In this document: one piece after another, positions 1 to 38,805 of the stretch | Layout: every line of letters begins with the position of its first letter | Numbering within the stretch: position 1 is the first letter of the stretch | From: an uncultured Lachnospiraceae bacterium | GTDB taxonomy: Bacteria > Bacillota > Clostridia > Lachnospirales > Lachnospiraceae | NCBI GenBank assembly: GCA_947166015.1 | Contig: CAMVCQ010000010.1 | Coordinates: forward strand, 1-38,805 | Direction of reading: 5' to 3' | DNA: 38,805 bases | Made by a program: the position numbers and the translations under genes | The notes under the pieces: generated by a model | The model's input: the letters and a program-made list of their open reading frames with translations, nothing else | Told to the model about the DNA's origin: nothing | The model's database searches: none

Positions 1-73
1 CGTGCAGGCTGTCGAGGCAACGAGCAAGCGTTTTTTCCTCATTTTTTACGATCATGCATAAACTGAATTCCAT
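1..73 (-). CDS. Family 2 glycosyltransferase, N-terminal fragment
   Basis: Only the first 24 codons lie in the window; the gene continues beyond the left edge. The peptide begins MEFSLCMIVKNEEKTLARC, the classic start of GT-A fold family 2 glycosyltransferases of the SunS/WaaE type (S-x-C-M-I-V-K-N-E-E), where the strand and following acidic residues bind the nucleotide sugar. An AGGAGAGG ribosome site sits just upstream of the ATG at 71-73. The start lies 23 bp after the recJ stop, on the same strand, so the two genes are probably cotranscribed. Acceptor and sugar cannot be told from this fragment. Confidence 0.75.
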   Translation of the reverse strand, partial: MEFSLCMIVKNEEKTLARCLDSLH

Positions 74-96
74 TTTATTCCTCTCCTCCATTCTTT

Positions 97-1875
97 CTAC
101 ACCCAGCCCTTCAGATCAAGCTGGATCGATCTGTTTCCATTATACTCGTTGACAGATGGAACGTATGCAAATGCCATCCGTGTGTTCCCGTTGAAACTCT
201 CCATCAGAGCCAAAGCTTCTGATGAGTATTGCTTTGTTACGTATTTTCTGAAGTTATCAGCTTCCGAGAAAGCGATGCCGTAGACATTGGTTCCTTTGTC
301 ATCTGCCAAAAGAAGCTTGAGATGTTCGCTGTCTTTGCCCATATAGCGAACTCCTTTTACGAGGAGATCTTTTTGTGCAAAAAGCGGTCCGGGGTTTCCT
401 ACGCCCAGTGGAGCCAAGTTGTCAAACTCTTCTATGAGTTTATAGTCAATTCGCGATATCGGAAGAGCGATATCTATGAATAATTCATCCTTGAAGTCGT
501 CTTTACTAAGTGACGACAAACTATTAAGCCTTGCTTTAAGTTCGTCCAAACTATCTGATTTTAAAGTCATTCCGGCAGCCATGGCGTGACCGCCAAACTT
601 CACCATTAGATCCTTGCACTTCATAAGTTCTAAAAACATGTTATAACTTTTTATAGAACGTCCGGAACCCTTGATGAGCCCGTCATCAACCTCTGAGAAT
701 ACGATCACGGGGTGTCCGGTTGCTTCTTTTATCTTCGAAGCGACGATGCCGACCAGGCTTTCGTGTACATCCGGGACCTTGACGATGATGATATCGGGAA
801 GTTTATCTTCGTCTATCTCGGTACCTCCCATACCGTCATCCTTGGGATAAAGGGTCAAAAGCTCTGAAATGACAGCTTTTTCGCCTTCGCGCGTCATATC
901 CTTTCGCTCATCATTGATCGACTTGAGTTTCTCGGCTCTTTGAAATGCTTCTTTTTCATCGCCTGCCTCAAGCAGATCAAAGGACTCGGTCACTGAGGAA
1001 ATGCGACCCGCTGAGTTAAAGCATGGCCCTATGATAAACCCTATATGACCGGCGGTTATCGTTTTGTTCGCAAGTCCCTGTAGCTCTATGAGCTTTTTTA
1101 ATCCTTGATTTTTGGTGGATTGCAGAGCTTTCAGTCCGTACTTTACGAGTATTCTGTTTTCGTCGACAAGCTCCATCACATCGGCTACCGTTGCTATCGC
1201 GACATACTCGAGAAGCTCCGTTGGATCCTCTCCGGGAGCGAATTTTTCATAAAGAGCGCAAATAAGCTTGTATGCAACCCCGGCACCGCAAAGACCTTTG
1301 AACGGGTACTCATCCCCGGAAACCTTGGGATCAAGTATGGCATCTGCGGGAGGAAGGGTCTCCTGAGGCTCGTGGTGGTCCGTGACTATCACGGTCATAC
1401 CGAGCTCACAGGCGTAGGAAACCTCGTCGACGGCGGCGATACCGTTATCACAGGTGATCAGCAGCTCCCTTTCGTCCTCTGATGCCTCGTCTATTATTCT
1501 TTTGTTCAGTCCGTACCCTTCAGTTGTGCGGTCGGGCGTGTATATTTTTGCATCGAATCCGAGAGCGCAAAAAGCGCGTTTGAGTATATATCCGGAAAAA
1601 ATGCCGTCACAGTCATAATCAGATGCTATCGCAACTTTTGCACTGAATTCGTCATCCTTCATTTGGCCGATGATGTCGACTGCTTTTTGCATATCCTTCA
1701 TAAGCATCGGCGGATATAAGTCATTTAGGCCGCCGCGGAGATATTTTTCCATTTCGGCTTCGGTGGTGAGGTCACGATTTCGCATAAGCCTTACCAGAAC
1801 CGGCGAGACTCCGAGCTTTTTTGAAAGTCCGTCAAAGTCAGCGCTTTTTGAATATAATCTCCATTCCTGTTTCAT
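97..1875 (-). CDS. recJ: Single-stranded-DNA exonuclease RecJ
   Basis: 592 aa from the chosen ATG. RecJ degrades single-stranded DNA 5' to 3' in recombination and repair. The DHH phosphoesterase motifs are present in order: SDYDCDG near residue 86, CDNG near 142, TDHH near 165, LCGAG, and ATVADVM. They are followed by the DHHA1 part with GRSIKSYN and the FGGHAMAAG motif, then a C-terminal OB-like region. The frame stays open up to 1944, but the extra 23 residues have no ribosome site. The ATG at 1873-1875 has GAGG eight bases upstream, and RecJ-like sequence starts there, so I prefer it. It is somewhat shorter than some bacterial RecJ proteins but has the full core. It is divergent from glmM. 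Confidence 0.93.
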   Translation of the reverse strand: MKQEWRLYSKSADFDGLSKKLGVSPVLVRLMRNRDLTTEAEMEKYLRGGLNDLYPPMLMKDMQKAVDIIGQMKDDEFSAKVAIASDYDCDGIFSGYILKRAFCALGFDAKIYTPDRTTEGYGLNKRIIDEASEDERELLITCDNGIAAVDEVSYACELGMTVIVTDHHEPQETLPPADAILDPKVSGDEYPFKGLCGAGVAYKLICALYEKFAPGEDPTELLEYVAIATVADVMELVDENRILVKYGLKALQSTKNQGLKKLIELQGLANKTITAGHIGFIIGPCFNSAGRISSVTESFDLLEAGDEKEAFQRAEKLKSINDERKDMTREGEKAVISELLTLYPKDDGMGGTEIDEDKLPDIIIVKVPDVHESLVGIVASKIKEATGHPVIVFSEVDDGLIKGSGRSIKSYNMFLELMKCKDLMVKFGGHAMAAGMTLKSDSLDELKARLNSLSSLSKDDFKDELFIDIALPISRIDYKLIEEFDNLAPLGVGNPGPLFAQKDLLVKGVRYMGKDSEHLKLLLADDKGTNVYGIAFSEADNFRKYVTKQYSSEALALMESFNGNTRMAFAYVPSVNEYNGNRSIQLDLKGWV

Positions 1876-2025
1876 AGTCTGAGCCTCGTGTTTCGTGAAA
1901 ATAATTGAAGGGCTGTGATCATCAATGACGGAGTAAACAGTCATTTTTCAGCCCGAATATATGCATTTGTAGAATGACACATCCTTAAACTACCATATTT
2001 TGGAGAAAAATTCAAGCTAAAATGC

Positions 2026-2054
2026 TTGCTTTTTCGGTGATGTTAATGTATAAT
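2026..2054 (+). promoter_or_regulatory. Sigma-A-type promoter of glmM
   Basis: TTGCTT at 2026-2031 and TATAAT at 2049-2054 are separated by 17 bp. The predicted transcript start near 2061 is followed by a small hairpin (TGTGTA/TACACA, 2062-2079) before the glmM ribosome site. This is a consensus match only. Confidence 0.75.
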
Positions 2055-2107
2055 GGCGTAGTGTGTACCCAAATACACATAAATATAAGAGGAAAAGACG
2101 AGGAAAA

Positions 2108-3502
2108 ATGCTTATGAAGTACTTCGGTACTGACGGTTTTCGCGGCGAAGCAGGTGTCGCGCTGACTGTCGAACACGCTTACAAGGTTGGAAGGTTTCTC
2201 GGAGCATATTACACCAACGAAAATCACCGTGGAAGGATCGTGATAGGAAAAGACACCAGAGTTTCGGGATATATGCTTGAAAACGCCCTGGTTGCCGGAC
2301 TTACCGCGAGCGGAAGCGATGCATACGAGATGTATGTAACAACTACTCCGAGTATATCCTACATGGTCAGAAGAAAAGGCTTTGATTGCGGAATAATGAT
2401 CTCCGCGAGCCACAACCCTTATTTCGATAACGGAATAAAGATCATCGACGGCAGAGGATTCAAGCTTGCTCCTGCGGTTGAGGAAAAAATAGAACGCTAT
2501 ATCGATGAGGGTGAACCTGCTCTTGAATTCGCAACGCGCGACAGGATAGGAAAATGCTACGATTATTCGAGGGGTAAGGAAACATACACCGATTACCTTG
2601 AGGCTATTGTGAGAGAGGATATGATGGCAGGAGGTGCTTCGATAGAGGATGTCAAAACTCCTTTTGCCGGCAAAAGTGTGGCTCTCGATCTGTCAAACGG
2701 ATCGGCATACAAGCTTGCGATACAGGTGTTTGAGGATCTGGGCGCGAGAGTGATCGCCAGAAATCACGAGCCAAACGGAACAAACATCAACAGAAACTGC
2801 GGATCGACACATATCGAGACACTCCAGCAGCTTGTGTACGATACCGGAGCGGATGTGGGATTTGCCTATGACGGTGATGCGGACAGATGTCTGGCGGTAG
2901 ACGAAGAGGGAAAGGTTATCGACGGAGACCACATCCTGTATCTGTGTGCGGATCATATGAAGAAAAAAGGCAGACTGAAGGATAATATGGTCGTTACGAC
3001 CGTGATGTCAAACATCGGATTGTACAAAGCGTTTGATGAAATGGGTATCAAATACGAGCAGACATCGGTTGGAGATAAATACGTCTCGGAGAGTATGATC
3101 AAAAATGATTATCGCATAGGCGGAGAGCAGTCCGGGCACATTATTTTCAAAGATCACGCAGTGACAGGCGACGGAATACTCACATCGCTTATGATCATGC
3201 AGGCGTGGATCGAGGCAGAGGTTCCGTTATCGGAGCTTACCAGAGACTTAAAAATATACCCACAGCTACTTGTCAATGTCAAGGTAAACGACAAACAGGC
3301 AGCACTCTCGGATGCAGATGTGATCGAGGAGGCCGACAGGGTGAGCGAGGAGCTCGGAGATTCCGGAAGGCTTTTGCTTAGAGAAAGCGGCACGGAGCCA
3401 TTGATCAGAGTGATGGTTGAGGCAGAGACCGATGAGATGTGCAAGGAGTTTACAAGCAGGATAGTAGATAAGCTCAAAGAAAAAGGCCATGTTGTTGACT
3501 AA
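2108..3502 (+). CDS. glmM: Phosphoglucosamine mutase GlmM
   Basis: 464 aa. It converts glucosamine-6-phosphate to glucosamine-1-phosphate for UDP-GlcNAc and cell-wall synthesis. The protein opens with KYFGTDGFRG. It has the phosphoserine loop SASHNP (active serine near residue 101), the metal-binding loop DGDADR near 255-260, and the C-terminal phosphate-binding RESGTEPLIRV. Four alpha-D-phosphohexomutase domains fit the length. The reading frame extends upstream to 2063, but GAGG at 2100-2103 favours the ATG at 2108; the ATG at 2114, ten bases from the same site, is also possible. The GTDGFRGEA start and NPYFDNGIK stretch point to GlmM rather than phosphomannomutase. A promoter lies at 2026-2054. 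Confidence 0.93.
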   Translation: MLMKYFGTDGFRGEAGVALTVEHAYKVGRFLGAYYTNENHRGRIVIGKDTRVSGYMLENALVAGLTASGSDAYEMYVTTTPSISYMVRRKGFDCGIMISASHNPYFDNGIKIIDGRGFKLAPAVEEKIERYIDEGEPALEFATRDRIGKCYDYSRGKETYTDYLEAIVREDMMAGGASIEDVKTPFAGKSVALDLSNGSAYKLAIQVFEDLGARVIARNHEPNGTNINRNCGSTHIETLQQLVYDTGADVGFAYDGDADRCLAVDEEGKVIDGDHILYLCADHMKKKGRLKDNMVVTTVMSNIGLYKAFDEMGIKYEQTSVGDKYVSESMIKNDYRIGGEQSGHIIFKDHAVTGDGILTSLMIMQAWIEAEVPLSELTRDLKIYPQLLVNVKVNDKQAALSDADVIEEADRVSEELGDSGRLLLRESGTEPLIRVMVEAETDEMCKEFTSRIVDKLKEKGHVVD

Positions 3503-3573
3503 ATGATGGCATGCCGACATACCAAAGTTAAAAAATAATAAAAGATAAATCACAAACAAACGGAGGAAAAAAA

Positions 3574-4917
3574 ATGAACGTTAATGTTGAAAAACTCGAA
3601 GGAAGCAGAGCAAAGCTCACGATCACAGTTGACAGTGAGACATTTGCAAAGGCAAGGGATGCGGCTTACAAAAAGAACAAAAACAAGATCTCTATGCCGG
3701 GATTCAGAAAAGGTAAGGTTCCAAGGAAGATGATCGAGAGAATGTATGGGAAAGGGGTATTTGATGATGATGCCATCAATATGGCAGCTCCTGATGCATA
3801 TGAGGAGGCGATCAAAGACACCGATCTTGAGATCATATCTGCTCCTGAGTTTGATATTGTTGAGATCACAGATAGCGACGAATTTGTTTTTGACGCAACT
3901 GTTGCCGTTAAACCTGAGGTTAAGCTTGGTCTGTACGAAGGAATCGAGGTTGCAGCACGCAAGGTAAGGATACTGAAAAAAGACGTTGATGCAGAGATCG
4001 ACAGAGTTCGCGAGCAGAACGCTCGTATGGTCGAGGTTACGGACCGTCCTGTTCAGGACAAAGATATCGTAAAGATCGACTTTGAGGGATTTGTTGACGG
4101 AAAAGCGTTTGAGGGAGGAAAAGGCGAGGATTACAGCCTGACTATCGGTTCTCACAGTTTTATCGACAATTTCGAAGATCAGCTTATCGGTGCTTCGATA
4201 GGTGACGATGTGGATGTAAATGTGACATTCCCTGAAGAGTATCACGAGCCGAGCCTGAAAGGTAAACCGGCATTGTTCAAGGTTAAGATAAAAGGAATCA
4301 CTGAAAAAGAGCTTCCTAAGCTTGATGATGAGTTCGCTGAGGAGGTTTCTGAGTTCTCACTTCTTGAGGATTACAAAAAAGATGTCAAGAAAAATCTCAA
4401 GGAGAAAAGAGAGGCTGAGGCAAAGGCAGCAAGAGAGCAGGAGGCAGTTGAAAAAGCTGTTGCAAACTGCGTAGTTGATATACCGAAGCAGGCTATCGAT
4501 TCACAGGTTGAGGAAATGGCAAGGGAGTTTGCTTACAGACTTCAGTTCCAGGGTATGCGTATTGACCAGTATATGCAGATGACCGGACTTACAACAGAAA
4601 AGCTTCTTGATGATATGAGACCCGAGGCAGAGAAACGTTTGAAGACCCGTTTCGTACTCGAGGCTATCGCAACAGAGCAAAACATCGAGGTTTCCGATGA
4701 GGATCTGGACAAAGAGATCGAGAATGCAGCGACTATGTACGGCAAAAAGCCTGAGGACTACAAGGCTGATATGACTGAGACAGATATCAAAAATATGAAG
4801 CTTGACCTTGCGGTCAAAAAAGCTGCAGAGTATATATGTGATCACGCCGACAACTATTGGAAGGCTGATGATGACGCAGAAAAAGAAGAAGCTATGGAAA
4901 ACGAAGAAGAGGAATAA
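3574..4917 (+). CDS. tig: Trigger factor (ribosome-associated chaperone)
   Basis: 447 aa. It binds near the ribosome exit tunnel and shields nascent chains; its middle domain is a peptidyl-prolyl isomerase. The ribosome-docking signature GFRKGKVP is at residues 43-50. An FKBP-like domain runs from about 155 to 240 (DIVKIDFEGFVDGKAFEGG, then SLTIGSHSFI and LIGASIGD). The rest is the long helical C-terminal substrate cradle, ending in a very acidic tail. A CGGAGG ribosome site precedes the ATG. It lies 71 bp after glmM and 24 bp before clpP; tig-clpP-clpX is a widespread gene order, which supports the assignment. Confidence 0.96.
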   Translation: MNVNVEKLEGSRAKLTITVDSETFAKARDAAYKKNKNKISMPGFRKGKVPRKMIERMYGKGVFDDDAINMAAPDAYEEAIKDTDLEIISAPEFDIVEITDSDEFVFDATVAVKPEVKLGLYEGIEVAARKVRILKKDVDAEIDRVREQNARMVEVTDRPVQDKDIVKIDFEGFVDGKAFEGGKGEDYSLTIGSHSFIDNFEDQLIGASIGDDVDVNVTFPEEYHEPSLKGKPALFKVKIKGITEKELPKLDDEFAEEVSEFSLLEDYKKDVKKNLKEKREAEAKAAREQEAVEKAVANCVVDIPKQAIDSQVEEMAREFAYRLQFQGMRIDQYMQMTGLTTEKLLDDMRPEAEKRLKTRFVLEAIATEQNIEVSDEDLDKEIENAATMYGKKPEDYKADMTETDIKNMKLDLAVKKAAEYICDHADNYWKADDDAEKEEAMENEEEE

Positions 4918-4941
4918 TTTTTATATACAGGAGGAACAAAA

Positions 4942-5565
4942 ATGGCTTTAGTACCTTATGTCATAGAGCAGACCAGCCGCGGAGGCGAGCGTTCGTATGA
5001 TATTTATTCAAGACTTCTCAAAGAGAGGATCATTTTTCTCGGAGATGAAGTAAACGATACAACAGCAAGTCTTGTGGTTGCACAGATGCTTTTCCTTGAG
5101 AGCGAGGATCCGAAAAAAGACATCCAGCTTTACATCAACAGCCCGGGTGGATCGGTGACTGCAGGAATGGCGATATATGACACCATGAATTATGTAAAAT
5201 GCGATGTATCTACGATCTGTATCGGTATGGCTGCGAGCATGGGGGCATTTTTGCTCTCGAGCGGCGCCAAAGGAAAGAGATACTGTCTTCCGAATGCTGA
5301 GGTTATGATCCACCAGCCGTCAGGCGGTGCCAAAGGTCAGGCGACCGAGATCCAGATAGTTGCCGAAAACATTTTGAAGACCAAGAAAAAGCTCAACGAG
5401 ATACTTGCGGCAAACACCGGACAGACAGTTGAGAAGGTGACTGAGGATACCGACAGGGACAACTTTATGAGCGCCGAGGAGGCACTGGAGTACGGACTTG
5501 TCGATGAGATCATCACTTCCAGAAAAGATACAGAAGAAGATAGCGACGACAAAGACAAAGAATAA
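4942..5565 (+). CDS. clpP: ATP-dependent Clp protease, proteolytic subunit
   Basis: 207 aa. It forms the tetradecameric serine-protease barrel that degrades proteins fed by ClpX or other Clp ATPases. The catalytic triad is visible: Ser99 in GMAASMGAF, His124 in VMIHQPSGG, and Asp173 in [15 protein letters not shown]. The start [20 protein letters not shown] matches processed ClpP N termini and leaves little or no propeptide. The C-terminal tail beyond the core is short and strongly charged. AGGAGG precedes the ATG. It lies between tig and clpX at short spacing (24 and 20 bp), consistent with one operon. Confidence 0.97.
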
Positions 5566-5585
5566 CGGAAGGAAAGAGTACAAAA

Positions 5586-6860
5586 ATGGCACATTCGGGT
5601 AATGAACACGGAACACTGTTTCACTGTACTTTCTGCGGGAAAAGCGAAAGACAGGTAGGGAAGCTGATATCAGGTCCCGGCGGGATTTTTATATGTGATG
5701 AATGCGTGGATCTGTGCAACGAGATCCTTGATGAGGAGGAATTCGCCGCAGAAAACGAGTCAGGCTCTGCCGAGGACGAGATAAACCTTTTGAAGCCGAT
5801 GGAGATAAAAGAATTTCTCGATGAGTATGTGGTCGGACAGGAAGCTGCGAAAAAAACGCTTTCCGTGGCTGTGTACAACCACTACAAAAGGATACTTTCC
5901 GGCAAACACCTCGATGTTGATCTGCAAAAGAGCAATATCCTCATGGTGGGACCTACGGGCTCCGGAAAAACCTATCTTGCTCAGACCCTTGCGAGAATTC
6001 TCAATGTTCCGTTTGCTATCGCTGATGCGACTACGCTTACCGAGGCCGGATATGTCGGCGAGGATGTGGAAAACATCCTTTTGAAGATAATCCAGGCAGC
6101 GGACTACAACATTGAGCGCGCCGAGCACGGCATTATCTATATCGATGAGATAGACAAGATCACGAAAAAGGCTGAAAATGTGTCCATAACCCGTGACGTT
6201 TCGGGAGAGGGTGTTCAGCAGGCATTGCTCAAGATCCTTGAGGGAACAGAAGCCAGCGTGCCTCCGCAGGGAGGACGCAAGCACCCACAGCAGGAATTCT
6301 TCCATATAAAGACGGACAACATCCTCTTTATATGCGGAGGGGCTTTCGACGGGCTTGACAAGATCATAAGCCATCGTATCGACCGCAAATCAATCGGTTT
6401 CGGAGCCGAGATAGGTGATGCCACGGATGCAAATGTCGGCGAGCTTTTCGCGCAGGTTCTGCCTGAGGATTTCGTGAAGTTTGGGCTTATACCGGAGTTT
6501 ATCGGACGAGTTCCGATGACCGTAGCGCTCGACCTTTTGTCAGAGGATGAGCTGATGCAGATCCTCACGGAGCCGAAAAATGCCATCACCAAGCAGTATG
6601 AGAAACTTATGGAGCTTGATGATATAGCTCTTGAATTCGAGGAGGATGCCCTTCGCGAGGTTGCAAAGCTTTCGACAGAGAGAAAAACAGGTGCGAGGGG
6701 ACTTAGAGCGATACTTGAAACTGCTATGACAGAGCCTATGTATGAACTTCCGTCGAGAGATGATGTAAATAAATGCATTATTACAAAAGAAACCATCAAG
6801 GGCACTGAAAAAGCCGTTTACAAGATGAATAACGAAAGAATCGCAGATCAAAGCGCATAA
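5586..6860 (+). CDS. clpX: Clp protease ATP-binding subunit ClpX
   Basis: 424 aa. It is the AAA+ unfoldase that recognises substrates and threads them into ClpP. The N-terminal four-cysteine zinc-binding domain is intact (C14, C17, C37, C40). Walker A GPTGSGKT is at 122-129 and Walker B IIYIDEID at 183-190. The sensor and arginine-finger region follows, with [13 protein letters not shown] and a sensor-2 GARGLRAI stretch. An IGFGAEIG loop, corresponding to the ClpP-binding IGF motif, lies in the middle of the AAA module. GGAAGGA precedes the ATG. It follows clpP by 20 bp and precedes lon by 17 bp. Confidence 0.97.
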
Positions 6861-6877
6861 TTTTGGGAGTTGATATT

Positions 6878-9199
6878 TTGAATAATGAAATAATGTACAC
6901 TATTCCGGTTCTTCCGCTTAGAGACATCGTAGTGTTGCCCGGGATGCTCGTTCATCTCGACATAAACCGTGAGATATCTAAGCTTGCCGTCAGAAATGCA
7001 ATGGCCGGCGACGGAACTGTATTTATAACAGCTCAGAAGGATCCTTCGGTGGATGCACCTTCTTTTGATGACCTTTTTGAGGTTGGTGTCATCGGAAAAA
7101 TACGCCAGGAAGTGCGTATGAAGGACAGAGTTATCAGAGTTATGATCTCGACTACGGAAAGAGCCAGGCTTATGGCTCTCAGACAGACAAAGCCTTTTTT
7201 GGAGTGTGAGGCGGCGTCGGTTTCCGATCCTGAAACGGATCTCAAAAGCAATGAGATCCAGGCGATGATGAGAAATCTGAGAGAGATCTACCACGAATAT
7301 CTAAATGAAAACCCGAGAGCCAGCAGATCTGCTCTCGAAAAAATAGACTCCACGGATTCATTGTCAAATCTCATGGATATGATCGCAATGCAGGTAAATA
7401 TAGGATTTGACAAAAGACAGCAGATCCTCGAGTGCCTCGATATCGGACAGAGATATGAGCTTTTGAACGAATTTCTCCTTGAGGAAGTGAACATTTTTAA
7501 GATAAGGGAGGAATACAGGAGCAAAGTCCGTGAGGAGGTAGACAAAAATCAAAAAGAATACTTCCTTCGTGAGCAGATGCGTGTGATCAGAAGTGAGCTG
7601 GGGGATTCGGATGATGAGGATCTGATAGAACAATACGAAAAACAGCTTGCCGAGCTTATCTGCTCGGATGAGATCAGGGAAGCTATCGCAAAGGAAATAA
7701 ACCATTTAAAGCATATTCATTCAAGCTCGGCGGAGCACATAGTGGCTCAGGATTACATAGAGACGCTGCTTGCGCTGCCCTGGGACAAAAAGCTCGAAGA
7801 GCATACTGACCTTGATAAGGCTGAAAAGATACTAAACGACGATCATTACGGGCTTGAAAAGGTCAAAGAGAGGATACTTGAGTTTTTGGCAGTCAGAGTC
7901 CTTACGGACAAAGCGGATTCGCCGATCGTTTGTCTTGTGGGGCCGCCGGGTACCGGAAAAACGTCTATCGCGATGTCGGTAGCCAAGTCTCTTGAAAAAC
8001 CGTACCAGAGGGTGTGCCTCGGAGGAGTCAGAGACGAGGCTGAGATCAGAGGACATAGAAGGACCTATGTAGGAGCACTGCCGGGAAGGCTTATAGAGGC
8101 ACTGAAGGCTGCAAAGGTCAAAAACCCTCTCATACTACTTGATGAGATAGACAAAGTCGGAAACGATTACAGGGGAGATACATCCTCCGCGCTATTGGAG
8201 GTTTTGGACCCCGAGCAGAACAAAAATTTCCGCGACCACTATGTAGATATGCCTGCGGATCTGTCGGATGTGCTGTTTATCTGTACGGCAAATACTACGG
8301 ATACGATAGCAAAGCCTCTGCTTGACCGAATGGAGGTCATACGGATCGCGGGTTACACGGAAAATGAAAAATTCCACATTGCAAAAGATCACCTTGTGGC
8401 TAAGCAATTAAAGAAAAACGGTCTTCTCAAAAAACAGTTAGTGATATCCGACGCTGCGATCAGAGCGATCATAACAGGATATACCAAGGAGGCCGGCGTC
8501 AGAGGACTCGAAAGAAACATCGGAAAAATATGCCGCAAAGCTGCAAGACAGCTGTTGGCTGCTCAAAATGACGACAAATTCAAGCTTCCGATAAGGGTGA
8601 CAGGGAAAAACCTTGCTGATTTTCTCGGCAAAAGAAAGTACCATGAGAACCCTGCAAACAAAAAAGATGATATCGGTATAGTCAGAGGACTTGCCTGGAC
8701 TGAGGTCGGTGGAGATACGCTTGAGATCGAGGTAAACACTATGCCAGGTGAAGGAGCTTTGAAGCTCACCGGACAGCTTGGCGATGTGATGAAAGAGTCG
8801 GCTGAGATAGCGCTTTCTCTCGTCAGATCAATGCTTCCCAAGCAGGATGAATTCTTCAAAAAGAATGATTTTCACCTGCATGTACCTGAGGGAGCGGTTC
8901 CGAAGGACGGTCCGTCAGCGGGAGTGACTATGGCAACTGCACTCTACTCTGCTGTGACCGGAAAAGCCGTTGATTCAAAAACTGCCATGACCGGTGAGAT
9001 CACACTCAGGGGCAGAGTTCTTCCTATAGGCGGGCTCAAAGAAAAGCTTCTGGCGGCGAGACTCTCAGGAATGGAAACTGTTTTCGTACCTGTGAAAAAT
9101 AAACCGGACATCGAGGAGCTTGAAAGCGAGATAACAGACGGTATAGACATCCGGTACGCTGACAGGGTCGAACAGATATTGTCTCAGGTCTTGAATTGA
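6878..9199 (+). CDS. lon: ATP-dependent protease Lon
   Basis: 773 aa from the chosen start. This cytoplasmic AAA+ serine protease degrades misfolded and regulatory proteins. It has an N-terminal LAN substrate domain (PVLPLRDIVVLPGML), a coiled-coil middle, Walker A GPPGTGKTS near 354, Walker B ILLDEIDK, and a C-terminal protease domain. The Ser680-Lys721 catalytic dyad sits in PKDGPSAG and GGLKEKLLAA, close to the usual LonA positions. The frame is open from a TTG at 6863, but GGGAG at 6865-6869 points to the TTG at 6878 (8-base spacer); the ATG at 6893 is a weaker alternative. A non-ATG start may lower translation. It follows clpX closely. Confidence 0.95.
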   Translation: MNNEIMYTIPVLPLRDIVVLPGMLVHLDINREISKLAVRNAMAGDGTVFITAQKDPSVDAPSFDDLFEVGVIGKIRQEVRMKDRVIRVMISTTERARLMALRQTKPFLECEAASVSDPETDLKSNEIQAMMRNLREIYHEYLNENPRASRSALEKIDSTDSLSNLMDMIAMQVNIGFDKRQQILECLDIGQRYELLNEFLLEEVNIFKIREEYRSKVREEVDKNQKEYFLREQMRVIRSELGDSDDEDLIEQYEKQLAELICSDEIREAIAKEINHLKHIHSSSAEHIVAQDYIETLLALPWDKKLEEHTDLDKAEKILNDDHYGLEKVKERILEFLAVRVLTDKADSPIVCLVGPPGTGKTSIAMSVAKSLEKPYQRVCLGGVRDEAEIRGHRRTYVGALPGRLIEALKAAKVKNPLILLDEIDKVGNDYRGDTSSALLEVLDPEQNKNFRDHYVDMPADLSDVLFICTANTTDTIAKPLLDRMEVIRIAGYTENEKFHIAKDHLVAKQLKKNGLLKKQLVISDAAIRAIITGYTKEAGVRGLERNIGKICRKAARQLLAAQNDDKFKLPIRVTGKNLADFLGKRKYHENPANKKDDIGIVRGLAWTEVGGDTLEIEVNTMPGEGALKLTGQLGDVMKESAEIALSLVRSMLPKQDEFFKKNDFHLHVPEGAVPKDGPSAGVTMATALYSAVTGKAVDSKTAMTGEITLRGRVLPIGGLKEKLLAARLSGMETVFVPVKNKPDIEELESEITDGIDIRYADRVEQILSQVLN

Positions 9200-9270
9200 T
9201 CTATAGGTAACTGATGATATTTATAGAGGAAATGTATACGATACAATAGAATTTTGATATTTGCAGTATT

Positions 9271-9942
9271 ATGAAGATAAAAAAACTCGAACTCGAGACT
9301 GTTTGCGGTATAAAAAGTGAGCTTCCTGACAACGATTCCACTGAGGTGGCTTTTTGGGGGAGGTCAAATGCCGGCAAGTCGTCATTATTGAATACGCTGT
9401 GGGAGAGAAAGTCTCTTGCGAGGACTTCCTCGCAGCCGGGGAAGACAAGAACACTGAATTATTATAGGGTGGAGTTTTCCGGCGAAGCGGACGAAAGCGC
9501 AGATGAAACTATGTCTCTGTATATGGTTGACCTGCCCGGCTATGGCTATGCGAAGACATCCAGGCAGACCAGCGAAGCGTGGGAAAAGATGACATACAAT
9601 TATCTCAGCAGATCAAAAATGCTCAAAGGGGTATTTTTGCTGGTGGACTCGAGGCTTGAGCCGCAGGGGACCGATATAGAACGGTTTACAAAGCTGTTCA
9701 AGATAGGATTTGATCCCATCATAGTGGCGACAAAAGCAGACAAACTAAAGAAGAATCAAAGGCAGAAAAATTTGTCAGTCATCTCAAAAAAATTCACCGA
9801 GATAGCTGCGATAATCTGCAAAGAAACGGGAGATGAATTGTCAGATGATTTCAAAATCCCAGTGATCGCTTTTTCGAGCGTGACCGGAGAAGGGCGCGAT
9901 ATGATATGGGAGTGCCTTGAAAACTTTGGGAGGGCTAAGTGA
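9271..9942 (+). CDS. engB: Ribosome biogenesis GTPase EngB/YsxC
   Basis: 223 aa. This TrmE-Era-type GTPase is needed for late assembly of the large ribosomal subunit. G1 is GRSNAGKS (30-37), the switch region carries SSQPGKTRTLN, G3 is DLPGYGYAK (87-95) and G4 is TKADK (154-158). It is somewhat longer than the roughly 195-200 aa typical of the family because of an acidic insert after strand 2 (GEADESADET) and a looser C-terminal part. I see no convincing ribosome site before the ATG at 9271, although no other in-frame start fits. It lies downstream of lon, as in many Firmicutes, and overlaps nth by four bases. Confidence 0.93.
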   Translation: MKIKKLELETVCGIKSELPDNDSTEVAFWGRSNAGKSSLLNTLWERKSLARTSSQPGKTRTLNYYRVEFSGEADESADETMSLYMVDLPGYGYAKTSRQTSEAWEKMTYNYLSRSKMLKGVFLLVDSRLEPQGTDIERFTKLFKIGFDPIIVATKADKLKKNQRQKNLSVISKKFTEIAAIICKETGDELSDDFKIPVIAFSSVTGEGRDMIWECLENFGRAK

Positions 9943-10568
9943 AAAAAACCGAACTTGCGATAGGGCTCATCGAAAGACTTGAGGGAGCGTACCCGATCGC
10001 TATATGCTCGCTTGATTATGACAGTGCCTGGCAGCTTTTGGTAAGTGTGCGGCTTTCGGCACAGTGTACCGACGCCAGAGTAAACATAGTTACAAAAGAG
10101 CTTTTTGAGAAGTATCCCAGTGCAAAAGCGCTTAGTGAGGCTTCTGTGGAGGAGATAACCGATATAGTCCGTCCATGTGGGCTTGGACCTAGCAAGGCGA
10201 GAGATATACACGCCTGTATGAATGTGATCGTCAGCGAGTACAATGGAAAAGTTCCCGATACTATGGAAGCGCTTTTGAAGCTCCCCGGTGTAGGAAGAAA
10301 AAGCGCAAACCTGATCCTTGGAGATATCTATGGGAAGCCTGCGGTGGTTGCGGATACGCATTGTATCAGGATAACCGGGCGGATGGGACTTACCGACGGG
10401 ACGAAAGATCCCGTGAAGGTTGAGATGCAGCTGAGAAAAGTCCTGCCGGAGGACAGATCAAATGACTTTTGTCACAGACTGGTGCTCCATGGCAGAGAGA
10501 TATGTACGGCCAGAAAAGCCAAGTGTGATATATGTCCGTGCGCGGATATATGCAGGAAGAAGATCTGA
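9939..10568 (+). CDS. nth: Endonuclease III
   Basis: 209 aa. It is a DNA glycosylase/AP lyase that removes oxidised pyrimidines in base-excision repair. The helix-hairpin-helix motif LPGVGRKSANLILG carries catalytic Lys121. Asp139 lies in VADTHCIRI. Four cysteines in the C-x6-C-x2-C-x5-C pattern (C189, C196, C199, C205) form the 4Fe-4S site. It starts with GTG, which overlaps the engB stop as GTGA, with a strong GGGAGGG site at 9928-9934; the two are therefore likely translationally coupled. Length is typical for the family. Confidence 0.95.
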   Translation: MKKTELAIGLIERLEGAYPIAICSLDYDSAWQLLVSVRLSAQCTDARVNIVTKELFEKYPSAKALSEASVEEITDIVRPCGLGPSKARDIHACMNVIVSEYNGKVPDTMEALLKLPGVGRKSANLILGDIYGKPAVVADTHCIRITGRMGLTDGTKDPVKVEMQLRKVLPEDRSNDFCHRLVLHGREICTARKAKCDICPCADICRKKI

Positions 10569-10677
10569 TACAATATCATATGAGGATAAATTCGGAAGAT
10601 AGATACATATTTTTCAAAAATCAAATATATAAATATCCTACAAAAAGAAGCCTGTGATTAATCCAGGTGGCTGAAGC

Positions 10678-10710
10678 TTGTCTGAAGCATATTGATGTAG
10701 TAAATATAAT
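10678..10710 (+). promoter_or_regulatory. Possible promoter of the AI-2E permease gene
   Basis: TTGTCT at 10678-10683 and TAAATA at 10701-10706 are 17 bp apart, with an overlapping TATAAT at 10705-10710. It lies in the 172-bp gap between nth and the permease gene. I see no clear terminator for nth in that gap, only a weak CCTG/CAGG stem near 10655. This is a modest consensus match. Confidence 0.4.
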
Positions 10711-10740
10711 AGAGATATATAACAAAGGAGATTTGGAAAA

Positions 10741-12012
10741 ATGAAAATCATGAAGGATGAGTACAAAAGGTACCGCTACTGGGGAGTGACTATTTTTCTG
10801 GCTCTCGCGGCAGTAGTGTTGTTGAACATTGTTCTCGGAAGTGCCGGGTTCATACTCAAAGTGCTTTCGACGATTGTTTCCGCTCTTTCGTCCGTATGGA
10901 TCGGTATGATCATAGCTTACCTTTTGTCTCCTGTAGTGAGGCTTATGGAGGAAAAGCTTTTTATCCCATTGTTTTGCAAGATGACGAAAAAGGATAAAAA
11001 AGGTGTTGCAGGATTGGCGCGAGGTATTTCCGTGACATTGTCGATCCTCCTCACTCTTGCGTTGATAGTTGGATTGCTGGTTCTCGTAATACCACAGGTT
11101 GTAAACAGCGTAGTAAACCTTGCTAAACAGGCCCCGGGATATGGAGAGACGATCAAAGGCTGGTTTGATAAGCTTTTGGCGGACAATCCTTCGTTATCGG
11201 GAATGCAGGGATTTTTAAATGAAGCTTTGGACAAATTGAAGCATTGGCTGCAAAACGATCTGCTTCAGTCGGCAAACCTTCTTGGTACCGTGACAAGCGG
11301 TCTTATGAGCGCTGTGGGAATCGTTGTTGATTTCTTCATCGGACTCATCATTTCAATATATCTTCTTGCAAGCAAGGAAAAATTCCTGCTCCAGGCAAAG
11401 AAAATCCTTGCTGCGATATTCAGTAAGAAAAACTACAAAAGGATAATGGCAGCAGCAAAGGAAACACATCACGTATTTGGTGAGTTTATAAGCGGAAAGC
11501 TTATTGATTCGCTGGTTGTCGGAATCGCGATGTTTATCCTGATGTGGATTATCGGGATACCTTACGCAGTGCTTATCAGCGTGGTGCTCGCGGTTGCAAA
11601 CCTTATACCGTTTTTCGGTCAGTTTATCGGTATCATACCGACTGCACTCCTTGTATTTGTGGAAGATCCTGTCAAAGGACTTATATATGTAGTAGTGGTT
11701 GTTGTGTATATGCAGTTTGACGCAAATGTAGTAAGCCCGAAAATCCTCGGAGATTCGATTGGACTTGGAAGCTTCTGGATACTGTTTTCGATCATTCTTT
11801 TCGGCGGACTTTTCGGAGTATGGGGAATGCTTATAGCAGTGCCTGTATTTGCAATGATCTACCGCTGGTGCACACGATTCACAAACAGGCATCTGAAGAA
11901 AAAAGGATTGCCTGTAGAGGCATTTGCATACAATTCTCCCGGAGAGGATGTGACGGTGCCGGAAGAAGTTGTAGATGCCGGAAAGGATGAGAAAAATGGC
12001 GGGGAACAATAA
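10741..12012 (+). CDS. AI-2E family transporter (UPF0118-type permease)
   Basis: 423 aa multi-pass membrane protein. There are roughly seven to eight hydrophobic segments. An N-terminal pair is followed by a soluble-looking amphipathic stretch around residues 130-180, and a C-terminal bundle carries the family hallmark NLIPFFGQFIGIIPTALL and later DSIGLGSFWILFSI. Members of this family export small molecules or act as sodium/proton antiporters, and the AI-2 role applies only to some, so substrate is not assigned. AAAGGAG precedes the ATG. The last 17 bases overlap the start of the polysaccharide deacetylase gene, which suggests coupled translation. Confidence 0.88.
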   Translation: MKIMKDEYKRYRYWGVTIFLALAAVVLLNIVLGSAGFILKVLSTIVSALSSVWIGMIIAYLLSPVVRLMEEKLFIPLFCKMTKKDKKGVAGLARGISVTLSILLTLALIVGLLVLVIPQVVNSVVNLAKQAPGYGETIKGWFDKLLADNPSLSGMQGFLNEALDKLKHWLQNDLLQSANLLGTVTSGLMSAVGIVVDFFIGLIISIYLLASKEKFLLQAKKILAAIFSKKNYKRIMAAAKETHHVFGEFISGKLIDSLVVGIAMFILMWIIGIPYAVLISVVLAVANLIPFFGQFIGIIPTALLVFVEDPVKGLIYVVVVVVYMQFDANVVSPKILGDSIGLGSFWILFSIILFGGLFGVWGMLIAVPVFAMIYRWCTRFTNRHLKKKGLPVEAFAYNSPGEDVTVPEEVVDAGKDEKNGGEQ

Positions 12013-12946
12013 TAGGCGCAACAAACGCGTCTACAGAAAAAATGACCTGTACAGATCGGATATGCGAAAAAATCGCTCAGGCTGGAACAAAACCAGGATC
12101 ATAGCGGCCTGCGCATGCTTTGTTGCGGCTATAGGACTGATAGTAGTCATCGTCAAGGTGTTTCCATCGGCGAACGAGGCGCCGGACAACACGGCGACAA
12201 GGCTTGCTGAGCTGATCACGCCGACTCCCGCAGCGACTTCGGGTGCAGCAGTACAACCTGAGGGACCGACGCCCGAGCCGACTCCCGAGCACAGAAAAAA
12301 AGCTGTTGCACTTACCTTTGATGATGGTCCGAAATCAGAAGAGAAGGACAAAGGGATCAAAGGAACAAACGCACTTTTGGATACGCTAAAACAATATGAC
12401 GCGCACGCGACATTTTTCGTAGTGGGAAACAGATGTGAGATCGACAAGGATATCCTAAAACGAGAGCTCGACGAGGGACACGAGATCGGAAACCACTCCT
12501 GGAATCACCCACAGCTTGGAAAACTTCCTATGAGCAAGGTCAACAAACAGTTAAACGACACAACGAATACCGTAAAAGAGTTGACAGGCTACAAAATCCG
12601 TCTGGTCCGTCCGCCGTATGGAAGTGTCAGCGACCAGATGCGCAAAAAACTCAAATACCCGATGATCATATGGGATGTTGATTCACTTGATTGGAAAGTA
12701 AATACCGAGGATATATCTGAGGAAGCCAAGGAAAAGAAAATCCTCAAAAACATAAAAGAATCTGTGAAAGACGGAAGCATAATTCTTATGCACGACATAC
12801 ACGAGACATCGTGTAATTCCGTAAAGATCATACTTCCGTGGCTTATCGAGCACGACTATGATGTCCTTACGGTCTCGGAGCTTATGGAAAGAAAAGGCAT
12901 CGGAATGAAAAACGGCAAAGTGTACGCAAGTGCTTCACTTGACTGA
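11996..12946 (+). CDS. Membrane-anchored polysaccharide deacetylase (NodB domain)
   Basis: 316 aa. A basic N-terminal cytoplasmic stretch leads into one membrane helix (about 34-54). A Pro/Thr-rich linker (75-98) is then followed by an extracellular NodB carbohydrate-esterase-4 domain. All five motifs are seen: TFDDG (107-111), the zinc ligands in NHSWNH (H167, H171), RPPYG (205-209), DSLDW and LMHDIH (264-269). The enzyme likely removes N-acetyl groups from peptidoglycan or another GlcNAc polymer. The ATG at 11996 is chosen because AAAGGA lies eight bases upstream; the frame is open from 11975. It overlaps the permease gene and ends before a strong terminator. Confidence 0.92.
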   Translation: MAGNNNRRNKRVYRKNDLYRSDMRKNRSGWNKTRIIAACACFVAAIGLIVVIVKVFPSANEAPDNTATRLAELITPTPAATSGAAVQPEGPTPEPTPEHRKKAVALTFDDGPKSEEKDKGIKGTNALLDTLKQYDAHATFFVVGNRCEIDKDILKRELDEGHEIGNHSWNHPQLGKLPMSKVNKQLNDTTNTVKELTGYKIRLVRPPYGSVSDQMRKKLKYPMIIWDVDSLDWKVNTEDISEEAKEKKILKNIKESVKDGSIILMHDIHETSCNSVKIILPWLIEHDYDVLTVSELMERKGIGMKNGKVYASASLD

Positions 12947-12994
12947 TGCTATGTAAAAATGGATAGTGGATCGGATTTATCCTGAATAATTTCT

Positions 12995-13031
12995 TAAGCC
13001 GCCTTTTCAGGCGGCTTATTTTTTTGTTTTT
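12995..13031 (+). terminator. Rho-independent terminator after the deacetylase gene
   Basis: A perfect 9-bp GC-rich stem (TAAGCCGCC/GGCGGCTTA, 12995-13018) with a six-base loop is followed at once by a long T-rich run. It closes the permease-deacetylase unit and separates it from the accessory region that follows. Confidence 0.9.
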
Positions 13032-13055
13032 GTAACCTTTTTGTAACGCTAACTG

Positions 13056-13064
13056 TGCTATGAT
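13056..13064 (+). promoter_or_regulatory. Extended -10 promoter element of the 826-aa surface protein
   Basis: TGC directly before TATGAT (13059-13064) makes an extended -10 element. No good -35 is present at 17 bp. Position, about 75 bp ahead of the ATG and just after a terminator, supports a promoter. Confidence 0.45.
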
Positions 13065-13137
13065 GGGCTTGTAAATTTCAAAAAATTGAGTTTTTTTGGT
13101 GGTAACGGCAATATGATCGTTTTAAGGAGGGCTGGCG

Positions 13138-15618
13138 ATGAAACGAATTACAAAACGGATAACATCATTAACGCTTGTGTTTGCTGTGACAGCGGCATCC
13201 GTATGCGGTGGTGTTCGTATCAAAGGAGTGATGCCGCAGGGGAGTGTGGCAAAGGCTGCAACAGAGAATAAAGCGTTTATCAGGGATGTTGCCATAAGCT
13301 ATGCATCGAGTAGGGAGCAGGCACAGAAAGAATTCGGAGATGAGTATACCATACTTGAGAAAAAGGTCGGAGAGTCCTGGGTTGGATATACCACAACTGA
13401 TGATCCGGATATGGCCATCCGTGATATCAAGGTTCAGTCGATGTCCGGAAAATACTCTGTTTCGGACTATAAAGAGCTTTTGAAAAACCACAAAGAAGAG
13501 ATAAAAAGCCAGGTGGACATTTTTGTACCGGCACTTATCGAGTTTACCAAAAACTATGATTCCGGTTTAGGTGCTGCTGCGATCATCTGCAAAAATCTGA
13601 ATTGCTTCTATGAAGATGATTCCGATATGGGACTCGGGGATTATCTGTTAGAGCAGGGACACCGATTGATCAGCAATTCAAATGATGCATCCGCAAGAGA
13701 AAAACTTGAAAAAATATACATAGAGGCAAACACTGATCTTGTCCAGGAAATGGAAAATATCATTGCTCAGGGTGCAGATGCCAAAGTAGCGAAAAAAGGA
13801 ACCTGGTTGAGCAGGATGAGCGAACTGGGACCTCATGGCTTGATCGATCAGTATAAAAAGGCAGATAAGACTCTAAAGTCGGATGGAGCGGTAAATAACA
13901 AACTGGAAAAAGAATTGGGCGATGATGCGGCTGCGATACTGAAAGAGCTTCCGACAGTACAGAGTTATATTCGTGAAAAAGAAGGAGTGGATGTGGTAAA
14001 AGCTATTGAAGAGGGAGATGCCTCCAAGGTGGATGAGCTGTCAAAACAGGTTGCCGACAAGGAGGATGCTCCTGAGCCGACTGATGAATCGACGATTGAA
14101 CAGGTCAGAGAATCGTTGGGACAATCACTGGATAGTATGCCCGATACCTTGGGTTTTAATGAGGATGTAAATGTTGGGGCACTGGTACTTGTTCTGAAAG
14201 GAACCCGGTATGGAGATCAGACGATGTATGACTTTTTGATGAATGAAAAGATTAAAAAATCTGATCTTTATACAATGGCGTATGTCCTTTCAGAGGGACA
14301 AAAGTCCATCATAGGAGACGTCGGTTTGTTCTCGATCCTGCAGGGGGCAGCGACCGGATATGCTGACGAAACCGAAGATACTGACAATCTGGTTGAAACT
14401 GTCGGTGAGAAGGCGTTCTCAATCTACGATGGAGTTGACAGAGATGTATTTAAAGGAGACACGGCACTTACAGAGGATGCGATCAAAAGAATGCAGACGG
14501 ATAATGATAACAACGCACTCACTACATCCTCCTGTGTTTCGGGATTCTTGGCAGGATTTGCCGCATGTGTCGGTGTTTTCTGTACTTATAAGATGCTTAA
14601 ATCAACAGTTTCTTTTACCAAAGAGCTCAACTTAAAACTCACATTACCTATACAGGAATCGGAGGCATTTATAAAAGCTGACTTGTCTGTGCAGAAGCTT
14701 CAGCAGGAATTGGATATAATGGCTAAAAACGATCATGCGTTAAAGATTAAAATGTACCAGAAATCCGGAATCTTGGACAACTTTAAGTTCAGTATAATTA
14801 ATAAATCGTCCGCAGAACTTGAAGCGGCATATAATGAGGCAATCGAACAGATAACAAAGGCCGGTCGAAAAACTGAGTTGGTTTTCTTCTATAAGGAAGC
14901 AGAGAAGACATTCATTGAAGAAAGAACATTCAAATTACAGCAAAAAATAGCGCTTCGTGAACAGGTGCTCGCAAAGGGAGAGTTTGTTAAATACAGTAAA
15001 GTCACAGAAACTACTACCAAATCGGTTTCGAAGGGTGCCAGAATTGTATATGGTCTGGGTGCGGTTGCAGCCTTTGCATTTGCAGGATATGAGATTTACC
15101 AATTGGTGAAAAAAGATCCAAAAGTAAACTATACGGAAATTCCGGCAAAAATGGTATCCAGAACCTATGATGGTGATGAAATCCAATATATGACATACAG
15201 TGTTGCCAGGACAAAGGACGGCAAAAAAGCAGATCTCAGGAACTGGAAAGGAAAAGAATGGGTAGCACTCTACACTACAACAGATGATTTGGCTGGAGAT
15301 CCGATACTTGCATCAACACTGGTGTCGAGTGATAAAAACACAGTGCCTGCTGCTGATTGCAATCCTGTCAGTGAGTTTTGCAAGTCTGATGTGTACAATG
15401 TATCGGAAAACGGCGCTGCTTACCTGTTCTTCAAAACCGGAACAAAAGGTACTGCGGTTTCAGACGATACTAACTCCGATGGAGGAGCAACAGGAACAGA
15501 AGGTGCTGTATTTGGCGGATCGGGTATGATCTGGATCATCCTTCTGATTGTAGTAGTTGTTGTTGGTGTGGGTGCAGGAACAGCGATCTTCATCAGAAAA
15601 CGCAAAAAGACAGAGTGA
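13138..15618 (+). CDS. Large exported multi-TM protein of unknown function
   Basis: 826 aa; I do not recognise a characterised family. It starts with a signal peptide (basic MKRITKRIT, a hydrophobic stretch, then AKA before ATENK). Three further hydrophobic segments are seen near residues 463-486, 632-656 and 796-819; the last is followed by the basic tail RKRKKTE. The long stretch between segments two and three is charged and helical. Two short regions resemble each other: SWVGYTTTDDP near residue 80 and EWVALYTTTDD near 705. They suggest a repeated extracellular module flanking a membrane or intracellular core. AAGGAGGG precedes the ATG. A 15-bp hairpin follows the stop. It heads an accessory-looking block. 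Confidence 0.7.
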   Translation: MKRITKRITSLTLVFAVTAASVCGGVRIKGVMPQGSVAKAATENKAFIRDVAISYASSREQAQKEFGDEYTILEKKVGESWVGYTTTDDPDMAIRDIKVQSMSGKYSVSDYKELLKNHKEEIKSQVDIFVPALIEFTKNYDSGLGAAAIICKNLNCFYEDDSDMGLGDYLLEQGHRLISNSNDASAREKLEKIYIEANTDLVQEMENIIAQGADAKVAKKGTWLSRMSELGPHGLIDQYKKADKTLKSDGAVNNKLEKELGDDAAAILKELPTVQSYIREKEGVDVVKAIEEGDASKVDELSKQVADKEDAPEPTDESTIEQVRESLGQSLDSMPDTLGFNEDVNVGALVLVLKGTRYGDQTMYDFLMNEKIKKSDLYTMAYVLSEGQKSIIGDVGLFSILQGAATGYADETEDTDNLVETVGEKAFSIYDGVDRDVFKGDTALTEDAIKRMQTDNDNNALTTSSCVSGFLAGFAACVGVFCTYKMLKSTVSFTKELNLKLTLPIQESEAFIKADLSVQKLQQELDIMAKNDHALKIKMYQKSGILDNFKFSIINKSSAELEAAYNEAIEQITKAGRKTELVFFYKEAEKTFIEERTFKLQQKIALREQVLAKGEFVKYSKVTETTTKSVSKGARIVYGLGAVAAFAFAGYEIYQLVKKDPKVNYTEIPAKMVSRTYDGDEIQYMTYSVARTKDGKKADLRNWKGKEWVALYTTTDDLAGDPILASTLVSSDKNTVPAADCNPVSEFCKSDVYNVSENGAAYLFFKTGTKGTAVSDDTNSDGGATGTEGAVFGGSGMIWIILLIVVVVVGVGAGTAIFIRKRKKTE

Positions 15619-15619
15619 C

Positions 15620-15655
15620 AATCGAGTAGGGGGAATTTAATCCCCCTACTCGATT
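15620..15655 (+). terminator. Perfect 15-bp hairpin after the 826-aa gene
   Basis: Arms 15620-15634 and 15641-15655 pair perfectly around a six-base loop, two bases after the stop codon. There is no T-tract, so it may act as a 3' stabilising structure or weak terminator rather than a classic intrinsic one. Confidence 0.5.
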
Positions 15656-15701
15656 CCTGAAATGGAGGATGATAAGCGGCCATAATGTGAAAGGACGAAG
15701 T

Positions 15702-16376
15702 ATGAGAAACAGAATGATTGTATTATTTTTTGTGATGATGTGTGTTGGAGGAGTGTTTGTTTACACACCAATGGCGAGTTGCAAGAAGAAAAAGGTTAAT
15801 TATAAAACAGCTAATCCCACGTTAAAAATAACTAAGGCAATAAAGAGCTATGAAGGTTGGTATCCAAGAAGGTATGATGCACACAAACCGAACGAGGATG
15901 TGAGTAAACTTGGATGGGAGCATTTTTTTGATGAAGGGAGAGATTGGACAATAGGTTATGGTCATAAACTCACAAAAAATGATTATAAGTATTATTGGGA
16001 TAAGTACATCTATGAAACACCTGATGGTGTGTACTTGCTTAAAGCAGATTTGATTATTGCGAAAGACGAATCATTGACGAAGTTAATGAAGGATAAAAAG
16101 ATTAAGCTGTATCAGAATCAGTTTGATGCACTTGTGTCATTTACAATGAATCATAATGAGCATTTTTGGATTGAATACAAAAGCAGTGCTATGAAAGATA
16201 TTAGGAATTATGTTATAAATAAGAAGTATTCAAAGAAAAAAACAAAGAGAATCTTTTGTCAATACTGTTATTCTGATGGACGATACTCATCAGGATTAAA
16301 GAAAAGAAGAAAAAGAGAAGCAACAATTTTTAATGGTGGTAAATACAGAGGAATCGATAATGAAGTGATAAAGTAG
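15702..16376 (+). CDS. Exported GH24-type (T4-like) lysozyme
   Basis: 224 aa from the ATG at 15702, chosen because AAAGGA lies just upstream; the frame is open from 15669. A signal or anchor segment (to about residue 26) ends in MASCKKKK, which could be a lipobox but is not a strong one. The mature part has the GH24 pattern: SYEGWYPRRYD with the likely catalytic Glu, WTIGYGH, and the downstream helix signature QNQFDALVSFTMNH. About 20 extra residues separate the Glu segment from TIGYGH compared with phage lysozymes, and the Asp is shifted by one place. It probably cleaves peptidoglycan. The gene is visibly AT-rich, unlike its housekeeping neighbours, which suggests horizontal gain. Confidence 0.8.
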   Translation: MRNRMIVLFFVMMCVGGVFVYTPMASCKKKKVNYKTANPTLKITKAIKSYEGWYPRRYDAHKPNEDVSKLGWEHFFDEGRDWTIGYGHKLTKNDYKYYWDKYIYETPDGVYLLKADLIIAKDESLTKLMKDKKIKLYQNQFDALVSFTMNHNEHFWIEYKSSAMKDIRNYVINKKYSKKKTKRIFCQYCYSDGRYSSGLKKRRKREATIFNGGKYRGIDNEVIK

Positions 16377-16415
16377 GAGAAGTATATTTGATGTCAATCG
16401 CGGAGGTGACAAACT

Positions 16416-17459
16416 ATGAGTAAACGTAATATTAGTTTATTGTTATTGAGTGCGTTACTTATGACAGCATGTAGTACTATTAATAATCCGAGTAGCGATG
16501 TATCATCTGTTAATCAGGTTTATTCTGTGTCAGGAGTTGAGAGATATTCCGACGAATTATTTGATGGTCGTATCGGTTTTTCAACAATTGTCGATGAAAA
16601 TGGAGAACCTTTGTTTTCAAAATACACTGATAATGGAAAAGGGACGATGTTTTCGCTGGTTGATAAGAATAAAAAAACAAGATTTGTGTTTAACGTAAAC
16701 AACCCAATAGATCAGAATGAAGTCGAGCTGAGATACAAATCATTTCAAAAGGATTATTTTTTCTATTCTATGTCCAACACTGAAGGAACAAAATCAGTGT
16801 TGTGTTCGTACGATATCAAGGCAAAAACCACAACAAATATACCTGTTAAAAACTATGTTTTTATTGGAAATTCGGGAAAAGCGTATGTATTAAATGGAAC
16901 AGGTGTTTCGGTTTATGATGGAAAACTATCTGAAGTATCAAAAATAACGGGACTTACTATAAATGATAAAACTGAATTATTTGCCGTAAAAAAGAATGAT
17001 ATCTTTTACTCAACTGATAATTCGATGTATGTGTATTTGGCACAAGAAAAAAAAGAGAAAAAAATATGTGATTGTGGAGATTTGATTTTACAGGTAATGA
17101 ACATACAAATCACAAAGGACAATATATATTTTATTGCAATGGGCGGTGAGAACGGCAATGAAGCAAGTTTGTATAGAGTTAATGAGAAAACAAACAAACC
17201 TGAAAAAGTAATTGCAGCATTAAATAATATTCTTTCATTTGCGGCAAATGATACAGGCGTGTACTATACAGTTTGGGATAATTCAAGTGGACTTTTTGAA
17301 GTAAGTAAAAGTGAGGGAAAATGTATTTGTAAGAATTTTGGTAAAAGAGTTCTCTCCCCTGCGAAAGGCTGTATAATAAATCAAGAAAAAGGTGTTAATG
17401 ACGGAAGTGTATTTTCGTTTGATATAAAAAAGAAGAAAAATGCAAAGGTGTTCCCTTGA
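16416..17459 (+). CDS. Lipoprotein, possible beta-propeller, unknown function
   Basis: 347 aa. The N terminus (MSKRNISLLLLSALLMTAC) is a lipoprotein signal with the lipid-modified Cys at 19, so the protein should sit on the outer face of the membrane. The rest is beta-rich, with repeated units of about 40-45 residues such as NIYFIAMGGENGNEASLYRV and GVYYTVWDNSSGLFEV. These resemble DUF5050-type propeller blades, an assignment made from pattern only. CGGAGGTG precedes the ATG. It is AT-rich like the lysozyme gene 39 bp upstream; the two are probably one unit and may work together at the cell wall. Confidence 0.7.
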   Translation: MSKRNISLLLLSALLMTACSTINNPSSDVSSVNQVYSVSGVERYSDELFDGRIGFSTIVDENGEPLFSKYTDNGKGTMFSLVDKNKKTRFVFNVNNPIDQNEVELRYKSFQKDYFFYSMSNTEGTKSVLCSYDIKAKTTTNIPVKNYVFIGNSGKAYVLNGTGVSVYDGKLSEVSKITGLTINDKTELFAVKKNDIFYSTDNSMYVYLAQEKKEKKICDCGDLILQVMNIQITKDNIYFIAMGGENGNEASLYRVNEKTNKPEKVIAALNNILSFAANDTGVYYTVWDNSSGLFEVSKSEGKCICKNFGKRVLSPAKGCIINQEKGVNDGSVFSFDIKKKKNAKVFP

Positions 17460-17477
17460 TCAATAGAGGTTTTTGTC

Positions 17478-18052
17478 GTGATAATAATAGGAATATGTGG
17501 TGGCCTCGGGAGCGGTAAGTCAACTGTTGTTGATTTGCTTCATGATAGATATGGGGCACGGGTAATAAAAGCTGATGAGGTCGGGCATCTGGCGTTTGAG
17601 CCGGGTAGCGAGACTTACCGACAGATAACAGATCATTTTGGCGGCGGCATCCTGGATGAGGACGGAAACATCAATCATAGGAAGTTGGCTGACAGGGTGT
17701 TTGCTGATAAAAATGAAAAAGCGTTTATCGATTCCGTAATTCATCCGTTTGCGCTGGGATTTATCAGAGAAAAGATATCAGAGTGGAAAAAACAGGAGAA
17801 GAGCTTCTGGTTATAGAAACTGCGCTGATGTTTGAGACAGGGTGCGACAGCCTCTGTGACGAGGTTTGGTTAGTCACTGCGGATGAGGAAGTTCGCATCG
17901 AACGCCTGAAACAAAACAGAGGTTACTCTGAAGAAAAATCAAAAAGCATCATTGCCGCGCAGGTTTCTGATGATGAAATCATAGACCGATGCGCGAGAGT
18001 TATAAAAAATAACGGAAAGCCTGAAGAATTGAATGACGTTGTAATTGTATAA
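17478..18052 (+). pseudogene. coaE: Dephospho-CoA kinase with an internal -1 frameshift
   Basis: CoaE makes the last step of coenzyme A synthesis. The first part, from a GTG start with an AGAGG site, has GICGGLGSGKST (P-loop) and KADEVGHLAF. It runs out of frame after ISEWKK and stops at 17814-17816. The rest continues in the -1 frame (ELLVIETALMFETG, then ERLKQNRGYSEEK) to 18052. The break coincides with six A's at 17787-17792; one more A would restore a 191-aa protein of normal CoaE length. Either a true mutation, a sequence error in the homopolymer, or slippage at A6 would explain it. Because CoaE is usually essential and single-copy, loss of function is unlikely unless another copy exists. 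Confidence 0.85.
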
Positions 18053-18072
18053 AAATGCCCTCGGTGCAAGCC

Positions 18073-18181
18073 CAATGTCATTTAGTTAAGATGACAGGAA
18101 AAGGAGTTCTGTACCAGAAATTCCCCGTTGCTCCTGTTTTCCCTTGCTGGCCCCTCTCCAATGCCAAACTAAATGACATTG
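18073..18181. repeat. 109-bp nested inverted-repeat element
   Basis: Perfect 15-bp terminal inverted repeats (18073-18087 and 18167-18181) enclose a second stem (about 18097-18106 with 18131-18142, two-base bulge) and an inner hairpin TTCTG/CAGAA (18107-18119). No ORF is evident. It lies between the convergent coaE and purA genes. It may be a miniature transposable element, a structured RNA or a bidirectional terminator. A 12-bp palindrome, GCCTGATCAGGC, follows at 18181-18192. Confidence 0.7.
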
Positions 18182-18222
18182 CCTGATCAGGCGGCTTATT
18201 GTTATGTGTTTATCAAAAAAGA

Positions 18223-19506
18223 TCAGTTGTTTCTGTAGATGATCTCGTGTCTTCCCGGTCCGTTAGATACCATTGTGATAGGCACGCCGATCTCTTTTTC
18301 TATGAATTCTATGTACTTGCGACAATTCTCGGGGAGTTTGTCGTACTCAGTGATCCCGCGTATGTCTGTTTTCCAGCCCGGAAGCGTTTCGTACACCGGC
18401 TTTGCTTTTTTGAGCAGGTTTGTTGTCGGGAAGTCTTTTGTGACTTTGCCGTCTATCTCGTAGCCAACGCATACAGGCAGCTCGTCGAGGTATCCGAGTA
18501 CATCAAGTACGGTCAGAGCAACATCTGTTGCACCCTGCATACGGCATCCGTAGCGGCTTGCAACTGCATCAAACCATCCCATTCGTCTTGGGCGTCCTGT
18601 GGTAGCTCCGTACTCGCCACCGTCACCGCCACGCTTTCTGAGCTCTTCGGCCTCGGCTTCATCTGTGATCTCGCTTACAAACTCTCCTGCGCCCACGGCT
18701 GAAGAGTAAGCTTTCACGACGGTCACGATCTTTTTGATCTCATACGGTGGAACTCCGGCTCCTATTGCTCCGTAGCCTGCAAGAGTCGATGAAGATGTAA
18801 CCATCGGGTAGATACCGTGATCAGGGTCTTTTAAGGATCCGAGCTGACCCTCGAGAAGTATCCTTTTTCCGTTTTTGATCGCATCGTGGAGGTATGCGCT
18901 CACATCGCATACGAACGGCTCGATCTCTTTTTTGTATCCGCGAAGTGTTTCCATCAGTTCATCCATATCTATCGCGGGTTTATGATAGAGGTGCTCAAGC
19001 AGGACATTTTTCTGGACAACTGCTCTGGAGAGTTTCTCACGAAGTGCTTCCTCGTCGAAAAGCTCTGAAACCTGAACACCGATTTTTGCGTATTTATCTG
19101 AGTAGAACGGCGCAATTCCTGATTTTGTTGAACCAAATGATTTGCCACCGAGTCGCTCCTCCTCGTACTGGTCGAACAGGATGTGATACGGCATCACGAT
19201 CTGTGCGCGGTCTGAAACCTTGATTGCAGGCATCGGAACGCCTTTGTCGGTGACGGACTTGATCTCTTTGATCAGATCGGGGATGTTTAGTGCTACACCG
19301 TTTCCGATGATACTTGTTGTGTGGTTATAGAAAACACCTGACGGAAGGATGTGAAGCGCGAATTTACCATAATCGTTTACGATGGTATGTCCGGCGTTGC
19401 TTCCGCCCTGAAAACGAACGATGATATCGGACTGCTCGCCCAACATATCGGTGATCTTGCCTTTGCCCTCGTCACCCCAGTTTGCTCCAACAACTGCTGT
19501 AATCAT
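18223..19506 (-). CDS. purA: Adenylosuccinate synthetase
   Basis: 427 aa. It joins IMP and aspartate using GTP, the first committed step to AMP. Near the start is NWGDEGKGK with catalytic Asp12, and His40 in GGSNAGHTIV. Further on are GATTGRPRRMGW, which contacts substrate, and the C-terminal VSNGPGRHE nucleotide-binding segment. The reading frame is open 11 codons further, but GAGGG six bases before the ATG at 19504-19506 and family alignment favour this start. The gene has its own strong promoter at 19586-19615 and a short leader with a hairpin. It is convergent with coaE. Confidence 0.95.
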   Translation of the reverse strand: MITAVVGANWGDEGKGKITDMLGEQSDIIVRFQGGSNAGHTIVNDYGKFALHILPSGVFYNHTTSIIGNGVALNIPDLIKEIKSVTDKGVPMPAIKVSDRAQIVMPYHILFDQYEEERLGGKSFGSTKSGIAPFYSDKYAKIGVQVSELFDEEALREKLSRAVVQKNVLLEHLYHKPAIDMDELMETLRGYKKEIEPFVCDVSAYLHDAIKNGKRILLEGQLGSLKDPDHGIYPMVTSSSTLAGYGAIGAGVPPYEIKKIVTVVKAYSSAVGAGEFVSEITDEAEAEELRKRGGDGGEYGATTGRPRRMGWFDAVASRYGCRMQGATDVALTVLDVLGYLDELPVCVGYEIDGKVTKDFPTTNLLKKAKPVYETLPGWKTDIRGITEYDKLPENCRKYIEFIEKEIGVPITMVSNGPGRHEIIYRNN

Positions 19507-19548
19507 ATTTGACCCTCGATTCCGGAGGTTAATCTCCATTTCCTTAAA

Positions 19549-19564
19549 AACGGCTTATGCCGTT
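19549..19564 (-). promoter_or_regulatory. Hairpin in the purA leader
   Basis: On the minus strand the leader carries AACGGC, a four-base loop, and GCCGTT followed by three more T's. It looks like a small intrinsic terminator placed between promoter and start codon and could be an attenuator. No ligand-binding structure is recognised. Confidence 0.35.
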
Positions 19565-19585
19565 ATGGTTTACACAAGCCTATAC

Positions 19586-19615
19586 ATTATATATGAAAGT
19601 GCCACGGTATGTCAA
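19586..19615 (-). promoter_or_regulatory. Sigma-A-type promoter of purA
   Basis: On the minus strand, TTGACA (19610-19615) and TATAAT (19586-19591) are both perfect hexamers with an 18-bp spacer. It sits about 80 bp before the purA start codon, in the gap after the FN3-protein gene. Confidence 0.85.
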
Positions 19616-19627
19616 GTCAAATCACAC

Positions 19628-20353
19628 TCAGTTTACATTGACATAAAAAGTCACCGATTTTGTGACAGCAGAGTGTGTTTTATTTCCCGCAGCTTTTACA
19701 GCTGCCGTGACGGTATAGAAACTTCTTTTTATGCCTTTTTTTACAGTGATTTTCCCGGTTTTTTTATTGATTGTGATATTTTTGTTTCCGGATTTCTTTT
19801 TGTAGGTCAAAGAGCCTTTCGCTTTACTGATTTTCATAGCTTTGGAAACCGCGAGTGAGACGGATTTATTTCTGGTCTCGGAGTATTTCACATTCGCAGT
19901 TTTTCCTTTTATGGCAAGAGGATTCTTTTTTCGTGGAGTGACTTTGATTGATAGTACCTTGCTTCCGGTGATAGTAAATATAGTTGTTGGATGTCCGTCT
20001 TCATATATAGTATCTTCGTTGACATGCGCGGCTCGCAGGTAAACATAATATGTTTTTCCGAGTTTTAGTCCATTGAATGTTTCTTTCATATTCTTTGGAT
20101 CGTTGTAATTATTCCATTCATAACCGAAATCAGGAGAGGACAGTTTTTTATCGCTACATATGACCTGATATATATTCCAATTGTCAACAGCATCCCACGC
20201 AACTGTAACAGAAGACTCCGTGCAGGAAGTGAGTTTGAGATTCTTGGGCGTGGGTGGTGTTGTTTCTGCGCAAACTGCAACAGGAGATGTTGCAAATGAA
20301 AAAACCATAATGGCTGAAATGATAATGTTTGTTGCTTTTTTTATTCTATTCAT
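19628..20353 (-). CDS. Secreted fibronectin type III domain protein
   Basis: 241 aa. A signal peptide (about residues 1-29, ending VAVCAE) is followed by an FN3 domain at about 35-130 (PTPKNLKLTSCTESSVTVAW, later LKLGKTYYVYLRA). A C-terminal Lys-rich beta module (ITINKKTGKITVKKGIKR, then VTFYVNVN) resembles modules often found at the ends of Lachnospiraceae surface proteins. No catalytic domain or sorting signal is visible, so it is probably a secreted adhesion or cell-wall-associated protein. AGGAGG precedes the ATG and a good promoter lies upstream. It shares strand with purA but each has its own promoter. Confidence 0.8.
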   Translation of the reverse strand: MNRIKKATNIIISAIMVFSFATSPVAVCAETTPPTPKNLKLTSCTESSVTVAWDAVDNWNIYQVICSDKKLSSPDFGYEWNNYNDPKNMKETFNGLKLGKTYYVYLRAAHVNEDTIYEDGHPTTIFTITGSKVLSIKVTPRKKNPLAIKGKTANVKYSETRNKSVSLAVSKAMKISKAKGSLTYKKKSGNKNITINKKTGKITVKKGIKRSFYTVTAAVKAAGNKTHSAVTKSVTFYVNVN

Positions 20354-20407
20354 AGTTACCTCCTGATTCCCGCATAGTAGCTTGTTGTTTTTTTCTGTTT
20401 ATGTTCG

Positions 20408-20436
20408 ATTGTACCACAAAAAGACCGTGGTGGCAA
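20408..20436 (-). promoter_or_regulatory. Promoter of the FN3-protein gene
   Basis: On the minus strand TTGCCA (20431-20436) and TACAAT (20408-20413) are 17 bp apart. The ribosome site and ATG follow within about 60 bp. It is divergent from the promoter at 20508-20536. Confidence 0.7.
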
Positions 20437-20507
20437 TGCTTTTTCGTGTCGACAGACCAGGAAAAATCTATGATAACAGATTTGCAGGCCCTAATCGCAA
20501 TCTGCTC

Positions 20508-20536
20508 TTTACATTTTTAAAAATCTGTGGTATCAT
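20508..20536 (+). promoter_or_regulatory. Promoter of the four-gene Hsp70-like cluster
   Basis: TTTACA (20508-20513) and TATCAT (20531-20536) are 17 bp apart, about 70 bp before the first start codon. I see no other good promoter until after 27631, so this probably drives all four genes. Confidence 0.65.
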
Positions 20537-20603
20537 AACAATATCTATGTGATTTTACTCAGATGAAACACTTTATGTGGTGATGTTTATTTCGGAGGAG
20601 AGC

Positions 20604-23600
20604 ATGCGCGATAAGATTTACGCCCTTGCAAAAGGGAACTTCACATACGAAGCGCCGAAGCTTGTGATAGAGCCTGAGAAGCTGACGGGAGAGATTGTCA
20701 GCGGACAGAAGGAAACTATTTCTTTTTCCGTATCCAATGCGAGACATACCAATCTCAAGGGCTTTGGTTTCGTTGGCGCGACCGAGATCACATTTTTGCC
20801 GGTATTTGAGGGTGAGGACAATATCCTTGAGTGTGAGGTGGACGCAACAAGCCTTATTCCCTCCGATGAATTAAAAGGGTCTCTTATGCTCGTGACCGAT
20901 TGTGGTCAGATCAAGGTTCCATATGATTTCAAGATCGTTGCTCCTGTTTTGACAGAGGAGGACGGTTCTGAGGTTCGTGATTATTTCACATTGCAAAAAA
21001 TAACTGAAAATGAGCCTGCCGACGGGTTGGCTCTGTTTCGTGATCCTTTGTTCAAGGAAACATTTTTGTACAGAGACCCCGAAGGTAAGCTTATATATGA
21101 CAGACTCCTCAAGGCTAACACCGGTCTTTCCGGCATGGAGGAGTTTTTGGTCGCCTATGACAAAAAGCAGGCAGTGAGATTTGAGGTCTACCACGGCTCG
21201 GAAAAAGTGGCAGACGAACTCGCCTATGAGCTTGACGGCAGCGATATAGACGAGGTTTTCAACATAAAAATGAACACATGGGGCTCTATAGCGATCAAGG
21301 TGATCGTTGAGGGAGACTTCATTGAGTGTGACAGAAAAATTCTCTGGACGGACGAATTCATCGATGATGTAGGACGATTTGAATTCAGGATAATGTCCGG
21401 CAAGGTCAGACAGGGCAGGCATTTTGGAAAGATCACATTTATAAGTCCGTATGAGGAGAGGACGGTTGGTATCAGTGTCCACTCGCCTGTCGGCACAAAA
21501 GAAAGAAAGATAAACCGTGCAAAGCAGACTGTCCAGGCTATGCTCATCAGAAGCTATCTCGCGTTTGAGGAAGGACGCGTTGAGATGGACGAGTTCGGAG
21601 CATTTTTGCAGAAAAACCGCCAAGTGATAGAACGACTTGATATCCCGGGGATACTTCCGCTGAAAGGCTATATAGCGTGGATACTTGGTGATGAAGCCGG
21701 AAAGCTTGATTTTTACAGAGAGACAGAAAAATACACCCAGCCCGCAGTGGGGCGCGCTCAATCAACGGTCGAGGAATACGTGATGACGCTGTATGTGAAA
21801 TACATGTATTCGAGACGAGAGGATGAGCTTAACGACCTTCGCGCGCTGGTAGATATGTACCTGGATAACGGATATATGAGCGCTACGATGCTTTTGGTGA
21901 GGCTTCGTTGCGGCGTTCCCTACGATACAAACGGAGCCAAAGCTGTGGAGAGTCTCAGAGAGCAGATGGCACACGGAAGCGGTTCGCCGTTACTCTACTC
22001 TGAGCTTATGAGGCTCTATGTGGCACATCCGGAGCTTCTTCACGAGCTTGATGCCGTGAACCTGAGGACTCTTTTGTATGGGTTGAAAAATGACCTCTTC
22101 ACGGAGGAGCTGGCAGAAACAGTCAATGTCCTCGCTGAGGGAAGAGGGCTTCCTATCATAGAAAACATCTCCGGCTACGGTATGATCAGATCCGATGATT
22201 CCCTGAATGTCGGCACCGGAGCGTTGCTTATGCAGGCACTTTTTGCGGTTTACAAAAGGTATGAGATGGAGGATACACTCAAGTGCATCTGTACACTCCT
22301 TATCCGCCACGAAAAGCGCGATAGAAGGTATCATACCTGGTATGAAAAAGGAGTCGAGGGCAGAGAGAGGCTTACAGACCTTTTTGAATACTATATATAC
22401 TCGATCGATCCGAAGGACAGATCACCGCTTCCGCCGGTTGTTCTGTCGTACTTCCAATACGAAAATCACTTAAATGACACGAGAAAAGCATATCTGTACG
22501 CAAACATTCTTTCAAACAGAGAGGAAAACCCGGAGGCTTATGAGGCTTATGAACCACAGATAAGGGAGTTTGTAACGGATCAGATCAAAAAAGAACGAAT
22601 TACCGCTGATCTTGGATATTTATATGAAAATATCCTTGATGTCGGTACCGCTATGGAATTAAAAGAGCACCTTCCGCATGTGATGTTCAGGCATATCCTG
22701 ACCTGCGACGTGAAAGGCATAGAGAGTGTGACGGTTGTCCCGATCCATACGATGACCGAAAAAACATATCCTCTTGACCATGGAAGGGCTTTACTTGAGA
22801 TATACTCGCCCGAGTACAGGCTGTTTTTCACGGACAGGGACGGCAATCAATACACCGGAAGTGTTGATTATACGCTTGAGAGGTTTTTTGACGGCGACGC
22901 GTATGCGCTAATCTGCTATCCGGAGCCTGTGATCCCTGAGGAGGACGAAGGCGAGTCGGCTGAAAATGAGGCTGAAGCGGTCGGGGTAAAACCTGCACTG
23001 AAAAATGAAGAGATCCCCGAAAACCTGATTTTTGCAGTGGCTGTGGAGGCTGAGAAAAAAGCCAAGCTTGATATCAGGGAGATGGATGCGCTCAAAAAAG
23101 CGCTTGAGACAGGGAAGCTCAGGGAGCATTTTTTGGGAAAGGTCCTCATCAGGCTGTACGACCATATCATGGAGAGGGTGCCGGAGGACAGAAGGGAAAA
23201 AGAGCTTTTAGAGCTTGCAGGATATATAAAGCCTGAGTGCATCAAGAGAAACAGGGCGGGCGAGGTGGCGTCCGAGTGCATCAATGCAGGAGCGTTTGAT
23301 ACTGCTTTTGCACTGCTGTCAAGGTATGGAAGAAATGGCTGCGCTGAGGATGAGCTTGCCAAACTTGTTAAATATAAAATTAATAATTCTCCGGATGAGT
23401 ATATGGATATGGTCGTGAAGTGGGCGCTTTGGCTTTTCCGAAAAGGCAACAGAGATCACGCTATCCTGAACTATATCCTTAAGTATTATCTTGGAGATAC
23501 CGATGTGCTTGTTTCTGTTTTCAGGGAATCCCTGAAAAGGAAGAGCAAAGGCAGCGGTCTTGATCAGCTAAATGAAAACAAGGATTATATCAAAGCTGAC

Positions 23601-24362
23601 CCGAAATTCTATGAGAGTGTCAGGGAGAGGCTTTTGGGGCAGGTGCTTTTTGCGTGCGAGGATCCTACCGCCACAGAGGACATTTTTGAAGAATACTTCG
23701 AAAACGGCGAAAACAGAGTGCTTGTTAAGGCTTATCTCGGTCAGATTGCGTATGAATATCTCGTGGGAAGAGTGAAAATAAGCGAGTTCTCGTTCGAAAA
23801 GATATATCATCAGGCAAGGTACGAGTCAGAGCCTGTGATGGTTCTCGCAGCACTGAAAAAATTAGCCGAAAAGGATACATACGATGATGCAGAGACCGAC
23901 TTCATTGAGAGAAGCCTTGAGGAATACGCCCTTGAGGGACGCGTTCTCCCGTTTATGAAGGAGTTTACGGGAGACATGATCGTACCGTATGAGGTCAGGA
24001 CGCCTGTTATCGTTCAGTATTACAGCGGTACGGACAGAGGTGTGCATCTGTTTGTCGGAAAAGGCGATTCGTATGAGCAGATTCCTATGACAAAGGTGTT
24101 TAATGGCATCTATGCCGCTACTCTGCTGATTTTTGCGGGCGAGGAAACGACGGGTTACATATACGAAGAGGAAACCGGCAAAAGGTCAAAAGAGTTTGAA
24201 CTCAGGAAAAAAGACACCTCAGCAGGCAACGAAAGCCTGTTTGAGCAGGTAAATGCTATGATAGAAGCCAAGCAAAAAGGTGATGACGAGGGCTATGCCA
24301 ATATCAGGAAAAAATACCTGACATTCAGACACGCGGCAGACAGCCTGTTTAAGCTTTTATAA
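20604..24362 (+). CDS. Large multidomain protein of unknown function (DUF5717-like)
   Basis: 1252 aa from the ATG at 20604, which has GGAGG five bases upstream; the frame is open from 20577. I recall similar large proteins in Lachnospiraceae annotated DUF5717, but have not checked. There is no signal peptide or membrane segment, so it is probably cytoplasmic. A beta-rich N-terminal part (to about 300) has immunoglobulin-like strands such as GEIVSGQKETISFSVSN. Helical repeat stretches of TPR or HEAT character follow (about 330-690 and 840-1130), split by a beta segment with an acidic loop near 780-800. The protein ends in another beta domain and a short helical tail. It looks like a scaffold. 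It leads the cluster with the Hsp70-like gene 80 bp downstream. Confidence 0.75.
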   Translation: MRDKIYALAKGNFTYEAPKLVIEPEKLTGEIVSGQKETISFSVSNARHTNLKGFGFVGATEITFLPVFEGEDNILECEVDATSLIPSDELKGSLMLVTDCGQIKVPYDFKIVAPVLTEEDGSEVRDYFTLQKITENEPADGLALFRDPLFKETFLYRDPEGKLIYDRLLKANTGLSGMEEFLVAYDKKQAVRFEVYHGSEKVADELAYELDGSDIDEVFNIKMNTWGSIAIKVIVEGDFIECDRKILWTDEFIDDVGRFEFRIMSGKVRQGRHFGKITFISPYEERTVGISVHSPVGTKERKINRAKQTVQAMLIRSYLAFEEGRVEMDEFGAFLQKNRQVIERLDIPGILPLKGYIAWILGDEAGKLDFYRETEKYTQPAVGRAQSTVEEYVMTLYVKYMYSRREDELNDLRALVDMYLDNGYMSATMLLVRLRCGVPYDTNGAKAVESLREQMAHGSGSPLLYSELMRLYVAHPELLHELDAVNLRTLLYGLKNDLFTEELAETVNVLAEGRGLPIIENISGYGMIRSDDSLNVGTGALLMQALFAVYKRYEMEDTLKCICTLLIRHEKRDRRYHTWYEKGVEGRERLTDLFEYYIYSIDPKDRSPLPPVVLSYFQYENHLNDTRKAYLYANILSNREENPEAYEAYEPQIREFVTDQIKKERITADLGYLYENILDVGTAMELKEHLPHVMFRHILTCDVKGIESVTVVPIHTMTEKTYPLDHGRALLEIYSPEYRLFFTDRDGNQYTGSVDYTLERFFDGDAYALICYPEPVIPEEDEGESAENEAEAVGVKPALKNEEIPENLIFAVAVEAEKKAKLDIREMDALKKALETGKLREHFLGKVLIRLYDHIMERVPEDRREKELLELAGYIKPECIKRNRAGEVASECINAGAFDTAFALLSRYGRNGCAEDELAKLVKYKINNSPDEYMDMVVKWALWLFRKGNRDHAILNYILKYYLGDTDVLVSVFRESLKRKSKGSGLDQLNENKDYIKADPKFYESVRERLLGQVLFACEDPTATEDIFEEYFENGENRVLVKAYLGQIAYEYLVGRVKISEFSFEKIYHQARYESEPVMVLAALKKLAEKDTYDDAETDFIERSLEEYALEGRVLPFMKEFTGDMIVPYEVRTPVIVQYYSGTDRGVHLFVGKGDSYEQIPMTKVFNGIYAATLLIFAGEETTGYIYEEETGKRSKEFELRKKDTSAGNESLFEQVNAMIEAKQKGDDEGYANIRKKYLTFRHAADSLFKLL

Positions 24363-24442
24363 TTGATGGATGCCGGTGCTGCGGATGCCGATCGGTGGAA
24401 AGCAGCAGCGACAGTGCTCGTAATGGAGGATAGTGTAAAAAA

Positions 24443-25636
24443 ATGGAAGAAAGAACACTTCTTTTGGGAATGGATCTCGGAGACGAGATATCCCAGCTTG
24501 CGGTATATGATCCCGAGCTTATGGAGCCTGTTTTGATGGGGCAGTCCGAGGACAATCCGGATGCGCTTATCGAAACAGCTGTTGAGTTTTCGGGACATGA
24601 ACCCATAAAAGGCTTTCTTGATGCTGTCAAAAAAGGCGAGACCATCGACAACTCCGGCAAGGAGGTCGACTCTGTTCGTGTACTGGCTTATTATTTCAAA
24701 AAAGTTCTGGCTCTCACCAGGAAGCGTTACCCCGGAGAAAAGATAAAGCTTCTCGTGGTGACTGTCACTGATATGAGCAAGGAGTTTACTGACAGGATAT
24801 ATGAAGCACTGGCGCTTATCGGACTTGAGGGCGACAGGGTAAAGGTCACCGATCACAAAAGAAGCTATATGTACTATGTCCTGTATCAGAAAAAAGAGCT
24901 TTGGGCTCAGGATGTAGGACTTTTTGACTACAACGGCGAAAAACTGATATTTGAGCAGCTCCAGATAGACAGGCAGCACGAGCCTGCGCTTGTGGGAGTA
25001 AAAGAGGTTGACTACACGGATGCGCTCAAAGACGGCGGAGATATCACTCCGATAGGTGATATTTTTGAGAATGTTTTTGCGAGCGCCCTCAGAAACAGGT
25101 TTATATCATCGGTCTTTATGACAGGAGAGGGCTTTGAGGAAGAATGGGCCGACGAGCTGTTCCCGAAGCTTGCAGTAGGCAGAAGACTGTTTAAAGGCAG
25201 AAATCTCTATGTGAGTGGCGCTGCCTACACAGCAAAAGAAATGGTGCAGGAGCGGTTTTCGGACTATGTCGTGGTGGCTCCGGATATGGTGACCTCAAGG
25301 ATATCGATGGAGCTCTATGAGGACGGCGGAGTCAAAAAAGTACAGCTGACCGGAGCGGGACTTCCATGGTTTGAGGTTGACGAATCACTTGATCTGATGC
25401 CGGACGGAGATACAGAGCTTGTGCTTGTCGCGGAGCACATTTTTGAGGGAACAAAAAAAGAATTTATCATAGATATGACTCCTGTTGCCGGAAGGACGGA
25501 CAGGATGTGCAGGATAGGACTAAGACTGCGATTTGAGGATGTTTCAACGGCCATAATCACGCTCAGGGACAAAGGCTTCGGAGAGATAGCCCCCGGAAGT
25601 GACAGGGTTTGGGAGGAGAGAATAAGTTGTTTATAA
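24443..25636 (+). CDS. Hsp70/actin-fold ATPase-like protein (DUF5716-like)
   Basis: 397 aa. The N terminus has a phosphate-1 loop typical of the Hsp70/actin/sugar-kinase fold (GMDLGDEIS, 10-17). A phosphate-2-like DYNG lies near 162-165, and FMTGEGF (225-231) takes the place of the adenosine motif. GRNLYVSGAAYTA (252-264) resembles the Hsp70 segment that closes the ATP site. A beta-rich C-terminal part of about 130 residues follows, in the place of a substrate-binding domain. It is much shorter than DnaK and lacks a lid. I recall DUF5716 for related proteins, unchecked. GGAGG is 13 bases before the ATG, an unusually long spacer. Its end overlaps the next gene. Confidence 0.72.
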   Translation: MEERTLLLGMDLGDEISQLAVYDPELMEPVLMGQSEDNPDALIETAVEFSGHEPIKGFLDAVKKGETIDNSGKEVDSVRVLAYYFKKVLALTRKRYPGEKIKLLVVTVTDMSKEFTDRIYEALALIGLEGDRVKVTDHKRSYMYYVLYQKKELWAQDVGLFDYNGEKLIFEQLQIDRQHEPALVGVKEVDYTDALKDGGDITPIGDIFENVFASALRNRFISSVFMTGEGFEEEWADELFPKLAVGRRLFKGRNLYVSGAAYTAKEMVQERFSDYVVVAPDMVTSRISMELYEDGGVKKVQLTGAGLPWFEVDESLDLMPDGDTELVLVAEHIFEGTKKEFIIDMTPVAGRTDRMCRIGLRLRFEDVSTAIITLRDKGFGEIAPGSDRVWEERISCL

Positions 25637-26400
25637 GATGCTATGGCAAGGTGGCCAAAAAACCTTATATCATGCCCTATACAAAGGCGAAGATCTATTC
25701 GCTTGAGGAGCTGTGCTGCTACATCGGAAGAAACCTCTACACTATCACGGAGGATTTTTTCAGAGAATCACTGGTGGAGTGGCTTGACAAGGAAGCGGGA
25801 CAAAAAGAGCTTGCAAAAAAAGTGAACACCATGATCACCAACCGTGAGACTCTCAAAAACCTTGTGGTGACGATTCTTTGCGGATGTGATTATTACAAGG
25901 AAAAAGAGATCAGGGAGTTTATCAGGATACTTGACGAGATAGTGAGCCTGCCGCTTCATGAAAAGAAAAAAATCCGTGCCGACAACTATATGAGAGCGGG
26001 ATTGTACGCAAAAAGCCTTGTGGCGTATCAGCAGCTTTTGTCAGGAAGCTATGCGGGTAATTTTTCCACGGAGAGCTACGGAAATATCCTTCACAACAGA
26101 GGAATTGCGCATTTCTACACGGCTTCTTTCGGGGAGGCGGAGAGAGATTTCAAGGACGCTTACACCAGAAATCATCGCGTGGAGTCGTTGCATCATTTCC
26201 TGTACATGCTGCTTATGCAGGGCAGGGAGGCTGATTTCCAAAGGTCCTGTGTAAGCTGTGGTATGAATATGGCACAGATGGAGGAACTCAGGAAAAAATA
26301 CGAGGCTACGATCGAAGAAACAGATATACCGGAGCCACATGATGATGATATCGATTTATTCAAAGAAGAATTAAGAAAGGCAACCAATGGCGCTATTTGA
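25627..26400 (+). CDS. TPR-like cytoplasmic protein of unknown function
   Basis: 257 aa, starting with TTG at 25627, ten bases after a GGAGGAG site; the frame is open from 25609. The N-terminal 110 residues (KPYIMPYTKAKIYSLEELC onward) are not recognised. Residues of about 115-215 form helical pairs like tetratricopeptide repeats (NYMRAGLYAKSLVAYQQLL, then NRGIAHFYTASFGEAERDF). The tail is acidic. There is no signal peptide or TM helix. It overlaps the Hsp70-like gene by 10 bases and the coiled-coil gene by 14, so translation is likely coupled. It may be an adaptor, or a part that is fused to the ATPase in relatives. Confidence 0.72.
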   Translation: MFIRCYGKVAKKPYIMPYTKAKIYSLEELCCYIGRNLYTITEDFFRESLVEWLDKEAGQKELAKKVNTMITNRETLKNLVVTILCGCDYYKEKEIREFIRILDEIVSLPLHEKKKIRADNYMRAGLYAKSLVAYQQLLSGSYAGNFSTESYGNILHNRGIAHFYTASFGEAERDFKDAYTRNHRVESLHHFLYMLLMQGREADFQRSCVSCGMNMAQMEELRKKYEATIEETDIPEPHDDDIDLFKEELRKATNGAI

Positions 26401-27631
26401 TTTTTTGTTTAAAAGAAGACGTAAAAAACGGAATCCCGACTTTGAAGAAGGTCGGGATGATGTTTTGATGTCCGAAGAAAGAAAAGAAGAAAGTGCTGAA
26501 GTTGATAAGATCATAAATGAAAAGGTCAAGTTCGAAAAAGAAAATGTAGATTTAAAAAACAATGCAGAAAGACTTGCCTATCTCGGACGACTCAGGGATA
26601 CTATCCTCGAGGGACGAAAGCAGTGTGACAATGTAAAATTTGAGTATGGCAGGGTGACATCTTATCTGAAGGACATCCAACTGATAGATAATTGTGATGA
26701 GGAGTACAGACAGACCATTACTGAGGCTGCGGCACATATAGTCGAGCTTACCGAGCAAAGAAATGAGATCAAGCGCAAGAAGTTCAGGATCAGTGAGGGG
26801 CAGAGGGTCGCTCTTGACAGATTTGAGGATGAGGCGCCAAAGGATATAGAAACACTCCTTGAGGCTGAGGACTACCAGGTCAAGATCAGAAATGACTTAA
26901 GGAGACTCAGCGGAGAGAAACATCTGCTTGAGGATGAAAAAACAGACATCAACCGCAGACAGAAAACCTTGAGAAGCATTACCAAGGCTCTATTGGTCAT
27001 TGTTGTCATTATTGGGGTGGCGCTTGGCGTGGTGATGGCAGTTTATGATGTGGATATCACGGTACCGTTTATCGCGACGGCGGCGTTTGCATTTTTGGTT
27101 GCGGCGATTATTCTTGCAGAAGCCCGCAGAAACCGCATGGATATGGTCGTTACTGAGATAAAGCAAAACAAAGCCATAGCGCTTACAAATCAGGTAAAGA
27201 TCCGATATGTCAATAATGTCAGGACGATGGATTATCTGTGCGCGAAGTACAGAGTCAGAGGTGCGACAGAGCTTGATTTTGTCTTCAGTCAGTACAAGGA
27301 AGCAAAAAGAGAGTGGGCAAGGCAGAGAGAAGGCACGATCCAGATCGAGGAAAATCACGAGATACTGATAAATGCCCTTGCAAAGATCGCGGTCAGGGAC
27401 AGAGAAATATGGTTTTCTCAGGCAAAAGCGCTTATCGATCCCTCTGAGATGGTAGAGGTCAGACACGAGCTCAATGTCAGACGACAGAAGCTTCGCGAGC
27501 AGCTTGATTACAATACATCCGTGATGACGGAGTGCCTGAATGAAATGGAAAAAATACAGTCAAAAAAGCCTGAGTACGCCAGAGATGTCGAGAGGATACT
27601 TTCCGAGACCAAGGAATTTAAAGTTAAGTAG
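26387..27631 (+). CDS. Coiled-coil protein with two central membrane helices
   Basis: 414 aa, not a characterised family. It starts MALFDFLFKRRRKKR, an amphipathic/basic N terminus that may touch the membrane. A highly charged helical stretch (about 30-195) has strong coiled-coil character. Two membrane helices follow (about 200-220 and 226-244) with a short loop, then a second long charged helical part (250-414). Both long arms should face the cytoplasm. AAGAAAGG precedes the ATG, which overlaps the TPR-like gene by 14 bases. It probably anchors the cytoplasmic proteins of this cluster to the membrane. A new promoter follows its end. Confidence 0.75.
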   Translation: MALFDFLFKRRRKKRNPDFEEGRDDVLMSEERKEESAEVDKIINEKVKFEKENVDLKNNAERLAYLGRLRDTILEGRKQCDNVKFEYGRVTSYLKDIQLIDNCDEEYRQTITEAAAHIVELTEQRNEIKRKKFRISEGQRVALDRFEDEAPKDIETLLEAEDYQVKIRNDLRRLSGEKHLLEDEKTDINRRQKTLRSITKALLVIVVIIGVALGVVMAVYDVDITVPFIATAAFAFLVAAIILAEARRNRMDMVVTEIKQNKAIALTNQVKIRYVNNVRTMDYLCAKYRVRGATELDFVFSQYKEAKREWARQREGTIQIEENHEILINALAKIAVRDREIWFSQAKALIDPSEMVEVRHELNVRRQKLREQLDYNTSVMTECLNEMEKIQSKKPEYARDVERILSETKEFKVK

Positions 27632-27641
27632 CCTTTTGTTC

Positions 27642-27670
27642 TTGTATTTTGATGAAAAATTTGGTAGAAT
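27642..27670 (+). promoter_or_regulatory. Promoter of the NlpC/P60 gene
   Basis: TTGTAT (27642-27647) and TAGAAT (27665-27670) are 17 bp apart in the 79-bp gap after the coiled-coil gene. No terminator is seen before it, so read-through from the cluster is possible. Confidence 0.5.
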
Positions 27671-27710
27671 GGATAATATGTTTTTATTATAAGAAACGGG
27701 GGAAGCAAAA

Positions 27711-29183
27711 ATGAAACGGACAAATAGCTCAAAAGCCCTGATTTTTCGAAGGGTTATGGCTATGATGATCGCTTTTGCCTGTGCGATTTCGATAGCGCCG
27801 TCAAGCGCTTTTGCAAAACAGGCTTCGAAAAAATCAGATGAAACAACGGTTACGGAAGTGTCGGGATACAGAGATGTCATCATCTCAAATGGTTTCAGTG
27901 GTACCGAGAAAGCATATGATGGGAATTATTTTGCTATCGGAGATCACGGACTTTTGACATTTTCCAAAATCTGTGCAGAACCGGAATGTCCGCCGGAGCT
28001 CACACAAACCCAGGCAGAAGACGAATTCAAGGACGCAGAGATCAAATACACGGTCGTTGAAGGCGAGCAGGTTGTGGATATAGATGAAAAGACCCACAAT
28101 TACACGCTCCTTGCCGGAGGAAAAGCGGTTGTCAATCTTGAGGCAACGGTTACGGTTGACACTGACGGAACTGATATAGACGGAAATCAGGCTGAGCCGG
28201 AGACAGTATCCTACACAGCGACATATACATTTTGCGTGATGAGTGATCTGTCAGGTGTGAAACTTGAAAAGGATGCTATCTCGTTGTGCACGGTTCCGAA
28301 ATACGGTCAGAGCACTGCTTCAACAACGGTTGTACTTATGGATTGTCCAAATATCGAATACAACACATTTACATACAAGCTTTCAAACAAAAAGGTTAAG
28401 GCGAAAATTTATGTCAATGCCAGAAAAAAGATTCTTGACATCACGGTCTCGGGCAAAGGCACTGCGACGGCAACACTTACGATAAACGGCACAGAGTTTA
28501 AGCTCAAGATCACAGCCAAACAAGTATCCATAAACAAAGACACCTGCTTTATCGACAAAGGAAAGAGCGTGAAACTCAAGCTGACAGGCTATGGCGACAA
28601 GGTCGCTTGGAAATCTTCAAAAAAGTCTGTTGCAACGGTAAGCTCAGCCGGCACGGTAAAAGGAAAAAAGATCGGAACGACCATCGTGTACGCAGATGTG
28701 GAAAATGTCCGTATCGGGTGTGCGGTATCGGTCGTGAAAAAAGGCATGACAAAGGTTGTCAAAAGAGCCATAAAGATAGGCGCAACCTGCAAATACTCGC
28801 AGCCTCGCAGGATGCAGAAGAAGTACTATGACTGCAGCTCGCTGGTTTGGAGATCATACAAGCTTATCGGTAAGTACTTTGGACTCAGAAACTGGGCGCC
28901 GACCGCTGCTGACGAGGCGAGATGGTGCAGCAATCACAAAAAGCTTATCGGTAAGTTCAAGTGGAAAAAATTCAAAAAGTTCTACTACAGACCGGGAGAT
29001 GTGCTATTTCGCGTAGGCGCCAAAAACGGCAGATACAGAGGAATCTATCACATAGAGATGTTTGCCGGCTACAGAGTGGTGGGCTTTGACGATGAAGGAA
29101 AGCCATACATCAACATGGTTTGGGCAAACAGACCGGATAATTACTACGATGACTGCTATGGGGACATTTTTGGCAGACCTTGA
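27711..29183 (+). CDS. Secreted Ig-like and NlpC/P60 cell-wall peptidase
   Basis: 490 aa. A signal peptide (to about 36, ending SAFAKQ) is followed by a beta-rich region of Ig-like modules. The clearest, a group 2 bacterial Ig-like domain, lies at about 272-341 (VAWKSSKKSVATVSSAGTV, then GTTIVYA). The C-terminal domain (355-490) has the NlpC/P60 pattern: YDCSSLVWRSY with catalytic Cys375, YRPGDVLF, and HIEMFAGY with His447. Such enzymes cut peptidoglycan stem peptides. The CGGGGG ribosome site is clear. It may be cotranscribed with the cluster upstream, but it has its own promoter-like sequence. Confidence 0.85.
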   Translation: MKRTNSSKALIFRRVMAMMIAFACAISIAPSSAFAKQASKKSDETTVTEVSGYRDVIISNGFSGTEKAYDGNYFAIGDHGLLTFSKICAEPECPPELTQTQAEDEFKDAEIKYTVVEGEQVVDIDEKTHNYTLLAGGKAVVNLEATVTVDTDGTDIDGNQAEPETVSYTATYTFCVMSDLSGVKLEKDAISLCTVPKYGQSTASTTVVLMDCPNIEYNTFTYKLSNKKVKAKIYVNARKKILDITVSGKGTATATLTINGTEFKLKITAKQVSINKDTCFIDKGKSVKLKLTGYGDKVAWKSSKKSVATVSSAGTVKGKKIGTTIVYADVENVRIGCAVSVVKKGMTKVVKRAIKIGATCKYSQPRRMQKKYYDCSSLVWRSYKLIGKYFGLRNWAPTAADEARWCSNHKKLIGKFKWKKFKKFYYRPGDVLFRVGAKNGRYRGIYHIEMFAGYRVVGFDDEGKPYINMVWANRPDNYYDDCYGDIFGRP

Positions 29184-29215
29184 TACATTTTATATTGGGA
29201 GGATACAGACAGACT

Positions 29216-30400
29216 ATGTTTTCAGAAAAAATGCACGCACTCGGGACATCTCCCTCGGTTATCAGGGACCTTTTCGAGTACGGAAACAAAAGAAAAGCGG
29301 AGATAGGCGCAGACAAGGTTTTTGATTTCAGCATTGGAAATCCAAGTGTCGAGCCGCCGGAGATAGTAAAAGAGACCATAGAGAAGCTTTTGAACGAATC
29401 AGACGGAGTTTCTCTCCACGGATACACATCCGGCCCCGGAGATATGAGCGTGAGGATGGCTGTATCAGACTATATCGAGAAAACGCACGGAGCAAAGGCT
29501 TCCCCAAATCACATCTATATGACCTGCGGAGCGGCTGCTTCGCTTACTGTCACGCTTGGAGCACTTTGTGAGGATGGGGACGAATTCATCACATTTGCAC
29601 CGTATTTTCCGGAATACAGGGTGTTTGTAGAGAGTGCAGGGGCTGTATTTAAGGCGGCAAAGTCTGACAAAAATGACCTTCAGCCGGATCTCGCATCTCT
29701 TGAGGATCTGATCATGCCGCATACGAAAGGTATCATCCTGAATTCTCCCAATAACCCGTCGGGAGTTGTTGTGAGCGAGGAAAATATCATTAAGCTTTGC
29801 GAGCTTTTGAAGAAAAAATCAGCCGAGATCGGTCATCCGATCGTTCTCATCTCTGACGAGCCATACAGAGAGCTTGTTTACGGAGATGTCAAAGTTCCCT
29901 ATCTGATGAATTATTACGATGATACGATAGTTTGCTATTCTTACAGTAAATCTCTGTCGTTACCGGGAGAACGAATCGGATACATCGCGGTTTCTGACAA
30001 AATGACAGGTGCGGACGATGTATTTTTCGCTATCTGCGGAAGTGGCAGAAGTATGGGATATGTATGCGCACCGAGCCTTTTCCAGAGAGTGATAAAAGAG
30101 TGTCAGGGAATGACATCAGATATATCCGTGTATGAGAAGAACAGAACAATACTCCTCAATGCGCTGACATCGTATGGTTACAGATGCTTAAGCCCCGACG
30201 GAGCGTTTTATCTTTTTGTCGAGGCGCTTGAAAAAGACGCCAAAGCATTTTCCGAAAAAGCCAAGGAATACGAGCTTTTGCTGGTGCCGTCCGACAGCTT
30301 CGGAGTCGAGGGATTTGTGAGGATTTCGTACTGCGTATCCACTGAGCAGATCGAGAACTCATTGCCTGCATTTGAGGCGCTTGCGAAAGCATATAAGTGA
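29216..30400 (+). CDS. PLP-dependent class I/II aminotransferase
   Basis: 394 aa from the ATG at 29216, with GGGAGGA upstream; the frame is open from a TTG at 29180. It is a fold type I aminotransferase. FSIGNPSVEPPE and GYTSGPGDMSVR near the N terminus, NSPNNPSGVV, and SYSKSLSLPGERIGY with the PLP-binding Lys are all typical of the aspartate aminotransferase superfamily. A C-terminal Arg (FVRISYC) would bind the substrate carboxylate. The amino donor cannot be told; aspartate-like or aromatic substrates are both possible. It lies 77 bp ahead of pta. Confidence 0.9.
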   Translation: MFSEKMHALGTSPSVIRDLFEYGNKRKAEIGADKVFDFSIGNPSVEPPEIVKETIEKLLNESDGVSLHGYTSGPGDMSVRMAVSDYIEKTHGAKASPNHIYMTCGAAASLTVTLGALCEDGDEFITFAPYFPEYRVFVESAGAVFKAAKSDKNDLQPDLASLEDLIMPHTKGIILNSPNNPSGVVVSEENIIKLCELLKKKSAEIGHPIVLISDEPYRELVYGDVKVPYLMNYYDDTIVCYSYSKSLSLPGERIGYIAVSDKMTGADDVFFAICGSGRSMGYVCAPSLFQRVIKECQGMTSDISVYEKNRTILLNALTSYGYRCLSPDGAFYLFVEALEKDAKAFSEKAKEYELLLVPSDSFGVEGFVRISYCVSTEQIENSLPAFEALAKAYK

Positions 30401-30477
30401 AACAAAAGGCCGTCATAGGGTCGGCTTATAGCATAAAAAATCAAATCATAATATAAAAAATACGGAGGTAGTGAAAA

Positions 30478-31458
30478 ATGTTCGGACAATTGATCGAGAT
30501 CCTGAAAAAAGATCCAAAAAAGATCGTATTTACTGAAGGCAAGGATCCTCGTATCCTCGAGGCGTCATCAAGACTTCTTGCTTCAACCTTCCTTGAGCCG
30601 ATACTCATCGGGGATGAGAAAGAGATATTTGACGCGGCAGCGGATGTCGGCTTCAACATCAGAGGCGCAAAAATAATCAACCCTGAAAAATACGAAAAAA
30701 TGGATGAGATGGTCGATCTCCTCTATGAACTCAGAAAAGCAAAAGGCCTTACAAAGGAAAAGGCTGAGGAGCTTTGCAGGCAGGGCAATTATTTTGGAAC
30801 AATGCTTGTAAAAATGGGCGAGGCAGATGCACTTCTCGGTGGAGCGACATACTCAACAGCCGATACAGTCAGACCTGCACTCCAGATAATCAAAACAAAG
30901 CCGGATAAGCATATGGTCGCTTCATGCTTTATCCTTGTACGCGAGAGCGCAACAGGTGGAAATACCGTACTTGCTATGGGCGACTGCGCTATCAACATCA
31001 ATCCTTCCGAGGATGACCTCGTGGAGATCGCTCTTGACTGTGCAGAATGTGCAAAGGTATTCGGTATCGATCCGAAGCTCGCATTCCTCAGCTACTCGAC
31101 ATACGGTTCGGGAAGCGGAGATGTGGTTGACAAGATGAGAAATGCAGCAGAAAAAACCAGAAAAGCAGCTCCGGACCTTCCGATATCGGGAGATACGCTG
31201 CAGTTTGACGCAGCGGTAAGCCCTCGTGTGGCTCGTACAAAGTGTCCTGAGGACGAGGTTGCCGGACAGGCAAATACATTTATATTCCCGGACATCGCAG
31301 CCGGAAATATCGGATACAAGATAGCGCAGCATCTCGGGAAATTCGATGCCTACGGACCTATCCTTTTGGGACTCAACGCACCGATCAACGACCTTTCACG
31401 CGGATGCAACGCATCTGAAGTATATTCAATGGCTATAGTTACCGCCGCTTTAGCATGA
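30478..31458 (+). CDS. pta: Phosphate acetyltransferase
   Basis: 326 aa, the short single-domain form. It interconverts acetyl-CoA and acetyl phosphate, usually as part of acetate formation with acetate kinase. Seen are KKIVFTEGKDPRILEA at the start, GGATYSTADTVRPALQIIK, and the C-terminal NIGYKIAQHLGKFDAYGPIL, GLNAPINDLSRG and SEVYSMA. These fit Pta rather than phosphate butyryltransferase. CGGAGG precedes the ATG. The stop overlaps the next start as ATGA. An ackA gene, the common neighbour, is not in this window. Confidence 0.93.
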   Translation: MFGQLIEILKKDPKKIVFTEGKDPRILEASSRLLASTFLEPILIGDEKEIFDAAADVGFNIRGAKIINPEKYEKMDEMVDLLYELRKAKGLTKEKAEELCRQGNYFGTMLVKMGEADALLGGATYSTADTVRPALQIIKTKPDKHMVASCFILVRESATGGNTVLAMGDCAININPSEDDLVEIALDCAECAKVFGIDPKLAFLSYSTYGSGSGDVVDKMRNAAEKTRKAAPDLPISGDTLQFDAAVSPRVARTKCPEDEVAGQANTFIFPDIAAGNIGYKIAQHLGKFDAYGPILLGLNAPINDLSRGCNASEVYSMAIVTAALA

Positions 31459-32678
31459 TCATGACAAAGACGGAAAAGAAAAATGTCCCGGACGAGGCGT
31501 TTGAAACAACGCATATCGGCGTCCTTGACGGGATCAGGGTGTTGGCTGTCGGTATAGTAGTGTGGTTTCATTTTTGGCAGCAGACCTGGCTTATGCCGAT
31601 CGCGGGAGATGTAAACCTTGATTATCTGCCGAGATACGGATATCTGATGGTAGATATGATGATCCTGATCTCAGGGTTTTTGCTCGCACTGCCATACGCA
31701 AAGGCAAAGATATACGGAGAAAAGGCTCCGTCGGTCAGGGAATTTTTCACAAAAAGGTTCGCGAGGATCGCACCATCGTACTATTTCATCATTTTTGCGA
31801 TACTGTTTGTGGTAGCGATTCCTGAGGATATGTATGCTACGGGAACAGATGTGTTGAAAGATCTGGTCCCGCATATGTTTTTCATACACAACCTTTTTGA
31901 TGTATCATATATAGGGACGCACCTTGATGGTGCGCTTTGGACAGTAGCTGTGCTGGTACAGCTATACGCGATATTTCCATTTGTCATAAAAGGATTTAAC
32001 AAAAAACCAATACTCACATACATTATCATGACTGCAGTAAGTGTGGTAAGTACCGTGATCATCACGCGTGATCCCGCTATGACGGGGGATTTTTCAAAAA
32101 TAACCATGCTGTGCAACAATACACTTTCATTTGTGTGTGTTTATGCAAACGGGATATTGGCGGCTTATTTTTACATAGGCTTTACAAAAGGCAGAGAGAG
32201 AACAAAGTACGGTCAGTACCTGGCGACAGTGATAGCGGTGGGCTGCGTGATGCTGTACAAAGTCCTTTGTGATGACCTTGCAAGGAGCGTTTCAGAGGGA
32301 AAAGGCGGTGTATGGCAGCTTGAGAACAGGTACTTGCTCTCGATAGTGTTTATCATATTTGTGATTGCGGTGATATGCTCCGTGAAGTGGTTTAGGAAGA
32401 TTTTTGACAATAGGGTGATGCGCCTTTTTGCGGGGATATCGTTTAACCTCTATATGGTGCACCAATATGTGGCTGAGAGGTTGACGCAGGAGGACATCCC
32501 GCACATGAGCGGTGACAATCCCGCAGCGTCAGGAGCCGCATACCAATGGAGTAAGCTCGCACTATGCTTAGGTATATCGTTTGCACTTGCCTTTGCGATA
32601 ACATATATCATCGAAAAGCCCTGTGCGAAAAGCATTAAGAATCGATTTTTGAAAGGTACGGAAAAAAGAAAGAAATGA
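31455..32678 (+). CDS. Acyltransferase family 3 membrane protein
   Basis: 407 aa integral membrane protein with about ten hydrophobic segments. It belongs to the acyltransferase-3 (OafA/WecH-like) family, which moves acyl groups, often acetyl, onto sugars of surface polymers. Family marks are LDGIRVLAVGIVVWFHFW with Arg28 and His39, the DMMILISGFLLALPYA helix, and FFTKRFARIAPSYYF. The start ATG overlaps the pta stop and its own stop overlaps the metF start (ATGA both times), so the three genes are translationally linked. The acceptor is unknown. No periplasmic SGNH domain is attached. Confidence 0.88.
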   Translation: MIMTKTEKKNVPDEAFETTHIGVLDGIRVLAVGIVVWFHFWQQTWLMPIAGDVNLDYLPRYGYLMVDMMILISGFLLALPYAKAKIYGEKAPSVREFFTKRFARIAPSYYFIIFAILFVVAIPEDMYATGTDVLKDLVPHMFFIHNLFDVSYIGTHLDGALWTVAVLVQLYAIFPFVIKGFNKKPILTYIIMTAVSVVSTVIITRDPAMTGDFSKITMLCNNTLSFVCVYANGILAAYFYIGFTKGRERTKYGQYLATVIAVGCVMLYKVLCDDLARSVSEGKGGVWQLENRYLLSIVFIIFVIAVICSVKWFRKIFDNRVMRLFAGISFNLYMVHQYVAERLTQEDIPHMSGDNPAASGAAYQWSKLALCLGISFALAFAITYIIEKPCAKSIKNRFLKGTEKRKK

Positions 32679-33526
32679 TAAAAGAGCATTTTCACAGAAA
32701 AAGACCAACATTATCAATAGAGGTGTTTCCGCCGAAGCCGGACTCTGATATATCAATGATATATGATACCTTGGATGAGGTGTCGAGATTACAACCTGAT
32801 TTTATCAGCGTCACATACGGAGCAGGCGGATCAACATCACAGAACACATTTGCGATAGCAAATTATATCCAGAATCAATGTCATATCGAAGCGCTCTGCC
32901 ATTTGACTTGCATCTCTATGAAAAATGAGTTGTATCTGAGAAACTTCCTTACGAGTCTGTACAGGGGAGGTGTCAGGAATATATTGGCGCTCAGAGGAGA
33001 TAGACCTGTTGATATGACAGAGGAGGAATTCAATTCGAGATTTTATCGACATGCATCCGATCTCGTGACTGATATCAAAAAAAATTATGATTTTTGCATA
33101 GGAGGGGCTTGCTATCCTGAGGTGCATCCTGAGGCGGCAGACAGAAAAGAGGATATAAGATATCTGAAGCAAAAGGTTGATAGAGGACTTGATTTTGTGA
33201 CAACACAGCTTTTCTATGATAATGAAGTCTTTTTCAGATTCCTGGACGAGGTCAGAAAGGCGGGGATAGAGGTTCCGGTGCTTGCAGGACTGATGCCTGT
33301 CACATCGTATAAGCAGATTGACAGGATCGTGTCATTGTCCGGGACGCAGCTTGAAAAAGGATTTGCAGCGGAAATAGAAAAATTCAAAGACTCTGACGAG
33401 GATATCAAAAAGTTAAGTATAGAGTATACAAAAAAACAGATGGACGATCTGCTGGCACACGGCGTGAACGGCATACATCTCTACTCTATGAACAAAGCTG
33501 AGATTGCAAAAGCAATTTTTGACTGA
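32675..33526 (+). CDS. metF: Methylenetetrahydrofolate reductase
   Basis: 283 aa. This FAD enzyme reduces methylene-THF to methyl-THF for methionine synthesis or the methyl branch of acetogenic metabolism. Key features are SIEVFPPK with the active-site Glu, FISVTYGAGGS, LCHLTCIS, ILALRGDRP, and DFVTTQLFYD near the middle, ending with VNGIHLYSMNK. Length is normal for bacterial MetF. It starts with an ATGA overlap with the acyltransferase gene. Nothing else of methionine or Wood-Ljungdahl metabolism lies in the window, so the role in this cell is not decided. Confidence 0.94.
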   Translation: MIKEHFHRKRPTLSIEVFPPKPDSDISMIYDTLDEVSRLQPDFISVTYGAGGSTSQNTFAIANYIQNQCHIEALCHLTCISMKNELYLRNFLTSLYRGGVRNILALRGDRPVDMTEEEFNSRFYRHASDLVTDIKKNYDFCIGGACYPEVHPEAADRKEDIRYLKQKVDRGLDFVTTQLFYDNEVFFRFLDEVRKAGIEVPVLAGLMPVTSYKQIDRIVSLSGTQLEKGFAAEIEKFKDSDEDIKKLSIEYTKKQMDDLLAHGVNGIHLYSMNKAEIAKAIFD

Positions 33527-33625
33527 GTCGATCTACACGGACGAAAAAGACAATCGGCGGATTGCAAAAGTATTATAGAAAAGTAAATTTAAATTTATAT
33601 AAACACAAGAGATTTGGAGGATGAA

Positions 33626-35233
33626 ATGGCTGTTAAGTATGTATTTGTGACCGGAGGAGTTGTATCAGGACTTGGAAAGGGGATCACAGCGGCATCGCTT
33701 GGAAGACTTCTCAAAATGAGAGGCTACCAGGTGACTATGCAGAAGTTCGATCCGTATATCAATATCGATCCGGGTACCATGAACCCTATCCAGCATGGAG
33801 AGGTTTTTGTGACGGATGACGGTGCTGAGACTGACCTCGATTTGGGACATTATGAAAGGTTCATAGACGAGAGCCTCACCAAACAGAGTAATGTCACCAC
33901 CGGAAAGGTTTATTGGTCGGTACTTTCCAAAGAGAGAAGGGGGGATTATGGCGGAGGAACCGTGCAGGTTATCCCGCATATCACCAATGAGCTCAAAAGC
34001 CGTTTTTATCGTAATGACGGCTGCAAGGATACACAGATCGCCATCATAGAGGTCGGAGGAACGGTCGGAGACATCGAGAGTCAGCCATTTTTGGAGGCTA
34101 TTCGTCAATTCCAGCTCGACATAGGACATGAGAACGCAATCATTATACATGTCACGCTTGTTCCGTATCTCAGGACATCCGAGGAGCTTAAATCAAAACC
34201 CACTCAGCAGAGCGTCAAAGAATTGCAGGGAATGGGAATCCAGCCGGATATCGTTGTATGTCGTACCGAGATACCGCTTGATAAGCCGATCCGCGACAAA
34301 ATCTCACTGTTTTGCAATATCCCAACCACGCACGTTATCCAAAACCTCGATGTAGAGACACTCTACGAGGTTCCGCTTGCGATGGAGCAGGAGGGACTTG
34401 CTCAGATAGCCTGCAAATGTCTTCAGCTTGATTGCCCTGAGCCGGAGATCAAAGAGTGGCAGGAAATGGTTGAAAATATCAAAAATATCAAAAAAGATGT
34501 GCATGTGGCGTTGGTCGGCAAGTACACCGCGCTTCACGATGCTTATATCAGTGTGGTTGAGGCGTTGAAGCATGGCGGTTACGCACATGGAACAAATGTA
34601 GATATTCATTGGGTGGACTCTGAGGAGATTACGCCTGAAAATGTCGGAGAGCACTTAAAAGGAATGAGCGGAGTGATCGTGCCGGGAGGATTTGGAGAGA
34701 GAGGCACGGAGGGTATCATCACTTCCATACAGTATGCAAGAGAAAATGAAATCCCGTACCTCGGACTCTGCCTTGGCATGCAGCTTAGTATGGTAGAGTT
34801 TGCAAGGCATGTGATCGGTTGGAATGATGCTCACAGTGCTGAGCTTGACCCTGCAACTACACATCCGGTCATCCATCTGATGCCGGATCAGGACGGAGTT
34901 GAGGATATCGGCGGTACGCTCAGACTCGGTTCTTATCCGTGTGTTCTTGCAGAGGGAACCAAAGCAAGAGAGCTCTATGGAGCAGAAACAATCAACGAGA
35001 GACACAGACATAGATATGAGGTTAACAATTACTATAGAGAAGACTTTGAGAAAAACGGCATGGTCCTTTCGGGACTCTCGCCTGACAACAGGATAGTCGA
35101 GATGATGGAGATTCCGGATCATCCGTGGTATGTAGCTACTCAGGCACATCCGGAGTTTAAGTCAAGACCAAACCACCCGCATCCGCTTTTCAAAGGATTT
35201 ATCGGAGCAGCGGTTAAAAAAGCAGAATCTTGA
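33626..35233 (+). CDS. pyrG: CTP synthase
   Basis: 535 aa. It aminates UTP to CTP with glutamine and ATP. The N-terminal synthetase domain has [30 protein letters not shown] and GGTVGDIES. The C-terminal class I glutaminase domain has its nucleophile Cys382 in GLCLGMQ and the His-Glu pair in QAHPEF. The ATG at 33626 follows GGAGG; the frame is open from 33614. I looked for the run of G at the transcript start that drives pyrG control in many Firmicutes and did not see it near a convincing promoter. The last 20 bases overlap the end of the convergent gene. Confidence 0.96.
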
Positions 35234-35744
35234 TAGCTTTTTTTGAGAGATAGATAGCGGGCACGATTCCGTTTGAGGGATTATGGACCACATCGCCCAT
35301 CAGGTGTCCGCTCACATCGACAACCCAGTTGTATGGGATGTGCAGATTGCCGTAGGGAGATCTCAACCAGTAGGGCAGAGTTTTGTTCGGGATATTGGCA
35401 CGCCAATCGCAAAACTCGCTTTTGGAAAGCAAAAAAAGCTTGTCCAGGGAGCGCTCGGTCTGATAGTCGAGCAATTCTTCCTCGGGAACATTTTTCAAAG
35501 AAAGAGCAGTCTTGATCGGCGTAAGCCAGACATCATACAGATATGATCTGCAGTACGCGTCCTTCCATCTGTTGGTGGAACCAAAGGCCATACGAAACAA
35601 GGCATCATGGGAAAGCGCGATATATCCGTAACCGGACTTGGCGACCACGTCCCACTGCCTGTATTTTTCTTCGATCATCAGAACGAAAGATTTTTTCAAA
35701 TAAGGGTCTTCAAATGAAGAATCATCATTCGTAGGGCTGTTCAT
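35214..35744 (-). CDS. DUF6273-like domain protein
   Basis: 176 aa. The second half resembles the DUF6273 fold by pattern: [10 protein letters not shown], then a beta stretch with [11 protein letters not shown] and [11 protein letters not shown] at the end. This is a motif judgement from memory. The first half is helical and charged ([19 protein letters not shown]). There is no signal peptide or membrane helix, so it should be cytoplasmic, whereas I mostly recall such domains on exported proteins. TGGAGGAA precedes the ATG, which supports a real gene. It converges on pyrG with a 20-bp overlap of coding ends. Function unknown. Confidence 0.75.
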
Positions 35745-35861
35745 AGCTTCCTCCAGATATGGTGATTTTCACATGGGCATAAAAAATGTATTGCAGATAC
35801 AGTATAACATCATTTTTTCAAAATATCTATAAAAATTTTCAAAAAATAAGGAGGAATAAGG

Positions 35862-38093
35862 ATGAGAAATTCAAGGAAACTAAAGGCGATCATTTCAATG
35901 GCCCTGGCGATAGTCATGGTTTTGACATCGACAGCTGTGCTCTCACCGAAAAAAGCGGAAGCGAAGACGGTGCTCATGGATAAGACTATTTCGCTCAAGT
36001 ACAACAAGCACGCTGATTCCAGATACAACTGGAATGCGCAGCAAAGTATTTGGGGATTGGTAGCAAATCCAAAGAAAAATGCCACCTACTCCGTAAAGAT
36101 CAAAAACAAAAAAGTGGCAAAGGTTGCTACAAATAAATTCGAAGAAAAGAACCATAAAAAAATCATAGCTGCAACCGGCATAGGAAACACTACCGCAACC
36201 GTATACGAAACGAAAAACGGCAAAAAAACCAAGGTTGGCTCCATCAAGATCAAAGTCGGAAAAATGAAGATGTGTGATGCGATAGAGTCAAACTGCAGGT
36301 TGACAGAAGAACTCTATCCGCGCGATCAGCTGTTTAGTCCGTATATGGACATAGATAGGATTGACTTTGCAAATGTCATCCAAAACGAAATGCTAAACAA
36401 TGACTATGTGGGTGTTCATTTCAAAAAAAGTGAATACAGTGTGAAATACAGTATGGAGTTTGACAAATACGATCCGGATGATCCGGAAGCTGAGCTGCCG
36501 CCTGTAACGGATGATGAGAAATGTGCTTCGATCGACTCAAAAGGTATAGTCACAATGCTCAACGAAGATGTACCTGGAACTGTGTCTGCAATGATCAAGT
36601 TCACAATCACATTCAGCGATAAATCCAAGTTTGAACACAACACAACTGTTGAGGTCAGAAAAGATTCATCTATCAAAAAAGAAGGAAAGTACACTCTGGA
36701 TAATATCAGGGATTATGTGATAGGTATAGATACTCCGGTTCCACATAATTATACCAATCCTGAAAAAGAAATGTCAGCGATTCCGGAACCGCACAATGAT
36801 TACGGCCCTGCTGCGCCACTTATCTGCTTTGATAATGCGTCAACAACTCCTGAGTTGACACCGGTAAAAGAAGAAATAGAAAAAGAAAAGCTGATCTACG
36901 GTTCGATAGGTAGAGGGTATTCGTATAAATCAAATCATTGTACCGAGGTTTACAACAAGACCAGAGAAAAGGTCCTGGATTTCCTAAAGGCAGATTCATC
37001 AAAATACACCTGCTTTTATGTAAACTCGACGACCGACGGACTCAATAAGCTTGCATCGGCACTTATCACGAGCAAAAATGATATCGTCCTCACAACGAGG
37101 ATCGAGCATCACGCCAACGACCTCTCTTGGAGAAACAGATGTAAGTGCATGTACGCCGAGGTTGACAAAGAAGGTCGTGTGATCTACGAGGATATTGAAA
37201 AGATATTAAAAGCGCAAAAAGGCAAGGTTAAGCTTGTCTCAGTGACAGCAGCATCAAATGTCACAGGATATGTAACTGATGTCCGCAGGGTCGCAAAGCT
37301 TGCGCACAAGTACGGTGCTATGCTTGTTGTTGACGGAGCGCAGATCGTAGCCCACAGAGAGTTCAGTATGATCAATGATCCGGATGATACAACGGATGAT
37401 GTTGATTTCATATCATTTTCAGCTCACAAGATGTACTCTCCCGAGGGTGGCGGAGCAGTAGTCGGACTTACAAAAGAGCTCAACAGACACCTCCCTACAT
37501 TCTATGGAGGAGGAACCGTAAATATCGTCGGAGATGACGAAGTAAGCTACAAGGACGCACCAGCAACATACGAGGCGGGATCACCTGATTATCTGGCTGT
37601 TGTTGGACTTGGAAAAGCCATAGATATACTTTGTGATGTCGGATTTGACAAGATCAAAGAGCACGAATACAAACTCAACAGAAAAGTTATAGATGCTCTA
37701 AATGACAAGGAAAAATACCCGACCGGAATTGTTTACGGAGACACCGAAAAAATCGATGACAAGGTCGGAGTTGTGACATTTAACTTCAACGATGTAAACT
37801 CAGAGCTTCTTGCCACATGCTTAAGTGAGGGTGCAGGGATCGCAACCAGACGAGGCTTGTTCTGCGCACATCCTTATGTATTCAGACTTATGGGAATCGA
37901 CCTTGACGGTGTGGTAGGATCATTTGAGAATTGCGGAAGCTTAAAAACACCCGGTATGATAAGGCTTAGCTTTGGTATCTACAATACCGAAGAAGAGGTT
38001 GACAAATTCCTCGAGGTGCTTCCGATGGTAAAGGAAGATGCAAAGGTGTTAAATGCACTTCCTATGTATGCGGAAGCGATTGAGGAGTATTGA
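35862..38093 (+). CDS. Exported Ig-like / class V aminotransferase (SufS-like) fusion
   Basis: 743 aa. A signal peptide (about 1-34, ending KAEAKT) is followed by beta-rich Ig-like sequence to about 285. From about 287 to the end is a complete fold type I PLP enzyme close to class V aminotransferases and cysteine desulfurases. It has FDNASTTP, the EHHAN histidine His416, Asp491 and Gln494 in VVDGAQ, and SAHKMYSPEGGG with PLP-binding Lys523. The segment ATRRGLFCAHP puts Cys668 where SufS has its R-x-G-x-x-C-A-x-P catalytic cysteine. All key residues look intact. AGGAGG precedes the ATG. Export is inferred from the signal and Ig-like part. The substrate is unknown: it could be a desulfurase, another lyase or an aminotransferase. 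Confidence 0.85.
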   Translation: MRNSRKLKAIISMALAIVMVLTSTAVLSPKKAEAKTVLMDKTISLKYNKHADSRYNWNAQQSIWGLVANPKKNATYSVKIKNKKVAKVATNKFEEKNHKKIIAATGIGNTTATVYETKNGKKTKVGSIKIKVGKMKMCDAIESNCRLTEELYPRDQLFSPYMDIDRIDFANVIQNEMLNNDYVGVHFKKSEYSVKYSMEFDKYDPDDPEAELPPVTDDEKCASIDSKGIVTMLNEDVPGTVSAMIKFTITFSDKSKFEHNTTVEVRKDSSIKKEGKYTLDNIRDYVIGIDTPVPHNYTNPEKEMSAIPEPHNDYGPAAPLICFDNASTTPELTPVKEEIEKEKLIYGSIGRGYSYKSNHCTEVYNKTREKVLDFLKADSSKYTCFYVNSTTDGLNKLASALITSKNDIVLTTRIEHHANDLSWRNRCKCMYAEVDKEGRVIYEDIEKILKAQKGKVKLVSVTAASNVTGYVTDVRRVAKLAHKYGAMLVVDGAQIVAHREFSMINDPDDTTDDVDFISFSAHKMYSPEGGGAVVGLTKELNRHLPTFYGGGTVNIVGDDEVSYKDAPATYEAGSPDYLAVVGLGKAIDILCDVGFDKIKEHEYKLNRKVIDALNDKEKYPTGIVYGDTEKIDDKVGVVTFNFNDVNSELLATCLSEGAGIATRRGLFCAHPYVFRLMGIDLDGVVGSFENCGSLKTPGMIRLSFGIYNTEEEVDKFLEVLPMVKEDAKVLNALPMYAEAIEEY

Positions 38094-38125
38094 TAATTGG
38101 AGCACAGCGACATTCACTGATTCCC

Positions 38126-38400
38126 GGGCCCAGGAGATCGAAAATGTCTTTCTCGCAAAGCTCGAAAGTCGGGGAAAATAAACACAGGTGTTTATTTTCC
38201 CCGCGGGTTAATGGTAGATTTTGTTGGGCCCAGGAGATCGAAAATGTCTTTCTCGTTGAACTCGAAAGACATTGAAAATAAACACAGGTGTTTATTATCC
38301 CCGGTGCCTATTGTTCGATTCATCTGCCCAGGAGATCGAAAATGTCTTTCTCGCTGCGCTCGAAAGCCATGAAAATAAACATAAATGTTTATTTTCCCCG
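38126..38400. repeat. Three tandem ~100-bp units, each with two inverted repeats
   Basis: Units begin near 38126, 38226 and 38324 (periods 100 and 98 bp). Each has GCCCAGGAGATCG, then CTTTCTCG, five variable bases and CTCGAAAG. In the second unit this forms a full 10-bp stem, 38243-38252 with 38264-38273. An AT-rich palindrome follows; in the first unit it is a perfect 15-bp stem at 38171-38202. The third unit changes both arms (CAC/GTG to CAT/ATG), keeping pairing. The rest of the gap from 38094 holds no gene I can support. Confidence 0.85.
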
Positions 38401-38422
38401 CGTGTTCGAAACAGTGACCATA

Positions 38423-38465
38423 TAAAAATAATATCCCATAGCTTTGCTATGGGATATTATTTTTA
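38423..38465 (-). terminator. Terminator of tRNA-Trp (works on both strands)
   Basis: A perfect 20-bp stem (38423-38442 with 38446-38465) and a three-base loop flanked by A/T runs on both sides. On the minus strand it begins right after the tRNA discriminator base and ends in a T-run. On the plus strand it would stop read-through from the repeats. Confidence 0.88.
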
Positions 38466-38536
38466 CAGGGGGCCCAGGAATCGAACCCGGCTCAAAAGTT
38501 TTGGAGACTCCTATTCTACCGATGAACTAGCCCCCT
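38466..38536 (-). tRNA. trnW: tRNA-Trp (anticodon CCA)
   Basis: 71 nt on the minus strand. The acceptor stem AGGGGGC/GCCCCCT pairs fully, with G as discriminator. The D stem GTTC/GAAT, the anticodon stem GGAGT/ACTTT (two G-U pairs) with loop CTCCAAA, a four-base variable loop, and the T arm CCGGG-TTCGATT-CCTGG all form. CCA is not encoded; TAAAA follows the discriminator. It closely resembles Bacillus tRNA-Trp, as recalled. It has a clear promoter and terminator. Confidence 0.96.
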
Positions 38537-38551
38537 AGAACAACATCGCCT

Positions 38552-38580
38552 ATTTTACTATACTTCCGGAGGTTTGTCAA
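38552..38580 (-). promoter_or_regulatory. Promoter of tRNA-Trp
   Basis: On the minus strand TTGACA (38575-38580) and TAAAAT (38552-38557) are 17 bp apart, 16 bp ahead of the mature tRNA 5' end. This is a strong stable-RNA-type promoter. Confidence 0.85.
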
Positions 38581-38805
38581 GTACCTATTTTTGGATTGAA
38601 AAGTATACGTCTGTTTTTTGTGCGGAAAGGTCGTGGGTTTTCGGGTATTTTCATTGGAAACATAGATTTGACAAATGAGTTGTCCCCTTTTTGTCCCTTT
38701 TCATATGTTACAATACCCTCAAATAAAAAAATTCCGGTGATTTATATATCCCGTAAATGCTTAATGTTATTGTTTGTAATATACAAAGAAAGGAAGGTAA
38801 GGGAC
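38581..38805 (+). other. Leader of a gene beyond the right edge
   Basis: No gene is seen here. Two dyads occur: GACAA/TTGTC (38670-38684) and TTTGTA/TACAAA (38773-38787). AAAGGAAGG near 38789-38797 looks like a ribosome site for a gene starting after the window. The dyads could be operators; this is speculative. Confidence 0.35.

Follow-up and report, generated by a model that had tools for sequence, protein, structure and literature searches.

A near-universal Lachnospiraceae gene cluster with a lidless, catalytically degenerate Hsp70 looks like the remnant of a larger chaperone operon

The nearest described systems to the gene cluster considered here are GTPase-linked HSP70-GrpE loci and the yeast complex RAC. 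In the relevant passages on RAC, Ssz1 is a lidless Hsp70 that binds ATP without hydrolysing it and serves as a platform for an active Hsp70 (PMC8476630, PMC7083937). The GAP1-N2 GTPase-centric systems combine an HSP70 with GrpE, and some add a second Hsp70 that lacks the peptide-binding domain; the same HSP70 theme also includes a beta-sandwich protein fused to TPRs, two-helix membrane proteins and vWA domains (Kaur et al. 2020, PMC7159879). Neither DUF5716 nor DUF5717, the two named families of the present cluster, occurs in the GAP1-N2 passages or section 29 of that paper (PMC7159879), and no published description of the cluster was found in the literature searched.

The cluster lies in a window of 38,805 nucleotides, the whole stretch of DNA that was analysed, from an uncultured Lachnospiraceae bacterium. 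Like Ssz1, which acts with Zuo1 and Ssb, its Hsp70-like protein, DUF5716, has no lid; it is deficient in active-site residues and may likewise not hydrolyse ATP, and Ssz1/RAC chains are among the best matches to its model. Unlike RAC, it is bacterial, has no J-domain partner, has lost more residues than Ssz1 and is suggested to be associated with the membrane rather than the ribosome. The HSP70 plus GrpE pairing of the GAP1-N2 systems recurs only in a larger operon of related families and is missing at the window's locus. That operon differs from them in holding four Hsp70s and no GTPase or GAP1 among its identified proteins, and the DUF5716/DUF5717 cluster differs in being near-universal, vertically inherited and order-specific. 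With DnaK-DnaJ-GrpE the cluster shares an Hsp70 NBD and SBD-beta and, in the larger operon, a GrpE-domain partner; however, it has no lid and no J-domain gene, and at the window's locus the only Hsp70 is catalytically degenerate.

Table 1. Features of the cluster in the window
Feature	Coordinates	Strand	Basis and remarks
Promoter-like site	20508..20536	+	TTTACA-17-TATCAT plus extended TG; lies before gene 1 and is not significant alone
Gene 1, DUF5717 scaffold, 1252 aa	20604..24362	+	Pfam, ortholog model, PDB matches; ATG 20604 with GGAGG just upstream; alternative start GTG 20577 gives 1261 aa
Gene 2, DUF5716 lidless Hsp70, 397 aa	24443..25636	+	Pfam, DnaK profile, model, residue table
Gene 3, TPR-type adaptor	25627..26400 (or from 25609)	+	Profile matches, start site; mechanical ORF from TTG 25609; TTG 25627, preceded by GGAGG, fits orthologs better
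Gene 4, coiled-coil protein with two-helix membrane hairpin, 414 aa	26387..27631	+	Frequent, not universal

A preliminary description, made from the sequence alone, had placed four plus-strand genes under one promoter, the last three with overlapping ends, and had used the names DUF5716 and DUF5717. The four reading frames are where it put them (Table 1), and Pfam bears out both names: DUF5717_N (6.7e-175) and DUF5717 (7.5e-48) in gene 1 (PF18984/PF18983), and DUF5716_C (PF18980, 6.2e-86) in gene 2. Genes 1 and 2 are separated by 80 nt, while the overlap is 10 nt for genes 2/3 (28 nt if the upstream gene 3 start is used) and 14 nt for genes 3/4, as described. The single promoter is not established, since promoter-like sites are no commoner in the window (18) than in shuffles (15.3 +/- 3.7).

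Gene 1 has the scaffold-type composition that had been proposed for it. In an AlphaFold2 model of an ortholog (L006, pLDDT 85.4) and its PDB matches, two PapD/HYDIN-like beta-sandwiches come first; the TPR-type alpha-solenoid that follows is long and contains a beta insert, and a beta domain forms the C-terminus. DUF5717 is one fused gene in Lachnospiraceae and usually two, DUF5717-N and DUF5717-C, in the other families of the order; it evolves very fast, with a mean tree distance of 2.9 vs 0.26 for DnaK.

Gene 2 encodes an Hsp70 by fold, with an NBD at residues 4-270 and an SBD-beta at about 270-397. Its sequence profile matches DnaK (E 6.8e-5), and its predicted structure (pLDDT 91.1) aligns with DnaK over residues 5-397 (Z 20.2, rmsd 8.1, 360 aligned). 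The model matches DnaK, Sse1 and Ssz1 at Z 19-20, with Ssz1/RAC chains at Z 19.0-19.5, and the NBD alone matches Hsp70 structures at Z 18-19.7 (rmsd 3.7-4.6). On the question of a PilM/FtsA/MreB-type protein, Hsp70s account for 50 of the 50 structural matches listed, and no other fold appears among those listed by Foldseek/VIA. Profile and model together thus place the protein in the Hsp70 superfamily, with an actin-type NBD followed by SBD-beta, and uphold the Hsp70 fold suggested earlier. The SBD-alpha lid is absent, the C-terminus aligning at about DnaK residue 504. Among the best-conserved parts of DUF5716 is the SBD-beta motif GFGE, with D376, G378, F379 and G380 (window protein numbers) invariant, which suggests that a binding function was kept rather than pure packing.

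Other families of the order carry, at the equivalent locus, an operon of 8-9 genes: DUF5717-N, DUF5717-C, an Hsp70, a GrpE-domain protein, DUF5716, an Hsp70, an Hsp70 with a vWA domain in place of the lid, a TPR protein and sometimes a membrane protein. Three of its Hsp70s (H1, H3 and H4) are intact, and DUF5716 (H2) is a fourth, degenerate one. Relative gene order was uniform in all 20 order loci fetched, and the four Hsp70s and the exchange-factor slot were complete in 19, the exception (L189) running off its contig. PF00012 and PF01025 score above cut-off in one such operon (L179), as does GrpE in five of the six exchange-factor-slot proteins scanned. H2 and the Lachnospiraceae DUF5716 proteins form one clade (support 1.0), and the genomic place is shared: in both groups a divergent aminotransferase lies upstream, and valS is found downstream. 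At the Lachnospiraceae locus the fused scaffold is followed, in unchanged order, by the degenerate Hsp70, then the TPR protein and in most cases the membrane protein; intact Hsp70s and the GrpE-domain protein are missing. Judged from these sequences, the cluster looks like a stripped-down remnant of a four-Hsp70 chaperone operon, presumably by loss in Lachnospiraceae rather than by gain in the other families. The window's genome encodes an ordinary DnaK separately and no other full-length Hsp70; many Lachnospiraceae genomes do have a second Hsp70. Relocation of the lost Hsp70s was considered and rejected: 15 fetched examples out of the many second Hsp70s, a non-exhaustive set, group with DnaK (support 0.60) and not with H1, H3 or H4.

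The preliminary description had cast DUF5716 as a nucleotide switch, and the residue table led us to drop this as the leading idea. Equivalents of Lys70, Glu171 and Asp201 (E. coli DnaK numbers) occur in 0/33 and 0/96 Lachnospiraceae DUF5716 proteins and in 0/12 H2 proteins each, with calls at K70 and the second phosphate loop made on a low-identity alignment, whereas H1, H3 and H4 are intact at all 12 active-site positions checked in 12 of 12 proteins each. Lacking these three residues and the lid, DUF5716 does not have the makings of a canonical Hsp70 ATPase. Because the catalytic equivalents are gone from every family protein checked and the DUF5716 slot is already degenerate in the other families' operon, a working switch is probably the wrong description. 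It is very unlikely that such a switch drives envelope assembly, secretion or cell shape, even though the NBD has an Hsp70/actin-type fold (Z about 19 to the DnaK and Ssz1 NBDs) and conserves remnants of DxG and TGxGF. The first glycine of the adenosine motif is invariant in the Lachnospiraceae proteins and Asp8 remains in 30/33 and 89/96, and DUF5716 may bind ATP without hydrolysing it.

The remaining two genes are an adaptor and a less constant membrane protein. Pfam gives only sub-threshold TPR matches for gene 3, and its profile matches the TPR proteins of the order loci with E down to 1.6e-25; the L179 representative carries TPR_2 (E 7.5e-24). By this similarity, gene 3 is a shortened homolog of the larger operon's 390-aa TPR protein, in keeping with its earlier label as TPR-like. 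The suggested search for fused members turned up five loci in which genes 2 and 3 are naturally fused. Curated Pfam families give no match to gene 4, whose product has two hydrophobic stretches (19-residue windows that begin at 193-215 and at 221-229). The proposed membrane link stands insofar as most members have a membrane protein; it is not a core property, as 5 of 20 non-Lachnospiraceae loci have a recognisable copy of the gene and several divergent loci of the family have none.

Lachnospiraceae rank among the principal butyrate producers of the gut, and nearly all of those sampled carry the cluster (244/250 and 245/250 genomes of the GTDB family, about 98%), mostly in single copy, which marks it as a core, lineage-defining machine. 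None was seen in the samples searched from the phylum outside the order. Within the order, DUF5716-type matches were found in 24 of 24 chosen DUF5717-positive genomes (of 51) vs 0 of 8 chosen negatives. As had been proposed for checking, gene order is conserved across Lachnospiraceae, in 108 of the 110 genomes with both coordinates listed, so the cluster is far beyond chance. Separate carriage, which would have spoken against a unit, is confined to rare exceptions: gene 1 lies apart from genes 2-4 in G436, and lacks an adjoining gene 2 in two (L135, L136) of at least 80 named loci from a narrow-alignment contig scan biased towards Butyrivibrio. Gene order, co-occurrence and fusion suggest that the four products form one complex.

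We give about an even chance to the reading that the cluster is the core retained from a dedicated chaperone machine of several Hsp70s, with DUF5716 as its non-hydrolysing client platform. DUF5716 would hydrolyse no ATP; it would be a fixed platform whose SBD-beta weakly holds either an internal peptide or a client. The beta-sandwiches and solenoid of DUF5717, together with the TPR protein, would capture and position clients, and the coiled-coil hairpin protein, where present, would anchor the complex to the membrane. The ATP-driven step formerly provided by the neighbouring Hsp70s would now be dispensed with or come from the general DnaK/GrpE. Clients are possibly lent to the housekeeping DnaK, in a handover that would resemble the way in which lidless, non-hydrolysing Ssz1 helps pass chains to the active Hsp70 Ssb. 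As the cluster has no J-domain protein, recruitment of DnaK is not backed by the sequence itself: neither the four window proteins nor the eight from L179 have a listed DnaJ match at E <= 1 (for the L179 TPR protein, among the best 25 of 32 families). A more specific version is put forward tentatively: the cluster may be a bacterial counterpart of RAC reached by loss, in which, across a whole family, a dead Hsp70 outlived three active partners and an exchange factor and, as a docking platform that is free of ATP hydrolysis and important to the cell, delivers membrane-proximal clients to the general DnaK. It is rather doubtful that the assembly is purely structural, an inert Hsp70-fold block in a complex that holds membrane or surface proteins and has no link to the Hsp70 cycle. 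A locus with no intact Hsp70 and no GrpE-domain protein, the shortened TPR protein and the degenerate NBD loops would fit such a block, but the conservation of the SBD-beta motif hints at a kept binding function. The retained-core reading raises the question of why a family would give up its three active Hsp70s together with the nucleotide-exchange factor yet retain the dead one. To our knowledge, pseudo-chaperones have so far been known mainly as the eukaryotic Ssz1 and Hsp110, and the passage from full operon to remnant offers a natural series for studying how they work.

Inheritance of the cluster is vertical (distance correlation with DnaK 0.58, 0 of 10,000 permutations), and this bears on whether it could be a membrane-associated conflict or defence system, with an Hsp70-regulated two-helix membrane effector and kinship to GTPase-linked HSP70-GrpE-FNIII/TPR systems. 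The larger operon's parts do overlap the list in section 29 of Kaur et al. 2020 (PMC7159879), in HSP70, GrpE, more than one Hsp70, a beta-sandwich plus TPR protein, vWA and a two-helix membrane protein; the fast evolution of DUF5717 would also suit a conflict system. Conflict systems are patchy, however, and the cluster is near-universal, mostly single-copy and fixed at a conserved locus. No GTPase is found among the eight operon proteins of L179; at E <= 1, Pfam gives none for the four window proteins or among the listed matches of those eight, and the scan took in part of the flanks. PADLOC leaves the four window proteins unmatched at E <= 0.01. SLATT_1 matches occur in 3 of 29 gene-4 proteins at E <= 0.1 (best E 9.9e-6), and the window's own protein scores 14.2 bits against a curated cut-off of 41; gene 4 was rejected as a SLATT effector on these weak matches. 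Taken together, we consider a defence role distinctly unlikely. In L179, the TPR protein and the Hsp70s H3 and H4 show weak similarity to a few PADLOC candidate models. A mobile or phage-borne system was also set aside: 72,556 plasmid records gave no match, and the four 'phage' matches are unverified gut-virome scaffolds. The two of these that were checked, L210 with valS in two frames and L211 with an MgsA-type ATPase, have an ordinary bacterial neighbourhood and are therefore read as bacterial DNA.

The four open reading frames at 20604-27631 (+) were recovered as first reported. Gene 1 starts at ATG 20604, just after a GGAGG motif, and matches both the N and C models of Pfam DUF5717; gene 2 follows after 80 nt and matches DUF5716_C, so the family names given in the preliminary description were right. 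Gene 3 probably starts at TTG 25627 and shows TPR repeats at sub-threshold Pfam scores only, and gene 4 matches no curated Pfam family. Genes 2, 3 and 4 overlap one another, as claimed, and a putative single promoter common to genes 1-4 is plausible. Two secreted-looking proteins neighbour the cluster: a fibronectin type III protein, and a Big_2 protein whose C-terminal region may resemble NlpC/P60 hydrolases.

The cluster is a lineage-universal, chaperone-derived assembly of genes built around a degenerate Hsp70, and no description of it was found in open-licence PubMed Central. Among 250 Lachnospiraceae genomes, DUF5716 occurs in 244 and DUF5717 in 245; both are absent from three (G426, G488 and G621). 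G488 (98% complete) and G426 (93%) are possible natural losses and, if so, would be useful for comparison. In an even draw of 398 Bacillota genomes, the same five carry both families, and all five are Lachnospiraceae. DUF5717 extends to 62 of 116 genomes of the order Lachnospirales, 11 of these being Lachnospiraceae, so that 51 of 105 genomes from other families are positive; there it is mostly split into two proteins. A profile built from these divergent members found nothing beyond the order among 229 phylum genomes (three matches, all Lachnospiraceae) or 196 Clostridia genomes (six matches, all Lachnospiraceae). A DUF5716-type match accompanied DUF5717 in all 24 genomes chosen from the 51 positives and in none of eight chosen from the 54 negatives.

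Gene order within the family bears on the possibility that relatives carry these genes separately: DUF5716 lies directly 3′ of DUF5717 on the same strand in 108 of the 110 genomes with both coordinates printed, but in G436 gene 1 is truly apart, on a separate contig between unrelated genes, with genes 2-4 together. The other exception, G406, is a contig break. Across 80 named loci, gene 2 adjoins gene 1 in 78, and a separate gene 3 and gene 4 are found in 77 and 76, counts that are partly circular because their profiles were built from these loci; L135 and L136 have gene 1 without gene 2 alongside. Members are also fused: in L103 and L151-L154, five loci in all, genes 2 and 3 encode a single protein of 684-726 aa. 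Four of these loci come from 35 re-examined genomes, a set picked to include odd ones. Two faecal records labelled 'Bacteriophage sp.' (L210, MT835486.1; L211, MT835988.1) contain the ordinary four-gene cluster, which in L210 runs on into valS (two frames); both are probably bacterial sequences that ended up in virome assemblies. Across 18 family genomes, tree distances of DUF5717 are correlated with those of DnaK (r = 0.58, reached by 0 of 10,000 label permutations), with DUF5717 evolving about eleven times faster (mean distance 2.9 vs 0.26). Together with zero matches to the cluster in plasmid records, these correlated distances argue for a vertically inherited core function.

DUF5716 has a lidless Hsp70 fold. 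Searched against solved structures, a profile of 33 family members found DnaK only (six sequences at E <= 1, best 6.8e-5). Modelled with AlphaFold2 (mean pLDDT 91.1), the window protein resembles Hsp70s along its entire length and ends before the lid. Against DnaK, 360 residues align with Z 20.2 and an rmsd of 8.1, the domains being shifted; nucleotide-binding-domain (NBD)-only chains, including Ssz1 (4gni, Z 19.2) and Sse1, give Z 18-19.7 and rmsd 3.7-4.6.

In other families of the order, stretches from 20 genomes share one conserved arrangement in which DUF5716 is the second of four Hsp70s, H1-H4 (see table). L189 is cut off by its contig end, L190 has an insertion, and L171 has both H4 and the TPR gene broken into two frames each. 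Pfam, independent of our profiles, finds HSP70 in L179 in H1 (3.1e-75), H3 (6.9e-61), H4 (7.6e-95, with a vWA domain after it) and H2 (5.0e-20, with DUF5716_C at 1.7e-23), GrpE between H1 and H2 (4.7e-9) and TPR in the eighth gene. GrpE was above cut-off in five of six slot proteins scanned, the exception being that of L176; across L171-L190 the slot protein varies in length and carries an additional N-terminal part. In H1, H3 and H4 the HSP70 match stops near profile position 477-503 of 599, and these proteins therefore have no recognisable lid, like DUF5716; in H4 the vWA domain occupies its place.

Features of the larger operon and other loci; the counts, over 20 loci, are partly circular because 12 of them supplied the profiles
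Feature	Location	Length or remark	Count
DUF5717-N	1st gene of larger operon	about 400 aa	
DUF5717-C	2nd gene	about 900 aa; fused or shortened in L174, L175, L184-L186	
H1, Hsp70	3rd gene	about 560 aa	20
Exchange-factor (GrpE) slot protein	4th gene, between H1 and H2	279-645 aa	19
H2 = DUF5716	5th gene	410-540 aa	19
H3, Hsp70	6th gene	about 545 aa	19
H4, Hsp70	7th gene	about 690 aa	19
TPR protein	8th gene	about 390 aa	17
Gene 4 homolog	last gene		5
Fibronectin type III protein	window 19628-20353 (-)	cluster neighbour	
Big_2 protein	window 27711-29183 (+)	cluster neighbour	
Second-Hsp70 module	L196:6208-7899 and 7899-11267	example	
Second-Hsp70 module	L208:1723-6868	example	

Twelve active-site positions (E. 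coli DnaK numbering) were compared, with DnaK of the window's own genome as the alignment ruler. H1, H3 and H4 are intact at every position in 12 of 12 proteins each. H2 retains D8, D194 and both adenosine glycines in 12 of 12, T12 and T199 in one of 12, and K70, E171 and D201 in none, so DUF5716 is impaired within the full operon too. Two Lachnospiraceae sets, of 33 proteins and of 96 from L071-L170, with some genomes in both, lack K70, E171, D201 and G342 throughout; T11 is kept in 2/33 and 2/96, D8 in 30/33 and 89/96, D194 in 20/33 and 51/96, and G341 in all. Identity is low, which leaves the calls at K70 and in the second phosphate loop the least secure. The only Hsp70 kept in the Lachnospiraceae locus is the impaired one, and DUF5716 very likely does not hydrolyse ATP. 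The preliminary description named the right kinds of parts and made a real observation; its nucleotide-switch reading probably fails, K70, E171 and D201 being lost in every DUF5716 checked.

The two arrangements appear to be the same locus. In a tree of 45 Hsp70s, H2 and five Lachnospiraceae DUF5716 proteins form one clade (support 1.0), with H1, H3 and H4 in separate clades. A divergent class I/II aminotransferase gene lies upstream of DUF5717 in 3/3 order loci (L177, L179, L184) and 5/5 family loci (L163, L164, L166, L168, L170) scanned, all picked by gene length; the window itself has other genes at that place. Downstream, valS follows in L171 and L210 and, judging by gene length, in other family loci. 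L171 (genome G647, family f143) has the full set with a DUF5716 near the Lachnospiraceae type, then gene 4, then valS. The genes left in Lachnospiraceae stand in larger-operon order, and the simplest account is that in this family the two DUF5717 genes became one, H1, H3, H4 and the gene with the GrpE domain were lost, and the TPR protein became shorter. We infer loss, not gain elsewhere, because the full operon has the wider spread. This evolutionary context, a larger operon and a kept degenerate Hsp70, raises the interest of the cluster.

For DUF5717, an ortholog of 1197 aa (L006) was modelled with a mean pLDDT of 85.4 but a pTM of 0.54, which makes its domain packing uncertain. Its two beta-sandwiches, at about 27-124 and 192-288, resemble domains of the PapD/FimC and HYDIN/central-pair MSP types, with Z 11-12 and an rmsd of about 2 for 93 residues. 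A helical solenoid at 297-670 is followed by a beta insert, further solenoid and, at 1064-1137, a beta domain; the solenoid matches TPR proteins weakly (Z 9-10.5). The boundary between the two order genes falls in a low-confidence linker at 290-295. Gene 4 reads as a coiled-coil protein bearing a membrane hairpin, and charge and loop length suggest that both ends are cytoplasmic. Several divergent loci of the family have no gene 4 beside gene 3; the membrane link proposed earlier may thus hold for most members, but not all.

Homology, composition, order, residue loss and co-occurrence are established at the level of sequence. Gene order and fusion suggest that the products likely assemble into one physical complex, which would be tethered to the membrane in most members. 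DUF5716 might then act as a platform, possibly handing over to DnaK, a minority bet that we hold tentatively. The closest known mechanism is that of Ssz1, which is lidless, binds ATP without hydrolysis and puts the active Hsp70 Ssb in position (PMC8476630, PMC7083937). The cluster is not a RAC, however, because it contains no J-domain partner. Among described gene neighbourhoods, the HSP70-GrpE variants of GTPase-centred conflict systems come nearest (PMC7159879), whereas no GTPase is present among the operon proteins scanned here.

The window genome has only two HSP70 matches above cut-off, DnaK and a 355-aa frame of MreB-like length that covers part of the NBD. A second, separate Hsp70, about 565 aa long and with its GIDLGTTN loop intact, is encoded by many Lachnospiraceae (L195-L209). 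Its neighbour is often a protein of roughly 1100 aa that has TPRs, an N-terminal J-domain or both, and the pair looks like another undescribed Hsp70 module.

Follow-up and report, generated by a model that had tools for sequence, protein, structure and literature searches.

The locus analysed here raises the question whether a cysteine desulfurase-like enzyme works outside the cell. Textbooks place cysteine desulfurases in the cytosol or in organelles, and a search of the open-access literature for one described as extracellular, secreted, periplasmic or exported brought up none. A preliminary description of the window (the whole stretch of DNA analysed, 38,805 nucleotides from an uncultured Lachnospiraceae bacterium) had proposed an exported SufS-like PLP enzyme fused to Ig-like domains. 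The open reading frame on which this proposal rested is present, and a strong Shine-Dalgarno sequence with the core AAGGAGG lies a few bases 5' of its ATG. The gene and the encoded protein are laid out as follows:

35847-35857 (approximate span), + strand: Shine-Dalgarno-like AAGGAGGAATA, 5' of the ATG, read from the sequence
35862-38093, + strand: whole gene of the predicted exported SufS-like class V PLP enzyme, 743 aa, ATG start
35862-35963, + strand: predicted Sec-type signal peptide, residues 1-34, cut after AEA (A34), from sequence features and the model
35964-36263, + strand: Ig-like domain 1, residues 35-134, from predicted structure and Foldseek
36324-36656, + strand: Ig-like domain 2, about residues 155-265, from predicted structure and Foldseek
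36687-36815, + strand: N-terminal arm of the enzyme family, residues 276-318, beginning YTLDNIRDYVIGIDTPVP, from the alignment
36816-38036, + strand: SufS-like class V PLP catalytic domain, residues 319-725, from Pfam, the model and Foldseek
37011-37013, + strand: C384, a Cys confined to the signal-peptide-type exported subclade (11/11), from the alignment
37107-37109, + strand: H416, equivalent to the catalytic His of SufS above the PLP ring, from the alignment
37332-37334, + strand: D491, equivalent to the Asp at the PLP ring nitrogen, from the alignment
37428-37430, + strand: K523, equivalent to the Schiff-base Lys of PLP, from the alignment
37863-37865, + strand: C668, equivalent to the persulfide Cys, in RxGxxCAxP, from the alignment

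The arm at residues 276-318 is common to most single-domain relatives too. Pfam Aminotran_5 spans residues 322-716 (E 2e-75), and the nearest solved sequences to the catalytic domain are those of B. subtilis SufS. The active-site set is complete, comprising H416, D491, Q494, K523, R663-x-G-x-x-C668 (in the context RRGLFCAHP) and R701, and includes the residues of group II cysteine desulfurases (PLP Lys, His, Asp, the Cys of RxGxxC and the substrate Arg). None of H416, D491, Q494, H522, K523, R663, C668 and R701 varies in the 12 exported homologues, and almost all of the 34 further homologues that have letters at these positions keep the same catalytic residues. All four residues named in the preliminary description (K523, H416, D491 and C668) were thereby confirmed, and the loss of the PLP pocket that it had considered was not observed. 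The full-length model (mean pLDDT 87.5, pTM 0.82) has a SufS-like fold: its best PDB matches in Foldseek are SufS structures, with TM 0.89 by target length to B. subtilis SufS, an rmsd of 2.3 A and 30% identity. Position 350 is Gly in all exported rows and His (HRG) in B. subtilis SufS, and roughly 20 residues are inserted after the Cys motif.

The earlier label “SufS-like” stands for a catalytically complete enzyme predicted to be exported, but not for SufS proper. With the SufS model TIGR01979 the protein scores 257 bits, below the NCBI curated cut-off of 475 bits; the canonical SufS of the same genome scores 520 bits. The selenocysteine lyase model SclA (117 bits), encapsulin-cargo desulfurase models and others also match, and no family model passes its cut-off with the window protein. 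In this genome sufS is followed on contig C29 by a rubrerythrin-like gene and sufU, and NifS is found beside ThiI. No suf gene was seen beside the window gene; at locus L047 the distance from the enzyme gene to suf-like genes is about 6 kb. The tree separates the SufS rows from a clade (support 100/99) that unites the exported rows with a set of single-domain enzymes of Clostridia. All 11 signal-peptide-type rows included fall into one group (100/100), which is placed near the lipoprotein form L121 and the single-domain L053. By these sequence comparisons the window enzyme is not SufS itself but a member of a separate subfamily, in which most enzymes look cytosolic and one subclade looks exported by interchangeable leaders.

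Export was judged by simple rules: a positive n-region, a hydrophobic core, an AxA site and no match in cytosolic relatives. By these rules rather than by a trained predictor, the window protein carries the Sec-type signal peptide that had been claimed for it, with an n-region charge of +4, a hydrophobic core that starts at residue 10 (mean Kyte-Doolittle 3.0) and the AEA motif. In the model this region forms a helix at residues 2-24 with low pLDDT at 25-32; no anchor motif was seen in the protein. The earlier reservation that the N terminus might not be an export signal is answered by the homologues, whose N termini behave as such signals. Within the exported subclade we found Sec + Ig-like leaders (in the genus and in genome G040), Sec + Big_2 (L120), Sec + a low-complexity linker (L119) and a lipoprotein signal with the lipobox LSAC (L121). 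The copy in G037 (L048) has lost its 5' start at a contig end, so that its leader lies outside the sequence. In G536, from another family, the exported form occurs with a broken frame (L172, about 5000-6358) and a lipoprotein-like leader in a nearby frame; this copy is either a decayed gene or an assembly error. The changing leaders thus all look like export signals, including the one with the lipobox, and in an order-wide search no convincing leader was found in the single-domain relatives examined. This retention of export through exchanges of the leader is the best reason to think that the enzyme's place of work is outside the cell. An argument for an extracellular fold from disulfides was dropped: C384, C427 and C691 were export-specific in the first alignment only. 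In the wider alignment C427 also occurs in three single-domain relatives without leader and Cys residues near position 691 in other relatives, leaving only C384 cleanly export-specific.

Residues 35-276 modelled alone form two tandem beta-sandwiches (pLDDT 86), and their Foldseek matches are the Sap S-layer, SraP, Rib domains, cadherins and Ig domains. Since these matches combine good E-values with a low whole-length TM of about 0.3, “Ig-like” is to be read as a statement of fold class. Regarding the Ig-like domains described earlier, the predicted structure and its resemblance to surface modules bear them out, but Pfam gives little support: no Big family matches the window protein above cut-off, and a weak Big_2 match was found in three of nine homologues. 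Among 61 relatives the module was found in front of this enzyme only.

The enzyme is carried by 9 of the 39 genomes searched in the genus and, in a family-wide sample, by 5 of 397 genomes, the window genome included. A search for the same fusion, as the preliminary description had advised, returned full-length homologues of the same architecture in sister-genus genomes and one other genus (G007, G009, G011, G012, G016, G026 and G040). Between the window gene and L050, dN is 0.127 (about 0.13) in the enzyme part with dS at about 2, near saturation; it rises to 0.26-0.29 in the Ig domains and 0.44 in the leader. The gene is under strong purifying selection, and the order of the dN values would be expected of a working enzyme behind a fast-changing leader. 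Because full-length homologues share the architecture and the enzyme part has such low dN at this dS, the fusion is not due to chance.

Exported rhodaneses were found fused or adjacent to the enzyme in four genomes. In G026 (L046, 12196-14922, - strand) a 908-aa in-frame fusion joins a signal peptide, Big_2 (E 6.8e-06), rhodanese (E 1.4e-16), the Ig-like module and the SufS-like enzyme. In G011 (L043) the gene of an exported protein with a Big_2-type Ig domain and a rhodanese (CRSGxR) ends 3 bp before the first ATG of the enzyme, and in G016 (L045) and G010 (L061) an exported Ig-rhodanese gene lies directly 5' of the enzyme gene. The only rhodanese of the window genome (L062, 186-989, - strand, on contig C51) likewise has a signal peptide and Big_2, and its CRSGNR matches the CxxGxR rhodanese signature given in a passage of PMC8931425; its gene and that of the enzyme are on different contigs. 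Across 145 relatives this rhodanese type is present in 5 of 10 enzyme carriers and in 3 of 135 others (Fisher p 2.6e-5, ignoring phylogeny). G321 (L119) has rhodaneses as well, one of them a lipoprotein. No rhodanese match was found in the carriers G009, G012, G037, G040, G340 and G478, all at least 90% complete. Since these six well-assembled carriers manage without it, the rhodanese is not obligatory and the enzyme can probably work alone. The physical linkage of an exported rhodanese to the enzyme favours a persulfide as product, and a natural desulfurase-rhodanese fusion of Pseudorhodoferax (CD-Rhd) is described in PMC8931425, in the passages concerned, as bifunctional with both reactions in vitro.

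The rhodanese is the only neighbour met repeatedly in the exported set. Deriving an operon function from the neighbours was rejected, MoeA (L119), mnmA (L120) and cysND with sulfate-transport genes (L048) being single cases; the neighbours of cytosolic relatives (SpoVB-like, PEPCK-like, NfnAB-like, one DsrE-type in L056) did not settle the function either. At L119 (1602-11150, G321) about 33 bp separate the gene of the exported enzyme from the MoeA gene that follows it, and the cluster also contains molybdenum-hydroxylase-like genes and genes for FAD/Fe-S oxidoreductases. L048 has, adjoining the enzyme gene and near cysD/cysN and sulfate-transport-like genes, a gene at 11854-13587 (- strand) for a secreted Ig-like protein that is tyrosine-phosphatase-like (HCTYGKDR) with a possible L,D-transpeptidase-like part. 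In L056 the DsrE-type sulfur-carrier gene (10726-11202) is directly 3' of a single-domain relative, with the NfnAB-like genes nearby. In the window itself, the enzyme gene is adjoined by a gene at 35214-35744 (- strand) for a 176-aa protein with sub-threshold similarity to DUF6273; a similar gene flanks the enzyme in L050 and, differently arranged, in L049. Positions 38119-38406, in the interval from the enzyme gene to tRNA-Trp (38465-38537, - strand), are occupied by a 100-bp unit repeated in tandem, in about three copies, with arms able to form a hairpin; the unit has no other copy in the genome, and the copies may be repeated terminators.

An enzyme of this kind would need PLP outside the cell. 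Neither PdxS nor PdxJ was found in the window genome and in several carriers, which therefore probably take up vitamin B6. Periplasmic PLP enzymes have precedents in a broad-spectrum racemase (PMC6034422) and in the class V enzyme PvdN (PMC7497351 and references there), so that the earlier statement that the class V relatives are cytoplasmic was too strong.

Taken together, we consider it rather probable that the protein is an extracytoplasmic cysteine desulfurase, handing persulfide sulfur to the exported rhodanese where there is one and otherwise relying on another release or acceptor. The computed evidence comprises the catalytic residues, the fold, selection, the conserved export leaders and the rhodanese linkage; counted against it are the carriers without rhodanese, the separate contigs of the two genes in the window genome, the missing PdxS/PdxJ, the Gly at position 350 and, for a place at the surface as opposed to free secretion, the lack of an anchor motif. 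The protein would be made with its Sec signal peptide, cross the membrane unfolded, lose the leader and fold outside, where the two Ig-like domains may serve as a spacer or surface module ahead of the SufS-like domain. We infer that PLP is bound there and that cysteine is the substrate of a group II-type reaction: cysteine would react with the K523-bound PLP to give an external aldimine, C668 would accept the sulfur as persulfide and alanine would be released. The rhodanese, where present, would then receive the C668 sulfur on the cysteine of its CxxGxR motif, whereas genomes without it would release sulfide or a low-molecular persulfide or use another final acceptor.

An exported PLP lyase of the same fold might instead act on another substrate, such as selenocysteine, cystine, a cysteine S-conjugate, cysteine sulfinate or a surface peptide, with the rhodanese handling a different S or Se product. 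The sub-threshold SclA and encapsulin-cargo matches, the His to Gly change at 350 together with the insertion, which could alter specificity, and the molybdopterin gene (MoeA) and molybdenum-hydroxylase-like cluster at L119 lean this way, but neither the catalytic Cys nor the equivalents of the two substrate Arg residues vary, and persulfide fits the rhodanese linkage best; we consider this unlikely, though it deserves some weight. That the exported protein is non-catalytic, either apo for want of PLP or a binding or structural surface protein, appears improbable to us. PLP is phosphorylated, no export of it is known, and both PLP synthesis genes are absent; however, the enzyme part is the most conserved, its active-site residues do not vary, and the periplasmic racemase and PvdN do work.

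The two remaining explanations deny export. A cytoplasmic enzyme for Fe-S or tRNA sulfur supply, its N terminus being no functional export signal, would agree with the near relatives outside the subclade, which all look cytosolic, and with mnmA and queuosine-pathway genes adjoining L120. Independent leaders including a lipobox, Ig-like modules, relatives lacking such a leader and the existing cytoplasmic pairs SufS + SufU and NifS + ThiI make it very improbable. An artefact of gene calling or assembly, joining the 5' end of a surface protein gene to a cytosolic desulfurase, might be suspected in a draft genome of 130 contigs. It is refuted by the independent assemblies with the same architecture and by the occurrence of the module ahead of this enzyme only, and we regard its chance as negligible.

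As a tentative extension of the extracytoplasmic desulfurase, anaerobic Gram-positives may possess a dedicated sulfur relay outside the membrane, in which external cysteine would supply a surface desulfurase with the sulfur for a persulfide, to be handed on to a rhodanese likewise at the surface. The enzyme and the exported rhodanese in sister species suggest surface sulfur chemistry that is normally kept inside the cell. If the relay exists, cells could make sulfide or persulfidate targets outside the membrane. Should a desulfurase work at the surface of gut Clostridia, cysteine-derived sulfide and sulfane sulfur would arise where host, diet and neighbouring microbes meet, and how a Sec-exported enzyme acquires PLP outside the cell would become a directly testable question, for which the linked rhodanese is a ready-made assay partner.

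Each part of the arrangement is known, but we did not find an exported desulfurase subclade linked to an exported rhodanese described in the open-access literature. SufS (group II, TIGR01979) shares the fold, the catalytic residues and the RxGxxCA motif; the window enzyme differs in its lower model score, its signal peptide and Ig domains, the Gly at the His of HRG, the insertion after the Cys motif and the lack of a SufU partner seen next to the gene. PvdN of pyoverdine maturation is also an exported fold type I PLP enzyme, and its model NF051467 matches the window protein weakly (25 bits, cut-off 650), but it modifies a siderophore instead of desulfurating and is Gram-negative. The periplasmic broad-spectrum racemase Alr of P. 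putida is likewise a PLP enzyme with an export sequence working outside the cytoplasm (PMC6034422); such racemases are generally known to have an unrelated fold and reaction. PspE-type periplasmic rhodaneses (a lead is in PMC3733917) resemble the exported partner as single-domain rhodaneses outside the cytoplasm, but are not known to have an Ig domain or a linked desulfurase. The closest parallel to the linkage is given by CD-Rhd of Pseudorhodoferax and cytosolic desulfurase-sulfurtransferase pairs, in which, according to passages of PMC8931425, a desulfurase is likewise joined to or adjoins a rhodanese. Those passages mention no export for CD-Rhd, whereas here both partners have export signals and Ig domains, and in the G026 fusion, unlike in CD-Rhd as described there, the rhodanese is N-terminal.
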